From: Pseudomonas izuensis
GTDB lineage: Bacteria; Pseudomonadota; Gammaproteobacteria; Pseudomonadales; Pseudomonadaceae
Assembly: GCF_009861505.1 (NCBI RefSeq)
Contig: NZ_WTFT01000024.1
Span: 1 to 64,000 of the forward strand
Length of the DNA: 64,000 nt
Direction of reading: 5' to 3'
A model generated the notes under the pieces. The model saw nothing but the letters and a program-made list of their open reading frames with translations, did not search any database and had not been told where the DNA came from. This document shows positions 1 to 64,000 of the stretch, one piece after another. Position 1 is the first letter of the stretch; the number at the start of each line of letters is the position of its first letter. Both the position numbers and the translations under genes were made by a program.

Positions 1-44
1 TAAAGAGCGGTTGGTTAAGCAATTTCGTCTCAACCGAGGCGCGC

Positions 45-72
45 ATTCTACAGCAGCCTCATTTGCTGTCAA
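45..72 (-). promoter_or_regulatory. rRNA operon promoter, nearest the rRNA genes
   Basis: Minus-strand -35 TTGACA (67-72) and -10 TAGAAT (45-50) with a 16-base spacer, followed by the discriminator GCGCGCC. Transcription would start near base 38 and leave the window. No credible protein gene is seen in 1-341; the two short plus-strand frames there are fortuitous. Confidence 0.8.
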
Positions 73-153
73 GCGGTTATTTTTCGAAGTTTTCAAAGTT
101 TCCTCTGCAACTTCAACCACTTGCGCTGTCGATCTCTCGTCAGCGGGAGGCGA

Positions 154-181
154 ATTCTACAGCGTTACTCGCTGCTGTCAA
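154..181 (-). promoter_or_regulatory. rRNA operon promoter, middle unit
   Basis: Minus-strand -35 TTGACA (176-181) and -10 TAGAAT (154-159) with a 16-base spacer. The surrounding GGCGAATTCTACAGC on the plus strand is repeated in variant form at the other two promoters. Consensus hexamers and a GC-rich discriminator are what is known for growth-rate and stringently controlled rRNA promoters. Confidence 0.8.
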
Positions 182-298
182 CACCTCTTTTTCAACTTCC
201 TTCGGCTTCGATGACCTGAAGCAACCTGCTGCCGAAAACTACGTAACTCATTGTTTACCAAGGAGTTTTCCGTTTCGACTGCGCCGGAAGTGGGGCGA

Positions 299-326
299 AT
301 TATAGGCTTCTAAAATTCGCCGTCAA
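299..326 (-). promoter_or_regulatory. rRNA operon promoter, farthest upstream of three
   Basis: On the minus strand a -35 TTGACG (321-326) and a perfect -10 TATAAT (299-304) are separated by 16 bases, followed by a GC-rich discriminator. It is the first of three near-identical promoter units reading leftwards. Known in PAO1 as I recall it, an rRNA operon lies next to the tyrosyl-tRNA synthetase gene; the 16S gene itself would lie off the left edge. Confidence 0.75.
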
Positions 327-341
327 CCCTTTATTTCAGGT

Positions 342-1541
342 TTATTCGGATTTGAGCGTAATGCGCGCAAATGCCTTCTTCCCCGCCTGGCAAACATGGG
401 TCGCCCCAAGCTTATATATAAAGTAGCGATCAACAACCTCACCATCTATACGCACACCACCAGAACCCAGAAGATCTCGTGCAACGGCCGAATTCTTCAC
501 CAGCCCCGCCTTATTAAGAACGGCAGCGATTGGCATATCTTCGGCAGCGGACAATTCGATCTCAGGCAGATCATCCGGCAGCTCGCCATCTTTCATGCGA
601 TTACCTGCCGCACGATGAGCATTGGCAGCAGCCTCTTCACCATGGAAACGCGCAACAATCTCTTCAGCCAGCTTGATCTTGATGTCACGCGGATTGGCAC
701 CCGCCTCCACATCAGCACGCAGGGCATTGATTTCATCCATGGAGCGGAAACTGAGCAATTCGAAGTAGCGCCACATCAACGCATCAGGGATGGAAACCAG
801 TTTGCCGTACATCACGCCCGGCGCTTCCTGGATACCTACGTAGTTGCCCAAGGACTTGGACATCTTCTTCACGCCATCCAGACCTTCAAGCAATGGCATC
901 GTCAGAATGCATTGAGCTTCCTGACCATAACTGCGCTGCAGCTCGCGCCCCATCAGCAGGTTGAACTTCTGATCGGTACCGCCTAACTCGACATCAGCAC
1001 GCAAGGCGACCGAGTCATACCCCTGAACCAGCGGATAGAGGAACTCGTGAATGGCGATTGGCTGATTGGTCGTGTAGCGCTTGTCGAAGTCATCGCGCTC
1101 GAGCATGCGTGCGACCGTGTACTGCGAGGTCAGCCGAATGAAGTCGGCCGGCCCCATCTGGTCCATCCAGGTGGAGTTGAAAGCAACTTCGGTTTTAGCC
1201 GGATCAAGAATCTTGAAAACCTGAGTCTTGTAGGTCTCGGCATTCTCAAGAACCTGCTCGCGAGTCAATGGAGGACGCGTCGCACTCTTGCCACTCGGAT
1301 CACCGATCATCCCGGTGAAGTCGCCAATCAGGAAGATCACCTGATGACCCAGCTCCTGGAACTGACGCAGCTTGTTAATAAGCACGGTATGGCCCAGGTG
1401 CAAATCCGGCGCAGTCGGATCGAAGCCCGCCTTAATACGCAGCGGTTGGCCGCGCTTGAGCTTCTCAATCAGCTCGGACTCGACCAACAGTTCTTCCGCA
1501 CCACGTTTGATCAGCGCTAGCTGCTCTTCAACCGACTTCAT
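342..1541 (-). CDS. tyrS: tyrosyl-tRNA synthetase
   Basis: Charges tRNA-Tyr with tyrosine in the cytoplasm. The 399-aa class I synthetase has the HIGH-type motif HLGH at residues 48-51 and an intact KMSKS near residue 225, which marks the TyrZ-like subgroup. A C-terminal S4 RNA-binding domain ends the protein ([18 protein letters not shown]). The start at 1541 (MKSVEEQ) is chosen because the in-frame extension to 1649 is proline/cysteine-rich and unlike the family. The gene is divergent from the M23 peptidase and adjacent to the rRNA promoters, as in other pseudomonads. Confidence 0.97.
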
Positions 1542-1752
1542 AACAGACCCGCAAGGCTCGAATTCAAAGGGAAACAACCATACAAGATCGCACGTCAAAT
1601 ACAAGGTTTGCCCGGCACACGGACACCAATCCGCAGACCGAGTATCCACAGACTTGCTTCAGAGATGATTTGGTTATATTTTATACAGTTATTTCATATT
1701 CATCATGTCATTCATCTTTTCCAATTCATCTTTTTCAAAGTCAAAATTACTT

Positions 1753-3168
1753 ATGACCAAAGAATCGTCTAAAGCGCCGCCGCTTTACCCGAAGACCCAC
1801 CTGCTCGCTGCAAGTGGCATCGCCGCTCTTCTGAGCCTGGCGCTTCTGGTATTTCCTTCCAGTGATGTTGAAGCAAAAAAGACGACACTGAGTCTCGAAC
1901 TGGAAAGCCCTGTTGAACAACTGACACAAGATCAAGACGCTGCCGAGGCCGTCCAAGCCACAAATGAACCCGCAGCGTCTCCTTTCGCGCAGATCGATAA
2001 CAGTGCAGAAGTCACTCAGGAAACCGCTCAAGCCGCACCCGCGCCGGTTGCCGAACAAAAGAAGGCGCCAAACCACAGGGAAGTGATCGTCACCAAGGGC
2101 GATACGCTCTCCACGCTGTTCGCGAAGGTTGGTCTTCCGACCACTTCGGTGCATGAAGTGCTGGCCAGCGACAAGCAGGCCAAGCAGTTCAGCCAGCTCA
2201 AGCACGGACAGAAACTCGAATTCGAACTGAACCCGGATGGACAGCTGACAAACCTGCACAGCAAGGTCAGCGACCTCGAAACCATCACGCTGACCAAGAA
2301 TGACAAGGGCTACACGTTCAACCGCGTTACCGCAAAGCCGACCGTGCGCTCCGCCTATGTTCACGGCGTGATCAACAGTTCGCTGTCGCAATCTGCCGCT
2401 CGTGCCGGCCTGTCCCACAGCCTGACCATGGATATGGCCAGCGTATTCGGCTATGACGTCGACTTCGCCCAGGATATTCGCCAGGGTGACGAGTTCGACG
2501 TGATCTACGAACAGAAAGTCGTCAACGGCAAGGCGGTCGGCAACGGTCCGATCCTGTCCGCGCGCTTCACCAACCGCGGCAAGACTTATACCGCCGTGCG
2601 CTACACCAACAAACAAGGCAACAGCAGTTACTACACGGCTGACGGCAACAGCATGCGCAAGGCGTTCATTCGCACCCCGGTAGACTTCGCCCGCATCAGC
2701 TCGAAGTTCTCCATGGGCCGCAAACACCCGATCCTGAACAAGATCCGCGCCCATAAAGGCGTCGACTACGCAGCGCCACGCGGCACTCCCATCAAGGCGG
2801 CCGGTGACGGCAAAGTATTGCTGGCTGGCCGTCGCGGCGGTTACGGCAACACCGTCATCATCCAGCACGGCAATACATATCGCACGCTGTACGGCCACAT
2901 GCAGGGCTTCGCCAAAGGCGTCCAGACCGGTAGCAATGTCAAACAGGGCCAGGTGATTGGCTACATTGGCACCACCGGCCTGTCTACCGGCCCGCACTTG
3001 CACTATGAGTTCCAGGTCAACGGCGTGCACGTCGACCCGCTGGGGCAGAAAGTGGCAATGGCCGATCCGATCTCGAAGGCAGAACGCTCGCGCTTCCTCG
3101 CGCAGAGCCAGCCATTGATGGCGCGCATGGACCAAGAGAAAGCCACCATGCTGGCTTCGAAGCGCTAA
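1753..3168 (+). CDS. M23 family murein DD-endopeptidase (MepM-like)
   Basis: Predicted periplasmic, inner-membrane-anchored zinc endopeptidase that cuts peptide crosslinks in peptidoglycan. Residues about 15-36 form one N-terminal membrane segment. A LysM/OapA-like domain follows (VTKGDTLSTLFAKVGLP), then a C-terminal M23 (LytM) domain with zinc ligands in HKGVDY near residue 334 and HLHYEF near 416. The start at 1753 (MTKESSKAPP) is preferred; an in-frame ATG at 1705 adds 16 serine-rich residues. Only three bases separate it from anmK, so the two are probably cotranscribed, linking murein cleavage to recycling. Confidence 0.93.
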   Translation: MTKESSKAPPLYPKTHLLAASGIAALLSLALLVFPSSDVEAKKTTLSLELESPVEQLTQDQDAAEAVQATNEPAASPFAQIDNSAEVTQETAQAAPAPVAEQKKAPNHREVIVTKGDTLSTLFAKVGLPTTSVHEVLASDKQAKQFSQLKHGQKLEFELNPDGQLTNLHSKVSDLETITLTKNDKGYTFNRVTAKPTVRSAYVHGVINSSLSQSAARAGLSHSLTMDMASVFGYDVDFAQDIRQGDEFDVIYEQKVVNGKAVGNGPILSARFTNRGKTYTAVRYTNKQGNSSYYTADGNSMRKAFIRTPVDFARISSKFSMGRKHPILNKIRAHKGVDYAAPRGTPIKAAGDGKVLLAGRRGGYGNTVIIQHGNTYRTLYGHMQGFAKGVQTGSNVKQGQVIGYIGTTGLSTGPHLHYEFQVNGVHVDPLGQKVAMADPISKAERSRFLAQSQPLMARMDQEKATMLASKR

Positions 3169-4263
<1,095 letters not shown>

Positions 4264-4276
4264 TTGCTCCAGACAG

Positions 4277-4314
4277 CAAAACGCCGCAGGGCCTTGAAGC
4301 CACGCGGCGCTTTG
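4277..4314. terminator. bidirectional terminator between anmK and erpA
   Basis: Arms 4277-4287 (CAAAACGCCGC) and 4304-4314 (GCGGCGCTTTG) pair over 11 positions with one mismatch, A-rich on one side and T-rich on the other, so it can stop both converging genes. Confidence 0.75.
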
Positions 4315-4332
4315 ATGATACCGGCGCGCTGA

Positions 4333-4683
4333 TCAGATCGAGAACGACGAACCACAGCCACAGGTAGTGGTCGCGTTCGGGTTCTTGATGACGAAACGCG
4401 AACCCTCCAGACCTTCCTGGTAATCCACCTCCGCACCTGCCAGATACTGGAAGCTCATCGGATCGACAACCAGACTCACACCTTCGCGCTCGACGATGGT
4501 GTCGTCATCGGCCACTTCTTCATCGAAGGTAAAGCCGTACTGAAAACCTGAACAACCGCCGCCCGTAACGAATACGCGCAGCTTCAAGCGATCATTCCCC
4601 TCTTCATCGACCAGGCTCTTCACCTTGTGCGCGGCACCGTGGGTGAATTGCAAAGCCGTGGGGGTGAAGGATTCGACGCTCAT
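4333..4683 (-). CDS. erpA: iron-sulfur cluster insertion protein ErpA
   Basis: A-type carrier that delivers Fe-S clusters to apoproteins, including those of isoprenoid synthesis and respiration. The 116-aa protein has the three cluster cysteines at C44 (GGGCSGF) and C108/C110 in the C-terminal CGCGSSFSI, diagnostic of the HesB/IscA/ErpA family; the gene position beside anmK supports ErpA over IscA. Convergent with anmK. Confidence 0.96.
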
Positions 4684-4807
4684 GCTGACTATCTCCCGGC
4701 GTTACGCCGCCATAATGCGTGATGACGCGCATTATCCGCTTGTCCTAGAAAATCGGTCAACTATTGTTATGGTATATCAACCATCCCAATCGTCAGCCCG
4801 GAATGCA

Positions 4808-4832
4808 AAAAGGCCCGTTCAACGGGCCTTTT
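4808..4832. terminator. terminator after argC
   Basis: AAAAGGCCCG (4808-4817), loop TTCAA, CGGGCCTTTT (4823-4832): a perfect 10-bp stem with a T-run, positioned 20 bases downstream of argC on the minus strand. Confidence 0.9.
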
Positions 4833-4851
4833 CACTGTGTGCAGTAAAGTC

Positions 4852-5886
4852 TTACGGCAACATGCCGGCGTGGGACAGGCCCAGACGCTCATCCAGCCCG
4901 AACAGGATGTTCATGTTCTGTACCGCCTGGCCCGACGCACCTTTGACCAGGTTGTCGATCACCGACAACACAACCACCAGATCACCGTCCTGTGGACGAT
5001 GAACCGCGATACGGCACACGTTGGCACCCCGTACACTACGGGTTTCCGGATGGCTGCCGGCCGGCATGACGTCGACGAACGGCTCATTGGCGTAACGCTT
5101 TTCAAACAGCGCTTGAAGATCGACCGAGCGATCCACAACGGTTGCGTAGAGCGTCGAGTGAATGCCACGGATCATCGGTGTCAGATGTGGAACGAAGGTA
5201 AGACCAACGTCCTTACCTGCGGCACGACGCAGACCCTGGCGGATTTCCGGCAAGTGACGGTGTCCTTTGACGGCATAGGCCTTCATGCTTTCCGACGTTT
5301 CGGAGTACAACGACCCTACAGATGCGCCGCGACCAGCACCGCTGACGCCGGATTTGCAGTCAGCGATCAGGCGCGAAGCATCGGCCAGACCAGCCTCAAG
5401 CAATGGCAGAAAACCCAACTGCGTTGCGGTCGGGTAGCAACCCGGCACAGCAATCAGGCTCGCCTGTTTGATCTGCTCGCGGTTGACTTCCGGCAGACCG
5501 TAGACAGCCTCCTCCAGCAACTGCGGCGCACCATGCGGCTGGCCGTACCATTTGGCCCATTCATCGGCATCCTGCAGACGGAAGTCCGCAGACAGGTCGA
5601 TGACCTTGGTTCCGGCCGCCAGCAGTTCACCCGCCAGGGCATGCGCAACGCCATGAGGTGTTGCAAAGAACACCACATCGCAAGCGCCCAGGGTTTTGAT
5701 GTCCGGAACGCTGAATGCCAGGCCGTCGTAGTGGCCTCGCAGGTTCGGATACATGTCGGCAACGGCGAGGCCGGCCTCGGATCGGGAAGTGATGACGACC
5801 ACTTCTGCTTGCGGATGCTGTGCCAACAGACGCAGCAGTTCGACACCGGTGTAACCCGTGCCGCCGACGATACCGACCTTGACCAT
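4852..5886 (-). CDS. argC: N-acetyl-gamma-glutamyl-phosphate reductase
   Basis: NADPH-dependent third step of arginine synthesis. The 344-aa protein has an N-terminal dinucleotide-binding motif [10 protein letters not shown] (residues 5-14) and the catalytic cysteine C150 in [12 protein letters not shown], typical of the long ArgC type 1. The start at 5886 (MVKVGIVGG) is chosen; the open frame to 5958 adds 24 residues before the Rossmann fold and is unlike the family. It is divergent from hemJ. Confidence 0.96.
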
Positions 5887-6020
5887 AAACCTGCCCTCAA
5901 CGAACCCACTGGAAAGCCGTCGATAATAGGGGCCGCGCGCCCCTGCGACAACCGGCAAGGTGACGATCGGAGGCTCAAGCCTCTACTATCCGGGCTACCG
6001 TGAACCTGGGAATAACCAAA

Positions 6021-6452
6021 ATGCTTTATCTGTGGCTCAAAGCTTTTCACATCATCAGCGTCGTATGCTGGTTTGCCGGCCTGTTTTACCTGCCGCGCCT
6101 GTTCGTTTATCACGCCCAAAGCGAGGACACTGTCAGCAAGGAACGCTTCAGCATCATGGAGCGAAAGTTGTATCGCGGCATCATGGGCCCGGCGATGATC
6201 GCTACGCTGATTTTCGGTGGCTGGCTGATCAGTCTTAATCCGGGAGCCTACTTCAGCCAGGGTGGCTGGATGCACGCCAAGCTGACCCTGGTGGTGTTGC
6301 TGATCGGCTACCACCACATGTGCGGTGCTCAGGTGAAGCGTTTTGCCCGTGGCGAAAACACCCGCAGCCATGTCTTTTATCGCTGGTTCAATGAAGTGCC
6401 GGTTCTGATATTGCTGGCAATCGTCATTCTGGTCGTCGTTCGGCCGTTCTAA
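6021..6452 (+). CDS. hemJ: protoporphyrinogen IX oxidase HemJ
   Basis: Membrane enzyme oxidising protoporphyrinogen IX to protoporphyrin IX in heme synthesis. The 143-aa protein has four hydrophobic segments and the conserved histidine in LKAFHIISVVCWFAGLFYL, with further conserved residues around GYHHM. ATG 6021 is chosen; a GTG at 6000 would add 7 residues before the first transmembrane segment. Size and topology fit the HemJ (UPF0093) family. Confidence 0.93.
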   Translation: MLYLWLKAFHIISVVCWFAGLFYLPRLFVYHAQSEDTVSKERFSIMERKLYRGIMGPAMIATLIFGGWLISLNPGAYFSQGGWMHAKLTLVVLLIGYHHMCGAQVKRFARGENTRSHVFYRWFNEVPVLILLAIVILVVVRPF

Positions 6453-6484
6453 ACCAACAGGAATAACTCACCGGGGGTCATCCT

Positions 6485-7453
6485 ATGTCACTGCCCGCTT
6501 TGCTTGAACAATGTTTACGTCTGCCCGTGGTGGCAGCGCCAATGTTCCTGATTTCCAATCCGCAACTGGTGCTTGCCTGCTGCCGAAATGGCGTGGTGGG
6601 CAGCTTTCCGGCGCTGAACCAGCGCGAGAGCAGCGGCTTCAAGGCATGGCTGGAAGAAATCGAAGCCGGACTGGCGACACTGGAGAATCCCGCGCCGTAC
6701 GCGGTCAACCTGATTGTCCACAAAAGCAATCCACGATTGCAGGCGGACCTGGAAATCTGCATCGAGCACAAAGTGCCGATCGTGATCACCAGCCTTGGCG
6801 CCGTGAAAGAAGTGGTCGATGCCGTCCACAGCTATGGCGGCCTGGTGTTTCATGACGTGACGACACGCCGCCATGCCGAGAAGGCCGCCGAAGCCGGTGT
6901 GGATGGTTTGATCGCGGTCGCTGCAGGTGCCGGCGGGCATGCCGGGACCTGGAGCCCATTCTCGCTAATCGCCGAGATCCGCCAATTCTTCGACAAGACG
7001 CTGCTGCTGGCCGGGTGCCTGAACCATGGTCACGAAATACTCGCAGCGCAACTGCTCGGTGCGGATCTGGCCTACTTCGGCACGCGATTTATCGGCACCA
7101 CCGAAAGTCACGCGCCTGAGGCCTACAAAGAGATGCTGCTGACATCCAGAGCGGCAGACATCATCCATACTCCTGCTGTATCGGGCGTACCGGCGAGCTT
7201 CATGCGCCAGAGCCTTGAGGCCGCCGGTTTCGATATGGCCGCACTGCAAAACAAGGGTGAAGTCAATTTCGGCTCGAAACTCAAGCCGTTGAGCGACGAA
7301 GCCAAAGCCTGGAAAACCGTTTGGTCCGCGGGCCAGGGTGTGGGTGAAATCGATGATTTGCCGAGCGTCGATCAACTGGTAGCACGCCTCGACGCCGAAT
7401 ACCGCAAGGCACTGGAACAGTCCGGGCAACTGCGGCAACGCTGGCCACGCTGA
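6485..7453 (+). CDS. nitronate monooxygenase family FMN protein
   Basis: Predicted FMN-dependent oxidase of nitronates such as propionate-3-nitronate, or a related 2-nitropropane dioxygenase. The 322-aa TIM-barrel sequence carries the flavin-phosphate-binding region VAAGAGGHAG (residues about 140-150) and the substrate-site sequence FGTRFIGTTES, as in the bacterial class. A GGGGG ribosome site lies just before ATG 6485. The physiological substrate cannot be told from sequence. Confidence 0.88.
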   Translation: MSLPALLEQCLRLPVVAAPMFLISNPQLVLACCRNGVVGSFPALNQRESSGFKAWLEEIEAGLATLENPAPYAVNLIVHKSNPRLQADLEICIEHKVPIVITSLGAVKEVVDAVHSYGGLVFHDVTTRRHAEKAAEAGVDGLIAVAAGAGGHAGTWSPFSLIAEIRQFFDKTLLLAGCLNHGHEILAAQLLGADLAYFGTRFIGTTESHAPEAYKEMLLTSRAADIIHTPAVSGVPASFMRQSLEAAGFDMAALQNKGEVNFGSKLKPLSDEAKAWKTVWSAGQGVGEIDDLPSVDQLVARLDAEYRKALEQSGQLRQRWPR

Positions 7454-7461
7454 AAAATCAG

Positions 7462-7482
7462 GGCCGGCCATCCTTGGTCGGC
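7462..7482 (+). terminator. possible terminator after the nitronate monooxygenase gene
   Basis: GGCCGGCC (7462-7469) pairs with GGTCGGCC (7475-7482) with one G-T wobble; loop ATCCTT. The T-run is weak (only TT), so efficiency is uncertain. Confidence 0.5.
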
Positions 7483-7528
7483 CTTACACTGAATCTACTC
7501 AAACACGCGCGACAAGGATGCCTCGGCA

Positions 7529-8485
7529 ATGAGCGAGAACCGGTACAAGATCGTATTCGACGGCACGCTACTGCCCGGTGTTGATATCACCACTGCGAAG
7601 CACAATCTCGCCGCACTGTACAAAAGCGAAGTAGCCGCCATCGAGCGCCTGTTCAACGGCCAACCGGTCACGCTCAAGCGCGAACTGTCACAGGCCGAGG
7701 CGCAGGCCTATCTGCAAGCCCTGAAGAATACCGGCATCGACGCCCGAATCGAGCTCGAGCCTTCAATCGAAATGCACCTGTCTGACATTCACCCTCACAC
7801 CCCGGTGGACACTCCAGCAGAACCCGAATCCCCTTACGCCCCACCGCGAGCCAGTGTTGGCGAACGCGTACCCGAGTTCTCAGACCTCAAGCCGTTCAGT
7901 GTCGATGGGCGGATCGGCCGCCTGCGCTTTCTCGCCTGGACCATGGTGCTGAGCCTGATCACCCTGCCGATTGTCGGCGTGTTCGCGCTCATCGGCCTCG
8001 GGCTTGTCAGTGGTGACTCCACCGCAGGCCTGATCATCGGCGGCATTTTTGCGTTCTTCCTGTTCCTCGCGTTCGTGATTGTCAGCGCTCTGTTCAGCGT
8101 GCAGCGCCTGCACGATATTGGCTGGTCTGGGTGGCTCTGGTTGCTGAACTTCGTCCCCTTCGTGGGCAGTTTCTTCCCGCTGGTGATCATGGTCATGCCA
8201 GGCAACGCAGGTGCCAATCGTTATGGCCCGCCTCCCCCACCCAACAGCACGGCGGTCAAAGTGCTGTGCTCATTGTGGATCGTATTTATTGGTCTGGTTT
8301 TTGTCGGTGCAATGCTCGGAGGGATCTCTGCAATCCAGCAGGAATACGAAAGCAGCCTGGAAAGCAGCTACGAAAGTGGTTCGGGGATCACCGATGAAAT
8401 CGACGTTGAGACCCAATCACCTGCAAATTCAACCGACGATGCAGCCGAAGAAGCCCAGCCCCCTGTAGACTCTGCGCAAGAATGA
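7529..8485 (+). CDS. DUF805 integral membrane protein
   Basis: Function unknown. The 318-aa protein has a soluble N-terminal domain of about 85 residues, a proline-rich linker, then a DUF805 domain starting at GRIGRLRFLAWTMV with four predicted membrane segments and the family signature QRLHDIGWSGW near residue 192. The last 60 residues are acidic and S/E/D-rich. DUF805 proteins often carry extra N-terminal modules; no partner gene is evident here. Confidence 0.88.
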   Translation: MSENRYKIVFDGTLLPGVDITTAKHNLAALYKSEVAAIERLFNGQPVTLKRELSQAEAQAYLQALKNTGIDARIELEPSIEMHLSDIHPHTPVDTPAEPESPYAPPRASVGERVPEFSDLKPFSVDGRIGRLRFLAWTMVLSLITLPIVGVFALIGLGLVSGDSTAGLIIGGIFAFFLFLAFVIVSALFSVQRLHDIGWSGWLWLLNFVPFVGSFFPLVIMVMPGNAGANRYGPPPPPNSTAVKVLCSLWIVFIGLVFVGAMLGGISAIQQEYESSLESSYESGSGITDEIDVETQSPANSTDDAAEEAQPPVDSAQE

Positions 8486-8546
8486 ACAGCGCTCCCTGCG
8501 CGCGACACCTGCGTCGCGGCGCGGAGCTGTTGCGATGGAGAACTGC

Positions 8547-9335
8547 ATGACCCGTTACGCTCTGATCACCGGCGCTTCCAGCGGCATCGGCCTGGCGATG
8601 GCCGAAGCGCTGGCCCGGCGAGGCCGCAGCCTGATACTGGTGGCCCGACAGCGTGATCAGCTGGAAAGTATTGCGATTGAACTGACTCAACGTTTTGGCG
8701 TGGAAGTGTTGTTCCGTGCCTGCGACCTGGGTGAACCGCTTCGGCTTTCAGGGTTTCTGCTGGAGCTGGAGGAAGGCGACCGACAGATCGACCTGCTGGT
8801 CAATTGTGCCGGCATAGGTACTTGCGGACCGTTCCTGGCGCAGGACTGGATGACGGAGCAGGACCTGATTGAAGTAAATATTCTGGCGCTCACCCGTCTG
8901 TGCCACGCCATTGGCAACAGCATGGCATTGCAAGGCGGCGGACAGATTCTGAACGTCGCGTCCGTAGCAGCCTTCCATCCTGGTCCATGGATGAGCACTT
9001 ATTACGCGAGCAAGGCCTATGTGCTGCACTTTTCCGAAGGTTTGCGCGTCGAGCTGAAAAAATGTGCGGTCAAGGTTTCGGTGCTCTGCCCCGGCCCGAC
9101 CCGCACAGCGTTTTTCCGCACCGCGCAGTTGAACGCAGACAAACTGGCCGGCAGCAAACTGCTGATGAGTCCGGAGGAGGTCGCGCTCTATACCGTTCGG
9201 GCCCTGGAGAAAAATCGCGCAATCATTATTCCCGGGCGGCGCAACCGCTGGTTCGCCGCCCTGCCCCGGTTCGGCTCGCGCTGGCTGATCCGGACCATCA
9301 CCGGCATGGTCAACAAGGCTTACTGCCCACGCTGA
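8547..9335 (+). CDS. SDR family oxidoreductase
   Basis: Short-chain dehydrogenase of unknown substrate, 262 aa. It has the cofactor motif TGASSGIG (residues 8-15), the NCAGIG motif, and the catalytic Y-x3-K in YYASKAY with the upstream serine in NVASVAAFHPG. ATG 8547 is chosen over 8535 because GGAG lies at the right distance before it. The layout resembles the DltE/YqjQ-type SDRs that act on lipid or polyketide substrates, but that is inference. Confidence 0.88.
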   Translation: MTRYALITGASSGIGLAMAEALARRGRSLILVARQRDQLESIAIELTQRFGVEVLFRACDLGEPLRLSGFLLELEEGDRQIDLLVNCAGIGTCGPFLAQDWMTEQDLIEVNILALTRLCHAIGNSMALQGGGQILNVASVAAFHPGPWMSTYYASKAYVLHFSEGLRVELKKCAVKVSVLCPGPTRTAFFRTAQLNADKLAGSKLLMSPEEVALYTVRALEKNRAIIIPGRRNRWFAALPRFGSRWLIRTITGMVNKAYCPR

Positions 9336-9412
9336 CCGGCCTGGTAAAAAGCTGGGCTCGGGCATAAGCCCTGAGTACACTCAGGCCAGCCCAAACAACG
9401 GAGAAAACAGCT

Positions 9413-9751
9413 GTGGATACTCTGTTCACCAAGATCATCAACCGGGAAATCCCGGCGAAGATCATCTACGAGGACGACCAGGTACTGGCCTTCCACGACA
9501 TCGCCCCACAGGCGCCAGTGCATTTTCTGGTGGTACCGAAAAAACCGGTGCGCACCTTGAACGACCTGACCGAGGACGACAAGGCATTGGCTGGACATAT
9601 TCTGTTCACCGCCCAGCGCCTGGCCCTGGAATTGGGTTGCGAAAAAGGCTTCCGCGTCGTCATGAACTGCAATGAAGAAGGTGGACAGACCGTCTATCAC
9701 ATTCATATGCACGTACTTGGGCAACGTCAGATGCACTGGCCGCCGGGCTGA
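9413..9751 (+). CDS. HIT family protein (HinT-like nucleoside phosphoramidase)
   Basis: A 112-aa protein of the histidine-triad superfamily, hydrolysing AMP-lysine or similar nucleoside phosphoramidates. The triad YHIHMHVLG lies near residues 96-104, and the N-terminus TLFTKIINREIPAKIIYEDD is typical of bacterial HinT. It begins with GTG after a GGAG site 9 bases upstream. Followed by a short palindromic repeat. Confidence 0.93.
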   Translation: MDTLFTKIINREIPAKIIYEDDQVLAFHDIAPQAPVHFLVVPKKPVRTLNDLTEDDKALAGHILFTAQRLALELGCEKGFRVVMNCNEEGGQTVYHIHMHVLGQRQMHWPPG

Positions 9752-9765
9752 TTTGAACAAACCCT

Positions 9766-9792
9766 GCGGGAGCGGCGCAACGCCGTTCCCAC
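9766..9792. repeat. short REP-like palindrome
   Basis: GGGAGCGGCG (9768-9777), loop CAA, CGCCGTTCCC (9781-9790): one wobble in a 10-bp stem. The GGGAGC/GTTCCCAC ends resemble the REP ends elsewhere in the window. It may also terminate the HIT gene. Confidence 0.6.
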
Positions 9793-9898
9793 AAAGGCAT
9801 CACGGCATTGTCATGGCAACGGCTGCACAATGACCCAGCGCAAACCTTCCCCGGCCGATTGGGTTAAACTGGCCGCCGAGATTCCTCCGGAGGTCAAC

Positions 9899-10546
9899 AT
9901 GACTACCCAACGTCACTACTCGCCGATTGACCGTCTTCTGCTGCAAGCCGATGCGGCGATGCGTACCTTGTTGCCCTTCAGTGGTCAGCCGTACCGTCCG
10001 TCGCCGGCCATCGTGCAGCCGGATGCAAAAATGAGCGACGAAGACACCCGCCACGTTGCCGGCCTGATGCGCATCAACCACACCGGTGAAGTCTGCGCCC
10101 AGGCGCTCTACCAGGGCCAGGCCCTGACCGCAAAGTTGCCCCAAGTCCGGGCTGCCATGGAACATGCCGCCGAAGAAGAAATCGACCATCTGGTCTGGTG
10201 CGAGCAACGCATCCATCAGTTGGGCAGCCATACCAGCATTCTCAATCCGCTGTTCTACGGCATGTCGTTCGGGATTGGCGCGGTTGCCGGGCTGATCAGC
10301 GACAAAGTCAGCCTGGGGTTTGTCGCGGCAACGGAAGATCAGGTGTGCAAACACCTGAACGAACACCTTGAGCAACTGCCGGCGGAGGATGAAAAGTCCC
10401 GGGCGATCCTTGAGCAGATGCGTATTGATGAAGAGCAACATGCCGAAAGTGCACTGGAGGCTGGCGGTTTCCGTTTTCCTGCGCCGGTGAAGTTCGGGAT
10501 GAGTTTGATGGCCAAGGTGATGACCAAGAGTACTTATCGGATCTGA
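9899..10546 (+). CDS. coq7: 2-polyprenyl-3-methyl-6-methoxybenzoquinol hydroxylase
   Basis: Di-iron monooxygenase for the penultimate step of ubiquinone synthesis. The 215-aa protein has the carboxylate/histidine ligand motifs [23 protein letters not shown] and [14 protein letters not shown]. The start at 9899 (MTTQRHYSP) follows a near-perfect GGAGG site; the frame is open to 9830, but the extension does not belong to the family. It converges with speD across a REPIN and a terminator. Confidence 0.95.
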
Positions 10547-10558
10547 TAAAGCGCTCTT

Positions 10559-10627
10559 GTGGGAGCATGGCTTGCCCGCGATGGCGATCTCCAGGACGCT
10601 ATCGCGGGCAAGCCTTGCTCCTACAGG
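10559..10627. repeat. REPIN (paired inverted REP)
   Basis: Two inverted REP units, 10559-10587 and 10601-10627, built around the core GCTTGCCCGCGAT / ATCGCGGGCAAGCC, in the convergent gap between coq7 and speD. Confidence 0.9.
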
Positions 10628-10644
10628 GGTTCTGTGTTGGCAAT

Positions 10645-10680
10645 AAAAAAGGCGACTGCCGTGAGGTAGTCGCCTTTTTT
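10645..10680. terminator. bidirectional terminator, speD/coq7
   Basis: AAAAAAGGCGACT (10645-10657) pairs perfectly with AGTCGCCTTTTTT (10668-10680): a 13-bp stem with A- and T-runs on the two sides. Confidence 0.92.
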
Positions 10681-10692
10681 TGTTCGAAAATC

Positions 10693-11487
10693 TTAGTTCG
10701 ACATGTTGCGTGCGTAGAAGATTTCGAGCATTTCGTGTTTCACACGCTCGGTCACCTGAGCACGTTGCTCGGCAGACAGGTTGCTGGTGGCATCACCGAA
10801 CAGGTAGTTATCCAGTTCGAAGTTCTTCAGCAGCATTTTGGTGTGGAACAGGTTTTCCTGGTACACGTTCACGTCGGTCATCTGGTACGCGTCGTAAGTG
10901 TCTTCGGAGAGGTAGTTCTGAATCGAGTTGATCTCGTGGTCGATGAAGTGCTTCTTGCCTTCGACGTCACGGGTGAAGCCGCGCACACGGTAATCCACGG
11001 TCACGATGTCCGAATCGAACTGGTGAATCAGGAAGTTGAGCGCTTTGAGCGGTGAAATGACCCCGCACGTCGACACGTCGATATCCACACGGAAGGTGGC
11101 AATACCGTCATCCGGATGGATTTCCGGGTAGGTGTGCACCGTGATGTGGCTCTTGTCGAGGTGGGCCAGGATGATTTCGGGCAATGGACCCGGGGACTCT
11201 TCGATCTGGCTGTCAGTCGGGGTCACCGGCTCTTCCGAGATCAGAATCGTGACGCTGGCGCCCTGCGGCTCGTAGTCCTGACTGGCGATGTTCAGGATGT
11301 TGGCACCAATGATATCGACAACTTCTGTGAGGATCTGCGTCAGGCGCTTGGCGTTGTACTCTTTATTGATGTACTCGACGTAAGCCTGTTGGTCTTGCGG
11401 GGTTTCCGCATAGCAGATGTCATAGATGTTGAAGCTCAAGGTCTTTGTCAGGTTATTGAACCCGTGGAGCTTGAGTTTGCTTTTCAC
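10693..11487 (-). CDS. speD: S-adenosylmethionine decarboxylase proenzyme
   Basis: Makes decarboxylated SAM, the aminopropyl donor for spermidine. The 264-aa protein is of the E. coli SpeD type: it self-cleaves before a serine that becomes the pyruvoyl cofactor, here K112-S113 in [16 protein letters not shown]. The N-terminus [16 protein letters not shown] is also typical of this class. A long (about 240 bp) gap separates it from the osmC-like gene. Confidence 0.97.
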
Positions 11488-11725
11488 CGTTAAAAACTCT
11501 CTATGTATTGCGGCCCGGCCGCGTGATCAAGCATGCCCGTCAGATGCGAACGACGCACCTGCGTAGGACGGTTAACACCTCTTCGCGATGGCGATTTTGG
11601 TTGTCTGTTCGGGTATGCGGCCTGTCGGCTGACGGGCCACTACCCTGAAAAAAGTGGCGCATTATGCAGACGTCAGCTGGGGATCGCCAGAGTCTGCACT
11701 GCTTTTATGATAGTTGAATGTCGAT

Positions 11726-12148
11726 TCAACCGAGTTCGATGATTTCGTAGTCGTGGGTGATCTCGACACCGGCGGCGCCAAGCATGATCGACGCCGAGCA
11801 ATACTTTTCGGCAGACAGCTCGATGGCGCGCTTGACCTGGGCTTCTTTCAGCCCACGTCCCTTGACCACGAAGTGCATGTGGATCTTGGTGAATACCTTC
11901 GGATCTTCGGTTGCACGTTCGGCTTCGAGGAAGGCTTCGCAGCTCTCGACTGCCTGCCGGGATTTCTTGAGGATGCTGACCACATCGAAATTGCTGCAAC
12001 CGCCTACACCCAGCAGGAGCATTTCCATCGGCCGGACACCCAGGTTACGACCACCGGCATCGGGCGGACCGTCCATGACCACGACATGACCGCTGCCGGA
12101 TTCGCCGAGGAACATGGCTTCGCCAGCCCATTGGATGCGTGCCTTCAT
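11726..12148 (-). CDS. OsmC family protein
   Basis: A 140-aa OsmC/YhfA-like protein, probably a thiol peroxidase or its relative. It has the family pattern with a catalytic-type cysteine in LLLGVGGCSNFDVV, but a second, resolving cysteine is at ESCEAF. ATG 12148 with GGAG 8 bases upstream is chosen over a TTG two codons earlier. It is divergent from vfr, a pairing also seen between the homologous genes of enterobacteria (crp-yhfA). Confidence 0.9.
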   Translation of the reverse strand: MKARIQWAGEAMFLGESGSGHVVVMDGPPDAGGRNLGVRPMEMLLLGVGGCSNFDVVSILKKSRQAVESCEAFLEAERATEDPKVFTKIHMHFVVKGRGLKEAQVKRAIELSAEKYCSASIMLGAAGVEITHDYEIIELG

Positions 12149-12378
12149 CGCCAAGACTCCACTGTCTAAAAAAGGGTCGCCAGCTTAGCACAGGCCTCTT
12201 GATTGACAGCGCTCGCCTTCCTGGGACTTAACCATCCGCCTCGTAGGTAAATGCTCGAATGTTGCAGGAAGTGTCTGTTAAGCTGACGCCAATTCGCTGG
12301 CGCATAGCCAGCTTTGCCGCCGCTACCGCAATTCATAAAAAAACCAAACATACCGTGCAGTCTTTTCGGGATACAACC

Positions 12379-13023
12379 ATGGTTGCTATTGCCCCCACAC
12401 CCAAAATCAAGAACCTCGACAAGCTGCTGATGCATTGCCAACGCCGTCGCTATCAGGCCAAGAGCAACATCATTTGTGCCGGCGACCGCTCGGAAACGCT
12501 GTTCTTCATCATCAAAGGTTCGGTCACGATCCTGATCGAGGACGACGACGGTCGGGAAATGATCATCGCCTACCTGAACGCCGGGGATTTTTTCGGCGAG
12601 CTGGGTCTGTTTGAGCAAGCAGGCCTGGAACAGGAGCGCAGCGCCTGGGTGCGCGCCAAGGTCGAATGCGAAGTCGCGGAAATCAGCTACGCGAAGTTCC
12701 GCGAACTGTCGCAGCAGGATCCAGACATTCTTTACGTGTTAAGCGGACAAATCGCACAACGCCTGCGCAACACCACCCGCAAAGTCGGTGACCTGGCGTT
12801 TTTCGACGTGACCGGTCGCGTGGCCCGCTGCCTGTTGGAACTGTGCAAGCAGCCCGATGCGATGACCCACCCCGACGGCATGCAGATCAAGGTTACCCGT
12901 CAGGAAATCGGGCGAATTGTCGGCTGTTCGCGGGAGATGGTCGGTCGCGTGCTCAAGGATCTGGAGGAGCGCAACTTGGTGAATGTCAAAGGCAAGACCA
13001 TGGTGGTCTTCGGTACGCGCTAG
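12379..13023 (+). CDS. vfr: cAMP-binding global regulator Vfr (CRP family)
   Basis: A 214-aa CRP homologue: cyclic-nucleotide-binding domain (residues about 15-125, including [11 protein letters not shown] and the RSAWVRAK region), a hinge helix, and a C-terminal winged helix whose recognition part is [19 protein letters not shown]. In P. aeruginosa Vfr controls virulence and quorum sensing; in the fluorescens group it affects motility and secretion. The start is the conserved [10 protein letters not shown] after a long leader; the upstream frame to 12259 is unlikely to be coding. It converges with the next gene with 10 bases between. Confidence 0.95.
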
Positions 13024-13033
13024 GTTCGAAGGC

Positions 13034-13735
13034 TCATGCGCCGAACATCAGCGCGAGCATTTGTCGGTAGAGTTCGTCGAGACGTGCCAATGCGTCTGGC
13101 GCCGTGAACTTCTCATGCAGGGCGATGTGGCTTTCGGCACGCACCCGTTGCTCCAGGCCGCAAGCCTCGTTGAAGCGATTGACCGCGGCAACCATCGAAT
13201 CGCGCTCGTTATCCAGCAGCATTGCACCGTGCACCAGCCCCACCGGGCGCTGACCGCCCTGACTCTGGCGCCAGCGCTGGGCGGTGCCGACCATCTTGCG
13301 TCCATCCAGATTGACGTTGAATCGGCCATCGCAAAACGCGCCTTCGATTTCACCCAGCGACGAAGTACCACCCAATTCGTCCAGCAGCTCACAGATCGGA
13401 TCGCACAAACGCCGGTAACCGGACTCGATGCGGTTCAGATCACCCTCGCTGCGCGGCGGTGCGTAAACCAGTGCGATGTTGATTGTCGAAGCAGATTGCG
13501 GCACCGGCTCGCCACCGGTTTCGCGTAGAAGCACTGGCCAACCGGCAGCGGCCGACACTTCACAGGCGTGATCGAATCCGGGCAGACGATTTAAACGGCG
13601 CGGCATGACCAGAGCCCGATCGCTCGGCTGCCAGAACAGCAGGCCGAATTCAGCGTGGCCGGCACAGACTGACGCCAACAAATCCTGTTCGGCTTGCAGG
13701 CCGGCTTCGATGGTCAGTGAGGTTGGCAGCGACAT
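13034..13735 (-). CDS. lipoate/biotin protein ligase-like protein
   Basis: A 233-aa single-domain BPL/LPL catalytic-fold protein. It shows the order of the LplA/LipM family: R-R-x(n) near residue 46, RETGGEPVPQ in place of the usual RRTGGG, then NVNLDGRKMVGTAQRW with the lysine that contacts the acyl-adenylate, then HGAMLLD. The altered RETGGEPV motif and short length suggest an octanoyl/lipoyl transferase-like protein of unproven activity. Confidence 0.75.
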   Translation of the reverse strand: MSLPTSLTIEAGLQAEQDLLASVCAGHAEFGLLFWQPSDRALVMPRRLNRLPGFDHACEVSAAAGWPVLLRETGGEPVPQSASTINIALVYAPPRSEGDLNRIESGYRRLCDPICELLDELGGTSSLGEIEGAFCDGRFNVNLDGRKMVGTAQRWRQSQGGQRPVGLVHGAMLLDNERDSMVAAVNRFNEACGLEQRVRAESHIALHEKFTAPDALARLDELYRQMLALMFGA

Positions 13736-13780
13736 GGACTACTCCGGCAGACTCAAGGTCATTGGGAAATTTGAGGGCCT

Positions 13781-13805
13781 CATCGCGGGCAAGCCCGCTC
13801 CCACA
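13781..13805. repeat. single REP element
   Basis: CATCGCGGGCAAGCCCGCTC plus CCACA, the classical pseudomonad REP core, unpaired, in the gap between the ligase-like gene and trpC. Confidence 0.85.
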
Positions 13806-13833
13806 GGGAATCGGGTTGCCTGCAAACAGGTTT

Positions 13834-14670
13834 TCAGTCGAGGGTTGAGCCGCTGACAGGAACGCCACGCTCAGGGAAGAACAACCGCTGCAACTCGGTA
13901 CCCGGGCTCTCGGCGCGCATGAACGCTTCGCCAACCAGGAACGCATAAACGTCGCTGATTTCCATCAGCTCGACATCGGCACGATTGAGAATGCCGCTTT
14001 CAGTGATCACCAGGCGATCACGAGGAATGCGCGGCAACAGGTCGAGGGTGGTTTCCAGACTGACATCGAAGGTGTGCAGGTTGCGGTTGTTCACGCCGAC
14101 CAATGGCGTGTCGAGGGTTTTCAAGGCCCGCTCCAGCTCGTCACCATCGTGGACTTCCACCAGCACATCAAGACCGACGCCTTTGGCCACCGACGCCAGT
14201 TCGGCCATTTTCACGTCGTCCAGGGCGGAGACGATCAGCAGCACGCAGTCGGCTCCCAGGGCGCGGGCTTCGACGATCTGGTATGGATCGATCATGAAGT
14301 CCTTGCGGATCACCGGCAGTTTGCACGCTGCGCGGGCCTGTTGCAGGTACGCGTCGGCACCCTGAAAGTAATCGACATCGGTCAGTACCGACAGGCAGGT
14401 CGCGCCGCCCTTCTCGTAGCTTTTGGCGATGTCGGCGGGAATGAAGTTCTCGCGGATCACACCTTTGCTCGGCGAAGCTTTCTTGATCTCGGCAATGACT
14501 GCCGGCTGCTTCAGTTTGGCCTGAGCCAGCAAGGCCTTGGCAAAACCACGGGGCGCATCGGCCGCCTTGGCCAGACTTTCCAGCTCGGCAAGGCTTACGC
14601 GAGCGCTACGCTCGGCAACTTCCTCGACTTTGCGCGCCAGAATTTTTTCCAGAACCGTCGGTACACTCAT
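13834..14670 (-). CDS. trpC: indole-3-glycerol phosphate synthase
   Basis: TIM-barrel enzyme closing the indole ring in tryptophan synthesis, 278 aa. Catalytic and binding motifs are present: [13 protein letters not shown] (lysine 61-67 region), the [10 protein letters not shown] segment, [21 protein letters not shown] and VITESGI. Its ATG overlaps the trpD stop by four bases (ATGA), the last gene of trpG-trpD-trpC. It lacks a fused trpF, as usual in pseudomonads. Confidence 0.97.
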
Positions 14671-15716
14671 CCCTCATTCTCCACTTTGAATACCGCGGTA
14701 AAGGCACCCAATTCTTCGAGCTTTTCCCGAGCCAGGCCGGTGTGCAGCGCATCATGTGCCAGGGCAACGCCTTCTTTAAGGCTGCTGGCATGGTCAGCGG
14801 CGTACAGTGCGGCACCGGCATTGAGCATAATCATTTCGGCAGCTTTCTGACCGTTTTCAGTCTTGCGCTTACCCAAGGCATCGCGAATCAATTCGAGGGA
14901 CGCCGCCGGACTTTCCACCGCCAGGCCATGCAGGCTCTGGCTCTTCATGCCCAGGTCTTCCGGCTCGACCCAGTACTCGGTGATCTGGTCGTTTTTCAGT
15001 TCTGCCACAAAAGTCGGCGCGGCCAGGCTGAACTCGTCCAGGCCATCCTTCGAATGCACCACCAGCACATGCTTGCTGCCCAGCCGCTGCAGAACCTCGG
15101 CCAACGGCCGGCACAATGCCTGGGTGAACACGCCCACCACCTGATGTTTCACGCCAGCCGGATTCGTAAGCGGGCCGAGCATGTTGAACAAGGTACGCAA
15201 GCCAAGATCCTTGCGTGGGCCAGCGGCGTATTTCATGGCACTGTGATGGGTCTGGGCAAACATGAATCCGATGCCGACGTTGTCAATGCAACGCGCCACT
15301 TGAACCGGGGTCAGGTTCAGATAGATACCAGCCGCCTCCAGCAAGTCGGCACTGCCGCTCTTGCCCGAGACCGCGCGGTTGCCGTGCTTGGCCACGGTGC
15401 AACCGGCCGCCGAAACCACGAAGGCCGAAGCGGTCGACACGTTGAAAATATTGGCACCGTCACCACCGGTGCCCACCACGTCAACTACACCGTCGAGGGT
15501 CTTGAGTTCGACCTTGTCCGCCAGTTCGCGCATGACAGAGACGGCGCCGACGATTTCATCGATGCTTTCGCTTTTCATACGCATGGCCATCATGAACGCG
15601 CCGATCTGCGCGTCCGTGCATTGCCCGGTCATGATTTCGCGCATCACATCGCGCATTTCATCGGTGCTGAGGTCGAGCTGGTCGACGATACGGCTCAGGG
15701 CTGTCTTGATATTCAT
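14667..15716 (-). CDS. trpD: anthranilate phosphoribosyltransferase
   Basis: Transfers phosphoribose from PRPP to anthranilate. The 349-aa protein has the PRPP-binding loop [18 protein letters not shown], the [19 protein letters not shown] motif and the substrate region [13 protein letters not shown]. It starts nine bases after trpG and overlaps trpC by four. Confidence 0.98.
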
Positions 15717-15725
15717 GAAAGGTCC

Positions 15726-16319
15726 TTAGCGCGTGCCGCCGGTTTGTTTGAGGAAGTTCGCGAACAGTTCGTGCCCCTGCTCGGTCAGGATCGACTCGGG
15801 GTGGAACTGCACACCTTCGATGTTCAGGGTCTTGTGGCGAAGGCCCATGATCTCGTCGACCGAGCCGTCTTCGAGCTGGGTCCAGGCGGTCAGTTCGAGG
15901 CAATCAGGCAGAGTTTCACGCTTAACGATCAATGAATGATAGCGAGTAACCGTCAGCGGATTATTCAGACCTTCAAAAACACCCTTGTCCTCATGGAAAA
16001 CCGGGCTGGTCTTGCCGTGCATGACCTGGCGAGCGCGGACTACATCGCCGCCAAAGGCCTGGCCGATGGACTGATGGCCAAGGCACACGCCGAGAATCGG
16101 CAGTTTGCCGGCGAAGTGCTTGATGACGTCAATCGAGACGCCGGCTTCGGTCGGGGTGCAAGGACCGGGAGAAACAACGATGCGCTCAGGGTTGAGGGCT
16201 TCGATTTCGGCAACGGTCAATTCATCGTTGCGCACGACTTTAACCTGGGAGCCCAGCTCACCAAGGTACTGCACAACGTTGTAGGTAAAAGAGTCGTAGT
16301 TATCGATCATCAGCAACAT
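15726..16319 (-). CDS. trpG: anthranilate synthase glutamine amidotransferase subunit
   Basis: Supplies ammonia from glutamine to TrpE; in many pseudomonads the subunit is shared with aminodeoxychorismate synthase (hence the alias pabA). The 197-aa class I amidotransferase has the oxyanion PGPCTP, nucleophile C79 in LGVCLGHQ and the His/Glu pair in [10 protein letters not shown]. It lies 113 bases downstream of trpE on the same strand. Confidence 0.96.
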
Positions 16320-16432
16320 GGCGTTAAGAACCTCTTGAATTCACTGACTTCTAATGCAGCCTTCGAACGAACATCCCGCCGCGGCCTGCGCTTGATCGAT
16401 CAAGGCGGCCTGCAGGCGGGTCAGTTCATGGC

Positions 16433-17914
16433 TCAGCCTTGTGGAGTTTGTTCAGCCAAGGCAACGGCGCGGAACATTGCACGGCGTTTGTTCAGGGTTT
16501 CTTCCCATTCCAGCGCCGGCACCGAGTCGGCGACGATGCCGCCACCGGCCTGCACGTGCAGTTCGCCGTTCTTGATCACCGCCGTGCGGATCGCAATGGC
16601 GGTGTCCATGTTGCCGTTCCAGGCGAAGTAGCCGACGGCGCCGCCGTAGACACCCCGCTTGACCGGTTCCAGTTCGTCGATGATTTCCATTGCACGAATT
16701 TTCGGTGCGCCGGACAACGTGCCCGCCGGCAGAATCGCCCGCAGTGCATCCATCGCCGTCAGGCCGGCCTTCAATTGGCCGGTGACGTTGGACACGATGT
16801 GCATCACGTTTGAATAGCGCTCGATGACCATTTTTTCGGTGAGCTTCACCGAACCGACTTCCGACACTCGACCGGTATCGTTGCGGCCCAGGTCAATCAG
16901 CATCAAGTGTTCGGCGATTTCCTTGGCGTCCGACAGCAGGTCTTTTTCCAGCGCCAGGTCAGCCTCTTCGTTGGCCCCGCGTGGGCGGGTGCCGGCGATC
17001 GGGCGTACGGTGATCAGGTTGTCCTCGACCCGCACCAGCACTTCCGGCGAGCTGCCGACGACGTGGAAGTCACCGAAGTTGAAGAAGTACATGTACGGCG
17101 TCGGGTTGAAGCAGCGCAGCGCACGGTACAGATCGATGGGCGCAGCCTTGAAGTCGATCGACATGCGCTGGGACGGCACGACCTGCATGCAGTCACCGGC
17201 CAGGATGTACTCCTTGATGGTGTCGACGGCTTTTTCGTAATCGTCCTGGGTAAAACTGGAGCGGAACACCGGATCAGCCGATTGCTGCCGGCTGAAATCC
17301 AGGCCACGGCGCGGGGTGATCGGCTGGCGGAGCTTTTCCAAAAGCTCCTCCAGACGTGCGCGACCTTGTTCGAAGGCGTCTTCCTGCGCCGGGTCGGCCA
17401 GGACGATTGCATGCATCTTGCCGGCGAGGTTGTCGAACACCACCACGGCGTCGGACACCATCAGCAGAATGTCGGGCACGCCCAACGGGTCCGGGTTCGG
17501 GCACTTGCCCAGGCGCTTTTCCACATAACGCACGCAGTCGTAACCGAAGTAACCCACCAGGCCGCCGTTGAAACGCGGCAGGCCGGCGATGGTCGGCACG
17601 TTGTAACGGGCCTTGAAGGCTTCGACGAAAGCCAGCGGATCTTCAACGTCATGGCTCTCGGTTTCGACGCCATCGACGGTCACGCTGACGTGGTGATCGT
17701 GAACCCGCATCACGGTGCGGCACGGCAGGCCGATGATCGAGTAACGGCCCCATTTTTCGCCACCCTGCACCGATTCCAGCAGGTAAGAGTTGGGCTCGTC
17801 GGCCAGTTTCAGGTAGATCGACAGCGGCGTGTCGAAGTCGGCCAGGGTTTCGCAGGCAAGCGGGATGCGGTTGTAGCCGGCAGCGGCCAAACGCAGGAAT
17901 TCTTCGCGGATCAT
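16433..17914 (-). CDS. trpE: anthranilate synthase component I
   Basis: Converts chorismate and ammonia to anthranilate. The 493-aa protein has the feedback-site element [15 protein letters not shown] near the N-terminus, and chorismate-binding motifs [37 protein letters not shown] and GGAVGYF. The separate position of trpE and trpGDC, with a 113-base gap that holds no gene and only weak secondary structure, is usual in the genus. No obvious leader peptide with tandem Trp codons is seen in the 70 bases before it. Confidence 0.97.
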
Positions 17915-17984
17915 GATGTGCCTCGTGGCTTGAGGGTCTAACAGTCAGGTAAGCAAACGCGCCGGATAACCGGCCAGGAACAAG

Positions 17985-18803
17985 TCAGGCGCGCCAACGC
18001 CAGCGGGCCAGGGCCTTGATGACTTTCATCCAGAGTTTGCGAGTGACCACCACGATGGAGTTTCCAGGAGGGGATTGAACAGCGTCGGGCAACGTTATCT
18101 CAGCGGCAAGATCCAGGCAACCGGGAATTAGCTTGCGCAGATCGTCGATGACCAGTGACGGCGACTCTTCGGCAATCGGCCGGCCATGGTTGTAGCCATA
18201 GCTCAACGCCACGCACTTGACCCCCGCCGCTTTAGCCGCCAGCACATCGCTGCGCGAATCGCCGACGAACAAGGATTGCGAGGCCGGGATGTTGGCCATT
18301 TTCATCACGAAAAACAGCGCGGCCGGATCGGGTTTTTTCTGTGGCAGGGTGTCACCGCCGATAATCCATTTGAAATAGCGGCCGATTTTCATCTGATCCA
18401 GCAGTGGCGCGACAAACCGCTCCGGCTTATTGGTAATCAGCGCCATTTCCACGCCTTGTTTGTTCAGCCACTTGAGGGTGTCACGCACACCGGGGTAAAC
18501 CACCGTCAGCGCGTGACCGTCCTCATAAAAGCCGTTGAACAGCGTCAGGGCATGCTCAGCTTCGGCCTCGTCGACACCCTCGGCATCGATGTCGTTGGCC
18601 AATGCGCGGCGTACCAACATGTGCACGCCATTGCCTACCCAGTCACGTACCGACTCGATGCCAGCAGGTTGGCGCCCGAGTTTGAGCAGCATGTTGTCGA
18701 CAGCCGCGGCGAGATCGGGGACCGAATCGACCAGCGTGCCATCCAGATCGAACATCACCAGCCGTGGCAGACGCCCCGGGAACAGCTGCTCAAAACCACT
18801 CAT
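17985..18803 (-). CDS. gph: phosphoglycolate phosphatase
   Basis: HAD-family enzyme removing 2-phosphoglycolate formed during DNA repair. The 272-aa protein has motif [11 protein letters not shown] with nucleophile D19 and D21, motif II LITNKP, and motif III/IV KPDP with VGDSRSD. About 40 C-terminal residues (from SLVIDDL on, ending in a basic tryptophan-rich tail) extend beyond the usual 225-aa family length. Its ATG overlaps the rpe stop (ATGA). Confidence 0.93.
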
Positions 18804-19474
18804 GGACGGGCCAGCGCCAGTTCGGAACGCATCTTCTCGATCACTTCCTGGTAGTTCGGTGCATTGAAGATCGCTGAACCGGCGACGAAGGTGTCGGCAC
18901 CTGCCGCTGCGATTTCACGAATGTTGTTCACATTCACGCCGCCGTCGATTTCCAGGCGTATGTCACGACCAGAGGCATCGATCAGGGCACGCGCTTCGCG
19001 CAATTTGTCGAGGGTGCCGGGAATGAACTTCTGACCGCCGAACCCCGGGTTCACGCTCATCAGCAGGATCATGTCGACCTTGTCCATCACGTACTTGAGC
19101 ACGTCCAGCGGGGTCGCCGGGTTGAACACCAGGCCGGATTTGCAGCCGCCTTCGCGGATCAGTTGCAGGGAGCGGTCGACGTGCTGGGTGGCTTCCGGGT
19201 GGAAGGTGATGTAGGTCGCGCCGGCTTCGATGAAGTCACCGACGATGCGGTCCACCGGGCTGACCATCAGGTGCGCGTCGATCGGTGCGGTCACGCCATA
19301 CTTGCGCAGTGCTGCACAGACCATCGGGCCGATGGTCAGGTTGGGCACATAGTGGTTGTCCATGACATCGAAGTGCACGAAATCGGCGCCAGCGGCCAGG
19401 ACATTGTCCACTTCCTCACCCAGGCGGGCGAAGTCGGCGGATAGAATCGATGGAGCAATTACGAAGGGCTGCAT
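18800..19474 (-). CDS. rpe: ribulose-phosphate 3-epimerase
   Basis: Interconverts ribulose-5-phosphate and xylulose-5-phosphate in the pentose phosphate pathway. The 224-aa TIM barrel has [12 protein letters not shown], the metal-binding [29 protein letters not shown] and DGGVN motifs. The start is the conserved [10 protein letters not shown] at 19474; the frame upstream to 19540 is not typical. Translationally coupled to gph. Confidence 0.97.
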
Positions 19475-19589
19475 GACGCACCTTTTCTGAGCTAAATCAC
19501 GATGGCGCGCATTGTATACCTCATGCTTTGGCGCGCGCACCGTGGGCGCGATGATTGGGCTTTGCCATCAGTCATCAACGGCAGAGGCT

Positions 19590-20738
19590 CTAGTACGCCG
19601 CGCGGTAGATTTTCTCGATATCGACAGCACTCAGTTTGCGCGGATTATTGCGCATCAGACGCTCGATCCCCGCGGCTTCCACGGCCATGTCCGGGATCGC
19701 ATCCTCGGGAACCCCGAAACTGCGCAGTCCTGACGGAATTTCCACCGCGGCGCACAACGCACTCATGGCTTCCACGGCTTTATCGGCCGCTTCACTGGCA
19801 CTCAGATGAGCGGTCTTCACCCCCATGGCTTCTGCAATATCCTGCATGCGTTCGACGCAGGCCATCTTGTTCCAGGTCATGACATAGGGCAGCAGCAGGG
19901 CATTGCTCACACCATGGGCAATGTTGAAGCGCCCGCCCAGCGGATACGCCAGCGCATGCACCGCGCCGACCCCGGCATTGCCGAACGCCATGCCGGCCAT
20001 CAGGCTGGCGGTGGCCATGTCTTCTCGGGCTTGCAGGTTGGATGGATTGGCGTAGGCCTTGGGCAGCGCCTTGGCGATCAACTTGATCGCGCCGATGGCC
20101 AGGGCGTCGGTAATCGGCGATGCATTGACCGACAGATAGGATTCGATGGCATGCACCAGCGCATCGACACCACTGGCGGCCGTGACGCTGCGCGGGCAAG
20201 TCAGGGTCATTTGTGGGCTGACCAGCGCCACATCCGGTAACAGGTAGTCGCTGACGATGCCTTTCTTCAATTGCGCGACCTTGTCGGAGAGGATCGCCAC
20301 ATTGGTCACTTCCGAACCGGTGCCAGCGGTGGTGGGAATCGCGATCAGCGGCGGGCCTTTGCGCGGCACCTGTTCGATGCCGAACAAATCCTCCAGCGCG
20401 CCGTGGTATCCGGCATAGGCGGCAACACTCTTGGCGATATCGATGGCACTGCCGCCACCCAGACCAATCAACCCGTCGTGCCCACCCTCGCGGTACACGC
20501 GCATGCAGTCTTCGACGATGGCGATTTCCGGGTCGGGCAGCACCCGGTCGAAAATCTCGTAGCTGCGGCCCCCGAGCTGCGCCAGCGCCAGTTCTACGGT
20601 GCCGGATTTCACCAGGGCGGCGTCGGTGACGATCAGCGGATTGTCGATGTCCAGCCGGGTCAGTTCCGCCGCGAGTTGCTCAATGGCCCCCGCACCGGTG
20701 ATCAGTTTGTGAGCAATTTTGAAGGAGGAAAGACTCAT
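19590..20738 (-). CDS. iron-containing alcohol dehydrogenase
   Basis: A 382-aa type III (Fe-dependent) NAD alcohol dehydrogenase. It has the nucleotide loop GLGGGSAIDIAKS (about residues 95-107), TTAGTGSEVTN, and the metal ligand set in GVDALVHAIESYLS plus HALAYPLGGRFNIAHG. It follows the ABC importer genes on the same strand after a REPIN, so it may act on a compound the importer brings in, such as an amino alcohol or diol; that is inference. ErcA and YiaY/FucO are other possible relatives. Confidence 0.9.
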   Translation of the reverse strand: MSLSSFKIAHKLITGAGAIEQLAAELTRLDIDNPLIVTDAALVKSGTVELALAQLGGRSYEIFDRVLPDPEIAIVEDCMRVYREGGHDGLIGLGGGSAIDIAKSVAAYAGYHGALEDLFGIEQVPRKGPPLIAIPTTAGTGSEVTNVAILSDKVAQLKKGIVSDYLLPDVALVSPQMTLTCPRSVTAASGVDALVHAIESYLSVNASPITDALAIGAIKLIAKALPKAYANPSNLQAREDMATASLMAGMAFGNAGVGAVHALAYPLGGRFNIAHGVSNALLLPYVMTWNKMACVERMQDIAEAMGVKTAHLSASEAADKAVEAMSALCAAVEIPSGLRSFGVPEDAIPDMAVEAAGIERLMRNNPRKLSAVDIEKIYRAAY

Positions 20739-20840
20739 GTGCGCAGCCTCTTATAGATAGGGGAGCTGGGCACAAGAGTAGCTGGGGATTTGGGGTTGGC
20801 TGGTATTCAGCTTATGAATGTAGAACGTCCAGACGCCCCT

Positions 20841-20922
20841 TGTAGGAGCTGGCTTGCCAGCGAAAGCGGTGTACCAGGTACACCGCGTTGCACCATTCGC
20901 CAGCAAGCCGGCTCCTACAGGG
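20841..20922. repeat. REPIN with nested palindrome
   Basis: Inverted REP units at 20841-20868 and 20896-20921. The loop between them holds its own perfect 9-bp palindrome, CGGTGTACC-A-GGTACACCG (20865-20883). Located between the ABC permease gene and the dehydrogenase gene. Confidence 0.85.
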
Positions 20923-20947
20923 GCCGGCGTCAGATACAAGGACCGTG

Positions 20948-21772
20948 TCAGACCTGTGCAGTACGCAGTTTCTCGCTACGACCCCGCAGCCATTCCAGGG
21001 TCAGCAGCAGAATCACCGAGAAGGCAATCAGCAGCGTCGCGGCGGCGGCGATGGTCGGGCTGAGGTTTTCGCGGATGCCACTGAACATCTGCCGAGGCAG
21101 CGTCGCTTGCTCGGGGCCGGCGAGGAACAGCGTCACCACCACTTCATCGAACGAAGTGGCGAAGGCGAACAACGCACCGGAGATCACGCCGGGCGCAATC
21201 AATGGCAAGGTCACCCGACGGAACGCCACCAGTGGCGAGGCACCAAGGCTTGCAGCGGCGCGCACCAGGTTCTGGTTGAACCCCTGCAAGGTCGCCGACA
21301 CGGTGATGATCACAAACGGCACACCGAGCACGGCATGCACGACGATCAGCGAGGTATAGCTGTTGCCAAATCCCAATGGGGCGAAGGTCAGGTAGCTGGC
21401 CACACCAATGATGACTACCGGCACCACCATCGGCGAAATCACCAGCGCCATCACCAGCGGCTTGCCCGGAAAATCACCCCGGGTCAGGCCGATCGCCGCC
21501 AGCGTGCCGAAGATCATCGCCAGCACCGTCGCTGCCGGGGCCACGATGATGCTGTTCTTCAACGAACGCATCCATTCCGCCGAGGCGAAGAAGTCCTGGT
21601 ACCAGTGCAGCGAAAAGCCTTGCAGCGGATAGACCAGAAAACTCCCCGAGTTGAACGACAGAGGAATGATCACCAGCACCGGCAGGATCAGGAACAACAA
21701 AATCAGGCCGCAGAGAATCCGCAAGCTGTAGAACCACACCCGCTCGATGGGCGACATATAAGGACTCAGCAT
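20948..21772 (-). CDS. ABC transporter permease (PotC-like)
   Basis: Inner-membrane channel subunit, 274 aa, with about six predicted segments and the BPD-transport EAA loop AAASLGASPLVAFRRVTLPLI that contacts the ATPase. Most similar in character to PotC/YdcV permeases of spermidine/putrescine importers. It lies 12 bases downstream of the partner permease gene, so the two are cotranscribed. Confidence 0.92.
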   Translation of the reverse strand: MLSPYMSPIERVWFYSLRILCGLILLFLILPVLVIIPLSFNSGSFLVYPLQGFSLHWYQDFFASAEWMRSLKNSIIVAPAATVLAMIFGTLAAIGLTRGDFPGKPLVMALVISPMVVPVVIIGVASYLTFAPLGFGNSYTSLIVVHAVLGVPFVIITVSATLQGFNQNLVRAAASLGASPLVAFRRVTLPLIAPGVISGALFAFATSFDEVVVTLFLAGPEQATLPRQMFSGIRENLSPTIAAAATLLIAFSVILLLTLEWLRGRSEKLRTAQV

Positions 21773-21784
21773 TTCATTCTCCCC

Positions 21785-23032
21785 TTAGCTCAAGCGCAGG
21801 CGGCTCGCGCCCACCAGCCAGCTGTAAATCAGATAAAGCACCACGGTCGCCAAGAGCAGCAACCCGCCGAGAGCGGTCGCCATGCCCCAGTTGATGCTGG
21901 TGTTGGTGTAGAAAGCGACGAAGTAGCTGACCATCTGATCGTTCGGACTGCCCAGCAACGCCGGGGTGATGTAGTAGCCGATGGCGAGGATGAACACCAA
22001 CAGGCAACCGGCGCCGACACCGGCATAGGTTTGCGGGAAATACACCCGCCAGAAGCTGGCGAATGGATGGCAGCCCAGGGAAATGGCCGCCCGCATGTAG
22101 GTCGGCGAAATGCCTTTCATCACGCTGTAGATCGGCAGGATCATGAACGGCAGCAGGATGTGCACCATGGAGATGTAGACACCGATGCGGTTGAACACCA
22201 ACTCCACCGGTTTATCGATGATGCCCAGGGCCATCAAGCCGCTGTTGATCAACCCACCCGATTGCAGCAAGACGATCCACGCCGCGACTCGCACCAGGAT
22301 CGAGGTCCAGAACGGCAACAGCACCAGAATCATCAGCAGGTTGCTTTGCCGCGACGGCAGGTTCGCCAGCAGATAAGCCAGAGGATAGGCCAGCACCAGA
22401 CAGATCACGGTGATGATCAGCCCCATCCAGAAGGTGCGGGTGAAAATGTCGAGGTAGATCGCCTGGTCAGGCGTGGCCGGAGCCAGTTCACCGAGGTCGT
22501 CGATACGATGATCGACGGCGGCCAGCAGGTAGTACGGCGTGATGCTGCTGGTGTTGCGGCGTACGGCTTGCCAGTAGGCCGGATCGCCCCAGCGCTCGTC
22601 GAGACCTTCCAGTGCTTCTTTATAGGAGGCCGGCTCTGTGGCGAACGGCAAGGCGCGTGCAGTTTTGGTCAACAGGCTGCGGTAGCCGGCCAACTCCATG
22701 TTCAAGCGCTTGGACAGGTCGCCCAAGGTCTGGTTCTTGCGGGCTTCGGCGAGGTCTTCGCTGGCGGCCTTGTAAACCGGTTCGGCGGGCAATCCACGAC
22801 CGTCCCAGCTGGCGATAGCCGTCACGGTGCGTGGCATGCCACCGACCACTTCCGGATTACCGACGCTTTTGTAGAGTAGCGCCGCGATCGGCACCAGGAA
22901 CACCAGCAACAGAAACAGCACCAGCGGCGCGATCAACGCCTGGGCCTTCCAGCGGTTGACCCGCTCGGCGTGCTTGAGCCGCTGCTTCAAGGTGGGGTCA
23001 GTGCCCGCGTTCAGGGGAACGGCGATAGCCAT
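21785..23032 (-). CDS. ABC transporter permease (PotB-like, long periplasmic loop)
   Basis: Inner-membrane channel subunit, 415 aa. A roughly 150-residue hydrophilic insertion follows the first membrane segment (from YKSVGNPEVV to the second segment near TFWMGLII), which makes it longer than PotB; such insertions occur in one branch of the polyamine/opine permeases. The EAA loop is AAISLGCHPFASFWRVYFPQ. ATG 23032 (MAIAVPLNAG) is chosen over a longer in-frame start at 23077. Confidence 0.9.
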   Translation of the reverse strand: MAIAVPLNAGTDPTLKQRLKHAERVNRWKAQALIAPLVLFLLLVFLVPIAALLYKSVGNPEVVGGMPRTVTAIASWDGRGLPAEPVYKAASEDLAEARKNQTLGDLSKRLNMELAGYRSLLTKTARALPFATEPASYKEALEGLDERWGDPAYWQAVRRNTSSITPYYLLAAVDHRIDDLGELAPATPDQAIYLDIFTRTFWMGLIITVICLVLAYPLAYLLANLPSRQSNLLMILVLLPFWTSILVRVAAWIVLLQSGGLINSGLMALGIIDKPVELVFNRIGVYISMVHILLPFMILPIYSVMKGISPTYMRAAISLGCHPFASFWRVYFPQTYAGVGAGCLLVFILAIGYYITPALLGSPNDQMVSYFVAFYTNTSINWGMATALGGLLLLATVVLYLIYSWLVGASRLRLS

Positions 23033-23105
23033 GGCGTACTCCGGAAATCTTTGATCATTGCAGAGGCGGGAAACCACCTCGATCGTTTAATGCACACAAC
23101 CCTAA

Positions 23106-23196
23106 TGTGGGAGCGGGCTCGCTCGCGAAAGCGGAGTGTCAGTCAACAATGATGCTGAATGTGCTGACGCCTTCGCGAGCAGGCTCGCTCCTACAG
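23106..23196. repeat. REPIN inside the ABC transporter operon
   Basis: Inverted REP units (23106-23134 and 23168-23196; core GAGCGGGCTCGCTCGCGAA) lie between the solute-binding-protein gene and the permease genes, where such hairpins can protect the upstream message and lower downstream expression. Confidence 0.9.
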
Positions 23197-23216
23197 CGTA
23201 AGCCCGCGGTGCGGTC

Positions 23217-24260
23217 TTACTTGGCAGCCCAGGAATTGAAACGCTGTTCCAGCTGCTCGCCGTTGTCAGCCCAGAAGCTGACGTCGATCTGCACCTGGTT
23301 GGCGATGTTTTCCGGAGTGGTCGGCATGTCTTTCAGGACATCCTTGGCCAGCAACGGTACGGCCTGGGTGTTGGCCGGACCGTAAGCGATGTTTTCCGAG
23401 TAGGTCTTCTGCTGCTGAGGCTGTACCGAGAACGCGATGAATTTCTTCGCCGCTTCAGCGCGAGCCTTATCCAGACCTTTCGGAATGGCCCAGGCATCGA
23501 AGTCGTAGATGCCGCCGTTCCACACCACTTTCAGGTTGCTTTCTTTCTGCACGGCAGCGATACGGCCGTTGTAGGCCGAGCTCATGACCACGTCACCGGA
23601 AGCGAGGTATTGAGGCGGTTGTGCACCGGCTTCCCACCACTGAATGTTCGGCTTGAGCTCATCGAGCTTCTTGAACGCGCGGTCCTGACCGTCCTTGCCG
23701 GCCAGCACTTTGTAGACGTCTTTCGGCGCCACGCCATCGGCCATCAGGGCGAATTCCAGGGTGTACTTGGCGCCCTTACGCAGGCCGCGCTTGCCCGGGA
23801 ATTGTTTCACGTCCCAGAAGTCTGCCCAGCTGGTCGGCGCGGTTTTCAGCTTGTCGGCGTTGTAGGCCAGCACGGTCGACCACACGAAGAAGCCCACGCC
23901 GCATGGCTGAATGGCGCCCTTGACGTAGTCTTCGTTCTTGCCGAACAGCGCCGGATCGAGTTGCTCGAACATGTCTTCGTCGCAACCACGGGACAATTCT
24001 GGCGATTCAACCTCTACCAGATCCCAGGACACGCTCTTGGTGTCGACCATGGCCTTGACCTTGGCCATTTCACCGTTGTACTCGCCCGCCACGATCTTGC
24101 CGTTGCCTGCCGCTTCCCACGGTGCGTAGAAGGCTTTGACCTGCGCCGCCTTGTTCGCCCCGCCAAAGGACACCACGGTCAGGTCCGGGCCAGCGGCCAT
24201 TGCGCCCGCAGCCCCCATCATGCCCAGTGCCAGAGCGGTGAATTTCAGGGATCTCAACAT
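23217..24260 (-). CDS. ABC transporter periplasmic solute-binding protein (PotD-like)
   Basis: Predicted exported receptor, 347 aa, with a clear signal peptide ending GAAGAMAAG. The mature protein belongs to the PotD/PotF-type binding proteins (SBP class 8): LTVVSFGGANKAAQVKAFY near the start and the GPANTQAV segment near the end. Ligand could be a polyamine, opine or amino-alcohol; aromatic residues such as W in PTSWADFWD line up with polyamine receptors. Between the ATPase and permease genes. Confidence 0.92.
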   Translation of the reverse strand: MLRSLKFTALALGMMGAAGAMAAGPDLTVVSFGGANKAAQVKAFYAPWEAAGNGKIVAGEYNGEMAKVKAMVDTKSVSWDLVEVESPELSRGCDEDMFEQLDPALFGKNEDYVKGAIQPCGVGFFVWSTVLAYNADKLKTAPTSWADFWDVKQFPGKRGLRKGAKYTLEFALMADGVAPKDVYKVLAGKDGQDRAFKKLDELKPNIQWWEAGAQPPQYLASGDVVMSSAYNGRIAAVQKESNLKVVWNGGIYDFDAWAIPKGLDKARAEAAKKFIAFSVQPQQQKTYSENIAYGPANTQAVPLLAKDVLKDMPTTPENIANQVQIDVSFWADNGEQLEQRFNSWAAK

Positions 24261-24308
24261 TTATTGTTCTCTCCACGTGCAGGGTTGGTGTTGTTGAAGC
24301 CAGGGCGA

Positions 24309-25433
24309 TCAGTTCGCCTCTAGAAGTGGGTCGAGCGCACGTACGTGCTCGACCTGCCAGCCAAGCGGAACCACGTCACCGACTGCGAGGCCGGGATCGA
24401 GCTCGGCAATCGGTTGCTTCACGAAGAAGTCGGTCTTGCCACAGACTTCCAGGCGAACCCGGACGTGGTCGCCCAGATAGATGAATTCCTCCACCCGTCC
24501 CGAGAAACGGTTGCTGCAAGACTCGCTGGAACCATTGAGGCTCACGCGTTCCGGGCGAATGGACAAGGTCACCGGCTCACCGGTCTTGCCGACATTCACC
24601 GCCAGCGCTTCAACTTTTTCACCACGACCCAGTTCGACAATGCAGCGGTCGCCGGTCTGGCTGTGCAGGCGGCCATTGAGGCGGTTGTTCTCGCCGATGA
24701 AGTTGGCGACGAAGGTGTTTTTCGGCTCTTCATAGAGCGTGCGCGGCGGCGCAATCTGCTGGATCTCGCCTTGATGGAACACCGCAACACGATCGGACAT
24801 GGTCAGGGCTTCGCCCTGGTCGTGGGTCACGTACACCACGGTCACGCCCAGACGCTGGTGCAGGTGTTTGATTTCCATCTGCATGTGTTCACGCAGTTGC
24901 TTGTCGAGTGCGCCGAGGGGTTCGTCCATCAGCACCAGTTGCGGCTCGAACACCAATGCGCGGGCCAGGGCCACACGCTGCTGCTGACCGCCGGACAGTT
25001 GCGCCGGATAACGCTGAGCAAACGCGTCGAGCTGCACCATGCTCAGCACGCGCTTGACCTTGTCGCTGACGTCGCTCTTGTTCATGCCGCGCACGGTGAG
25101 CGGGAACGCCAGGTTCTCGGCGACCGTCATGTGCGGAAACAACGCATAGTTCTGGAACACCATGCCGATGTCACGTTTGTGCGGCGGCACGTTGTTGATG
25201 GAGCGACCGGCCAGCAGGATTTCGCCTGCGGTCGGGGTTTCGAAACCGGCGAGCATCATCAGACTCGTGGTTTTGCCCGAACCGGACGGCCCGAGCAAGG
25301 TGAGGAATTCGCCCTTGCGAATGTCCAGGTTGAGGTCTTTGACGATCAGGTTCTCGCCGTCGTAGCTCTTCTGCACTCCACGAAAGCTGACCAGAACATC
25401 ATTGGCCCCTGCGCTTGAATCGACCTGGCTCAT
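24309..25433 (-). CDS. ABC transporter ATP-binding protein (PotA-like)
   Basis: Cytoplasmic ATPase of the importer, 374 aa. Walker A GPSGSGKTT, Q-loop FQNYALFPH, signature LSGGQQQRVALARAL and Walker B LVLMDEPLGALD are all intact; a C-terminal TOBE domain follows (GENNRLNGRL onwards). First gene of the operon. ATG 25433 is chosen over GTG 25439. Confidence 0.94.
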   Translation of the reverse strand: MSQVDSSAGANDVLVSFRGVQKSYDGENLIVKDLNLDIRKGEFLTLLGPSGSGKTTSLMMLAGFETPTAGEILLAGRSINNVPPHKRDIGMVFQNYALFPHMTVAENLAFPLTVRGMNKSDVSDKVKRVLSMVQLDAFAQRYPAQLSGGQQQRVALARALVFEPQLVLMDEPLGALDKQLREHMQMEIKHLHQRLGVTVVYVTHDQGEALTMSDRVAVFHQGEIQQIAPPRTLYEEPKNTFVANFIGENNRLNGRLHSQTGDRCIVELGRGEKVEALAVNVGKTGEPVTLSIRPERVSLNGSSESCSNRFSGRVEEFIYLGDHVRVRLEVCGKTDFFVKQPIAELDPGLAVGDVVPLGWQVEHVRALDPLLEAN

Positions 25434-25680
25434 ACCCACACCTTTGTTGTTGTTGACTGCTGTGGACTAAGCCTAGTGGACGCTGGGGACCGCGCAAATC
25501 GGGACGCAGGAGAGAATCGCCTCAGCCGGATGGAAGGTTGGGGGTAGGGATTGCCCTACAAGGATGGCGCGTTTTGGCAAATGCAGCGCAATTGCGGCGG
25601 CAAGCGGTCAGCTACAAGCCGCAAGAGCAAGCAAAAACGGTAATTCATGAATGTCGCAAATGGATATGGCGACGCGAATC
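25434..25680. other. gap upstream of the ABC operon
   Basis: About 250 bases with no credible gene before the REPIN. It must hold the promoter of the leftward ABC operon, but I see no convincing hexamer pair. A small hairpin GTAGGG-ATTG-CCCTAC sits near 25545-25560. Confidence 0.4.
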
Positions 25681-25752
25681 CCTGTAGGAGCACAGCTTGC
25701 TGGCGATGGCGTACTTGAAATCGCCATCGCCAGCAAGCTGTGCTCCTACAGG
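25681..25752. repeat. perfect REPIN
   Basis: Two 31-base arms (25681-25711 and 25722-25752) are perfect inverted copies with a 10-base loop, the cleanest palindrome in the window. It directly follows the response-regulator gene end. Confidence 0.92.
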
Positions 25753-25764
25753 GGGGCGGTGCAT

Positions 25765-26394
25765 TCAGAGAAGTTTGTGCTCCATCGCATACTTCACCAG
25801 TTCAGCCAGCGAGGTGATGTTGAGTTTCTGCATCAACCGCGCCTTGTGGGTGCTGATGGTCTTGCTGCTCAACGCCAATTGCTGGGCGATGTCATTGACG
25901 TTGGCGCCCTGGGCCAAGCGCTCGAATACGGAAAACTCACGCTCAGAGAGCAACGAGTGCAGCGGCCGCGAGTCGGTGAGACCGACTTCGAAGACCATGC
26001 GGTCGGCCAGGTCCGGGTCGATATAGCGACCACCCGCCGCAACCCGGCGGATGGCCGTCAGCAACAGGGCCGGATCGCTGTCCTTGGTCGCGTAGCCGGC
26101 AGCGCCAATCTTCAGCGCGCGAGCCGCCATCTGCGCCTCGTCGTGCATCGACAACACTAGGATCACCGGCGGGTTGTTCAGCGCGCGAATTCGCGGAATC
26201 GCTTCCAGGCCGTTCACACCCGGCATGGAAATATCGAGCAACACCACTTCACAGGGCACATGCCGCAAGGTTTCAAGCAATTGCTCGCCATTGCTCGCCT
26301 CCCCCACCACCAACAAGTCCTTGGCCAGGCCGATCAATTGCTTGATGCCTTCGCGGACGATGGTGTGGTCTTCGGCTACCAGTACACGGATCAC
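25765..26394 (-). CDS. LuxR/NarL-type response regulator
   Basis: A 209-aa regulator: receiver domain with phosphoacceptor D54 (VVLLDISMPG), acidic pocket ED at 8-9 and lysine in ATKDSDP, then a LuxR-type helix-turn-helix (LSEREFSVFERLAQG through KTISTHKARLMQKL). The start is GTG at 26394, immediately after the kinase stop codon, so translation is probably coupled. Likely controls the neighbouring ABC importer and dehydrogenase genes (inference). Confidence 0.92.
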   Translation of the reverse strand: MIRVLVAEDHTIVREGIKQLIGLAKDLLVVGEASNGEQLLETLRHVPCEVVLLDISMPGVNGLEAIPRIRALNNPPVILVLSMHDEAQMAARALKIGAAGYATKDSDPALLLTAIRRVAAGGRYIDPDLADRMVFEVGLTDSRPLHSLLSEREFSVFERLAQGANVNDIAQQLALSSKTISTHKARLMQKLNITSLAELVKYAMEHKLL

Positions 26395-28794
26395 TTACTT
26401 ATCCTCTTCCAATGGCACTCGCACGATCAAAGTCGTGCCCTCTCCGGGCTCACTCTCAAGCGATAATTCACCGCCCATGATCAACACCCGCTCACGCATG
26501 CCCACAATCCCGAAGGATGACGGTCTACCCGTAGTGGGGACAAACCCTACGCCATCATCGCTGACGGTCAGACACAACTCGTCGCCTTCAAGCACCAGTG
26601 TCAGTTCGACAGTATGCGCCTGGGCGTGACGCATGACATTGGTCAGCGCCTCCTGAAGGATTCGAAACAGACCAATCGCCTTGGCGTCGCTGAGCACCGG
26701 CAAGTTATCCGGCACTTGCACCAGGCACGGGATCTGCGTACGCGCCTCGAAGCGACGAGCTTGCCACTCGATGGCCGACGCGATCCCCGCATCGAGAATC
26801 GGTGGACGCAACGCTGTCGCCACATCGCGCACTAACTGAAACAATTGGGCAATCAAGCGTTTCATGCTGTTCAAGCGCTCGTGTAGCCCGGGATCGAGTT
26901 GCGCATAGGCCAGTTCGCACATGGACGTTTCCAGCTTGAGCACGGTCAGCATCTGACCCAGCTCGTCGTGAACTTCCCGGGCAATGCGGGCCTTCTCCTC
27001 TTCACGCACACTCTCAAGGTGCGCGGACAATTCCCGCAATTGCTCCCGTGAGCTGGCCAGCTCCAGTTCGATGCGCTTGCTTTCGCTGATGTCCCAGACA
27101 ATGCCGTCCCAGACGTAGGCACCGTCTTCAAGACGACGGGTAATGGCCTTGATTTCCGCCCAGCGCTGTTCACCCTGTCGCGTAAGAATTCGCCCTTGCC
27201 ACGACCAGTCGCTGTCGGTGTCCAGGGCATGGTCCTGGGTCTGGTGGTAGCTGGCCTTGTCGTCCGGATGCACCAGGCTGCGCAGGCCTTTGTCCCGATG
27301 GGCCAGGGTGACCGGCGAGTAACCCACCAGGCTTTCACTTCCCTCACTGATGTAGGCAAAGTCGATCTGCCCTGTCACCGGCGCCCGCTCCAGGCGAAAG
27401 ACAAGACCAGGCACATTCGCCGCGATCCCTTGCAACCGCGCCTCACTTTCCTGCAACGCGGCAAGGGCGCGACGGCGTTCGGTGACGTCGGTGAGGTAGA
27501 CCACCAGATACTCGCCGTCGCGAAAGCGCAGGAAGCTCAGCGAAACATCGGTTGGCAGGATGCTGCCATCCGCCCGCAGACAATTGGTTTCGAAACTTTG
27601 CGGCGCATCATCGCTGGCCCTGGCGCGTTTCCACAGGTTCAACCAGCGGTCCATATGCAGGCCGGGTTCGAAGTCGATCAATGGCCGATCGATGATTCCG
27701 CCCGGCGAATAGCCCAGCATGGTTTCAGCCGCGCGGTTGGCATAACGCACATGACTGTCCCAGTTGACCCAAAGGATGCCGACAGTGCTTTGATCGATGG
27801 AAAACTGCGTCAGCCGCAAGGCCTCTTCGCTGGCAGCGCGCAAGGCGATGTCGGCCTGTGCCGCCGCCAATCGCTGCTCCAGACTGTGCTGCTGGCGGCG
27901 CTGCCAAAACACGATGGCCATGCAACTCAGAGCCAGCACCAGCAAAAGCAGGCAGAGGTTTTTCCAGAAACCCGGTGATTCGGTGAGTCTTGGATACTTG
28001 GGTTGCAGCCATTGATTGTGCAGATTTTCCAGATCCTTGGCGGGGATCGCGCGCAGTGCGCTTTCGACAATGCCCGCCAGCTCCGGTTTGTCGCGCCGGG
28101 TGGCCACCCGCAGCAATTGCGGCAAGCCGATGTCACCCACCACCACCAGCTCGGCAAACTCCGGCTCGATGGACAGACGCCCCAATTGCGCTTCATCGAC
28201 CACCGCGTAACCGGCCTGCTGGCTCAACAACAACTGCAACGCCTGACGCTCGATCGGAACCCCCTGGAGATTCAGGTGCGGATAGTTGCCGCGCAAATAA
28301 TCGGCGGTGGCACTGGGCATGCGTACGGCGACGCGGGTCTGGCTGTCGAGTTTTTCCAGCTCCACCGCACCCGTGCTTTTCTGGTCGCTGACGACCAGTT
28401 GCGGCACTCGCATGTAAGGATCGGAAAACTGCCAGAGGCGCAGACCTGCGGGGGTTTGGGTCAACCCTGGAGCGATGTCGATTTCACCCGCGCGTGCCGC
28501 GGCCTCCAGTTGCTCAAGGTCGGGAAAGTTACGCCAGCTCAGCTCGACATTGAGTGCCTTGGCGAGCCATTTCATCAGCTCGACGTTGGCCCCGGACAGG
28601 CGTTGCAACCGTCGATCGTATTGCGCATAGGGCGCTTGCAACACCAGCCCCACCCGCAATTCGTCCTGCTGCGCCAGCCATTGCTGTTGCCAGGGCGACA
28701 AGACGGCCGCGTGCACCGCAGGCGCGGCCGCCGCCCAGCCCATCAAGGGAAACCACAAACAGCCGATAACCCACAGGCAGCGAAAACGCATCAT
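26395..28794 (-). CDS. sensor histidine kinase with periplasmic solute-binding domain
   Basis: A 799-aa membrane kinase. Order: signal peptide (about 1-27), class 3 solute-binding domain (about 35-262), one membrane segment (about 272-292), two PAS/PAC domains (about 320-450 and 455-575), HisKA_3 dimerisation domain with the phospho-histidine in REVHDELGQ near residue 605, and a HATPase_c domain (LTVSDDGVGFVPTTG). It can sense a periplasmic ligand directly, like BvgS-type kinases, but passes phosphate to a separate NarL-type regulator. ATG 28794 follows a GAGAG site; a TTG at 28815 is rejected. Confidence 0.92.
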   Translation of the reverse strand: MMRFRCLWVIGCLWFPLMGWAAAAPAVHAAVLSPWQQQWLAQQDELRVGLVLQAPYAQYDRRLQRLSGANVELMKWLAKALNVELSWRNFPDLEQLEAAARAGEIDIAPGLTQTPAGLRLWQFSDPYMRVPQLVVSDQKSTGAVELEKLDSQTRVAVRMPSATADYLRGNYPHLNLQGVPIERQALQLLLSQQAGYAVVDEAQLGRLSIEPEFAELVVVGDIGLPQLLRVATRRDKPELAGIVESALRAIPAKDLENLHNQWLQPKYPRLTESPGFWKNLCLLLLVLALSCMAIVFWQRRQQHSLEQRLAAAQADIALRAASEEALRLTQFSIDQSTVGILWVNWDSHVRYANRAAETMLGYSPGGIIDRPLIDFEPGLHMDRWLNLWKRARASDDAPQSFETNCLRADGSILPTDVSLSFLRFRDGEYLVVYLTDVTERRRALAALQESEARLQGIAANVPGLVFRLERAPVTGQIDFAYISEGSESLVGYSPVTLAHRDKGLRSLVHPDDKASYHQTQDHALDTDSDWSWQGRILTRQGEQRWAEIKAITRRLEDGAYVWDGIVWDISESKRIELELASSREQLRELSAHLESVREEEKARIAREVHDELGQMLTVLKLETSMCELAYAQLDPGLHERLNSMKRLIAQLFQLVRDVATALRPPILDAGIASAIEWQARRFEARTQIPCLVQVPDNLPVLSDAKAIGLFRILQEALTNVMRHAQAHTVELTLVLEGDELCLTVSDDGVGFVPTTGRPSSFGIVGMRERVLIMGGELSLESEPGEGTTLIVRVPLEEDK

Positions 28795-28867
28795 CGAACT
28801 CTCACACACTGACAAATACTGACCAACCCATTAGGCTGCCGGAATAATTTCTGGCCTGGAATATCCG

Positions 28868-29872
28868 ATGCCCCCTGACTACCGCCTGGCACTGCCAGCA
28901 TTGTGCCTGTCGCTGATCCTGCCATGCGCTTTTTCCGTCGAGGCCGCCGACCCGGCACCTGCCGCCACGGCTAATGTCACGCAAAGGGCCGCCGAAGAAA
29001 AACCGGTGGAACGTCAGCCGCTGCCTGAGCGTAGCCAGGAAGAAGCCGCAGCACTGGAGCGGAAAATCCCCGCCCAGGAACAGCAGCAACTGCAAGCGGG
29101 CAGCGATACCTTCCTGGCTTTGTGGAAGCCGGCCAATGCCGCCGACCCGAAAGGTGCGGTGATTATCATCCCGGGCGCTGGCGAAACCGCTGACTGGCCG
29201 CAAGCAATTGGCCCGTTGCGGCGCAATTTGCCGAATGTAAAGTGGAGCAGCCTGAGTATCACCTTGCCAGATTTGCAAAGCGATGCCATTGCGCCACGCG
29301 TTATCGAAGTGCCGCCAGCGCCCAAGACACCGGACGCCGGCAGCAAGGACTCGACCACCGCAGCCCCCATCGAACAGGCAGCCGGCGGTGAAGCCGAAGT
29401 GGCTGACAAGCCTGTCGTCGAAACCAGTGAAGAACAAGGCAAGGTGGATGCCGAGCGGATTTACGCCCGCATCGATGCAGCCATCGCTTTCGCGGAGCAG
29501 CAAAGTGCTCGCAGCATCGTCGTGCTGGGGCATGGCACAGGCGCTTACTGGGCTGCACGCTATTTGAGCGAGAAACAGCCATCGCAAGTCGAGCGGTTCG
29601 TCATGGTTGCCCCGCAGACACCCGCTCAGGCAAAACCGGGGCTGGACGAACTCACGCCGACCTTGAAGCTGCCGACCGCAGATATCTTCTATATGGACAA
29701 ACCGCTGGACCGCAACGCGGCGCTGGCCCGATTGCAAGCCAGCAAACGCTTGAAGACCTCGGCATTCAGCCAGGTCTCACTCAAGGCGTTGCCGGGTGAT
29801 GCCAATGCACAACAGGAGCAGTTGGTTCGGCGGGTGCGGGGTTGGTTGAATCCGCAGAATGCGGCGGACTGA
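28868..29872 (+). CDS. DUF3530 family alpha/beta-hydrolase-like protein
   Basis: A 334-aa predicted exported protein with a signal peptide ending SVEAADP. The C-terminal half is an alpha/beta-hydrolase-like domain beginning VIIIPGAGETADWP. The nucleophile elbow reads VVLGHGTGAYW: the usual serine of G-x-S-x-G is glycine, so hydrolase activity is doubtful. An alanine/proline-rich insertion (about 140-190) separates the two halves. Divergent from the kinase gene. Confidence 0.85.
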   Translation: MPPDYRLALPALCLSLILPCAFSVEAADPAPAATANVTQRAAEEKPVERQPLPERSQEEAAALERKIPAQEQQQLQAGSDTFLALWKPANAADPKGAVIIIPGAGETADWPQAIGPLRRNLPNVKWSSLSITLPDLQSDAIAPRVIEVPPAPKTPDAGSKDSTTAAPIEQAAGGEAEVADKPVVETSEEQGKVDAERIYARIDAAIAFAEQQSARSIVVLGHGTGAYWAARYLSEKQPSQVERFVMVAPQTPAQAKPGLDELTPTLKLPTADIFYMDKPLDRNAALARLQASKRLKTSAFSQVSLKALPGDANAQQEQLVRRVRGWLNPQNAAD

Positions 29873-29880
29873 TAGACCGA

Positions 29881-29968
29881 GTCGCCACTATCGCGAGCAG
29901 GCTCGCTCCCACATTGATCTTCAGTGTAAGAAGATCCAGTGTGGGAGCGAGCCTGCTCGCGATGGCGG
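29881..29968. repeat. REPIN between convergent genes
   Basis: Nearly perfect inverted arms (29881-29921 and 29931-29968) with the cores ATCGCGAGCAGGCTCGCTCC and its complement, between the DUF3530 gene and the djlA-like gene. Confidence 0.92.
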
Positions 29969-29996
29969 CATCACAAACAACACCTGCCTGCCCTCG

Positions 29997-30764
29997 CTAA
30001 CGAAAATCCCGCCGCTGACGTATCAACGTATAAGCATTGTGCAATTCCCGCGTTTTCTCGGTCGCCTCACGCACCTGCAATGCCGTCGCCCCACTGCCGG
30101 CAATCTTGTCAGGATGATGACGGCTGAGCAGGCGCCGATATGCGCGCTTGATCTGCGCCGGTTCACTGGTGGCGGACACGCCCAACAGTCGCAAGGCATC
30201 CTGATAAGTCACGGCGCTGCTGACCTGAGGACGTTTATGCGGCTCATAGTCAATCGCCAATGCCTGCACCTGATACGGCGTCCAACCTAGCCATTTGCCC
30301 CATTGAGCGATCAGCGCCCGCTCGCCGGGACCCGCGCGCCCATCGGCCCAGACCATCCGCCAACAAGCACGCAACACCCCTTCCGCCGCATGGGGCTGAG
30401 CGCTCAGGCGACGCAGATAACCACGCAACCGGTCGTTGCCCGACTTGCCGCGATTGAACGCTGCAATCGCCCGACGCTGGGCTGATTCGTTCATGTCCAG
30501 CGAGCGCATTTCTTGTCGCGCCTGCTGAATGTGACCATCCACAACCCGTCCGTCGCACTTGGCCAGTCGTCCCAGCAGGACGAACAGCAATTCATCGTTG
30601 CGCAGCACCGAACGGCCGCCAAGTTTTTCACGCAGATGCGCCCAACTCTGCAAGTGCAGGCGCCGATCCAGGGCCTGCCCCAACAAAGCACCAAGCATGG
30701 CCCCCGGAATGCTTGCAATGGCAAACCCCACCCCGGCTCCAATCAGAGTCCCTGGCCATAACAT
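29997..30764 (-). CDS. DjlA-like membrane-anchored J-domain co-chaperone
   Basis: A 255-aa protein with an N-terminal glycine-zipper membrane segment (LIGAGVGFAIASIPGAMLGA), a TerB-like central domain, and a C-terminal J domain with the DnaK-activating HPD in SRHHPDKI. This is the DjlA layout. ATG 30764 is chosen because the codon at 30782 is TTG. It begins one base after the murU stop, as the last gene of amgK-murU-djlA. Confidence 0.9.
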   Translation of the reverse strand: MLWPGTLIGAGVGFAIASIPGAMLGALLGQALDRRLHLQSWAHLREKLGGRSVLRNDELLFVLLGRLAKCDGRVVDGHIQQARQEMRSLDMNESAQRRAIAAFNRGKSGNDRLRGYLRRLSAQPHAAEGVLRACWRMVWADGRAGPGERALIAQWGKWLGWTPYQVQALAIDYEPHKRPQVSSAVTYQDALRLLGVSATSEPAQIKRAYRRLLSRHHPDKIAGSGATALQVREATEKTRELHNAYTLIRQRRDFR

Positions 30765-30765
30765 G

Positions 30766-32453
<1,688 letters not shown>

Positions 32454-32583
32454 TGCTAGGGTCTCCGACGGCGCTAGCCGTCAAGCGGGTCATGCTTTAT
32501 TATCCAGCATCTTTTTCAGACCATCGAGAGGCGTGCGGCCCACACCGCGGGCAGATGGCACGCAGGAAGCCCGGACTAATAAG

Positions 32584-35382
32584 ATGGCATTGAAATCCCC
32601 CGCGTTTCGTAAAAAATTTCCGTTGTTGGTAACCGGCAGTCTGCTGGCCTTGCAACCCTTGGCCACTTCCTTCGTGGTTGCCGCGGAACAGTATGACTGC
32701 TCAGTCTCTGCTTCGGGTGCCTGGGACTGTGCGCCAAAATCACCGGCGGCTGCCTTGCCTCCGCGTCCCGTCCATGAAGGCAGCGCAGTCTCCGCAACCG
32801 GCGAGGTCCCGGCCGAGAGCGGTTCCAGCGAAGAGACTGGCACCAAGACCGCACTGGTTACCGAGTCCGAGGGCCGCGGCCTGAAGTCGCGTAGCGAAGA
32901 CTACAGCCACCTCGACTGGGTTCCCCGCGAGCAACTCACTGCGGCACAACTGGCCGAAACCGGTCCTTACTGCTCTGGTTCCTATATCGAACCGATTCGT
33001 CCTGGCATGAATGACAAGACGAGCAAAAGTGACGCGCCAACCTTTATCGGTGCGAAAGCCTCGCGCTATAAGCAGGATGAGCAAGTCGCCACCCTTGCCG
33101 GTGACGTGGTCATGCGCCAGGGCAGCATGCAGGTTGAAGCCGACGAAGCCAACCTGTACCAGGCCGAGAGCCGGGGCGAACTGGCCGGCAACGTGCGCAT
33201 TCGCGACAACGGCGCGCTGATCGTGGGCGACCATGCCGACGTGCAGCTCGATACCGGTGAGGCCAAGGTCGACAACGCCGAATACGTGATGCACAAATCC
33301 CGCATCCGTGGCAACGCGCTGTATGCCAAACGTGCAGAGAACGCGATCATCCGCCTCAAGGATGGTACGTACACCACGTGCGAACCGAACAGCAACGCCT
33401 GGCAGCTCAAGGGCAACAACATCACCTTGAACCCGGCTACCGGCTTCGGTACCGCGACCAACGTGACGCTGCGGGTCAAGGACATTCCGGTCCTGTACAC
33501 GCCGTACATTTATTTCCCGATCGACGACCGTCGTCAGTCCGGCTTCCTGCCGCCGACCATCGGCACCGGCAGCGATACCGGCTTCATGCTGGTGACTCCG
33601 TATTACTTCAACCTGGCACCGAACTACGATGCCACGTTGTATCCGCGCTACATGGACAAGCACGGCTTGTTGATGGAAGGTGAGTTCCGTTACCTGACCA
33701 AGTCCAGCGAAGGTCAGTTCGGTGCCGCGTACCTCAACGACGAAGACACTGAACGCAAGCTACAGTCCGACTACGAAAAAAACCGCTACATGTATAACTG
33801 GCAGCACAAGGGTGGCCTGGATTCGCGCGTATTCACGCAAGTCGACTACACCAAGCTCAGTGACCCTTACTACTTCCAGGATCTGCAGACTGACCAGATC
33901 GGTGTAAAAAGCGCCGACTACGTGAACCAGCAAGGCTCTGTGACCTATCGCGGCGACAGCTATACCGCCCGTGTGAACGCGCAGGCATACCAGTTGGCAA
34001 CCGTGTCGAACATCACGCCGTATGACCGTTTGCCGCAAATCACCTTTGATGGTGCTCTGCCGTATCATCCAAGCGGCCTGGACTTCACCTACAACACCGA
34101 AGTCGTGCGGTTCGACCGGGATCTGAAAAACGGCAACTTCACCGATGAAGATGGCAACGTTTCGCCGCGCCTCGACACCAACGTTACGGGCCTGGCGCGC
34201 GCCACCGGTGATCGCCTGAACCTTGCGCCAGCCGTCAGTCTGCCGCTGAACTGGACTTATGGTTTCCTGAAACCGACGCTCAAGTACCAGTACACCCAAT
34301 ATCAATTGGATCTGGACAGCATCGGTAAGGCTCAGATTGCCGCGCAAACCCCGGAGCAGGACAATCTCAACGGTACTTTTGGCAGCAACCAGAACCGTGG
34401 CGTGCCGATCGCGAGCATCGACAGCGGCCTGTACTTCGATCGCAATACCCAATGGTTCGGCAAGAACTATCGCCAGACGCTTGAGCCACGCCTGTACTAT
34501 CTCTATGTTCCCGAGAAAGACCAGACGGACATTCCGGTTTTCGACACCGGCGAATACACCTTCAACTATGCATCGCTGTTCCGCGACAACCGTTTCTCGG
34601 GCTCCGACCGTGTCGGCGACGAGAACAAACTGTCGCTGGGCGTGACCAACCGCTGGATTGAAGACAACGGGTTCGAGCGTCAACGCATCAGTGTCGGCCA
34701 GGCCTTGTACTTCAAGGATCGTGAAGTCCAGTTGCCGGGCATCGATGCTTCAACCCGACAAGACGCCCACTCCAACGTGTCCCCGTATGCGCTGGAATAC
34801 GAATATCGCTGGAACCGCGACTGGCGCACGACTGCCGACTACAACTGGGATCCGGACAGCCGCAGCCCACGTTCGGGCAGCGCGATGTTCCACTACCAGC
34901 CTGAAGACAATCCGAACAAGGTCATCAACGCCGGCTATCGCTATCGCAATGACCAGATCCGCTATGACCAGACCACCGGTAAATGGACCGTGGGCGGCGG
35001 TGACTATGGCACCCCTGGCACTCCTGGCTTCGTGAAGGATTACTACAAGATCGAACAGCACGACTTCTCGGTGATCTGGCCGGTCGTGCCGCAATGGAAT
35101 GCCATCAGCCGCTGGCAGTACGATTACAACCGCAACCGTACCCTGGAAGCCTTCGGTGGCTTCGAGTACGACAACTGCTGCTGGAAACTGCGCCTGATCA
35201 ACCGTTACTGGGTTTCCTATGACGAATTCAGTCAGGAAGCACCGCAAAACGAAAAAGGCGACCATGGCGTCTTCCTCCAAATTGTTCTGAAGGGACTCGG
35301 CGGCCTCACCGGCGCCAAGGTAGAGAGTTTCCTCGACAAAGGCATTCAAGGTTATCGTGAACGTGAAGACCAAGCTTTCTGA
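32584..35382 (+). CDS. lptD: LPS-assembly outer-membrane protein LptD
   Basis: Beta-barrel that inserts lipopolysaccharide into the outer leaflet with LptE. 932 aa: signal peptide ending VVAAEQ, an N-terminal OstA/LptA-like jellyroll ([19 protein letters not shown] to about residue 300), then the barrel. Cysteines occur near the mature N-terminus ([12 protein letters not shown]) and as the pair NCCW near the C-terminus, which fits the disulfide pattern of LptD. The N-terminal insertion before the jellyroll is longer than in E. coli, as in other pseudomonads. It overlaps surA by 20 bases. Confidence 0.97.
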
Positions 35383-36679
35383 TTGTCTGCGCCCGCTGTT
35401 GCTGGGCGCGCTGTTCCTGGGTACCGCGGCCAACGCCGCGGTACAGTCCATCGATAAGGTGGTGGCCATTGTCGACAACGACGTGGTCATGCAGAGCCAA
35501 CTGGACCAGCGCGTTCATGAAGTTCAGCAAACCATCGCCAAGCGCGGCTCTGCCGTGCCGCCGGCCAGTGTGCTGGAGCAACAGGTGCTTGAGCGCCTGA
35601 TCGTCGAGAACCTGCAACTGCAGATCGGTGAACGTTCCGGCATCCGCATTACCGATGAAGAACTGAACCAGGCTGTTGGCACCATCGCCCAGCGCAACAA
35701 CATGTCGTTTGAACAATTCCGTGCCGCCCTGACTCACGACGGCCTGTCTTACGACGACGCCCGTGACCAGATCCGTCGCGAGATGGTTATCAGCCGTGTA
35801 CGCCAGCGTCGTGTGGCCGAGCGCATCCAGGTGTCGGAGCAGGAAGTGAAAAACTTCCTGGCTTCCGACCTTGGCAAAATGCAGCTGTCCGAAGAGTTCC
35901 GCCTGGCCAACATCCTGATTCCTACGCCGGAAAGCGCCAACTCTGAAGCGATTCAGAACGCCGCCAAGCAGGCTGACGCGATTTACCAGCAGATCAAGCA
36001 AGGTGCGGACTTCGGTCAGTTGGCCATTGCCAAATCCGCCAGCGAAACCGCACTGGAAGGTGGCGACATGGGCTGGCGTAAAGCCGCTCAACTGCCACCG
36101 CCGTTCGATCGCCTGCTGAGCACCATGGCCGTTGGTGATGTCACCCAGCCGATGCGTACACCGGGCGGTTTTATCATCCTGAAAATCACCGACAAGCGTG
36201 GCGGTGGGGCTCAGGTACGTGACGAAGTGCATGTGCGACACATCCTCGTCAAACCGAGCCCGATCCGCGACGAAGCAAAAACCAAGGCGCTGGCTCAGTC
36301 GCTCTACACCCGAATCGAAGCGGGCGAAGACTTCGGCGAATTGGCGAAAAGCTACTCGGAAGATCCGGGTTCTGCCCTCAACGGCGGCGACCTGAACTGG
36401 ATCGACCCGAATGCACTGGTTCCCGAGTTCCGCGAAGTGATGGCCAAAACGCCACAAGGTCAGCTGTCCAAGCCGTTCCAGACGCAATATGGCTGGCACG
36501 TACTGGAAGTCCTTGGTCGTCGCGCCACTGACAGCACCACTCAGGCTCGTGAGCAGCAAGCCATGACCGTATTGCGCAACCGCAAGTACGATGAAGAGCT
36601 GCAAACCTGGCTGCGTCAGATCCGTGACGAAGCGTACGTAGAAATCAAACTCCCTGGCGCCGACCAGGCAGCGCAGTGA
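35363..36679 (+). CDS. surA: periplasmic chaperone and peptidyl-prolyl isomerase SurA
   Basis: Escorts outer-membrane proteins, including LptD, to the BAM machine. 438 aa: signal peptide ending [10 protein letters not shown]-terminal chaperone domain, and two parvulin domains (about 175-275 with [13 protein letters not shown], and 285-385 with [13 protein letters not shown]). Initiation is at GTG; the second GTG at 35363 (MKTKLSDCL) is preferred, 35357 being the alternative. Start inside lptD suggests translational coupling of chaperone and client. Confidence 0.95.
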
Positions 36680-37665
36680 AACCTAAACGTTTCGCGCTGA
36701 CACCCGGCGAACCGGCCGGCATAGGTCCCGACCTGTGCCTGCTGCTCGCCGCGCAAGCCCAGCCACACCCCCTGATAGCCATTACCAGCCGCAGCCTGCT
36801 CCTTGAGCGGGCCGCGCAGCTGGGTGTGGTTGTCGACTTGCTGCCGGTTGCACCGGACAACTGGCCGGACGTACCTGCACCCGCCAACAGCCTGTATGTC
36901 TGGGATACACCGCTCAATACCAAAGTCGTCGCCGGGCAACTGGACAAGGCTAACGCTGCCTTCGTTCTGGAAACCCTGACCCGCGCCGGCCAAGGCTGTC
37001 TGGACGGGCATTTTGCCGGGATGATCACCGCCCCCGTGCACAAGGGTGTGATCAATGAATCCGGGATTGCCTTTTCCGGGCACACGGAATTTCTTGCCGA
37101 CCTGACCCATACCGCACAAGTGGTGATGATGCTCGCCACTCGCGGGTTGCGCGTGGCTCTGGTCACCACCCACCTGCCCCTGCGTGAGATTGCCGATGCG
37201 ATCACGCCAGAGCGTCTGGAACGGGTCACTCGAATCCTGCATGCCGACCTGCAGGAAAAATTCGGCATCGCCCAACCACGCATTCTGGTCTGTGGGCTCA
37301 ACCCCCATGCCGGTGAAGGCGGACACCTGGGCCATGAAGAAATCGATATCATCGAACCCACATTGGAGCGCCTGCGCGGCGAAGGCATGGACCTGCGTGG
37401 CCCCCTGCCCGCCGACACTCTGTTTACCCCAAAATATCTGGAGCACTGTGATGCAGTGCTGGCGATGTACCACGACCAGGGCCTGCCTGTGCTGAAGTAC
37501 AAAGGCTTCGGCGCGGCAGTCAACGTGACCCTCGGCTTGCCGATCATCCGCACGTCGGTCGACCACGGCACTGCCCTGGATCTGGCCGGCAGCGGCAAGA
37601 TCGATACCGGCAGCCTGCAAGTCGCCCTGGAAACCGCCTACCAGATGGCCGAGACCCGTTTATGA
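36676..37665 (+). CDS. pdxA: 4-hydroxythreonine-4-phosphate dehydrogenase
   Basis: NAD-dependent step of pyridoxal phosphate synthesis. The 329-aa protein has the family start [12 protein letters not shown], metal-binding histidines in [10 protein letters not shown] and [14 protein letters not shown], and [11 protein letters not shown]. It begins with GTG overlapping the surA stop and ends overlapping the rsmA start (ATGA). Confidence 0.97.
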
Positions 37666-38480
37666 CCGAGCAATACCAACACCGGGCGCGCAAGCGTTTC
37701 GGCCAGAACTTTCTGCACGATGCCGGCGTTATCGACCGCATCCTGCGCTCCATTCACGCCAAACCCGACGACCGGATGCTGGAAATCGGTCCGGGCCAGG
37801 GTGCGCTCACCAAGGGCTTGCTCAACAGCGGCGCCCAGCTCGACGTGGTGGAACTGGATAAAGACCTGATCCCGATCCTCAACCAGCAGTTCGCCGGCAA
37901 GAGCAACTTCAACCTGCACCAGGGAGATGCGTTGAAGTTCGACTTCAACAGCCTGAATGCCGCGCCGAACAGCCTGCGGGTGGTCGGCAACCTGCCTTAC
38001 AACATCTCGACACCGCTGATTTTTCACCTGCTGCACAACGCCCACCTGATTCGCGACATGCACTTCATGCTGCAAAAGGAAGTGGTTGAGCGCCTGGCGG
38101 CAGGACCTGGCGGCGGTGACTGGGGCCGGTTATCGATCATGGTCCAATACCACTGCCGGGTTGAGCATCTGTTCAATGTCGGTCCGGGCGCGTTCAACCC
38201 GCCGCCGAAAGTCGACTCGGCTATCGTGCGCCTGGTGCCTCACGCCGTGCTGCCGCACCCGGCCAAGGACCACCGGTTGCTGGAGCGCGTCGTGCGCGAA
38301 GCCTTCAACCAGCGTCGCAAGACCCTGCGCAATACCCTCAAGTTGCTACTGAGCAATGCCGAAATCGAAGCCGCCGGTGTCGACGGCAGTTTGCGTCCCG
38401 AGCAACTCGATCTGGCCGCCTTCGTGCGCCTGGCTGACAAACTCAGCGAACAATCCCTACAGACGCCTGCGCAGGCCTGA
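37662..38480 (+). CDS. rsmA: 16S rRNA (adenine1518-N6/adenine1519-N6) dimethyltransferase
   Basis: KsgA: dimethylates two adjacent adenines in the 3' helix of 16S rRNA. 272 aa with the SAM motif [14 protein letters not shown], acidic VELDKDL and catalytic NLPYNIST. Overlaps pdxA by four bases. About 120 bases separate it from apaG. Confidence 0.98.
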
Positions 38481-38603
38481 CAAGGCCGAAGCGTTATCGG
38501 GTAGGACACCAGCGCTCATGTCTGGTTTACTACCCGATACTTGGCCTAGACTGAACTCAATCAGCTACGCCCCGCGTCCCGCTTCGTTTTTAAGGCCTCT
38601 TGC

Positions 38604-38984
38604 ATGTCCGATCCTCGTTATCAGGTCGACGTCAGCGTCGTCACCCGCTATCTGGCAGAACAATCGCAACCCGAACACGACCGCTTTGCCTTTGCCTACA
38701 CCATCACCGTGCACAACAATGGCCTGATACCGGCCAAACTCTTGTCACGGCACTGGGTAATCACCGATGGCGACGGGCATGTCGAAGAGGTTCGAGGTGC
38801 GGGCGTGGTTGGCCAGCAACCGCTGATCGAAGCAGGCAAGAGTCACACCTACAGCAGTGGCACGGTCATGAGCACCAAGGTGGGCACCATGCAAGGCAGC
38901 TATCAGATGATCGCCAACGACGGTAAGCAATTCGACGCCATAATTGCGCCATTCCGCCTCGCGGTGCCCGGAGCCTTGCACTGA
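38604..38984 (+). CDS. apaG: ApaG/CorD protein
   Basis: A 126-aa single-domain protein of the ApaG family (immunoglobulin-like fold) with the signature [28 protein letters not shown] split across residues 48-75. It is linked genetically to magnesium/cobalt handling and Ap4A, but its biochemical role is not settled. Its TGA shares one base with the apaH ATG. Confidence 0.96.
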
Positions 38985-39868
38985 TGGCGACGTATGCCGT
39001 CGGCGATCTGCAGGGCTGCCTGGAGGCCCTGCAATGCCTGCTTAAGCAAGTTGCATTCGATCCCGCAAAAGATCGCCTGTGGCTGGTCGGCGACCTGGTC
39101 AACCGAGGCCCGCAATCGCTCGATACCTTGCGCTTCCTCTATAGCATCCGCGAATCGCTGGTTTGCGTACTCGGTAATCACGACCTGCACTTGCTGGCCG
39201 CCGGGCAGAACATCGAACGTCTGAAGAAAGCCGACACCCTGCGCGAAATCATCGAAGCACCGGACTGCGCCGAGCTGCTGGACTGGCTGCGCCAGCAAAA
39301 ACTCATGCACTACGACGAACAACGTAACGTGGCGCTGGTGCATGCCGGCATTCCGCCGCAATGGTCGCTGCGCAAAGCCCTGAAGTGCGCAGCCGAAGTC
39401 GAGACAGCCCTGCGTGACGACAATCTGTTTCCGCCCTACCTTGACGGTATGTACGGCAACGACCCGGCGAAATGGGACAACGACCTCAAAGGCATCACAC
39501 GCCTGCGGGTGATCACCAACTATTTCACCCGGATGCGTTTCTGTACGGCCGAAGGCAAGCTTGACCTCAAGAGCAAGGAAGGTCTCGACAGCGCGCCACC
39601 GGGTTATAAGCCCTGGTTCCAACACAAGGAACGCAAGACCAAGGATGTGAAGATCATCTTTGGTCACTGGGCCGCACTGGAAGGCAAAGTACTTGAGCCG
39701 GATATTTCTGCCCTCGACACCGGCTGCGTGTGGGGCGGCGCCCTGACGTTGATGAATGTCGACAGCGGTGAGCGTCTGTCCTGCAAATGCAACGAAAACG
39801 GCCATGCCGCCGAGCCACCAGTCCTCCCACCAACTTCCGTACCATCGTCAGCCAGCGCCCCGCGCTAG
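38984..39868 (+). CDS. apaH: diadenosine tetraphosphatase (symmetrical)
   Basis: Splits Ap4A into two ADP and removes Np4 caps from RNA. The 294-aa metallophosphoesterase has the motifs GDLQG (D7 region), [13 protein letters not shown], and HAGIPP, and the later GHWAALEG. Coupled to apaG by a one-base TGATG overlap. Confidence 0.97.
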
Positions 39869-39901
39869 ACTGCGCTTTCAGCCGAGCCACAGGAGCCCGC
39901 C

Positions 39902-40231
39902 ATGAGCGAATTCAAACGTATCCCCCCGGAACAGGCCCAGGCCCTGCGCGAGCAAGGTGCCGTGGTGGTCGACATCCGCGATCCGGCCACCTATGCCACG
40001 CTGCACATCAGCGGCTCAAAGCACCTGGATAACCATTCGATTTCGGACTTCATCCGCGCCGCAGACCTCGACGCTCCCATCGTGGTGGTCTGCTACCACG
40101 GCAACTCCAGCCAGAGCGCAGCCGCCTACCTGATCAGCCAGGGCTTCTCGGATGTCTACAGCATGGATGGCGGTTTTGAGCTGTGGCGTACGACTTATCC
40201 TTCGGAAACCGCGCAAGGCACCTCCGAATAA
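39902..40231 (+). CDS. glpE: thiosulfate sulfurtransferase GlpE
   Basis: Single-domain rhodanese, 109 aa, moving sulfane sulfur from thiosulfate to cyanide or thioredoxin. Active-site C64 lies in [10 protein letters not shown]; the CH2-type motif [13 protein letters not shown] is at 24-36. Ribosome site AGGAG lies 6 bases before ATG. Confidence 0.95.
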
Positions 40232-40248
40232 TTTTTTTGTAACACGTA

Positions 40249-40295
40249 AGCCCGCGGCTTGCGCGGGCTAGCGCGGTGGCAGACGAACGGTCTGC
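40249..40295 (+). terminator. two hairpins after glpE
   Basis: AGCCCGC...GCGGGCT (about 40249-40270) is followed at once by GGCAGAC-GAACG-GTCTGCC (40277-40295). Neither has a T-run downstream, so the terminator role is uncertain. Confidence 0.45.
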
Positions 40296-40338
40296 CACAC
40301 ATAATTACGTATCTCGCCTTTACCTCCCGATAAAGCAA

Positions 40339-40348
40339 CTATCCTTAA
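40339..40348 (+). promoter_or_regulatory. possible RpoS-type -10 upstream of prkA
   Basis: CTATCCTTAA resembles the stationary-phase sigma-S -10 consensus CTATACTTAA. prkA clusters are known to be stress- and stationary-phase-induced in E. coli; use of this site here is inference. Confidence 0.35.
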
Positions 40349-40374
40349 GCGCAGGCCATCCAAAACAGGGGAGA

Positions 40375-40472
40375 GCCGGTACACCGGCGCACGGATCATC
40401 GGGAGTAGCTTTCGGAGTCGTTAGTTCCGAAAGAGTTCTGGGGGGTAAACAGCGACCGCCTGTTCGGTTGCT
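40375..40472 (+). promoter_or_regulatory. structured 5' leader of prkA
   Basis: Three hairpins in a row: GCCGG-N4-CCGGC (40375-40388), CTTTCGGA-N9-TCCGAAAG (40409-40433) and AGCGACCG-N6-CGGTTGCT (40451-40472). They precede the ATG by 57-154 bases, and GGA triplets occur between them. No terminator T-run follows, so they look like an mRNA leader rather than a stop. Confidence 0.5.
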
Positions 40473-40528
40473 GCCAGCATCGACTGAATGATCCGGCGTC
40501 GGCTCCACGTATCGAGCGAGGTGACGTC

Positions 40529-42451
40529 ATGAGTATCTTTAGCCACTTCCAACAACGCTTCGAGTCCACACGCCAGGAAGAACTCACGCTGCAAGAGTAT
40601 CTGGAACTGTGCAAAAAGGACCGTAGCGCCTACGTTTCCGCCGCAGAGCGCCTGCTCCTGGCCATCGGTGAACCAGAGCTGCTCGACACCTCGACCAACT
40701 CGAGGCTGTCGCGAATCTTTTCCAACAAGGTGATCCGTCGCTATCCGGCCTTTGAAGACTTCCACGGGATGGAAGAATGCATTGACCAGATCGTTTCGTA
40801 TTTCCGCCATGCCGCTCAAGGCCTGGAAGAGAAGAAACAGATCCTCTACCTGCTCGGCCCCGTCGGTGGCGGCAAATCATCCCTGGCCGAAAAGCTCAAG
40901 CAGCTGATGGAAAAAGTGCCCTTCTACGCCATCAAGGGCTCGCCGGTTTTCGAATCACCTCTGGGTCTGTTCAACGCCACTGAAGATGGCGCGATCCTCG
41001 AGGAAGACTTCGGTATTCCACGGCGCTACCTCAACACCATCATGTCGCCTTGGGCAACCAAGCGCCTGGCCGAATTCGGCGGCGACATCAGCCAGTTCCG
41101 CGTGGTCAAACTGTACCCGTCGATCCTCAACCAGATCGCCGTGGCCAAAACCGAGCCGGGAGATGAAAACAACCAGGACATCTCGGCACTGGTGGGCAAG
41201 GTCGATATCCGCAAACTGGAGGAATTCCCGCAAAACGACGCCGACGCCTATAGCTACTCGGGGGCACTGTGCCGGGCCAACCAGGGCCTCATGGAATTCG
41301 TCGAAATGTTCAAGGCGCCGATCAAGGTGCTGCACCCATTGCTGACCGCCACCCAGGAAGGCAACTACAACAGTACCGAGGGCCTGGGCGCGATTCCGTT
41401 CACCGGGATCCTGCTGGCCCACTCCAACGAATCGGAATGGCATACCTTCCGCAATAACAAGAACAACGAAGCATTCATCGACCGGATCTACATCGTCAAG
41501 GTACCGTACTGCCTGCGGGTCAGCGACGAAGTGAAGATCTACGACAAATTGCTGTTCAACAGTTCGCTGGCAAAAGCCCATTGCGCACCCGACACGCTGA
41601 AAATGCTCGCCCAGTTCACCGTGCTTTCCCGCCTGAAGGAGCCGGAAAACTCCAACATCTACTCCAAGATGCGCGTGTATGACGGCGAAAACCTCAAGGA
41701 CACCGATCCGAAGGCCAAGTCGATCCAGGAATACCGCGACAATGCAGGTGTCGATGAAGGCATGAACGGCCTGTCGACCCGCTTCGCATTCAAGATCCTG
41801 TCGAAGGTCTTCAACTTCGATCCGCACGAAATCGCCGCGAACCCGGTGCACTTGCTCTACGTGCTGGAACAACAGATCGAACAGGAACAGTTCCAGGCAG
41901 AAACCCGTGAACGCTACCTGCGCTTCCTCAAGGAGTACCTGGCGCCGCGTTATATCGAATTCATCGGCAAGGAAATCCAGACCGCCTATCTCGAGTCTTA
42001 CAGCGAATATGGCCAGAACATCTTCGATCGCTATGTGCTGTACGCCGACTTCTGGATTCAGGACCAGGAATACCGCGATCCGGAAACCGGAGAAATTCTC
42101 AACCGCGTGGCACTGAACGAGGAACTGGAGAAAATCGAAAAACCGGCGGGCATCAGCAATCCGAAGGATTTCCGCAACGAGATCGTCAACTTCGTATTGC
42201 GCGCCCGTGCCAACAACAACGGCAAGAACCCGACCTGGCTCAGCTACGAAAAACTGCGGGTGGTCATCGAGAAGAAAATGTTCTCCAACACCGAAGACCT
42301 GCTGCCGGTCATCAGCTTCAACGCCAAGGCCAGCAAAGAAGACCAGCAGAAGCACAACGACTTCGTCACACGGATGGTCGAGCGGGGCTACACCGACAAA
42401 CAGGTACGACTGCTGTCCGAGTGGTATCTGCGAGTCAGAAAATCACAGTAA
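40529..42451 (+). CDS. prkA: PrkA family AAA+/serine kinase
   Basis: A 640-aa protein with an N-terminal AAA+-like PrkA domain (P-loop LLGPVGGGKSS at 109-118) and a C-terminal kinase-like domain. Homologues are E. coli YeaG and B. subtilis PrkA; whether the main activity is kinase or protease is debated in the literature. It is the first gene of the prkA-yeaH-spoVR set, involved in nitrogen starvation and stress survival in enterobacteria. Confidence 0.94.
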   Translation: MSIFSHFQQRFESTRQEELTLQEYLELCKKDRSAYVSAAERLLLAIGEPELLDTSTNSRLSRIFSNKVIRRYPAFEDFHGMEECIDQIVSYFRHAAQGLEEKKQILYLLGPVGGGKSSLAEKLKQLMEKVPFYAIKGSPVFESPLGLFNATEDGAILEEDFGIPRRYLNTIMSPWATKRLAEFGGDISQFRVVKLYPSILNQIAVAKTEPGDENNQDISALVGKVDIRKLEEFPQNDADAYSYSGALCRANQGLMEFVEMFKAPIKVLHPLLTATQEGNYNSTEGLGAIPFTGILLAHSNESEWHTFRNNKNNEAFIDRIYIVKVPYCLRVSDEVKIYDKLLFNSSLAKAHCAPDTLKMLAQFTVLSRLKEPENSNIYSKMRVYDGENLKDTDPKAKSIQEYRDNAGVDEGMNGLSTRFAFKILSKVFNFDPHEIAANPVHLLYVLEQQIEQEQFQAETRERYLRFLKEYLAPRYIEFIGKEIQTAYLESYSEYGQNIFDRYVLYADFWIQDQEYRDPETGEILNRVALNEELEKIEKPAGISNPKDFRNEIVNFVLRARANNNGKNPTWLSYEKLRVVIEKKMFSNTEDLLPVISFNAKASKEDQQKHNDFVTRMVERGYTDKQVRLLSEWYLRVRKSQ

Positions 42452-42481
42452 CCCGCTGCCGGTCAGACCGGTTGTCGTCAG

Positions 42482-42523
42482 CCAGAGGCCTGTGTACGCG
42501 TTTTCTGATACACAGACCTCTGG
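42482..42523 (+). other. long hairpin between prkA and yeaH
   Basis: CCAGAGGCCTGTGTA (42482-42496) pairs with TACACAGACCTCTGG (42509-42523): 15 positions with one mismatch, 12-base loop, no T-run. It may stabilise or process the mRNA between the two genes. Confidence 0.6.
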
Positions 42524-42655
42524 AAGGTGTTCGAAAGTCGGTAGCGAGGTACAGGCAGCATCCAAAAGCGCTTGGGGGAGCGTGAACATCCCTTGGCACC
42601 GATCCGATGCTGCATAACCGCTCGCCCCTTTCAGGACAGCTTCTAAGGAGCAGTC

Positions 42656-43927
42656 ATGAGCTATGTGATCGACCGACGTCTCAATGGCAAAAACAAGAGC
42701 ACGGTGAACCGTCAGCGGTTCCTGCGGCGTTACCGTGACCACATCAAGAAGGCTGTCGAAGAGGCGGTCAGCCGGCGCTCCATTACCGATATGGAACACG
42801 GCGAGCAAATCAGCATTCCCGGCCGCGACATCGACGAGCCGGTGCTTCACCACGGTCGCGGTGGCAAACAGACCGTGGTTCACCCCGGCAACAAGGAATT
42901 CACCGCTGGCGAACACATTGCCCGCCCGCCGGGAGGCGGCGGCGGCAGAGGGCCTGGCAAGGCTGGTAACTCGGGCGAAGGGATGGACGAGTTCGTCTTC
43001 CAGATCACCCAGGAAGAGTTCCTGGAGTTCATGTTCGAAGACCTTGAACTGCCAAACCTGGTAAAGCGCAACCTGACCGGTACCGACACGTTCAAGACTG
43101 TTCGAGCCGGGATCAGCAACGAGGGCAATCCGTCACGGATCAACATCATCCGTACCCTGCGTTCGGCCCATGCACGGCGAATCGCCCTGTCGGGCAGCAG
43201 TCGGGCGAAACTGCGCGAAGCCAAGGAAGAACTTCTGCGATTGAAGCAGGAAGAACCGGATAACTTCGGCGATATTCAAAAACTCGAAGCAGAAATCGAA
43301 AAACTCAGCGCGCGCATTCACCGCGTGCCGTTTCTCGATACGTTCGACCTCAAGTACAACCTGCTCATCAAGCAACCCAACCCCAGCTCGAAGGCCGTGA
43401 TGTTCTGCCTGATGGACGTGTCCGGTTCCATGACCCAGGCTACCAAGGATATCGCCAAGCGCTTTTTCATCTTGCTGTACCTGTTTCTCAAGCGTAATTA
43501 CGACAAGATCGACGTCGTGTTCATCCGCCACCACACCAGCGCCCGCGAGGTGGACGAAGAGGAGTTCTTCTATTCCCGCGAAACCGGTGGGACCATCGTG
43601 TCCAGCGCCTTGAAATTGATGCAGGAAATCATGGCCGAGCGCTATCCGGCCAACGAATGGAACATCTACGCCGCCCAAGCCTCCGACGGCGATAACTGGA
43701 ACGACGACTCGCCGATTTGCCGCGACATCCTGATCAACCAGATCATGCCATTCGTCCAGTACTACACTTACGTTGAGATAACCCCACGCGAACATCAGGC
43801 TCTGTGGTTCGAATACGAGCGCATCGCCGAAGCCTTTTCTGACACTTTTGCCCAGCAACAACTGGTCTCGGCCGGAGATATCTACCCGGTCTTCCGTGAA
43901 CTCTTCCAGCGCAGGTTAGTGACATGA
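42656..43927 (+). CDS. yeaH: YeaH/YhbH family protein (DUF444)
   Basis: A 423-aa protein with a von Willebrand factor A-like fold carrying a MIDAS-type DVSGSMT motif near residue 260 and a glycine-rich stretch [15 protein letters not shown] near residue 90. Function unknown; always found with prkA and spoVR. Starts after AAGGAG. Its stop overlaps the spoVR start. Confidence 0.94.
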
Positions 43928-45486
43928 CCGCCAAAGAGCTGAAGCGCCAACCCATTTCCACCGGCTCCGAGTGGACGTTCGAGCTGATTCAGGCCTACGA
44001 CCGCGAAATCAGTCGTCTGGCGGCTCGCTACGCGCTCGACACGTATCCCAACCAGATTGAAGTGATCACCGCCGAACAGATGATGGATGCTTACGCCTCC
44101 GTCGGCATGCCGCTGGGTTATCACCATTGGTCCTATGGCAAACACTTCCTCAGCACGGAAAAATCCTATTCACGTGGCCAGATGGGGCTGGCCTACGAGA
44201 TCGTAATCAACTCAGACCCGTGCATCGCCTACCTGATGGAAGAAAACACCATCTGCATGCAGGCACTGGTCGTGGCGCATGCCTGCTACGGACACAACAG
44301 CTTTTTCAAGGGCAATTACCTGTTCCGAACCTGGACCGACGCCAGCTCGATCATCGACTACCTGGTGTTCGCCAAGCAGTACATCATGCAGTGTGAAGAG
44401 CGCCATGGTATCGACGCGGTCGAGGACCTGCTCGATTCTTGCCATGCGCTGATGAACTACGGGGTCGACCGTTACAAACGCCCCTATCCGATTTCCGCCG
44501 AAGAGGAGCGTCGCCGGCAGAAGGATCGGGAGGAGCATCTGCAGAAACAAATCAATGATTTGTGGCGGACCATTCCAAAGGGCGCAGACAAGTACAGCGA
44601 CAAGGACAATGCGCGCTTCCCCGCCGAACCGCAGGAAAACATCCTCTATTTCATAGAAAAACACGCGCCGCTGCTGGAACCGTGGCAGCGGGAAATCGTG
44701 CGCATCGTGCGCAAGATCGCGCAGTATTTTTATCCACAGCGCCAGACTCAGGTCATGAACGAAGGCTGGGCCACCTTCTGGCACTACACATTGATGAATG
44801 ACCTGTATGACGAAGGCCTCGTCACCGATGGCTTCATGATGGAGTTCCTGACCTCCCATACGAGCGTTGTCTTTCAGCCCGGGTTCGACAGCCCCTATTA
44901 CAGTGGTATCAACCCTTACACCCTGGGATTCGCCATGTACCGCGATATCCGTCGCATGTGCGAAGAACCCACCGAAGAAGATCGCCGCTGGTTCCCGGAA
45001 ATTGCCGGTACTGACTGGCTGTCGACCATTAAATTCGCCATGAGCAGCTTCAAGGACGAGAGCTTCATCCTGCAGTACCTGTCACCCAAAGTGATCCGCG
45101 ACCTGAAACTGTTCAGTATTCTCGATGACGACCAGAAAGATGATTTGCTGGTCCCGGCCATTCACGATGAAGGGGGCTATCGGATCATCCGTGAAACGCT
45201 GGCCGCGCAGTACAACCTGGGCAATCGCGAGCCCAACATTCAGATCTACAGCATCGATCGTCGCGGCGACCGCTCCCTGACGCTGCGCCATCAGCAACAC
45301 GACCGCAAGCCGCTGGGGGACTCCACCGAGGAAGTGCTCAAGCACCTGCACCGCCTCTGGGGCTTCGACATACACCTGGAGACCCTGCAAGGGGACCAGG
45401 TGATGAAAACCCACCACGTTCCGCCCAGAAGCGAGCACAGCGAAGGCGATTACGGCCGGCTGGATTTGGCCGTCATCCATCTTTGA
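43924..45486 (+). CDS. SpoVR family protein
   Basis: A 520-aa homologue of B. subtilis SpoVR and E. coli YcgB. Recognisable by [27 protein letters not shown] and the histidine-rich [18 protein letters not shown]. Biochemical role unknown. Overlaps yeaH by four bases (ATGA), so the set is one translationally coupled operon. Confidence 0.94.
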
Positions 45487-45496
45487 TACCGTCAGT

Positions 45497-45549
45497 ACCT
45501 CCGAAAGCTCGACGCAACGGTTATCCTGTCGAGCTAACGGAGGTTTTTT
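45497..45549 (+). terminator. terminator of spoVR that contains the cca ribosome site
   Basis: Outer arms ACCTCCG (45497-45503) / CGGAGGT (45538-45544) and inner arms AGCTCGAC (45506-45513) / GTCGAGCT (45528-45535), followed by T6 (45544-45549) and then the cca ATG. The GGAGG of cca is within the 3' arm. Confidence 0.75.
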
Positions 45550-46779
45550 ATGCAGATTTATAAAGTCGGCGGCGCGGTACGCGATCGCCTGCTGGGCATA
45601 CCTGTCACGGACATCGACCGGGTCGTGGTCGGCGCCACTACCGAAGAGATGCTTGCCCAGGGCTTTCGGCCGGTAGGCGCAGATTTCCCGGTGTTCCTTC
45701 ACCCCAAAACCGGTGAGGAGTACGCCCTCGCCAGGACCGAACGCAAAAGCGGACGCGGTTATGGCGGCTTCACTTTTCACGCCAGCCCTGACGTGACGCT
45801 CGAAGAAGACCTGATTCGCCGTGATCTGACAATCAACGCCATGGCCGAGGACGATCAACAGAACCTGACCGACCCCTACCACGGCCAACGTGACCTTGAA
45901 GCGCGCATTCTTCGTCACGTTTCCCCCGCGTTTGCTGAAGATCCGCTCAGAGTTCTGCGTGTTGCCCGCTTTGCCGCGCGTTATGCCGAGTTGGGTTTCA
46001 CCGTTGCCCAAGAAACGCTGGAGCTGATGCGTCAACTCAGCGAGTCCGGCGAGCTTCAAGCCCTCACGGCGGAACGGAGCTGGAAGGAAATCTCCCGCGC
46101 ATTGATGGAAAACCGGCCAGAGGTGTTCATTGAAGTGCTGCGCGCGTGCGGCGCACTCAAGGAATTGATGCCGGAAATCGATGCGCTGTTTGGGGTGCCA
46201 CAACCAGAGGCTCATCACCCGGAAATCGACACCGGCGCGCATATCCTGAGCGTGCTTGCACAAGCGGCTCGGCACAAACAGCCGCTGACGGTGCGCTGGG
46301 CCTGCCTGCTGCATGACCTGGGCAAAGCGCTGACGCCACAGGAAGAATGGCCACGGCACATTGCCCACGAGTTCAAGGGACTCAAGCTGATCAAAGCGGT
46401 CAACGACCGCTTCAAGGCGCCCAGGGATTGTCAGGAATTGGCACTGCTGGTGGGCGAGTATCACACCCACGGTCATCGCGCCCTGGAATTGAAGCCCTCG
46501 ACTTTGCTGGAACTGCTGCAAAGTTTCGACATTTACCGACGACCGCAACGGTTCGAGGAATTCATCGCAGCGTGCGAAATGGACGCTCGTGGACGCGAAG
46601 GCCTGGAGCAACGAAGTTATCCACAAGCGGATTATTTGCGCGGGGCGGCCAATGCGGCGCGGGGCGTGGCGGTTCAGCCGTTGCTGGAGAAAGGATTCAA
46701 GGGGCCAGAACTGGGCGAGGCGATCAAGCGTGAACGACTCAAAGCATTGAAGGCCTACAAAGAAGCGGTGTCTACCTGA
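45550..46779 (+). CDS. cca: multifunctional CCA-adding tRNA nucleotidyltransferase
   Basis: Adds and repairs the CCA end of tRNAs. The 409-aa class II enzyme has [10 protein letters not shown], the catalytic DID in VTDIDRVV (D21/D23), the [10 protein letters not shown] motif, and a C-terminal HD domain ([14 protein letters not shown] region) giving phosphohydrolase activity. Its ribosome site lies in the stem of the preceding terminator. Confidence 0.96.
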
Positions 46780-46784
46780 AAAGC

Positions 46785-46855
46785 ATCGCGGGCAAGCCTT
46801 GCTCCCACAGACACAGCGCGCATCCTGTGGGAGCAAGGCTTGCCCGCGATGGCGG
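46785..46855. repeat. REPIN between cca and folK
   Basis: ATCGCGGGCAAGCCTTGCTC plus CCACAG (46785-46810) and its inverted copy (46825-46850), in the convergent gap. Confidence 0.92.
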
Positions 46856-46863
46856 CAGCAGGG

Positions 46864-47382
46864 TTACAGCAAATTCGAAGGCGTCAGTTGTTGCCCGCGC
46901 CATTCAAACGCCACCGGCGCCAGCACCTGATCGATCTGTGCCTCACCCCAAAGCGTCGCAAAGCTTTTTCCTACACCCAGATGCACTCGATCTGGCGCAA
47001 TCAACGACAGCGGCCACAACACAAAGGCATTTTTCAGAATTTCTGCCCGCGGCAGAATCAAGCCATCGAAGTTACCCACCAGATCGCCGTACAACAGCAC
47101 ATCGATATCCAGCGGCAAACCCTTGCGATCCGGCGCATAGCGCCCATTGTCGGCTTCGATGAATTTCAGTCGGCGATCGAGCTCCATCAACGGCAGATCG
47201 GTGAAGGCCGACACCACGAAATTGAAGAATGGCCCGCTCTTGATCCCTACCGGCTGGCTTTCGAAGACCGGCGAGCAATGGATGTCCACCAGAAAACCTG
47301 CCAAGGCATCCAGTCCGGCCCGCAAATGGGATTCGCGCTCGATATTGCTACCGAGCCCAAGATACACCTGAGTCAGCGACAT
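46864..47382 (-). CDS. folK: 6-hydroxymethyl-7,8-dihydropterin pyrophosphokinase
   Basis: Pyrophosphorylates the pterin in folate synthesis. 172 aa with VYLGLGSNIERE, the FESQPVG region and the metal-binding PLDIDVLLYGD; ends with LPRAEILKNAFVLWPL. Overlaps folB by 10 bases. Confidence 0.95.
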   Translation of the reverse strand: MSLTQVYLGLGSNIERESHLRAGLDALAGFLVDIHCSPVFESQPVGIKSGPFFNFVVSAFTDLPLMELDRRLKFIEADNGRYAPDRKGLPLDIDVLLYGDLVGNFDGLILPRAEILKNAFVLWPLSLIAPDRVHLGVGKSFATLWGEAQIDQVLAPVAFEWRGQQLTPSNLL

Positions 47383-47729
47383 CCGCGCTCGATCTCCACG
47401 CCCACGCCACCGGTAGCGGCAGGAACCGCGCCTGGCTTGGTCAGCTTGAGGCGCATCCAGGTGATCTTGAATTCGCTCATCAGCACTTCAACCAGGCGCT
47501 CGGCAAAGGTCTCGACCAGCTGGAACTGCGCCTGCTCGGCAAAGGCCTGGATCCGCGACGAAACACTGGCGTAATCGAGCGCCAGGGTCAGGTCGTCGCC
47601 GGCGGCAGCCGGACGATTATCCCAGGCGAAACTCAGATCAAGACGCAAGCACTGTCGGATGCCTCGTTCCCAGTCGTAGGCCCCGATCACAGTGTTGACT
47701 TCCAGGCCCTCGATAAACACTCTGTCCAA
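47373..47729 (-). CDS. folB: dihydroneopterin aldolase
   Basis: Cuts dihydroneopterin to the hydroxymethyl pterin used by FolK. 118 aa of the FolB/FolX tunnelling fold ([20 protein letters not shown]). The start is taken as TTG 47729, whose first residues match the family; the ATG frame start at 47753 adds eight atypical residues. Confidence 0.88.
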
Positions 47730-47803
47730 GCACTTTTCTCCGCTACACGACAAGGGCGCATTGCGCCGTTAGAATCAGGGCGTCCTCGCCCGGAATAGTT
47801 AGC

Positions 47804-48373
47804 ATGTTTTGGTTATTGGCGATCCTCGCCTACCTGCTCGGCTCTCTGTCCTTTGCCATTTTGCTCAGCCGCCTGACCGGCAACCCCGATCCACGCTCGA
47901 GTGGCTCGGGCAATGCCGGTGCCACCAACATGTTGCGCCTGGCCGGTAAAAAACTCGCCATCCTGACGTTGCTCGGCGATCTCTGCAAAGGACTGCTGCC
48001 CGTGCTGATCGCCGGTGTTGCAGGCCTTTCGCTGCAGGATCAGGCCTGGATCGGCGTCTGCGCCGTCATCGGACACCTGTTCCCGCTGTATTTCCGCTTT
48101 CGCGGGGGCAAGGGTGTCGCCACCGCTGCCGGGATGTTGCTGGGCTTGTATCCACCCGCTGCACTGATGGCGGTCTGCGCCTGGCTGCTGACGTTCTACC
48201 TGACCCGCACCAGCTCGCTGGCCGCCCTGATTGCCACGCCGTTGACCCTACCACTGCTGGCCTGGCAAGAACCGGCGGCATTGCTGCCCATGAGCACGCT
48301 CACAGGACTGATCGTCTGGCGTCATCGCGGCAATCTACGCGACCTGTTTGCCGGGCGCGAACGGCATTTTTAG
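47804..48373 (+). CDS. plsY: glycerol-3-phosphate acyltransferase PlsY
   Basis: Integral membrane enzyme using acyl-phosphate to acylate glycerol-3-phosphate, the first step of phospholipid synthesis. 189 aa, five membrane segments, with the three cytosolic motifs [25 protein letters not shown] and the C-terminal RHRGNLRDL. Divergent from folB. Confidence 0.95.
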
Positions 48374-48396
48374 ATACCGTACATGAGTGCCACTCA

Positions 48397-49422
48397 TTAC
48401 AACGCCGACAACTGCTCCATCGGCCAGCGCGCCTGCACGCTGATCGCCAGGCTTTCCTGCTGGCCGGCCTGCAAACGCTGGCAGCCGGCGAACGCGATCA
48501 TTGCGCCGTTATCGGTACAGAACTGCGGGCGGGCATAAAAAACATCGCCCTTCATGTCGCCGAGCATTTTTTCCAAAGAAGAACGCAGCGCCTTGTTGGC
48601 GCTCACGCCTCCTGCGATCACCAGTCGCTTCATGCCAGCCGCCTTCAGGGCACGCTTGCACTTGATGGTCAAAGTCTCCACCACGGCCTGCTGGAACGCC
48701 AGCGAGATGTCGCAACGGGCTTGCTCACCGTCGTCCCCGGCGCTCACGCACTGCTGCCAAGTGTTCAATGCGAAGGTTTTCAAGCCGCTGAAGCTGAAAT
48801 CCAGGCCAGGGCGGTCACACATCGGGCGCGGGAACACGAAACGCCCTGCAACGCCTTGCTCCGCCAGACGCGCGATTTCCGGGCCACCCGGATAATTGAG
48901 GCCCATCATCTTCGCAGTCTTGTCGAAAGCTTCGCCCGCGGCGTCGTCCAGGGTCTCGCCCAACAGCGTGTATTGACCGATTCCGTCGACCTGAACCAGC
49001 TGCGTATGACCGCCGGACACCAACAAAGCGACGAACGGAAATTCCGGTGGCTGCGACTCCAGCATAGGCGCCAGCAAATGGCCTTCCATGTGGTGCACGC
49101 CCAGTGCCGGAATGCCCCAGGCAAAGGCCAGCGCCTGAGCGCAGGAAGCCCCCACCAACAACGCTCCCACGAGGCCAGGACCGGCAGTGTAGGCAATGGC
49201 GTCGATCTCGGTCGGCACACAGCCGGCTTCGGCCAACACCTGACGAATCAAGGGCAGCATGCGCTTTACGTGATCGCGCGAGGCCAGTTCCGGCACCACG
49301 CCTCCGTAAGCACGGTGCAGGTCAATTTGACTGAACAGTGCGTCGGCCAGCAGGCCACGTTCACTGTCGTAAAGTGCGACACCGGTTTCGTCGCAGGAGG
49401 TTTCTAATCCCAGTACTAGCAT
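48397..49422 (-). CDS. tsaD: tRNA N6-threonylcarbamoyladenosine transferase TsaD
   Basis: Transfers the threonylcarbamoyl group to A37 of ANN-decoding tRNAs, which include tRNA-Ile. 341 aa with [13 protein letters not shown], the iron-binding HHMEGH (about 110-115), [10 protein letters not shown] and [12 protein letters not shown]. Divergent from rpsU, as usual. Confidence 0.97.
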
Positions 49423-49510
49423 GGGTTTGCGCCTTGTTTAGGCTGAATTCGAAGGCGCGCATAATAGTCGTCGCGTGATGCCCCGACCAGCGGTTTTCGA
49501 TCAGAGGCTT

Positions 49511-49539
49511 TGCATTCCGAGCGATGAGGGGTTAACATC
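49511..49539 (+). promoter_or_regulatory. promoter of rpsU-dnaG-rpoD
   Basis: -35 TTGCAT (49511-49516) and -10 TAACAT (49534-49539) with a 17-base spacer, about 80 bases before the rpsU ATG. Confidence 0.55.
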
Positions 49540-49621
49540 CGCAACCCTTAAAAACCGACGTCTTCAAGTGCTCTTTTGCCGCGAGGATGTTGACCCCGGT
49601 AATGAATGAAGGTAGCTCTGG

Positions 49622-49837
49622 ATGCCAGCCGTCAAAGTAAAAGAGAACGAACCCTTCGACGTAGCTCTGCGTCGTTTCAAGCGCTCCTGCGAAAAAGCCG
49701 GTGTACTGGCTGAAGTTCGTAGCCGCGAATTTTACGAGAAGCCAACTTCTGAGCGTAAGCGCAAAGCAGCAGCCGCTGTTAAGCGTCACGCCAAGAAAGT
49801 TCAGCGCGAACAGCGCCGCGCCGTTCGTCTGTACTAA
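49622..49837 (+). CDS. rpsU: 30S ribosomal protein S21
   Basis: A 71-aa small, very basic ribosomal protein ([19 protein letters not shown] to the C-terminal [14 protein letters not shown]). First gene of the macromolecular-synthesis unit. Confidence 0.98.
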
Positions 49838-49866
49838 TACACAGACGATCGTAGCAAGCTTCTGCC

Positions 49867-49889
49867 AAGCCCGGCCCTCAGCCGGGCTT
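49867..49889 (+). terminator. hairpin after rpsU
   Basis: AAGCCCGGC (49867-49875), loop CCTCA, GCCGGGCTT (49881-49889). A perfect 9-bp stem without a strong T-run, probably a partial terminator setting rpsU above dnaG. Confidence 0.7.
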
Positions 49890-50315
49890 ATGGCATTTGC
49901 GTAAAACGCTTGATGCTTCACCGTCGAAGCCGCAGATGCGACCGAGACAAATCTGCTTCATCGCGTCAGACCTGGCTTTTTGCCAGCGGTGCACGTCTTT
50001 TCTGACGAGCCTTTCAAGGCTACTGACGAGCACACCCACTGATTCCTCTCACGACGATCAGCCCAGGCATCTATTGCGTGCCAAACTATGAGCTATCCGA
50101 GACCATTGACTGGTCGCAGCCGGATTCAGCGCAACACTTTCAAATAGTCGAATACTGACAAGCATTAACGTCGGTGGATTTTCGGCAGATACACTTCCCG
50201 ACAGCGATTATGCAGACGACACCGGTCGAGCCGCACACCTTGCGCGCTTCATACAACGACCCGCGCTCGCCGCCATTCGTTTCGGACCCCTTTCAGCGCA
50301 GATGACGAGAACGCC
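49890..50315 (+). other. gap between rpsU and dnaG
   Basis: About 425 bases with no frame resembling a known gene. In several pseudomonads a YqeY-like gene lies here; none of the frames reads as YqeY. The 64-aa frame at 49897 has no ribosome site or protein-like composition. Confidence 0.6.
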
Positions 50316-52286
50316 ATGGCCGGGCTAATTCCCCAGAGCTTCATTGACGACCTTCTGAACCGCACCGACATCGTCGATGTGGTCAGCTCGCGCCTGCAAC
50401 TGAAAAAAGCCGGCAAGAATCACACCGCCTGCTGCCCGTTTCACAAAGAGAAAACTCCGTCATTCAGCGTCAGCCCCGACAAACAGTTCTATTACTGTTT
50501 CGGCTGCGGCGCTGGCGGCAATGCCCTCGGCTTCATCATGGACCACGACAACCTGGACTTCCCCCAGGCTGTCGAGGAACTGGCCAAAGCCGCCGGCATG
50601 GAAATCCCCCGCGAAGAAAGCGGTCGTCCACACAAACCACGCCAACCGACCGATTCTCCGCTCTACCCACTGCTCACAGCTGCCGCCGACTTTTACCGGC
50701 AGGCCCTGAAAAGCCATCCAGCGCGCAAAGCCGCGGTGGATTACTTGAAGGGACGCGGCCTGACCGGTGAAATCGCCCGGGACTTCGGCCTCGGCTTTGC
50801 ACCACCCGGCTGGGACAACCTGTTCAAACACTTGAGCAGCGACACCCTGCAACAAAAAGCCATGATCGATGCCGGCCTGCTGGTCGAGAACGCAGAAACC
50901 GGCAAGCGTTACGACCGCTTCCGTGACCGGGTGATGTTCCCGATCCGAGACAGCCGCGGGCGCATCATCGCCTTCGGCGGCCGGGTATTGGGTGATGACA
51001 AGCCGAAATACCTGAACTCACCTGAAACCCCGGTGTTCCATAAAGGCCAGGAACTCTACGGCCTCTATGAGGCGCGCAAGAACAACCGCAACCTCGATGA
51101 AATCATCGTCGTCGAAGGCTACATGGACGTCATTGCCCTCGCCCAACAAGGCCTGCGCAATGCCGTCGCGACGCTGGGTACCGCCACCAGCGAAGAACAC
51201 TTGAAACGACTGTTTCGCGTCGTGCCAAGCGTCTTGTTTTGCTTCGACGGTGACCAGGCTGGCCGCAACGCCGCATGGCGAGCGCTGGAGGCAACACTGT
51301 CGAGCCTGCAGGACGGCCGTCGCGCACGGTTTCTGTTTCTGCCCGAAGGCGAAGACCCGGACACCTTGATCCGCTCCGAAGGCACCGATGCCTTCCGCGC
51401 GCGTATCAACCAGCACGCCCAGCCATTGGCGGACTATTTCTTCCAGCAATTGACTGAAGAAGCCGATCCCCGCTCCCTCGAAGGCAAGGCCCATATGGCC
51501 ACCCTGGCGGCGCCGCTGATCGACAAGGTCCCGGGCGCCAACCTGCGCACCCTGATGCGCCAGCGCCTGCTGGAAATCACAGGCTTGAGCGGTGAAGCGG
51601 TCAGCCAGCTGGTGCACAGCGCACCTCAGGACATGCCGCCTGCCTATGACCCGGGCATGGACTACGACGCCATGCCGGACTACGCCGACTTTCACCAACC
51701 CCAGGAAGCCTACGCGCCCCAGCAGGAGTGGACGCCGAAAAAACCGGGTGCCGGCGGCAAGAAATGGGACAAGAAACGCTGGAGCAAAAACGGCAAGCGC
51801 GGCGATCGTGATGAATCCTATGCCCCACGCACGCCAGTGGCGGTAGAAGCCCCGACGCTGATCGCGTTGCGCACGCTTATCCACCACCCACAACTGGCCG
51901 GCAAGGTTGAGAGTGCCGATCACTTTGCCAACGAGAGCAATACGTACGCTCAGGTACTAATCGCCTTGATCGAAGCTGTGCAGAAAAATCCTAAGCTAAA
52001 CTCTATTCAGTTGATGGCCCGTTGGCACGGCACAGAGCAAGGGCGCCTCTTGAAAGCACTCGCCGAAAAGGAGTGGCTAATTGACGGCGACAACCTTGAA
52101 CAACAGTTTTTAGACACCATTACTAGATTATCCGCGGGTCAGCATACGCAGACCCTCGACGAACTCATCAAGAAAGCGAAGCAGCCGGGTTTATCGGCTG
52201 AAGAGCAAATTCAGATAGCAAAACAGATGCGCGACCTCTTAAAACAGAATGTTTCCGCATCAAACCCGACCTCAACTGGCGCGTGA
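50316..52286 (+). CDS. dnaG: DNA primase
   Basis: Makes RNA primers at the replication fork. 656 aa: CHC2 zinc finger (HTACCPFHKEKTPSF ... YYCFGCG, about 36-70), the RNA-polymerase-like core, a TOPRIM domain with VVEGYMDVIAL (about 265) and FDGDQAGRNA, and a C-terminal DnaB-binding domain. A proline/lysine-rich linker (about 440-505, including KKPGAGGKKWDKKR) is longer than in E. coli, as is usual in pseudomonads. Confidence 0.98.
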   Translation: MAGLIPQSFIDDLLNRTDIVDVVSSRLQLKKAGKNHTACCPFHKEKTPSFSVSPDKQFYYCFGCGAGGNALGFIMDHDNLDFPQAVEELAKAAGMEIPREESGRPHKPRQPTDSPLYPLLTAAADFYRQALKSHPARKAAVDYLKGRGLTGEIARDFGLGFAPPGWDNLFKHLSSDTLQQKAMIDAGLLVENAETGKRYDRFRDRVMFPIRDSRGRIIAFGGRVLGDDKPKYLNSPETPVFHKGQELYGLYEARKNNRNLDEIIVVEGYMDVIALAQQGLRNAVATLGTATSEEHLKRLFRVVPSVLFCFDGDQAGRNAAWRALEATLSSLQDGRRARFLFLPEGEDPDTLIRSEGTDAFRARINQHAQPLADYFFQQLTEEADPRSLEGKAHMATLAAPLIDKVPGANLRTLMRQRLLEITGLSGEAVSQLVHSAPQDMPPAYDPGMDYDAMPDYADFHQPQEAYAPQQEWTPKKPGAGGKKWDKKRWSKNGKRGDRDESYAPRTPVAVEAPTLIALRTLIHHPQLAGKVESADHFANESNTYAQVLIALIEAVQKNPKLNSIQLMARWHGTEQGRLLKALAEKEWLIDGDNLEQQFLDTITRLSAGQHTQTLDELIKKAKQPGLSAEEQIQIAKQMRDLLKQNVSASNPTSTGA

Positions 52287-52300
52287 GGTCATAGCTCAGG

Positions 52301-52306
52301 TATAAT
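52301..52306 (+). promoter_or_regulatory. -10 of an rpoD promoter
   Basis: A perfect TATAAT 48 bases before the rpoD ATG, just after dnaG. No good -35 is seen at 16-18 bases upstream, so it may need an activator or another sigma factor. Confidence 0.5.
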
Positions 52307-52353
52307 CCTCGGCTTGTTTTTTGCCCGCCAAGACCTTCAGTGGATAGGGTGTT

Positions 52354-54201
<1,848 letters not shown>

Positions 54202-54204
54202 TCA

Positions 54205-54234
54205 CAAAACCCCCGGCCCAGGCCGGGGGTTTTG
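54205..54234 (+). terminator. terminator of rpoD
   Basis: CAAAACCCCCGGCC (54205-54218) and its perfect complement 54221-54234, with a T-rich end. Confidence 0.93.
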
Positions 54235-54325
54235 CTTTATGGCGATAAAATCCCCCTGCTACGCCCCTCCCGCCGATTTGCCCGTCTACACTCGAAACAT
54301 TCCCCCGAGCCATAACGAGACCGTT

Positions 54326-57300
54326 ATGCCCAGACTGCCGACCGTGCTTTTTTTGCTGTCGCTGATGACCTGGACCGCAACGGCTGGCGCGCTGACTCTA
54401 ACCGACGAAGAACGTAGCTGGCTTGCGGCCCACCCGGACTTGCGACTGGGTGTCGATGCCTCCTGGCCACCTTTTGAATTTCGCGACGATCAGGGGCGTT
54501 ACCAGGGTCTTGCGGCAGACTATATCAACCTGATCCGTCAACGATTGGCCATCAAGCTCACGCCTATCGAGCCAGTCAGCTGGACGGTTGTGCTGGAGCA
54601 GGCCAGGCAAGGCAAGCTCGACCTCTTGCCGGGCATCATGTCGACCCCGGAGCGCCAGGCTTATCTGTCGTTCACCCGTCCTTATCTGGATTTCCCGATC
54701 GTCATCCTGGCCCATGTCGGGGGCCCCCAACCGCGCAAGATCGAGGACCTGTACGGGTTGAAAATCGCCGTGGTGGAAAACTACGCGCCCCATGAATTGC
54801 TACGCACCCACAACCCCGACCTGAATCTGGTGGCCATGCCCAACGTCAGTTCGGCTTTGCAGGCGTTGGCCACTGATGAAGTGGATGCGGTCGTAGGCGA
54901 TCTCGCTTCCAGCGTCTGGAGCCTGCGCCAGCTCAAGCTGGACGGTCTGTATGTCAGCGGCGAAACTCCCTATCGCTATCAACTGGCCATGGGCGTCCCC
55001 CCGAACAACAAGATGCTGGTCAGCATCCTGGATAAAGTCCTGGCGGACATGACCCCGGCAGAAATCAGCGCCATCCAGGAGCATTGGGTCGGCAACGTCC
55101 TCGATCACCGGACTTTCTGGTCCGATCTGCTGGTTTACGGGTTGCCCGGGCTGCTACTGCTGGTCACCGTGCTGGCGACGGTCATCCGCATCAACCGCCG
55201 CCTGAGTTCGGAAATTGCCCGCCGGATCGATCTGGAGCAGGAACTGCGCAGCAGCGAATATCACTATCGCGGGCTGGTGGAGAGCCTCTCGGCCATCGCC
55301 TGGGAAGCGCGAATGAGCGACTTCACCTACAGCTACGTTTCACCCCATGCCGAGGATCTGCTGGGTTATCCCCTGTCCCACTGGCTGATTCCGGGTTTCT
55401 GGCGCAACATCATCCACCCCGCCGACCTCACCCGCGCGCAGAATTTCTGCGATCACGAAGTGCTGGCCGGACGTGATCACAGCCTGGATTATCGGGTCAT
55501 CACCGCTGACGGGCGCTGCTTGTGGGTCCGCGATATCGTCAGCCTGATCGAACACGGCCATGAACCGGTGATGCGCGGGCTGATGATCGACATCAGCGAG
55601 ACCAAGCGCACAGAAGAAGCGCTGCGTCTGTCGGAACAGAAGTTTGCATCTGTCTTCCAGCAATGCCCGGACATTCTGGTCATCGCGCGGCTCTCCGACG
55701 GCTGCCTGCTGGAGGTCAACGAAGCGTTCGAAGAACAGATCGGCCTCAGGGCCGAAGACGTCATCGGCCAGACCGCCACCGACCTCAATATCTGGGGGGT
55801 TCCCGGTGTGGGGCCGGGATTATTGCAGCGCCTGCAGGCCGGTAGCATCCGCAATCTGGAGATGCCCTTTCGCCGCAGCAATGGCCAGGTGTTTACCGGC
55901 CTGATCTCCGCCGAACCCTTCGACCTCGACACAACCCCGGCACTGGTGGTGGTCGTGCGCGACATCACCCAGCTCAAGGAAACCCAGCAACAACTGCAAA
56001 CCTCCGAAGAGAAATTTGCCAAGGCCTTCCATGCCTCCCCGGACGGCTTGCTGCTGTCTCGGCAGAGTGATGGGTTGCTGCTGGAAGTCAACGAAGGCTT
56101 CAGCCGTATCACCGGGTTCAACAGCGCAATGTCGGTGGATCGCTCGGCCCTGGATCTGGGGATCTGGGTCAACCTCAACGAACGCAAACAGATGCTCGAC
56201 CTGCTGCACCGCGATGGCTTCGTCCGTGATTTCAGTTGCCATATCCGCCGCAGCGACGGGCAGATCCGCCTCTGCGAAGTGTCCAGCCGCCCGCTGCCGA
56301 TCGGCGACGAGGACTGCATGCTGACCATCGCCCGGGACATCACCGAGCGCCACCTCATGCAGGAAAAGCTGCAACAGGCCGCCACAGTGTTTGAGAGCAC
56401 CGCCGAAGGCGTGCTGATCACCGACACCCAGCAGCACATCAGCGCCGTCAACCGCGCATTCACCGAAATCACCGGCTACAGCGAAAGCGAAGCGCTGGGC
56501 CATACCCCGCGCCTGCTTGCCTCGGGCCTGCATGACAGCGCGTTCTATGCCGCCATGTGGCACCAGCTGACCGCCGAAGGGCACTGGCAAGGCGAGATTT
56601 CCAACCGGCGCAAGAACGGCGAGCTCTACCCGAGCTGGCTCACCATCAGCGCGGTGCGCAATCGGGACAAGTTCATCACCCACTTCGTGGCGGTGTTCGC
56701 CGACATTTCCAGCCTCAAGCACGCCCAGGCCAAACTCGACTACCAAGCCCACCACGACCCGCTGACCGGCCTGCCCAACCGCACGCTGTTCGAAAGCCGT
56801 TTGTTGACCGCACTCAACACCCAGAGGGAAAACGGTGGTCAAGGTGCGGTGCTGTTCCTCGATCTGGACCGTTTCAAACACATCAACGATAGCCTCGGCC
56901 ACCCGGTTGGCGATTTGTTGCTCAAGGGCATTGCCGTGCGCCTCAAGGAACAGTTGCGCGACATCGATACCGTGGCACGCCTGGGTGGCGATGAGTTCAT
57001 CATCCTGCTGCCCGGCCTGCAGCAGCCCAGTGATGCCGACAACATCGCCACCAAACTGCTCAATTGCTTCACCGCACCGTTCCAGGCCGGTGAGCACGAG
57101 TTCTTCATCAGCTCCAGCATCGGCACCAGTCTTTATCCACAGGACGGTTGCGATGTCGCCACACTGATCAAGAACGCCGACGCGGCGATGTACCGCTCCA
57201 AAGCCAAGGGCCGCAACCGGGTCGAAAGCTATACCTGCGACCTCACAGCGCAAGCCAGCGAACGCGTAGCGCTGGAACATGAACTGCGACGCGCCATCGA

Positions 57301-58072
57301 GCGCAATGAGCTGCACCTCTACTATCAACCTAAAATCAGCCTCGACGACTATCGCCTGGTAGGGGCCGAAGCACTGATTCGCTGGCGCCACCCGACCTTT
57401 GGCGATGTGCCGCCGGAGCACTTCATTTCCCTGGCCGAAGAAAATGGCATGATCCTGCAAATCGGCGACTGGGTGCTCGAGACCGCCTGCCGGCAAATGC
57501 ACGAGTGGAACAAAACCTACATGGACCTTGGCCCGCTGTCGGTCAATCTCGCAGGCGCCCAGTTACGCCAGCCGAACCTGCTCAGCCGCATCGAGCAATT
57601 GCTCAAGGACTACCGCCTCAAACCCGGGTTCCTGCAACTGGAAATCACCGAAAACTTCATCATGAGCCAGGCGGAAGAAGCGCTGGCCGTGCTGCATCAA
57701 CTCAAGCAGCTGGGCGTGCAACTGGCAATCGACGACTTCGGTACGGGCTACTCGTCCTTGAGCTACCTCAAACGCCTGCCACTGGACATCCTCAAGATTG
57801 ACCAGTCGTTCGTTCGCGGTTTGCCGGACGATCCCCACGATGTCGCCATCGTGCGCGCCATCATCGCGCTCGGCCGCAGCATGCAATTCACCGTGATTGC
57901 CGAAGGCGTCGAAACCCAGGCACAGCAGCAATTCCTGGCCTATGAGGGTTGTGAGCAGATCCAGGGCTACATCGTCAGCCTGCCCCTGCCCCCCGACGAA
58001 TTCGCCGCGACGTTTCTTCGTACAGCCGTATTGGATTTTTCGGATAGCACAGCCGCGAAACCGTCGCTATAA
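54326..58072 (+). CDS. membrane diguanylate cyclase/phosphodiesterase with solute-binding and PAS domains
   Basis: A 1,248-aa cyclic-di-GMP protein. Order: signal peptide (about 1-22), class 3 solute-binding domain (about 25-250), one membrane segment (about 262-285), four PAS domains (about 310-800), GGDEF domain with intact ARLGGDEFIIL near residue 886, and EAL domain with intact EALIRW near 1013 plus DDFGTGYSSL. Both catalytic signatures are complete, so it could make or break c-di-GMP. The periplasmic domain suggests control by an amino acid-like ligand. ATG 54326 is chosen; the frame runs back into rpoD without a signal peptide. Its last codons overlap the -10 of the following tRNA promoter. 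Confidence 0.93.
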   Translation: MPRLPTVLFLLSLMTWTATAGALTLTDEERSWLAAHPDLRLGVDASWPPFEFRDDQGRYQGLAADYINLIRQRLAIKLTPIEPVSWTVVLEQARQGKLDLLPGIMSTPERQAYLSFTRPYLDFPIVILAHVGGPQPRKIEDLYGLKIAVVENYAPHELLRTHNPDLNLVAMPNVSSALQALATDEVDAVVGDLASSVWSLRQLKLDGLYVSGETPYRYQLAMGVPPNNKMLVSILDKVLADMTPAEISAIQEHWVGNVLDHRTFWSDLLVYGLPGLLLLVTVLATVIRINRRLSSEIARRIDLEQELRSSEYHYRGLVESLSAIAWEARMSDFTYSYVSPHAEDLLGYPLSHWLIPGFWRNIIHPADLTRAQNFCDHEVLAGRDHSLDYRVITADGRCLWVRDIVSLIEHGHEPVMRGLMIDISETKRTEEALRLSEQKFASVFQQCPDILVIARLSDGCLLEVNEAFEEQIGLRAEDVIGQTATDLNIWGVPGVGPGLLQRLQAGSIRNLEMPFRRSNGQVFTGLISAEPFDLDTTPALVVVVRDITQLKETQQQLQTSEEKFAKAFHASPDGLLLSRQSDGLLLEVNEGFSRITGFNSAMSVDRSALDLGIWVNLNERKQMLDLLHRDGFVRDFSCHIRRSDGQIRLCEVSSRPLPIGDEDCMLTIARDITERHLMQEKLQQAATVFESTAEGVLITDTQQHISAVNRAFTEITGYSESEALGHTPRLLASGLHDSAFYAAMWHQLTAEGHWQGEISNRRKNGELYPSWLTISAVRNRDKFITHFVAVFADISSLKHAQAKLDYQAHHDPLTGLPNRTLFESRLLTALNTQRENGGQGAVLFLDLDRFKHINDSLGHPVGDLLLKGIAVRLKEQLRDIDTVARLGGDEFIILLPGLQQPSDADNIATKLLNCFTAPFQAGEHEFFISSSIGTSLYPQDGCDVATLIKNADAAMYRSKAKGRNRVESYTCDLTAQASERVALEHELRRAIERNELHLYYQPKISLDDYRLVGAEALIRWRHPTFGDVPPEHFISLAEENGMILQIGDWVLETACRQMHEWNKTYMDLGPLSVNLAGAQLRQPNLLSRIEQLLKDYRLKPGFLQLEITENFIMSQAEEALAVLHQLKQLGVQLAIDDFGTGYSSLSYLKRLPLDILKIDQSFVRGLPDDPHDVAIVRAIIALGRSMQFTVIAEGVETQAQQQFLAYEGCEQIQGYIVSLPLPPDEFAATFLRTAVLDFSDSTAAKPSL

Positions 58073-58073
58073 T
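58068..58073 (+). promoter_or_regulatory. -10 of the split tRNA-Ile2 gene
   Basis: A perfect TATAAT 15 bases before the tRNA; a weak TAGCAC at 58045-58050 could be the -35 (17-base spacer). The element overlaps the stop codon of the GGDEF/EAL gene, so the tRNA promoter is partly coding. Confidence 0.6.
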
Positions 58074-58087
58074 CCGCGGCCTACTGA

Positions 58088-58144
58088 GGGCCTATAGCTC
58101 AGTTGGTTAGAGCAGAGGACTCATAATCCTTTGGTCCACGGTTC
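58088..58144 (+). pseudogene. 5' part of host tRNA-Ile2 (anticodon CAU), interrupted in the T-loop
   Basis: GGGCCTA acceptor strand, D-arm GCTC...GAGC, anticodon stem GAGGA/TCCTT around the loop CTCATAA (anticodon CAU, which needs lysidine to read AUA) and the start of the T-arm CACGGTTC. The expected rest of the gene is missing here; it lies 3.15 kb away at 61298-61322. The intact gene would be 77 nt with CCA. The loop alone could be elongator Met, but the CUCAUAA context and body fit Ile2. Confidence 0.85.
58140..58144 (+). repeat. left copy of the 5-bp junction repeat (attL side)
   Basis: GGTTC at the break in the T-arm; the same five bases occur at 61298-61302 at the other end of the insertion. 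Confidence 0.75.
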
Positions 58145-58171
58145 TTATGTAGGGTTCATCTACCCGCACAT

Positions 58172-58200
58172 TTGGACGATGACCAGTAATAGATTAAGCT
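58172..58200 (+). promoter_or_regulatory. possible promoter of the island tRNA
   Basis: TTGGAC (58172-58177), 17-base spacer, TAAGCT (58195-58200), about 20 bases before the tRNA. The -10 is poor; transcription from the host tRNA promoter at 58068 could also read through. Confidence 0.35.
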
Positions 58201-58219
58201 ACTGAAAGATAAAGACTTT

Positions 58220-58535
58220 GGGCCTCTAGCTCATGTTGGTTAGAGCAGCGGACTTAAGGTGAGAGACCTACACCCCCAAGGGGCATGGTTAATCGCAAAT
58301 GGGTTGCCTTGGGGTAAGTTCACTCTGTCCCTTGGTAGAATCGCTCAAATTCGGGGAAGCCTCTGCAAACGCGTGGTAATCCCGAGCCAAGCCTCTTAGG
58401 AGGAAGGTGTAGAGACTGTACGGGCGAGCCGAAAGGTAAGAGACAGTCCAGACCACGAACCCGAAAGGGGCGGTGAAAATCGAAGTGGTAAGCATAATCC
58501 GTTGGTGCCCGGTTCGACTCCGGGGAGGCCCACCA
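58220..58535 (+). tRNA. island tRNA-Ile(CAU)-type gene interrupted by a group I intron
   Basis: 5' exon 58220-58255 (or -58254) and 3' exon 58493-58535. The exons make a perfect 7-bp acceptor stem (GGGCCTC/GAGGCCC), D-stem GCTC/GAGC, anticodon stem GCGGA/TCCGT, and T-stem CCCGG/CCGGG with loop TTCGACT, then ACCA with CCA encoded. Joined after CT it gives the loop CTCATAA with anticodon CAU. The D-loop has one base more (ATGTTGGTTA) than the host copy. It differs from the host tRNA in acceptor, anticodon and T stems, so it is a foreign gene, not a duplication. Confidence 0.85.
58256..58492 (+). ncRNA. group I intron (IC3-like) in the tRNA anticodon loop
   Basis: About 237 nt. Conserved elements: P (58345-58361, containing CAAATTCGGGGAAGCC), Q (58378-58390, AATCCCGAGCCAA), R (58404-58424, AAGGTGTAGAGACT...) and S (58441-58453, AGACAGTCCAGACC). 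P4 can form from 58351-58355/58381-58385, P6 from CCTC-TTAG-GAGG, P3 from 58341-58345/58423-58427, a GAAA-capped P8 at 58428-58437, and P7 from GACTG 58414-58418 / CAGTC 58444-58448. The last intron base is the expected G (58492). No homing endonuclease frame lies inside. It closely resembles the cyanobacterial tRNA-Leu and Azoarcus tRNA-Ile introns. Confidence 0.93.
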
Positions 58536-58547
58536 TTTAAAAAGAAA

Positions 58548-58572
58548 CCGCATCCATGATGCGGTTTTTTTG
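58548..58572 (+). terminator. terminator of the island tRNA
   Basis: AACCGCAT-CCATG-ATGCGGTT-type stem followed by T7, 12 bases after the tRNA; the truncated nuclease gene ends just beyond it on the other strand. Confidence 0.85.
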
Positions 58573-58582
58573 TTCCCCGAAA

Positions 58583-59467
58583 TTACTCTTCTTCAGCCCT
58601 GACATCGCGGGTAGCAGCGATCCACTGCTCCACGCCGGCCGTCGAAGCCTCAATAGCTATAAGCCTATCAGTAATATGCCGCACCGCCTGCACTGCCGCT
58701 TCGGGCTTGGGCAAACCCGACCAGAACAATGCTTGGCCTACGATGCTTTCCCAACCATAAAAAAGGGTAAGGCCAATCCCAAGCCCGTGCGCCCAGTCGT
58801 CCAAACGTATTGTGTCCAACATGGGCTGCTGAGTTGAAAGCATGACAAGCGCTACCTCTCTCACCCCCATAGATACACATTTTTGCCCGAAGACCTGAAC
58901 ATCACTCGATGAAACAGGCTTGTCTCGAACCTCAAATGCTTTCTCCCATACCTCAGGCTGGGGTTCACTCCGAATACATACATCGCCCGGAGAGTCACGA
59001 CTCGGATCATTAATGCGACCACTCTCCACTCGTGCAGAACCGACCGCAGCATCCATAAGTCCCGCAACCGCTGCCTGCGCCCGACGACCGCTTTCGGAAT
59101 CGTCCTGAACGAAGGTAAAGATCACTGATGCTAGCGTCTCAGGCCTAACGCTGATGGCCCCTGATGAAGTGAGATATCTCGGCTGGTAGCCCCTACGCAC
59201 CGATATAAATGCTCGCAAGGCGGCCCTAGCTTGCTCCTCGCTATCCATTTGCTGGAGTTCGCCCACCAAATCGAGCATGTATGCAAACGCTACGGCACTC
59301 ATTGAATGAACGGGCGTCTGATCACCCAGGTGAGTCATCCTAAAGTAAGGTTGATTGTTCAAAGGCTCTCGGCCGGTCACACCGATGTGGAAACCCAGCT
59401 CTGCTGATAGCGGAACCAATACACCATGACACAAGGAGCGAGCGGAGTAAGCCCGGTCATTGCCCAC
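58583..59467 (-). pseudogene. N-terminally truncated SacI-family-like restriction endonuclease
   Basis: 294 codons from a GTG at 59467. The frame stays open upstream to about 59545, reading FIGTQILAKSVNRNVDLYAI and KPRHAVG, continuous in style with the annotated part, but there is no ATG and a TAA stops it. Nuclease-like features: GDVCIRS near the centre and FEVRDK about 15 residues later, a D...ExRxK arrangement like PD-(D/E)xK enzymes, plus GREPLNNQPYFRM. I recall such segments from the SacI family; a search is needed. No methyltransferase is nearby, which fits inactivation. Confidence 0.6.
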
Positions 59468-59481
59468 GGCATGCCTTGGCT

Positions 59482-59766
59482 TTATGGCATACAGATCGAC
59501 ATTTCGATTAACTGACTTAGCGAGAATTTGTGTACCGATGAACGCGATATACTTTTACCTCGTACATGGATCTCGATGATCCCAGGGGTCTGTATTCGGT
59601 GGCCATCAACAAACTTTCCAGCGGTCTCAGCATGAACGTGATGCCAGATCTCTCCCTCCAGCACTGACGGGTGGGTCACATGGGCATTCGCGATGAAGCC
59701 AGTAAAAGCCAAACCATCTGAATCAACCTTCAGCCTGGCAATAACATCGCAGATTCTGTCATTCAT
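59482..59766 (-). CDS. small mobile-element-type protein, C-terminus possibly replaced
   Basis: 94 aa. The part up to about EIEIHV resembles small accessory proteins of pseudomonad islands (pattern GKFVDGHRIQTPGI). The last 22 or so residues are read from DNA that in another frame encodes the upstream end of the nuclease, so the true C-terminus seems to have been lost at a deletion junction near 59545-59560. Function unknown. Confidence 0.55.
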   Translation of the reverse strand: MNDRICDVIARLKVDSDGLAFTGFIANAHVTHPSVLEGEIWHHVHAETAGKFVDGHRIQTPGIIEIHVRGKSISRSSVHKFSLSQLIEMSICMP

Positions 59767-59846
59767 TGTTTAGTCCTTATTGGATTCCCTACGTCTAGGA
59801 CGTCCCGTAGGCTTCACTGATGAAACCCGCAATCACACAGATAACT

Positions 59847-60290
59847 TCACCCATTACTAGCACCATTCTCGTATCTGGCTCGCCTATCCACAGAAGTCAG
59901 CAATTCGCCTGAATACAGTCGCCGAAATCCGATGCGATCACCTTCCCGCCAGCCTAGGGATTTGCAGACCTCAGGTTGCAGTTCCAGCACCCAATGGCCC
60001 TCGAATGTCCGGACTATGTATCCGACCCAAGTCGGTGAGGTCCGGTCATCAAGGGACCTGCGCATAACCGCTACGTCCTCTGGACTAGCAGTGGGACGGC
60101 ATTTGGCATTAATCGCGAAGTAACCAGCACGCGCGGCCTGCTTGGCTGGCCAAGACGAAGAAATATCTTCCAGATCGACACTTAGAGAGCGAGCACCTGT
60201 CAGCCGCACTCGTCCAGGTCGCAAGGCTTTAGCCCGGAAGTAGGCATCAAGACGGTTTCTAATTCGCAACCAAGCCCTGAGTGAAATCAT
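59847..60290 (-). CDS. unknown protein with AbrB/SpoVT-like C-terminal segment
   Basis: 147 aa from ATG 60290, which has a strong GGAAGG ribosome site; an in-frame start at 60383 is less likely. The C-terminal part (WVLELQPEVCKSLGWREGDRI) has the beta-hairpin pattern of AbrB/MazE-type DNA-binding folds, so it may be an antitoxin-like or regulatory protein. Basic N-terminal half. Divergent from the XRE gene across two palindromes. Confidence 0.6.
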   Translation of the reverse strand: MISLRAWLRIRNRLDAYFRAKALRPGRVRLTGARSLSVDLEDISSSWPAKQAARAGYFAINAKCRPTASPEDVAVMRRSLDDRTSPTWVGYIVRTFEGHWVLELQPEVCKSLGWREGDRIGFRRLYSGELLTSVDRRARYENGASNG

Positions 60291-60404
60291 GGTCACACCT
60301 TCCAATATTTTCGCCTGTTGAATCTTGTCGATGTTGATGGGGCAAATTGATGCTGGTTGTTCAGCTGGGTGCTGCTCGGTCAATCTACAGAGCTTTCACA
60401 CAGC

Positions 60405-60435
60405 AAGATATATCTTAGTATCAACTATCGTTGAT
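60405..60435. promoter_or_regulatory. paired palindromic operators between the divergent island genes
   Basis: A perfect 12-bp palindrome AAGATATATCTT (60405-60416) and, four bases on, ATCAAC-TATC-GTTGAT (60420-60435). They sit between the AbrB-like gene and the XRE regulator gene, where a controller protein would bind. Confidence 0.55.
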
Positions 60436-60480
60436 TCCAATCTACCTGCATGATCCGTCTAATGCCAACTGTTTTCTTTA

Positions 60481-60774
60481 ATGGGCAGTGGCATGAGCTT
60501 CGAGACAGCGCTGGGAGCAGTGCTCAAAGATTTGCGGATACGGCGAGGATGGACGCAAGCGCAATTTCACGGCGTAGTGTCAGCTCAGTACCTCAGCGAT
60601 CTCGAATTTGGTAAACGTGCTCCATCGCTTGTGATTCTGCGTGCGATCTGCGATCACCTCGGTGTTGAGCTAGCTACGGTGCTTATTTTGGCGGGTGCCA
60701 GGGATGAGCCTGTGGTAGATCCCGATGATCTCCTGAGGCGCGTAGAGCGTGAATTAGCAGCACTTAAATATTAA
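60481..60774 (+). CDS. XRE-family helix-turn-helix regulator
   Basis: 97 aa (or 93 from ATG 60493). The HTH spans LGAVLKDLRIRRGWTQAQFH to YLSDLEFGKRAPSLVILRAI, as in phage Cro/CI-like and restriction-modification controller proteins, and an acidic tail follows. It probably controls itself and the divergent gene through the adjacent palindromes. Confidence 0.85.
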   Translation: MGSGMSFETALGAVLKDLRIRRGWTQAQFHGVVSAQYLSDLEFGKRAPSLVILRAICDHLGVELATVLILAGARDEPVVDPDDLLRRVERELAALKY

Positions 60775-60864
60775 AGAATTAAGCAGCCATTCAACCCCGG
60801 ATGAAGTGCTGCCAGGCTTGCTGTCGCTAAGGCATCCAATATTTGTCAATCAGTGGATTTCAAA

Positions 60865-61167
60865 ATGAGCGACTTAGAAGACGAGATGCGCCGAGCATTT
60901 TTCGGTGCAGGTGAACCTCAATTGCCAGTAGACGCATGTACACCTGTTTTGCCGGACAAAGCACTGACACGTAAGCCAGCTAAGGCCGTGTCTCCGAAAC
61001 TTCGAGTAACGTTGAATGTGACGAAGGTTTTTGAGGGAGAGATCGATGTGCTCATCCATGACGCGAACACATTGAGTACCTTGACCGCAGAGCTGGAAGC
61101 AAAGGCTAAAGCGAAAAAACTGAAATATAAGTACATCGACGTAGTTTCGATCAAATCAATTGAGTAA
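60865..61167 (+). CDS. unknown small island protein
   Basis: 100 aa from ATG 60865 (GTG 60853 is an alternative). An acidic N-terminal part is joined by a basic linker to a beta-rich segment (LRVTLNVTKVFEGEIDVLI) and a lysine-rich helix. No family recognised. It follows the XRE gene after a 90-base gap and ends 130 bases before the right end of the island. Confidence 0.6.
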   Translation: MSDLEDEMRRAFFGAGEPQLPVDACTPVLPDKALTRKPAKAVSPKLRVTLNVTKVFEGEIDVLIHDANTLSTLTAELEAKAKAKKLKYKYIDVVSIKSIE

Positions 61168-61297
61168 CGATCAGGCTGATGGGCGCTTGGGTAAATACAC
61201 CCACAAATGTGCGGCTAAGCGCAAATTTATCGACGAATATAACAGTCTGATATGTAAAGAATTTACCTTAGAGAGTATGAGTTTTGCCCTACATTAG

Positions 61298-61322
61298 GGT
61301 TCAAGTCCGTGTGGGCCCACCA
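61298..61322 (+). pseudogene. 3' part of host tRNA-Ile2, including attR-side GGTTC
   Basis: GGTTC (61298-61302) followed by AAGTCCGTGTGGGCCCACCA. The TGGGCCC matches the acceptor strand of the 5' fragment at 58088 and CCGTG pairs with its CACGG, so the two fragments were one gene. Together they give a normal T-loop TTCAAGT. Confidence 0.85.
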
Positions 61323-61328
61323 AACAAG

Positions 61329-61351
61329 AAAGCCGCGCATTGCGCGGCTTT
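61329..61351 (+). terminator. terminator of the original host tRNA-Ile2
   Basis: AAAGCCGCGCA (61329-61339) pairs with TGCGCGGCTTT (61341-61351) and is followed by T-rich sequence. Confidence 0.9.
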
Positions 61352-61636
61352 TTCGTGTCTGGCGTTTGGTTTTGTTTACTTCAGGTGTCGCAATATCGGA
61401 TGACGCCGTAGGGCCTTGTAGGCAAACTCCGAATCTTGCTTTTGGGCACTTTGCCGCCTTGTTGCGCTTTTCTTCGACGGGATAGTCTCCGGACGTCGCT
61501 GCCACATGCAGCGGTCGGGCTTGGAAACCCGATGAAATTGGACGCAATGCTTGCCCATCAAGTTATGGCGGCTGTGCGTGGGACGTCTTAGGGCGTGCCG
61601 GTTTCCTAATTTCCCGGTTTTCCAACCTGCGCACAG
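61352..61636. other. gap after the tRNA remnant
   Basis: About 285 bases. Two short minus-strand frames (61263-61547 and 61376-61561) are open, but they have no ribosome site and run across the tRNA remnant or into unstructured sequence, so I do not call a gene. Confidence 0.5.
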
Positions 61637-61637
61637 C

Positions 61638-61671
61638 TGTCACCCATTCGCTTGGAAACGAATGTGACAGC
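61638..61671 (+). promoter_or_regulatory. hairpin in the leader of the DUF3077-type gene
   Basis: GCTGTCACCCATTCG pairs with CGAATGTGACAGC (two-base bulge; loop CTTGGAAA), ending 23 bases before the ATG, just before the AGGAG ribosome site. It could be a leader attenuator or an operator. Confidence 0.5.
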
Positions 61672-61693
61672 ATTCCAAATTAGGAGCTGTACC

Positions 61694-61981
61694 ATGACTA
61701 AAACAAATACGTCCGAACCCTCAGAGTTAAAAACCGTAGGCTTCACCCCTTTCCTGTATCTCTCTGACCAGCCCTTGTTCCACGTATGCCGAGACGTCCC
61801 TATTGCCGACGCCCTGGTCCAAGCCTCCGACCTGCTGTTCCTCGCCAAATCCCTCACCGTGGATGCCGCCTACGCCCAAGACTCCGACCGCCATGCCTGG
61901 GCCGCGCACTATCTGACGACGATGAGCAAAGCAGTGATCGATGATGTGGTGAAGGTGCTGACGCGACGGCCAATCGGTTAA
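61694..61981 (+). CDS. DUF3077/DUF6124-type small protein
   Basis: 95 aa with the lineage-typical PFLYLSDQPLFHVCRDVPIADALVQASDLL pattern spread over residues 19-48. Function unknown; such genes are frequent and multi-copy in Pseudomonas. ATG 61694 is chosen because TAGGAG precedes it; the frame open to 61652 crosses the hairpin. Confidence 0.75.
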   Translation: MTKTNTSEPSELKTVGFTPFLYLSDQPLFHVCRDVPIADALVQASDLLFLAKSLTVDAAYAQDSDRHAWAAHYLTTMSKAVIDDVVKVLTRRPIG

Positions 61982-61985
61982 TACT

Positions 61986-62086
61986 TGTAGGAGCGAGCTT
62001 GCTCGCGAAAAACCCGAGAACGCCGCTGGGCAACTGGTTTTACGCGTTATCGTTCACGATTTTCGCGAGCGAGCTCGCTCCTACAG
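61986..62086. repeat. REPIN overlapping the end of the M41-like gene
   Basis: Inverted REP units 61986-62011 and 62059-62085. The right unit lies within the last codons of the leftward metallopeptidase gene. Confidence 0.9.
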
Positions 62087-62699
62087 GGGCCAACCGATCC
62101 AGTACTTCCCGCGTCAACACCACTTCGAAAGTACCTGCCGGCATGCCCCAATGCTCCACGAGGACCATGCGTTCTACCAACTCCTGTCCGAGGTCGGTAA
62201 TGGTCCCGGCCAACGCCTCGACGATTTCTTGAGTGCGCAACCATAGTCCGTCATGGATCGACTTCAGTTCGGTGGTGACGCTGTCCGAAGACACAGGATC
62301 CGTATCAGGGTATGTGATGTTGCGCAGCAGCTGCCGCAGTTCCCTGATTTTTGCCTCATCCTTTTCCGCCCCAAACGCGCCATTGAGGATGGCGGCCGCT
62401 TTCGATTGATCGACGCACTTTTTGCGCGCCTGGACTGTAGGTAATGTCTGCGCCATGGCCCCCGCATAGAGGACCATGATGCGGGCTTCCAAGTACTCCC
62501 GCATCGCCTGCAGCGACGAAATCGATCGCGACAGAGTGATGCATGCGCCCCCTTTGTGCCTCAGGTCCATGGTCACTGTCAGGGTCACGCCGCCCGTTTC
62601 GAACCCGAGCGCCCGGGCCACGACGTAGTGCCCCATTTCGTGATTAGCGATCGGCAAGGCATGTTCCCGCACCGCGGGAGGCATCTTCTTAATTTCCAT
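62040..62699 (-). CDS. stand-alone M41-like (FtsH-type) metallopeptidase
   Basis: 219 aa. HEMGH at residues 20-24 gives the zinc-binding HExxH, and D97 in CVDQSKAAAI is in the right place for the third ligand of FtsH-type M41 peptidases; an AGAMAQ segment follows the family helix pattern. There is no AAA+ domain and no membrane segment, so it is a peptidase domain alone. The last residues (VGASSLAKIVND) are encoded by a REP unit, so the original C-terminus has been altered. Confidence 0.75.
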   Translation of the reverse strand: MEIKKMPPAVREHALPIANHEMGHYVVARALGFETGGVTLTVTMDLRHKGGACITLSRSISSLQAMREYLEARIMVLYAGAMAQTLPTVQARKKCVDQSKAAAILNGAFGAEKDEAKIRELRQLLRNITYPDTDPVSSDSVTTELKSIHDGLWLRTQEIVEALAGTITDLGQELVERMVLVEHWGMPAGTFEVVLTREVLDRLAPVGASSLAKIVNDNA

Positions 62700-62841
62700 C
62701 GCGTCGGATCCTCGGGTCTCCCGTTTGAATACGAGTGACAGTAGATGTCGATCCTCCTACTACGCGCAATGTGGACGCAAGCCTGCCAGCGATGGATTTG
62801 AAAACACCGCGCCCTGTCAGGCAGCGCGCGGTATCGTTCAC

Positions 62842-62871
62842 GGCCTTCGCGGGCAAGCCTCGCTCCTACGG
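62842..62871. repeat. REP at the gcd stop codon
   Basis: GGCCTTCGCGGGCAAGCCTC plus GCTCCTACGG; the CTA inside it (62866-62868) is the stop codon of the leftward dehydrogenase gene. A degenerate inverted partner may lie at 62769-62795. Confidence 0.8.
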
Positions 62872-64000
62872 CAACGCATAGGCAATCACGTAGTCCCCAC
62901 GATCCGTCGACTGACGCGCACCGCCCACCGTCAGCAGGATGTACTGCTTGCCGGTTTTTGGTGAAACGTAAGTCATCGGCCCGGACTGGCTGCCCACCGG
63001 CAAGCGCGATTTCCAGATTTCGTTGCCGTTGCCGGTATCGAAGGCGCGCAGGTAGAAGTCCTGGGTGCCGGCGAAGAACAGCAGGCCCGACTGGGTGGCC
63101 AGGGACGCGCCGAGGGTCGGCATGCCGATCGGGATCGGCAAGTGCATGCGAATGCCCAGCGGGCCGGTGTCCTGCACGGTGCCGACCGGGACCTGCCACA
63201 TCAACTTGTGGGTCTTGAGGTCGATGGCGGACATAGTGCCGAACGGCGGTTTCTGGCACGGGATGCCGACCGCCGAGAGGAACCGTTCACGCATGGCGCC
63301 AAACGGCGTGCCTTCCTGCGGCACCACACCCATTTCGATACCGCTGGCCCCGGCGCCGATTTTGTCGCGTGGGATCATGTAGTTGGCCAGGCCCAGGCGC
63401 ATGTCGTTGACGAACATGTAATTAGTGTTCGGATCGACCGAGACGCTGCCCCAGTTCATGCCCCCCAACGAGCCCGGGAACTGCAGGGCGCGATCCATGC
63501 CCGGTGGGGTGTAGACACCTTCATGGCGCATGCCTTTGAACTGGATGCGGCACATCAACTGGTCGAAAGGCGTGGCGCCCCACATGTCGGCTTCGGTCAG
63601 GGTTTTATTGCCGATAGACGGCATGTCCACCGAGAACGGCTGGGTGGGCGAGTAGCGCTCACCGGGCACATGGCCTTGCGGCACCGGGCGCTCTTCGACC
63701 CGCGCTATCGGCACGCCGGTTTCACGGTTGAGCAAGAAGATCTCGCCCTGCTTGGTGACTTGCGCCAGGGCTGGCTGAGTACCGCCCTTGTCGTCCGGCA
63801 CGTCGTACAACAGCGGTTGCGCTGGCAGGTCGAAGTCCCACAGGTCGTGGTGAGTGGTCTGGAAGTGCCAGCGAACCTGACCGGTTTTCACGTCGATAGC
63901 GACGATGGATGAGTTCCACTTGTCATCGAACTCGGTGCGCTGTCCCCCGAAGAAGTCCGGCGTGGCGTTACCGGTCGGCAGGTAAACCAGGCCAAGTTTG
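62866..64000 (-). CDS. gcd: membrane-bound PQQ-dependent glucose dehydrogenase, 3' part
   Basis: The 3' 378 or so codons; the gene runs off the right edge. Beta-propeller quinoprotein of the glucose/quinate/shikimate class: VYLPTGNATPDFFGGQRTEF, WHFQTTHHDLWDFDLPAQP, PFGTMSAIDLKTHKLMWQVP and GTQDFYLRAFDTGNG are typical of Gcd. It oxidises glucose to gluconolactone in the periplasm and passes electrons to ubiquinone. The N-terminal membrane anchor would lie outside the window. Confidence 0.9.
   Translation of the reverse strand, partial: KLGLVYLPTGNATPDFFGGQRTEFDDKWNSSIVAIDVKTGQVRWHFQTTHHDLWDFDLPAQPLLYDVPDDKGGTQPALAQVTKQGEIFLLNRETGVPIARVEERPVPQGHVPGERYSPTQPFSVDMPSIGNKTLTEADMWGATPFDQLMCRIQFKGMRHEGVYTPPGMDRALQFPGSLGGMNWGSVSVDPNTNYMFVNDMRLGLANYMIPRDKIGAGASGIEMGVVPQEGTPFGAMRERFLSAVGIPCQKPPFGTMSAIDLKTHKLMWQVPVGTVQDTGPLGIRMHLPIPIGMPTLGASLATQSGLLFFAGTQDFYLRAFDTGNGNEIWKSRLPVGSQSGPMTYVSPKTGKQYILLTVGGARQSTDRGDYVIAYALP

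Follow-up and report, generated by a model that had tools for sequence, protein, structure and literature searches.

The target of Tn554 is radC, unlike the tRNA-Ile2 gene that is the target here, and the group I intron of Azoarcus tRNA-Ile(CAU) lies after the CAU. In the published text available to us, CAU is given as the 5′ triplet of the Azoarcus intron (PMC6274277), the absence of an empty site is reported for SEs and for some GInts (both PMC10214605), and Gamma-mobile-trio elements are referenced (PMC12715929). Integrating elements are described, in the accessible part of a review, as rebuilding and so sparing the tRNA genes that they enter (PMC8371274), whereas at the locus considered here a single-copy, presumably essential tRNA gene has repeatedly been destroyed and a foreign one supplied.

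The locus lies in a window of 64,000 nucleotides of Pseudomonas izuensis (contig NZ_WTFT01000024.1, positions 1 to 64,000; Table 1). The reading that we prefer, with a probability of roughly 0.8 for the whole, is that the window's island belongs, in degenerate form, to a family of site-specific tnpA-tnpB-tnpC islands that target tRNA-Ile2 and carry a replacement CAU tRNA.

The broken host tRNA-Ile2 gene and its recurrence

As the first-pass annotation had stated, the host tRNA-Ile2(CAU) gene of the window is cut in its T-loop after GGTTC (58088-58144 / 61303-61322), and its 5′ part (58088-58144) and 3′ part (61298-61322), both of which hold GGTTC, lie 3,153 bp apart. Rather than a plain repeat, this GGTTC is best taken as belonging to a recombination core of 6 bp, whose left copy is CGGTTC and whose right copy is GGGTTC. 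Joining the flanks in silico gives a 77-nt tRNA-Ile2 that is one base off the intact copies in G188 and G200.

Table 1. Features of the broken tRNA-Ile2 locus and its island
Feature	Position	Strand	Basis
Putative TATAAT box, host tRNA-Ile2 promoter	58068..58073	+	By position
Host tRNA-Ile2 stump, first 57 nt	58088..58144	+	Same 57-nt stump (variants) in 15/15 genomes
Left 6-bp core CGGTTC (attL), host sequence	58139..58144	.	Junction comparison
Island proper, 3,152 bp between cores	58145..61296	.	Inverted ends and cores
Island left end TTATGTAGGG	58145..58154	+	Inverted repeat; TTATGTGG in 14 other genomes
Island tRNA-Ile2(CAU) exon 1	58220..58254	+	Joined to exon 2 in intronless homologues of G675, G403, G525
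Group I intron, 238 nt, between U33 and C34	58255..58492	+	RF00028 below gathering score; pair covariation
Island tRNA-Ile2(CAU) exon 2, CCA encoded	58493..58535	+	Homologue comparison
Terminator-like hairpin, then T run, behind island tRNA	58541..58571	+	Inverted repeat; + strand reading by eye
SacI-like restriction endonuclease, C-terminal part, 294 aa; gene frame-broken	58583..59467	-	PF09566 E 2.9e-21; PADLOC REase_II E 2.1e-23
94-aa ORF, probably front part of same broken endonuclease gene	59482..59766	-	Position and frames; no family match (Pfam, PADLOC)
178-aa ORF	59847..60383	-	No Pfam or PADLOC match; one weak PHROG match, E 0.0073
97-aa helix-turn-helix regulator, possibly restriction-modification control protein	60481..60774	+	PF13560 E 8.4e-11
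104-aa ORF	60853..61167	+	No family match (Pfam, PHROG, PADLOC)
Island right end, CCCTACATTA on + strand	61287..61296	-	Inverted repeat
Right 6-bp core GGGTTC (attR), first base unlike left core	61297..61302	.	Junction comparison
Severed last 20 nt of host tRNA-Ile2	61303..61322	+	Comparison with intact genes
Host terminator-like hairpin, directly after tRNA-Ile2 3′ part	61324-61356		Inverted repeat

The same left junction is found in 15 genomes from three genera, Pseudomonas and relatives, and the annotation's claim that the host gene is not restored extends to every one of them: the stump lacks its 3′ end in 15/15, and each island has a CAU tRNA on the host tRNA strand, 62-75 bp in from the junction. 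This recurrence bears directly on the possibility of a misassembly or contig artefact, which the state of the window genome (G000; 6.87 Mb, a draft in 92 contigs, 100% complete) could suggest. Because the junction is repeated in 14 other genomes, some of them assembled in one contig (G168, G207, G032), an artefact is refuted for the family and its probability is negligible, in agreement with the annotation, which had taken the break as real.

It also bears on whether this is an ordinary tRNA-targeting integrase island, in which the host tRNA would be restored on insertion and the extra tRNA would be incidental cargo. With the T-arm or the acceptor 3′ strand supplied at none of the 15 left junctions, no cloverleaf fold for the stump joined to the island end (z -0.15), and a CAU tRNA in all 15 islands, which would be unexpected for cargo, this explanation is very improbable, even though tRNA T-loops are common targets whose integration reconstitutes the tRNA according to the available part of a review (PMC8371274) and the stump keeps an Rfam tRNA score of 34 bits. 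The idea that the stump serves as a T-armless tRNA was likewise rejected, as it forms no cloverleaf and the extra acceptor pairing is the window's own island end.

The distribution of the break was followed through 398 genomes of the family. The exact left-end pattern gave seven matches and no control matches, and all seven were broken tRNA-Ile2 genes with a CAU tRNA inside the island at this distance and on this strand. In a tRNA-Ile2 census of the same 398 genomes, 84 whose best match was weaker than ~1e-29 were picked by hand, many of them broken-looking (E ~2e-23). Five of these were already known to be broken, and a pattern search of the other 79 matched 12, of which G004, G207, and G367 are broken by the island; in the other nine the match is either an intact variant gene or a stray 3′ half. 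Ten of the 67 pattern-negative genomes were searched with the tRNA, yielding eight full-length intact variants, one broken gene (G032), and, in G066, no clear tRNA-Ile2; G052 was later identified as broken, too. The last 56 were taken as intact by inference from their score, which equals that of the intact 90% variant (the five genomes examined gave 104 bits over 1-77), so that at least 10 of 398 genomes carry the break. The island also explains genomes that annotation would list as having no tRNA-Ile2.

The annotation had also stated that tRNA-Ile2 is usually encoded once, and the count in the window genome agrees. RF00005 gave 57 matches (150 of 153 candidates scored), and the CAU tRNAs besides the stump comprise four genes, all named tRNA-Met by ARAGORN, three of which we take from their sequence features to be of initiator type and one of elongator type. 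An elongator-type CAU pattern matched the stump, the elongator Met, and a further three of its five places, two of these three containing no tRNA by ARAGORN and the third having no RF00005 match. No second intact tRNA-Ile2 was thus found by RF00005, ARAGORN, or the CAU pattern in this draft with gaps between its 92 contigs, and apart from the stump this anticodon class was represented, among the tRNAs found, by the divergent one of the island alone, which is of the specificity that the annotation had assigned to it. In ten island genomes, a pattern search whose leftover matches were inspected individually for one genome made no further elongator-type CAU tRNA evident beyond Met, the stump, and the intronless island tRNA.

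It could be supposed that a foreign tRNA-Ile2 arrived first by horizontal transfer, leaving the host copy dispensable, and that islands struck a redundant gene by chance. A relic of the 3′ part of the intron-bearing tRNA does lie in G188, apart from its intact host tRNA-Ile2, but the replacement sits inside the gene-breaking insertion in 15/15 genomes, at a near-constant distance from its end, so a single event can do both, and prior arrival is scarcely credible.

The island tRNA and its intron

The window's 3.15-kb insert holds, at 58220-58535, a divergent tRNA-Ile2 that is interrupted by a group I intron of 238 nt; ARAGORN found no tRNA in the window. Nine of the 15 islands carry this intron-bearing type, exon 1 being identical in all nine, and the remaining six carry an unrelated intronless tRNA. 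The intron, which the first-pass annotation had noted in the replacement, is thus no element of the strategy in itself, since the tRNA of those six islands lacks one.

The intron shows group I features, with compensatory change in the core helices, a U.G at the 5′ splice site, and a terminal G. RF00028 matches it over core positions 50-157 of 253 with 27.4 bits (E 3.4e-4), under the gathering score of 50, and 18 of 52 pairs show two-sided change on eight sequences (shuffled mean 6.2, 0/500 as high); the U.G, P4, and P7 pairs are invariant and hence uninformative by covariation. The intron-bearing precursor folds no better than shuffles (z -1.16, 10/100 as low). Across seven intron islands, mean identity is 98.7% in the exons and 84.6% in the introns.

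The intron-bearing tRNA has a CAU anticodon, a full cloverleaf, C4-G69, C5-G68, and A73, and in E. coli C4-G69 and C5-G68 are TilS determinants; the G927 copy has one base fewer between T-stem and acceptor. The intronless tRNA is also full length with CAU and is named Met by ARAGORN, and its A4-U69 and C73 differ from the TilS and IleRS determinants of E. coli, so that it is a tRNA-Ile2 candidate without the full set of these determinants. The intron is predicted to self-splice, and the island tRNA to receive lysidine and Ile. The six intronless tRNAs are identical at 77/77 positions, and tnpB DNA is ~72% identical between their two subgroups. A double origin of this form was considered using TnpB and TnpA trees, in which the intronless islands form one clade, firmly in the TnpB tree (100/99) but with less support in that of TnpA (77/92); one tRNA swap is therefore enough.

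The genes behind the island tRNA include a broken restriction endonuclease (Table 1), and elsewhere the G033 island encodes an LmuB-like protein, which is also defence-like. A scan for terminators called the 58541..58571 hairpin on the - strand only. Such restriction or defence-like cargo, along with phage genomes that contain tRNAs similar to the intronless one, would suit a selfish or defensive island tRNA (for example one resistant to anticodon nucleases, or one with a self-spreading intron), which the host break exposes to selection while complementation is secondary. That two unrelated tRNAs, one of them intronless, occupy the same place, and that both have the ordinary anticodon loop CUCAUAA, makes this account improbable, and replacement of the host tRNA remains the preferred reading.

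Island ends, recombinases, and the proposed mechanism

In the six islands for which both ends are available, inverted ends surround 6-bp cores, and in 5/6 the right core is not the same as the left, which could reflect drift of a dead half. In complete islands, tnpA-tnpB-tnpC lie in this order and code for two recombinase-like proteins followed by a small one; all three genes are present in 9/15, among them the 9-kb island of G1062. TnpA is a tyrosine recombinase by domain (PF00589, E 2.8e-15), and its R..HxxR..H..Y residues (R253, H373, R376, H408, Y417) are invariant in 5/5. TnpB is weakly placed as a candidate recombinase by its R..HxxR..Y residues (R553, H716, R719, Y750, and Y751), also invariant in 5/5; it has no Pfam match and no match in the PDB, and its profile comparison with TnpA was not significant (probability 1.5%). 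No TnpB relatives were found in plasmids or phages, and none in the window genome in a search run with no positive control. Two short peptide patterns searched across genome contigs gave two TnpB loci, in Pseudomonas avellanae BPIC 631 and Pseudomonas sp. CFBP13508, which add no genome beyond those with the junction.

Full recombinase genes are lacking, or none occur in the stretch seen, in G000, G168, G192, and G778 (first 19.8 kb), and in all four the tRNA exons are kept with a fully paired acceptor stem. Loss of the recombinases with retention of the tRNA is what dependence predicts.

Under the proposed mechanism, the islands would move by means of a recombinase gene set, tnpA-tnpB-tnpC, like those of SE, GInt, and Tn554 elements, and target the T-loop of tRNA-Ile2 at the core NGGTTC. 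Insertion would split off the last 20 nt of the tRNA with nothing put back, and the element would bring a complete foreign CAU tRNA, oriented like the host tRNA and placed 62-75 bp in from the left end of the element, into which the host tRNA promoter would read through the 57-nt stump. With SE-like chemistry the empty site would not be regenerated, and the cell would then probably rely on the island to read one codon. A box upstream of the stump reads TATAAT in 14/15 island genomes and TATACT in G778; a sigma-70 promoter scan of the window called no promoter at 58068..58073. The island tRNA is probably read from the host tRNA promoter, although it may have a promoter of its own within the 62-75 bp before it.

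Promoter read-through, non-regenerating chemistry, and host dependence are thus proposed from the arrangement of the sequences. On the best reading, it is the replacement brought by the element, and nothing else, that would let a single-copy tRNA gene tolerate a non-regenerating insertion. The "addiction-like strategy" of the first-pass annotation fits, but it is equally well supported that a non-regenerating element could not persist in tRNA-Ile2 without a substitute, and "obligatory complementation module" describes the evidence better. If this is true, the islands would show cleanly, in nature, how a mobile element can become indispensable; they would provide a path by which tRNA genes pass from one lineage to another along with their group I introns, and they would directly test whether essential genes can harbour copy-out recombinase elements.

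Relation to described elements

The closest likeness in the available text is to known recombinase-bearing elements. Like SEs, the islands have imperfect inverted ends around a 6-bp spacer, attL retaining the target core and attR bearing another one, and one ordinary and one large recombinase with a small protein; they are site-specific, and no mobilisation genes were recognised (PMC10214605). A target split at both ends, with inverted ends and a 6-bp spacer, was found in six islands. SEs differ in having four core genes, intA, tfp, intB, and srap (PMC10214605), the block here holding three. GInts are similarly large Pseudomonas cargo islands with several recombinases but have the four genes ginABCD (PMC5385486), against the three seen here. 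The words "tRNA" and "intron" are absent from the text of both papers as available, and the SE paper (PMC10214605) has there no tRNA target or replacement tRNA. Tn554 shares, by description, the tnpA-tnpB-tnpC order, the ordinary, large, and small sizes, and a 6-bp core carried to the right side (in part PMC10214605). TnpA matches GmtY with 41.6 bits and TnpB matches GmtZ with 19.4 bits (E 2.2e-4; NCBIfam), far under the cut-offs of 340 and 600, and membership in the Gamma-mobile-trio was rejected.

Tycheposons, as far as the available text describes them, are also cargo elements with a tyrosine recombinase and are bordered by a tRNA, there tRNA-Met(CAT) (PMC10872708). The betaproteobacterial tRNA-Ile(CAU) introns of Azoarcus, Acidovorax, and Burkholderia are likewise small group I introns of the anticodon loop in the accessible text (PMC6274277, PMC8450103, PMC4033280), whereas the intron here lies between U33 and C34 and on a mobile island. 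The literature searched, which covered few subscription papers, contained no island that breaks tRNA-Ile2 and carries a replacement. We lean towards regarding these islands as a distinct SE/Tn554-like family defined by a promoterless replacement tRNA, in which the sole AUA-decoding tRNA would be irreversibly swapped under a captured host promoter, the recombinases would be dispensable and the tRNA not, and foreign tRNAs, some with group I introns, would spread between genera into essential decoding.

The broken host gene and its replacement in the window

The host tRNA-Ile2 is split at GGTTC, as the first-pass annotation had proposed, with the cut falling after position 58144 and the host sequence continuing from 61298 (the window is the opening 64 kb of contig C17 in a draft genome of 6.87 Mb). 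Joined together, the flanks give a normal 77-nt tRNA-Ile2, 1 base from the intact genes of two compared genomes (G188 and G200). The divergent tRNA of the same specificity that had been read within the insert is likewise recovered: it was detected through its repeats of host tRNA sequence and is a complete tRNA-Ile2 once the intron is removed, and intronless homologues in other Gammaproteobacteria (G675, G403, G525) run from exon 1 into exon 2 without a gap. ARAGORN called no tRNA in the window, and the stump, the first part of the host gene, is the sole tRNA match there at the Rfam gathering level.

Coordinates and sizes of the island, its genes and associated features
Feature	Genome or locus	Coordinates	Size	Remarks
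Host tRNA-Ile2(CAU), stump	window	58088-58144	57 nt
Host tRNA-Ile2, last part	window	61303-61322	20 nt
Island tRNA, exons	window	58220-58254, 58493-58535
Island tRNA, intron	window	58255-58492
SacI-like endonuclease gene	window island			broken by frame change
Helix-turn-helix gene	window island
Two unknown ORFs	window island
DNA of 104-aa ORF	window	60980-61155
Recurrence of that DNA	G000 (the window's own genome), C56	63520-63689		70-75% identity
C4 antisense RNA	window	61482-61647		RF01695, 83.5 bits
ORF behind C4 RNA	window	61652-61981	109 aa
LmuB-like cargo	G033 island, L092	8342-11422	1026 aa	PADLOC, E 3e-33
Relic of intron tRNA, 3' part	G188, L075	about 6687-6720
Plasmid intron match	pCTX-M3 (NC_004464.2), L131	2501-2678
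tnpA	complete islands		about 471-480 aa	PF00589
tnpB	complete islands		about 1076-1083 aa
tnpC	complete islands		about 222 aa
Island	G094		about 31 kb	both ends
Island	G033		28.6 kb	both ends
Island	G192		12.2 kb	both ends
Island	G1062		9.0 kb	both ends
Island	G168		8.8 kb	both ends
Island	window		3.15 kb	both ends

No second intact host tRNA-Ile2 was found in the draft genome G000 by RF00005, ARAGORN or a pattern for elongator-type CAU tRNAs, in keeping with the earlier expectation of a single gene. RF00005 matches number 57 in this genome, whose remaining CAU tRNAs are Met genes (one elongator-type and three initiator-type). In each of ten island genomes, the elongator-type pattern matched the stump as well as the Met gene, and in five of them also the intronless island tRNA; further matches occurred in numbers resembling a reversed control, and in G000, the one genome checked, none of these was a tRNA.

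Of 15 genomes, 14 have a TATAAT box upstream of the stump and G778 has TATACT there; the island tRNA follows downstream on the same strand. Between stump and island tRNA, a terminator scan of the + strand gave no call apart from 58219-58233, which lies in the island tRNA and starts 1 base ahead of it. The host promoter would read through the stump into the island tRNA. Alternatively, a promoter might lie within the 62-75 bp between island end and island tRNA; a promoter scan of 57900-58700 called none, the host's own also being missed. TilS is reported to be essential. AUA is in use: in 34 mechanically called ORFs of at least 250 aa, ATA accounts for 53 of 759 Ile codons. Decoding of AUA by tRNA-Ile2 via lysidine is described in a passage of PMC8450103.

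In the G033 island, the tRNA is followed by sequence resembling the end of the window's SacI-like endonuclease gene, so the two islands have ancestry in common beyond the tRNA. Among the five window-island proteins scanned with Pfam, PHROGs and PADLOC, no methyltransferase was found. The cargo of the G033 island includes a protein matching LmuB, and at least one full island may thus carry a defence system. DNA of the 104-aa ORF also recurs in G307, G395 and G186 at 70-75% identity. The C4 antisense RNA adjoins the island, and a c4-a1b1 target-like stretch just upstream of it scores 44.6 bits against a gathering threshold of 46.7.

Recurrence and history of the island

A search for island DNA in 398 genomes of the genus gave matches in 12 at 1e-10; besides G000, a full intron-bearing tRNA was found in G033, G094, G168 and G192, all broken at the same base. 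A tRNA-Ile2 census of the same 398 genomes (match in 393), with its follow-up, added the broken genomes G004, G032, G207, G367 and G052, and tRNA-Ile2 is broken by the island in at least 10 of the 398. An exact left-end pattern, which missed the window because its island end is 1 base off, gave seven matches in 398 family genomes against none in the control: G052 and G168, already known, and the new G1025, G1062, G1030, G927 and G778, the last two belonging to other genera than the rest. The arrangement first noticed in the window holds at the same locus in relatives, with stump, island end and a same-strand CAU tRNA 62-75 bp inside in all 15 genomes; this tRNA is intron-bearing in nine and intronless in six.

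The tRNA is the conserved part of the island. All 77 nt agree among the six intronless island tRNAs, while the tnpB DNA of five intronless islands shows 71.8-72.1% identity between their two subgroups, and mean identity across seven intron islands is 98.7% in exons and 84.6% in introns. The island tRNA of G927 is 1 base short between T-stem and acceptor, which counts against an intact island tRNA everywhere, seven acceptor pairs still being possible. Intronless islands form one clade in the trees, so a single tRNA swap suffices, and the intron form would be the older by a midpoint root that serves for drawing only. TnpA is identical in G004 and G032, whose hosts differ in the tRNA-Ile2 T-stem, a sign of recent transfer. 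In G188, a mutated relic of the 3' part of the intron tRNA lies away from tRNA-Ile2, and the genome's own tRNA-Ile2 is intact; where there is no need for the intron tRNA, its copy apparently decays.

The group I intron of the island tRNA

The intron, 236-246 nt long in the nine intron-bearing islands, sits between U33 and C34, ends in G and carries an invariant GGUU for which GACU is a possible partner, giving U.G at the splice site. Across eight sequences, including G404 from another family of the order, pairing holds in 95.9% of cells for the 52 proposed pairs, a percentage that leans towards the one of the eight on which the structure was drawn. Two-sided changes occur in 18 of the 52 pairs, against a mean of 6.2 in shuffles (0 of 500 as high) and 1 to 4 in slid versions; one variable helix shows them in 7 of 10 pairs, yet no more than 82% of its cells are paired. 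The folding energy of the precursor was no better than that of shuffles, and energy alone says little.

Intron-bearing tRNA-Ile2-like genes interrupted at the same anticodon-loop place occur in other Gammaproteobacteria (G404, G429, G443; L109, L110, L116). Within 150 bp upstream, the island-end motif was found in neither of two of them and with a mismatch in G429; these genes apparently lie outside such islands, and the island intron form was probably taken from a gene of this sort. A passage of PMC8450103 reports that tRNA-Ile2 of Acidovorax and Burkholderia can hold group I introns, and a 2014 table places such tRNA introns in cyanobacteria, alpha- and betaproteobacteria (PMC4033280). The window intron has matches in 1268 of 72,556 plasmids (60-80% identity in 1263, 90-95% in five), the core being covered at about 71% among the matches listed. 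The match on pCTX-M3, near aac(3)-IId, lies in a stretch with no annotated gene, and ARAGORN called no tRNA there. Stray tRNA-Ile2 3' halves starting near the anticodon (L133, L136, L138, L141, L143, L144, L145) are probably att remnants of other integrases.

Recombinases, island ends and known elements

The genes tnpA, tnpB and tnpC occur together in nine of the 15 islands, and ORFs of 157-188 aa and 721 aa then follow in four of the five complete islands with listed ORFs (G094, G207, G367 and G032; absent in G033), the 721-aa copy of G094 being RecD2-like, below the cut-off, in a partial scan. The G004 and G1025 islands reach contig ends; that of G168 is without tnpB and has its tnpA interrupted by an IS3-like insertion. 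None of the three genes was found in the G192 and window islands, nor in 19.8 kb of the G778 island, whose right end is not in hand. Residues R253, H373xxR376, H408 and Y417 are invariant in TnpA, as are R553, H716xxR719 and Y750/Y751 in TnpB. TnpB matches GmtZ only weakly, and its profile gave no significant match to that of TnpA. No tnpB was seen elsewhere in G000 in a search run without a positive control. Assignment of the island recombinases to the gamma-mobile-trio was tested and rejected.

Both ends are in hand for six islands. The ends read TTATGTGGT...ACCACATAA (TTATGTAGGG...CCCTACATTA in the window), and a 6-bp core sits between island end and tRNA. As left core the islands have the host sequence, CGGTTC, which reads AGGTTC in hosts with that T-stem end (G032, G052). 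In five of the six islands the right core is a different one (GAGTTC, AGGTTC, AGGTTC, GGGTTC, GGGTTC), and G192 has CGGTTC on both sides. Right cores may be a record of earlier hosts; AGGTTC is found as the core in other Pseudomonas with intact tRNA-Ile2 variants. Differing right cores could alternatively reflect drift of a dead 3' half, but across the six islands only one A/G site varies in the 20 bases that follow the core.

According to a review passage, integration reconstitutes the tRNA (PMC8371274). Our literature searches turned up no paper on a tRNA-Ile2 gene broken and replaced by an element. SEs, in the account of them in part of PMC10214605, keep the target core at attL and leave the donor-site core at attR, and recombination of attL with attR gives no empty site; the island's cores behave as in SEs, the left matching the host and the right mostly differing. 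The island machinery would work like that of SE or Tn554 elements.
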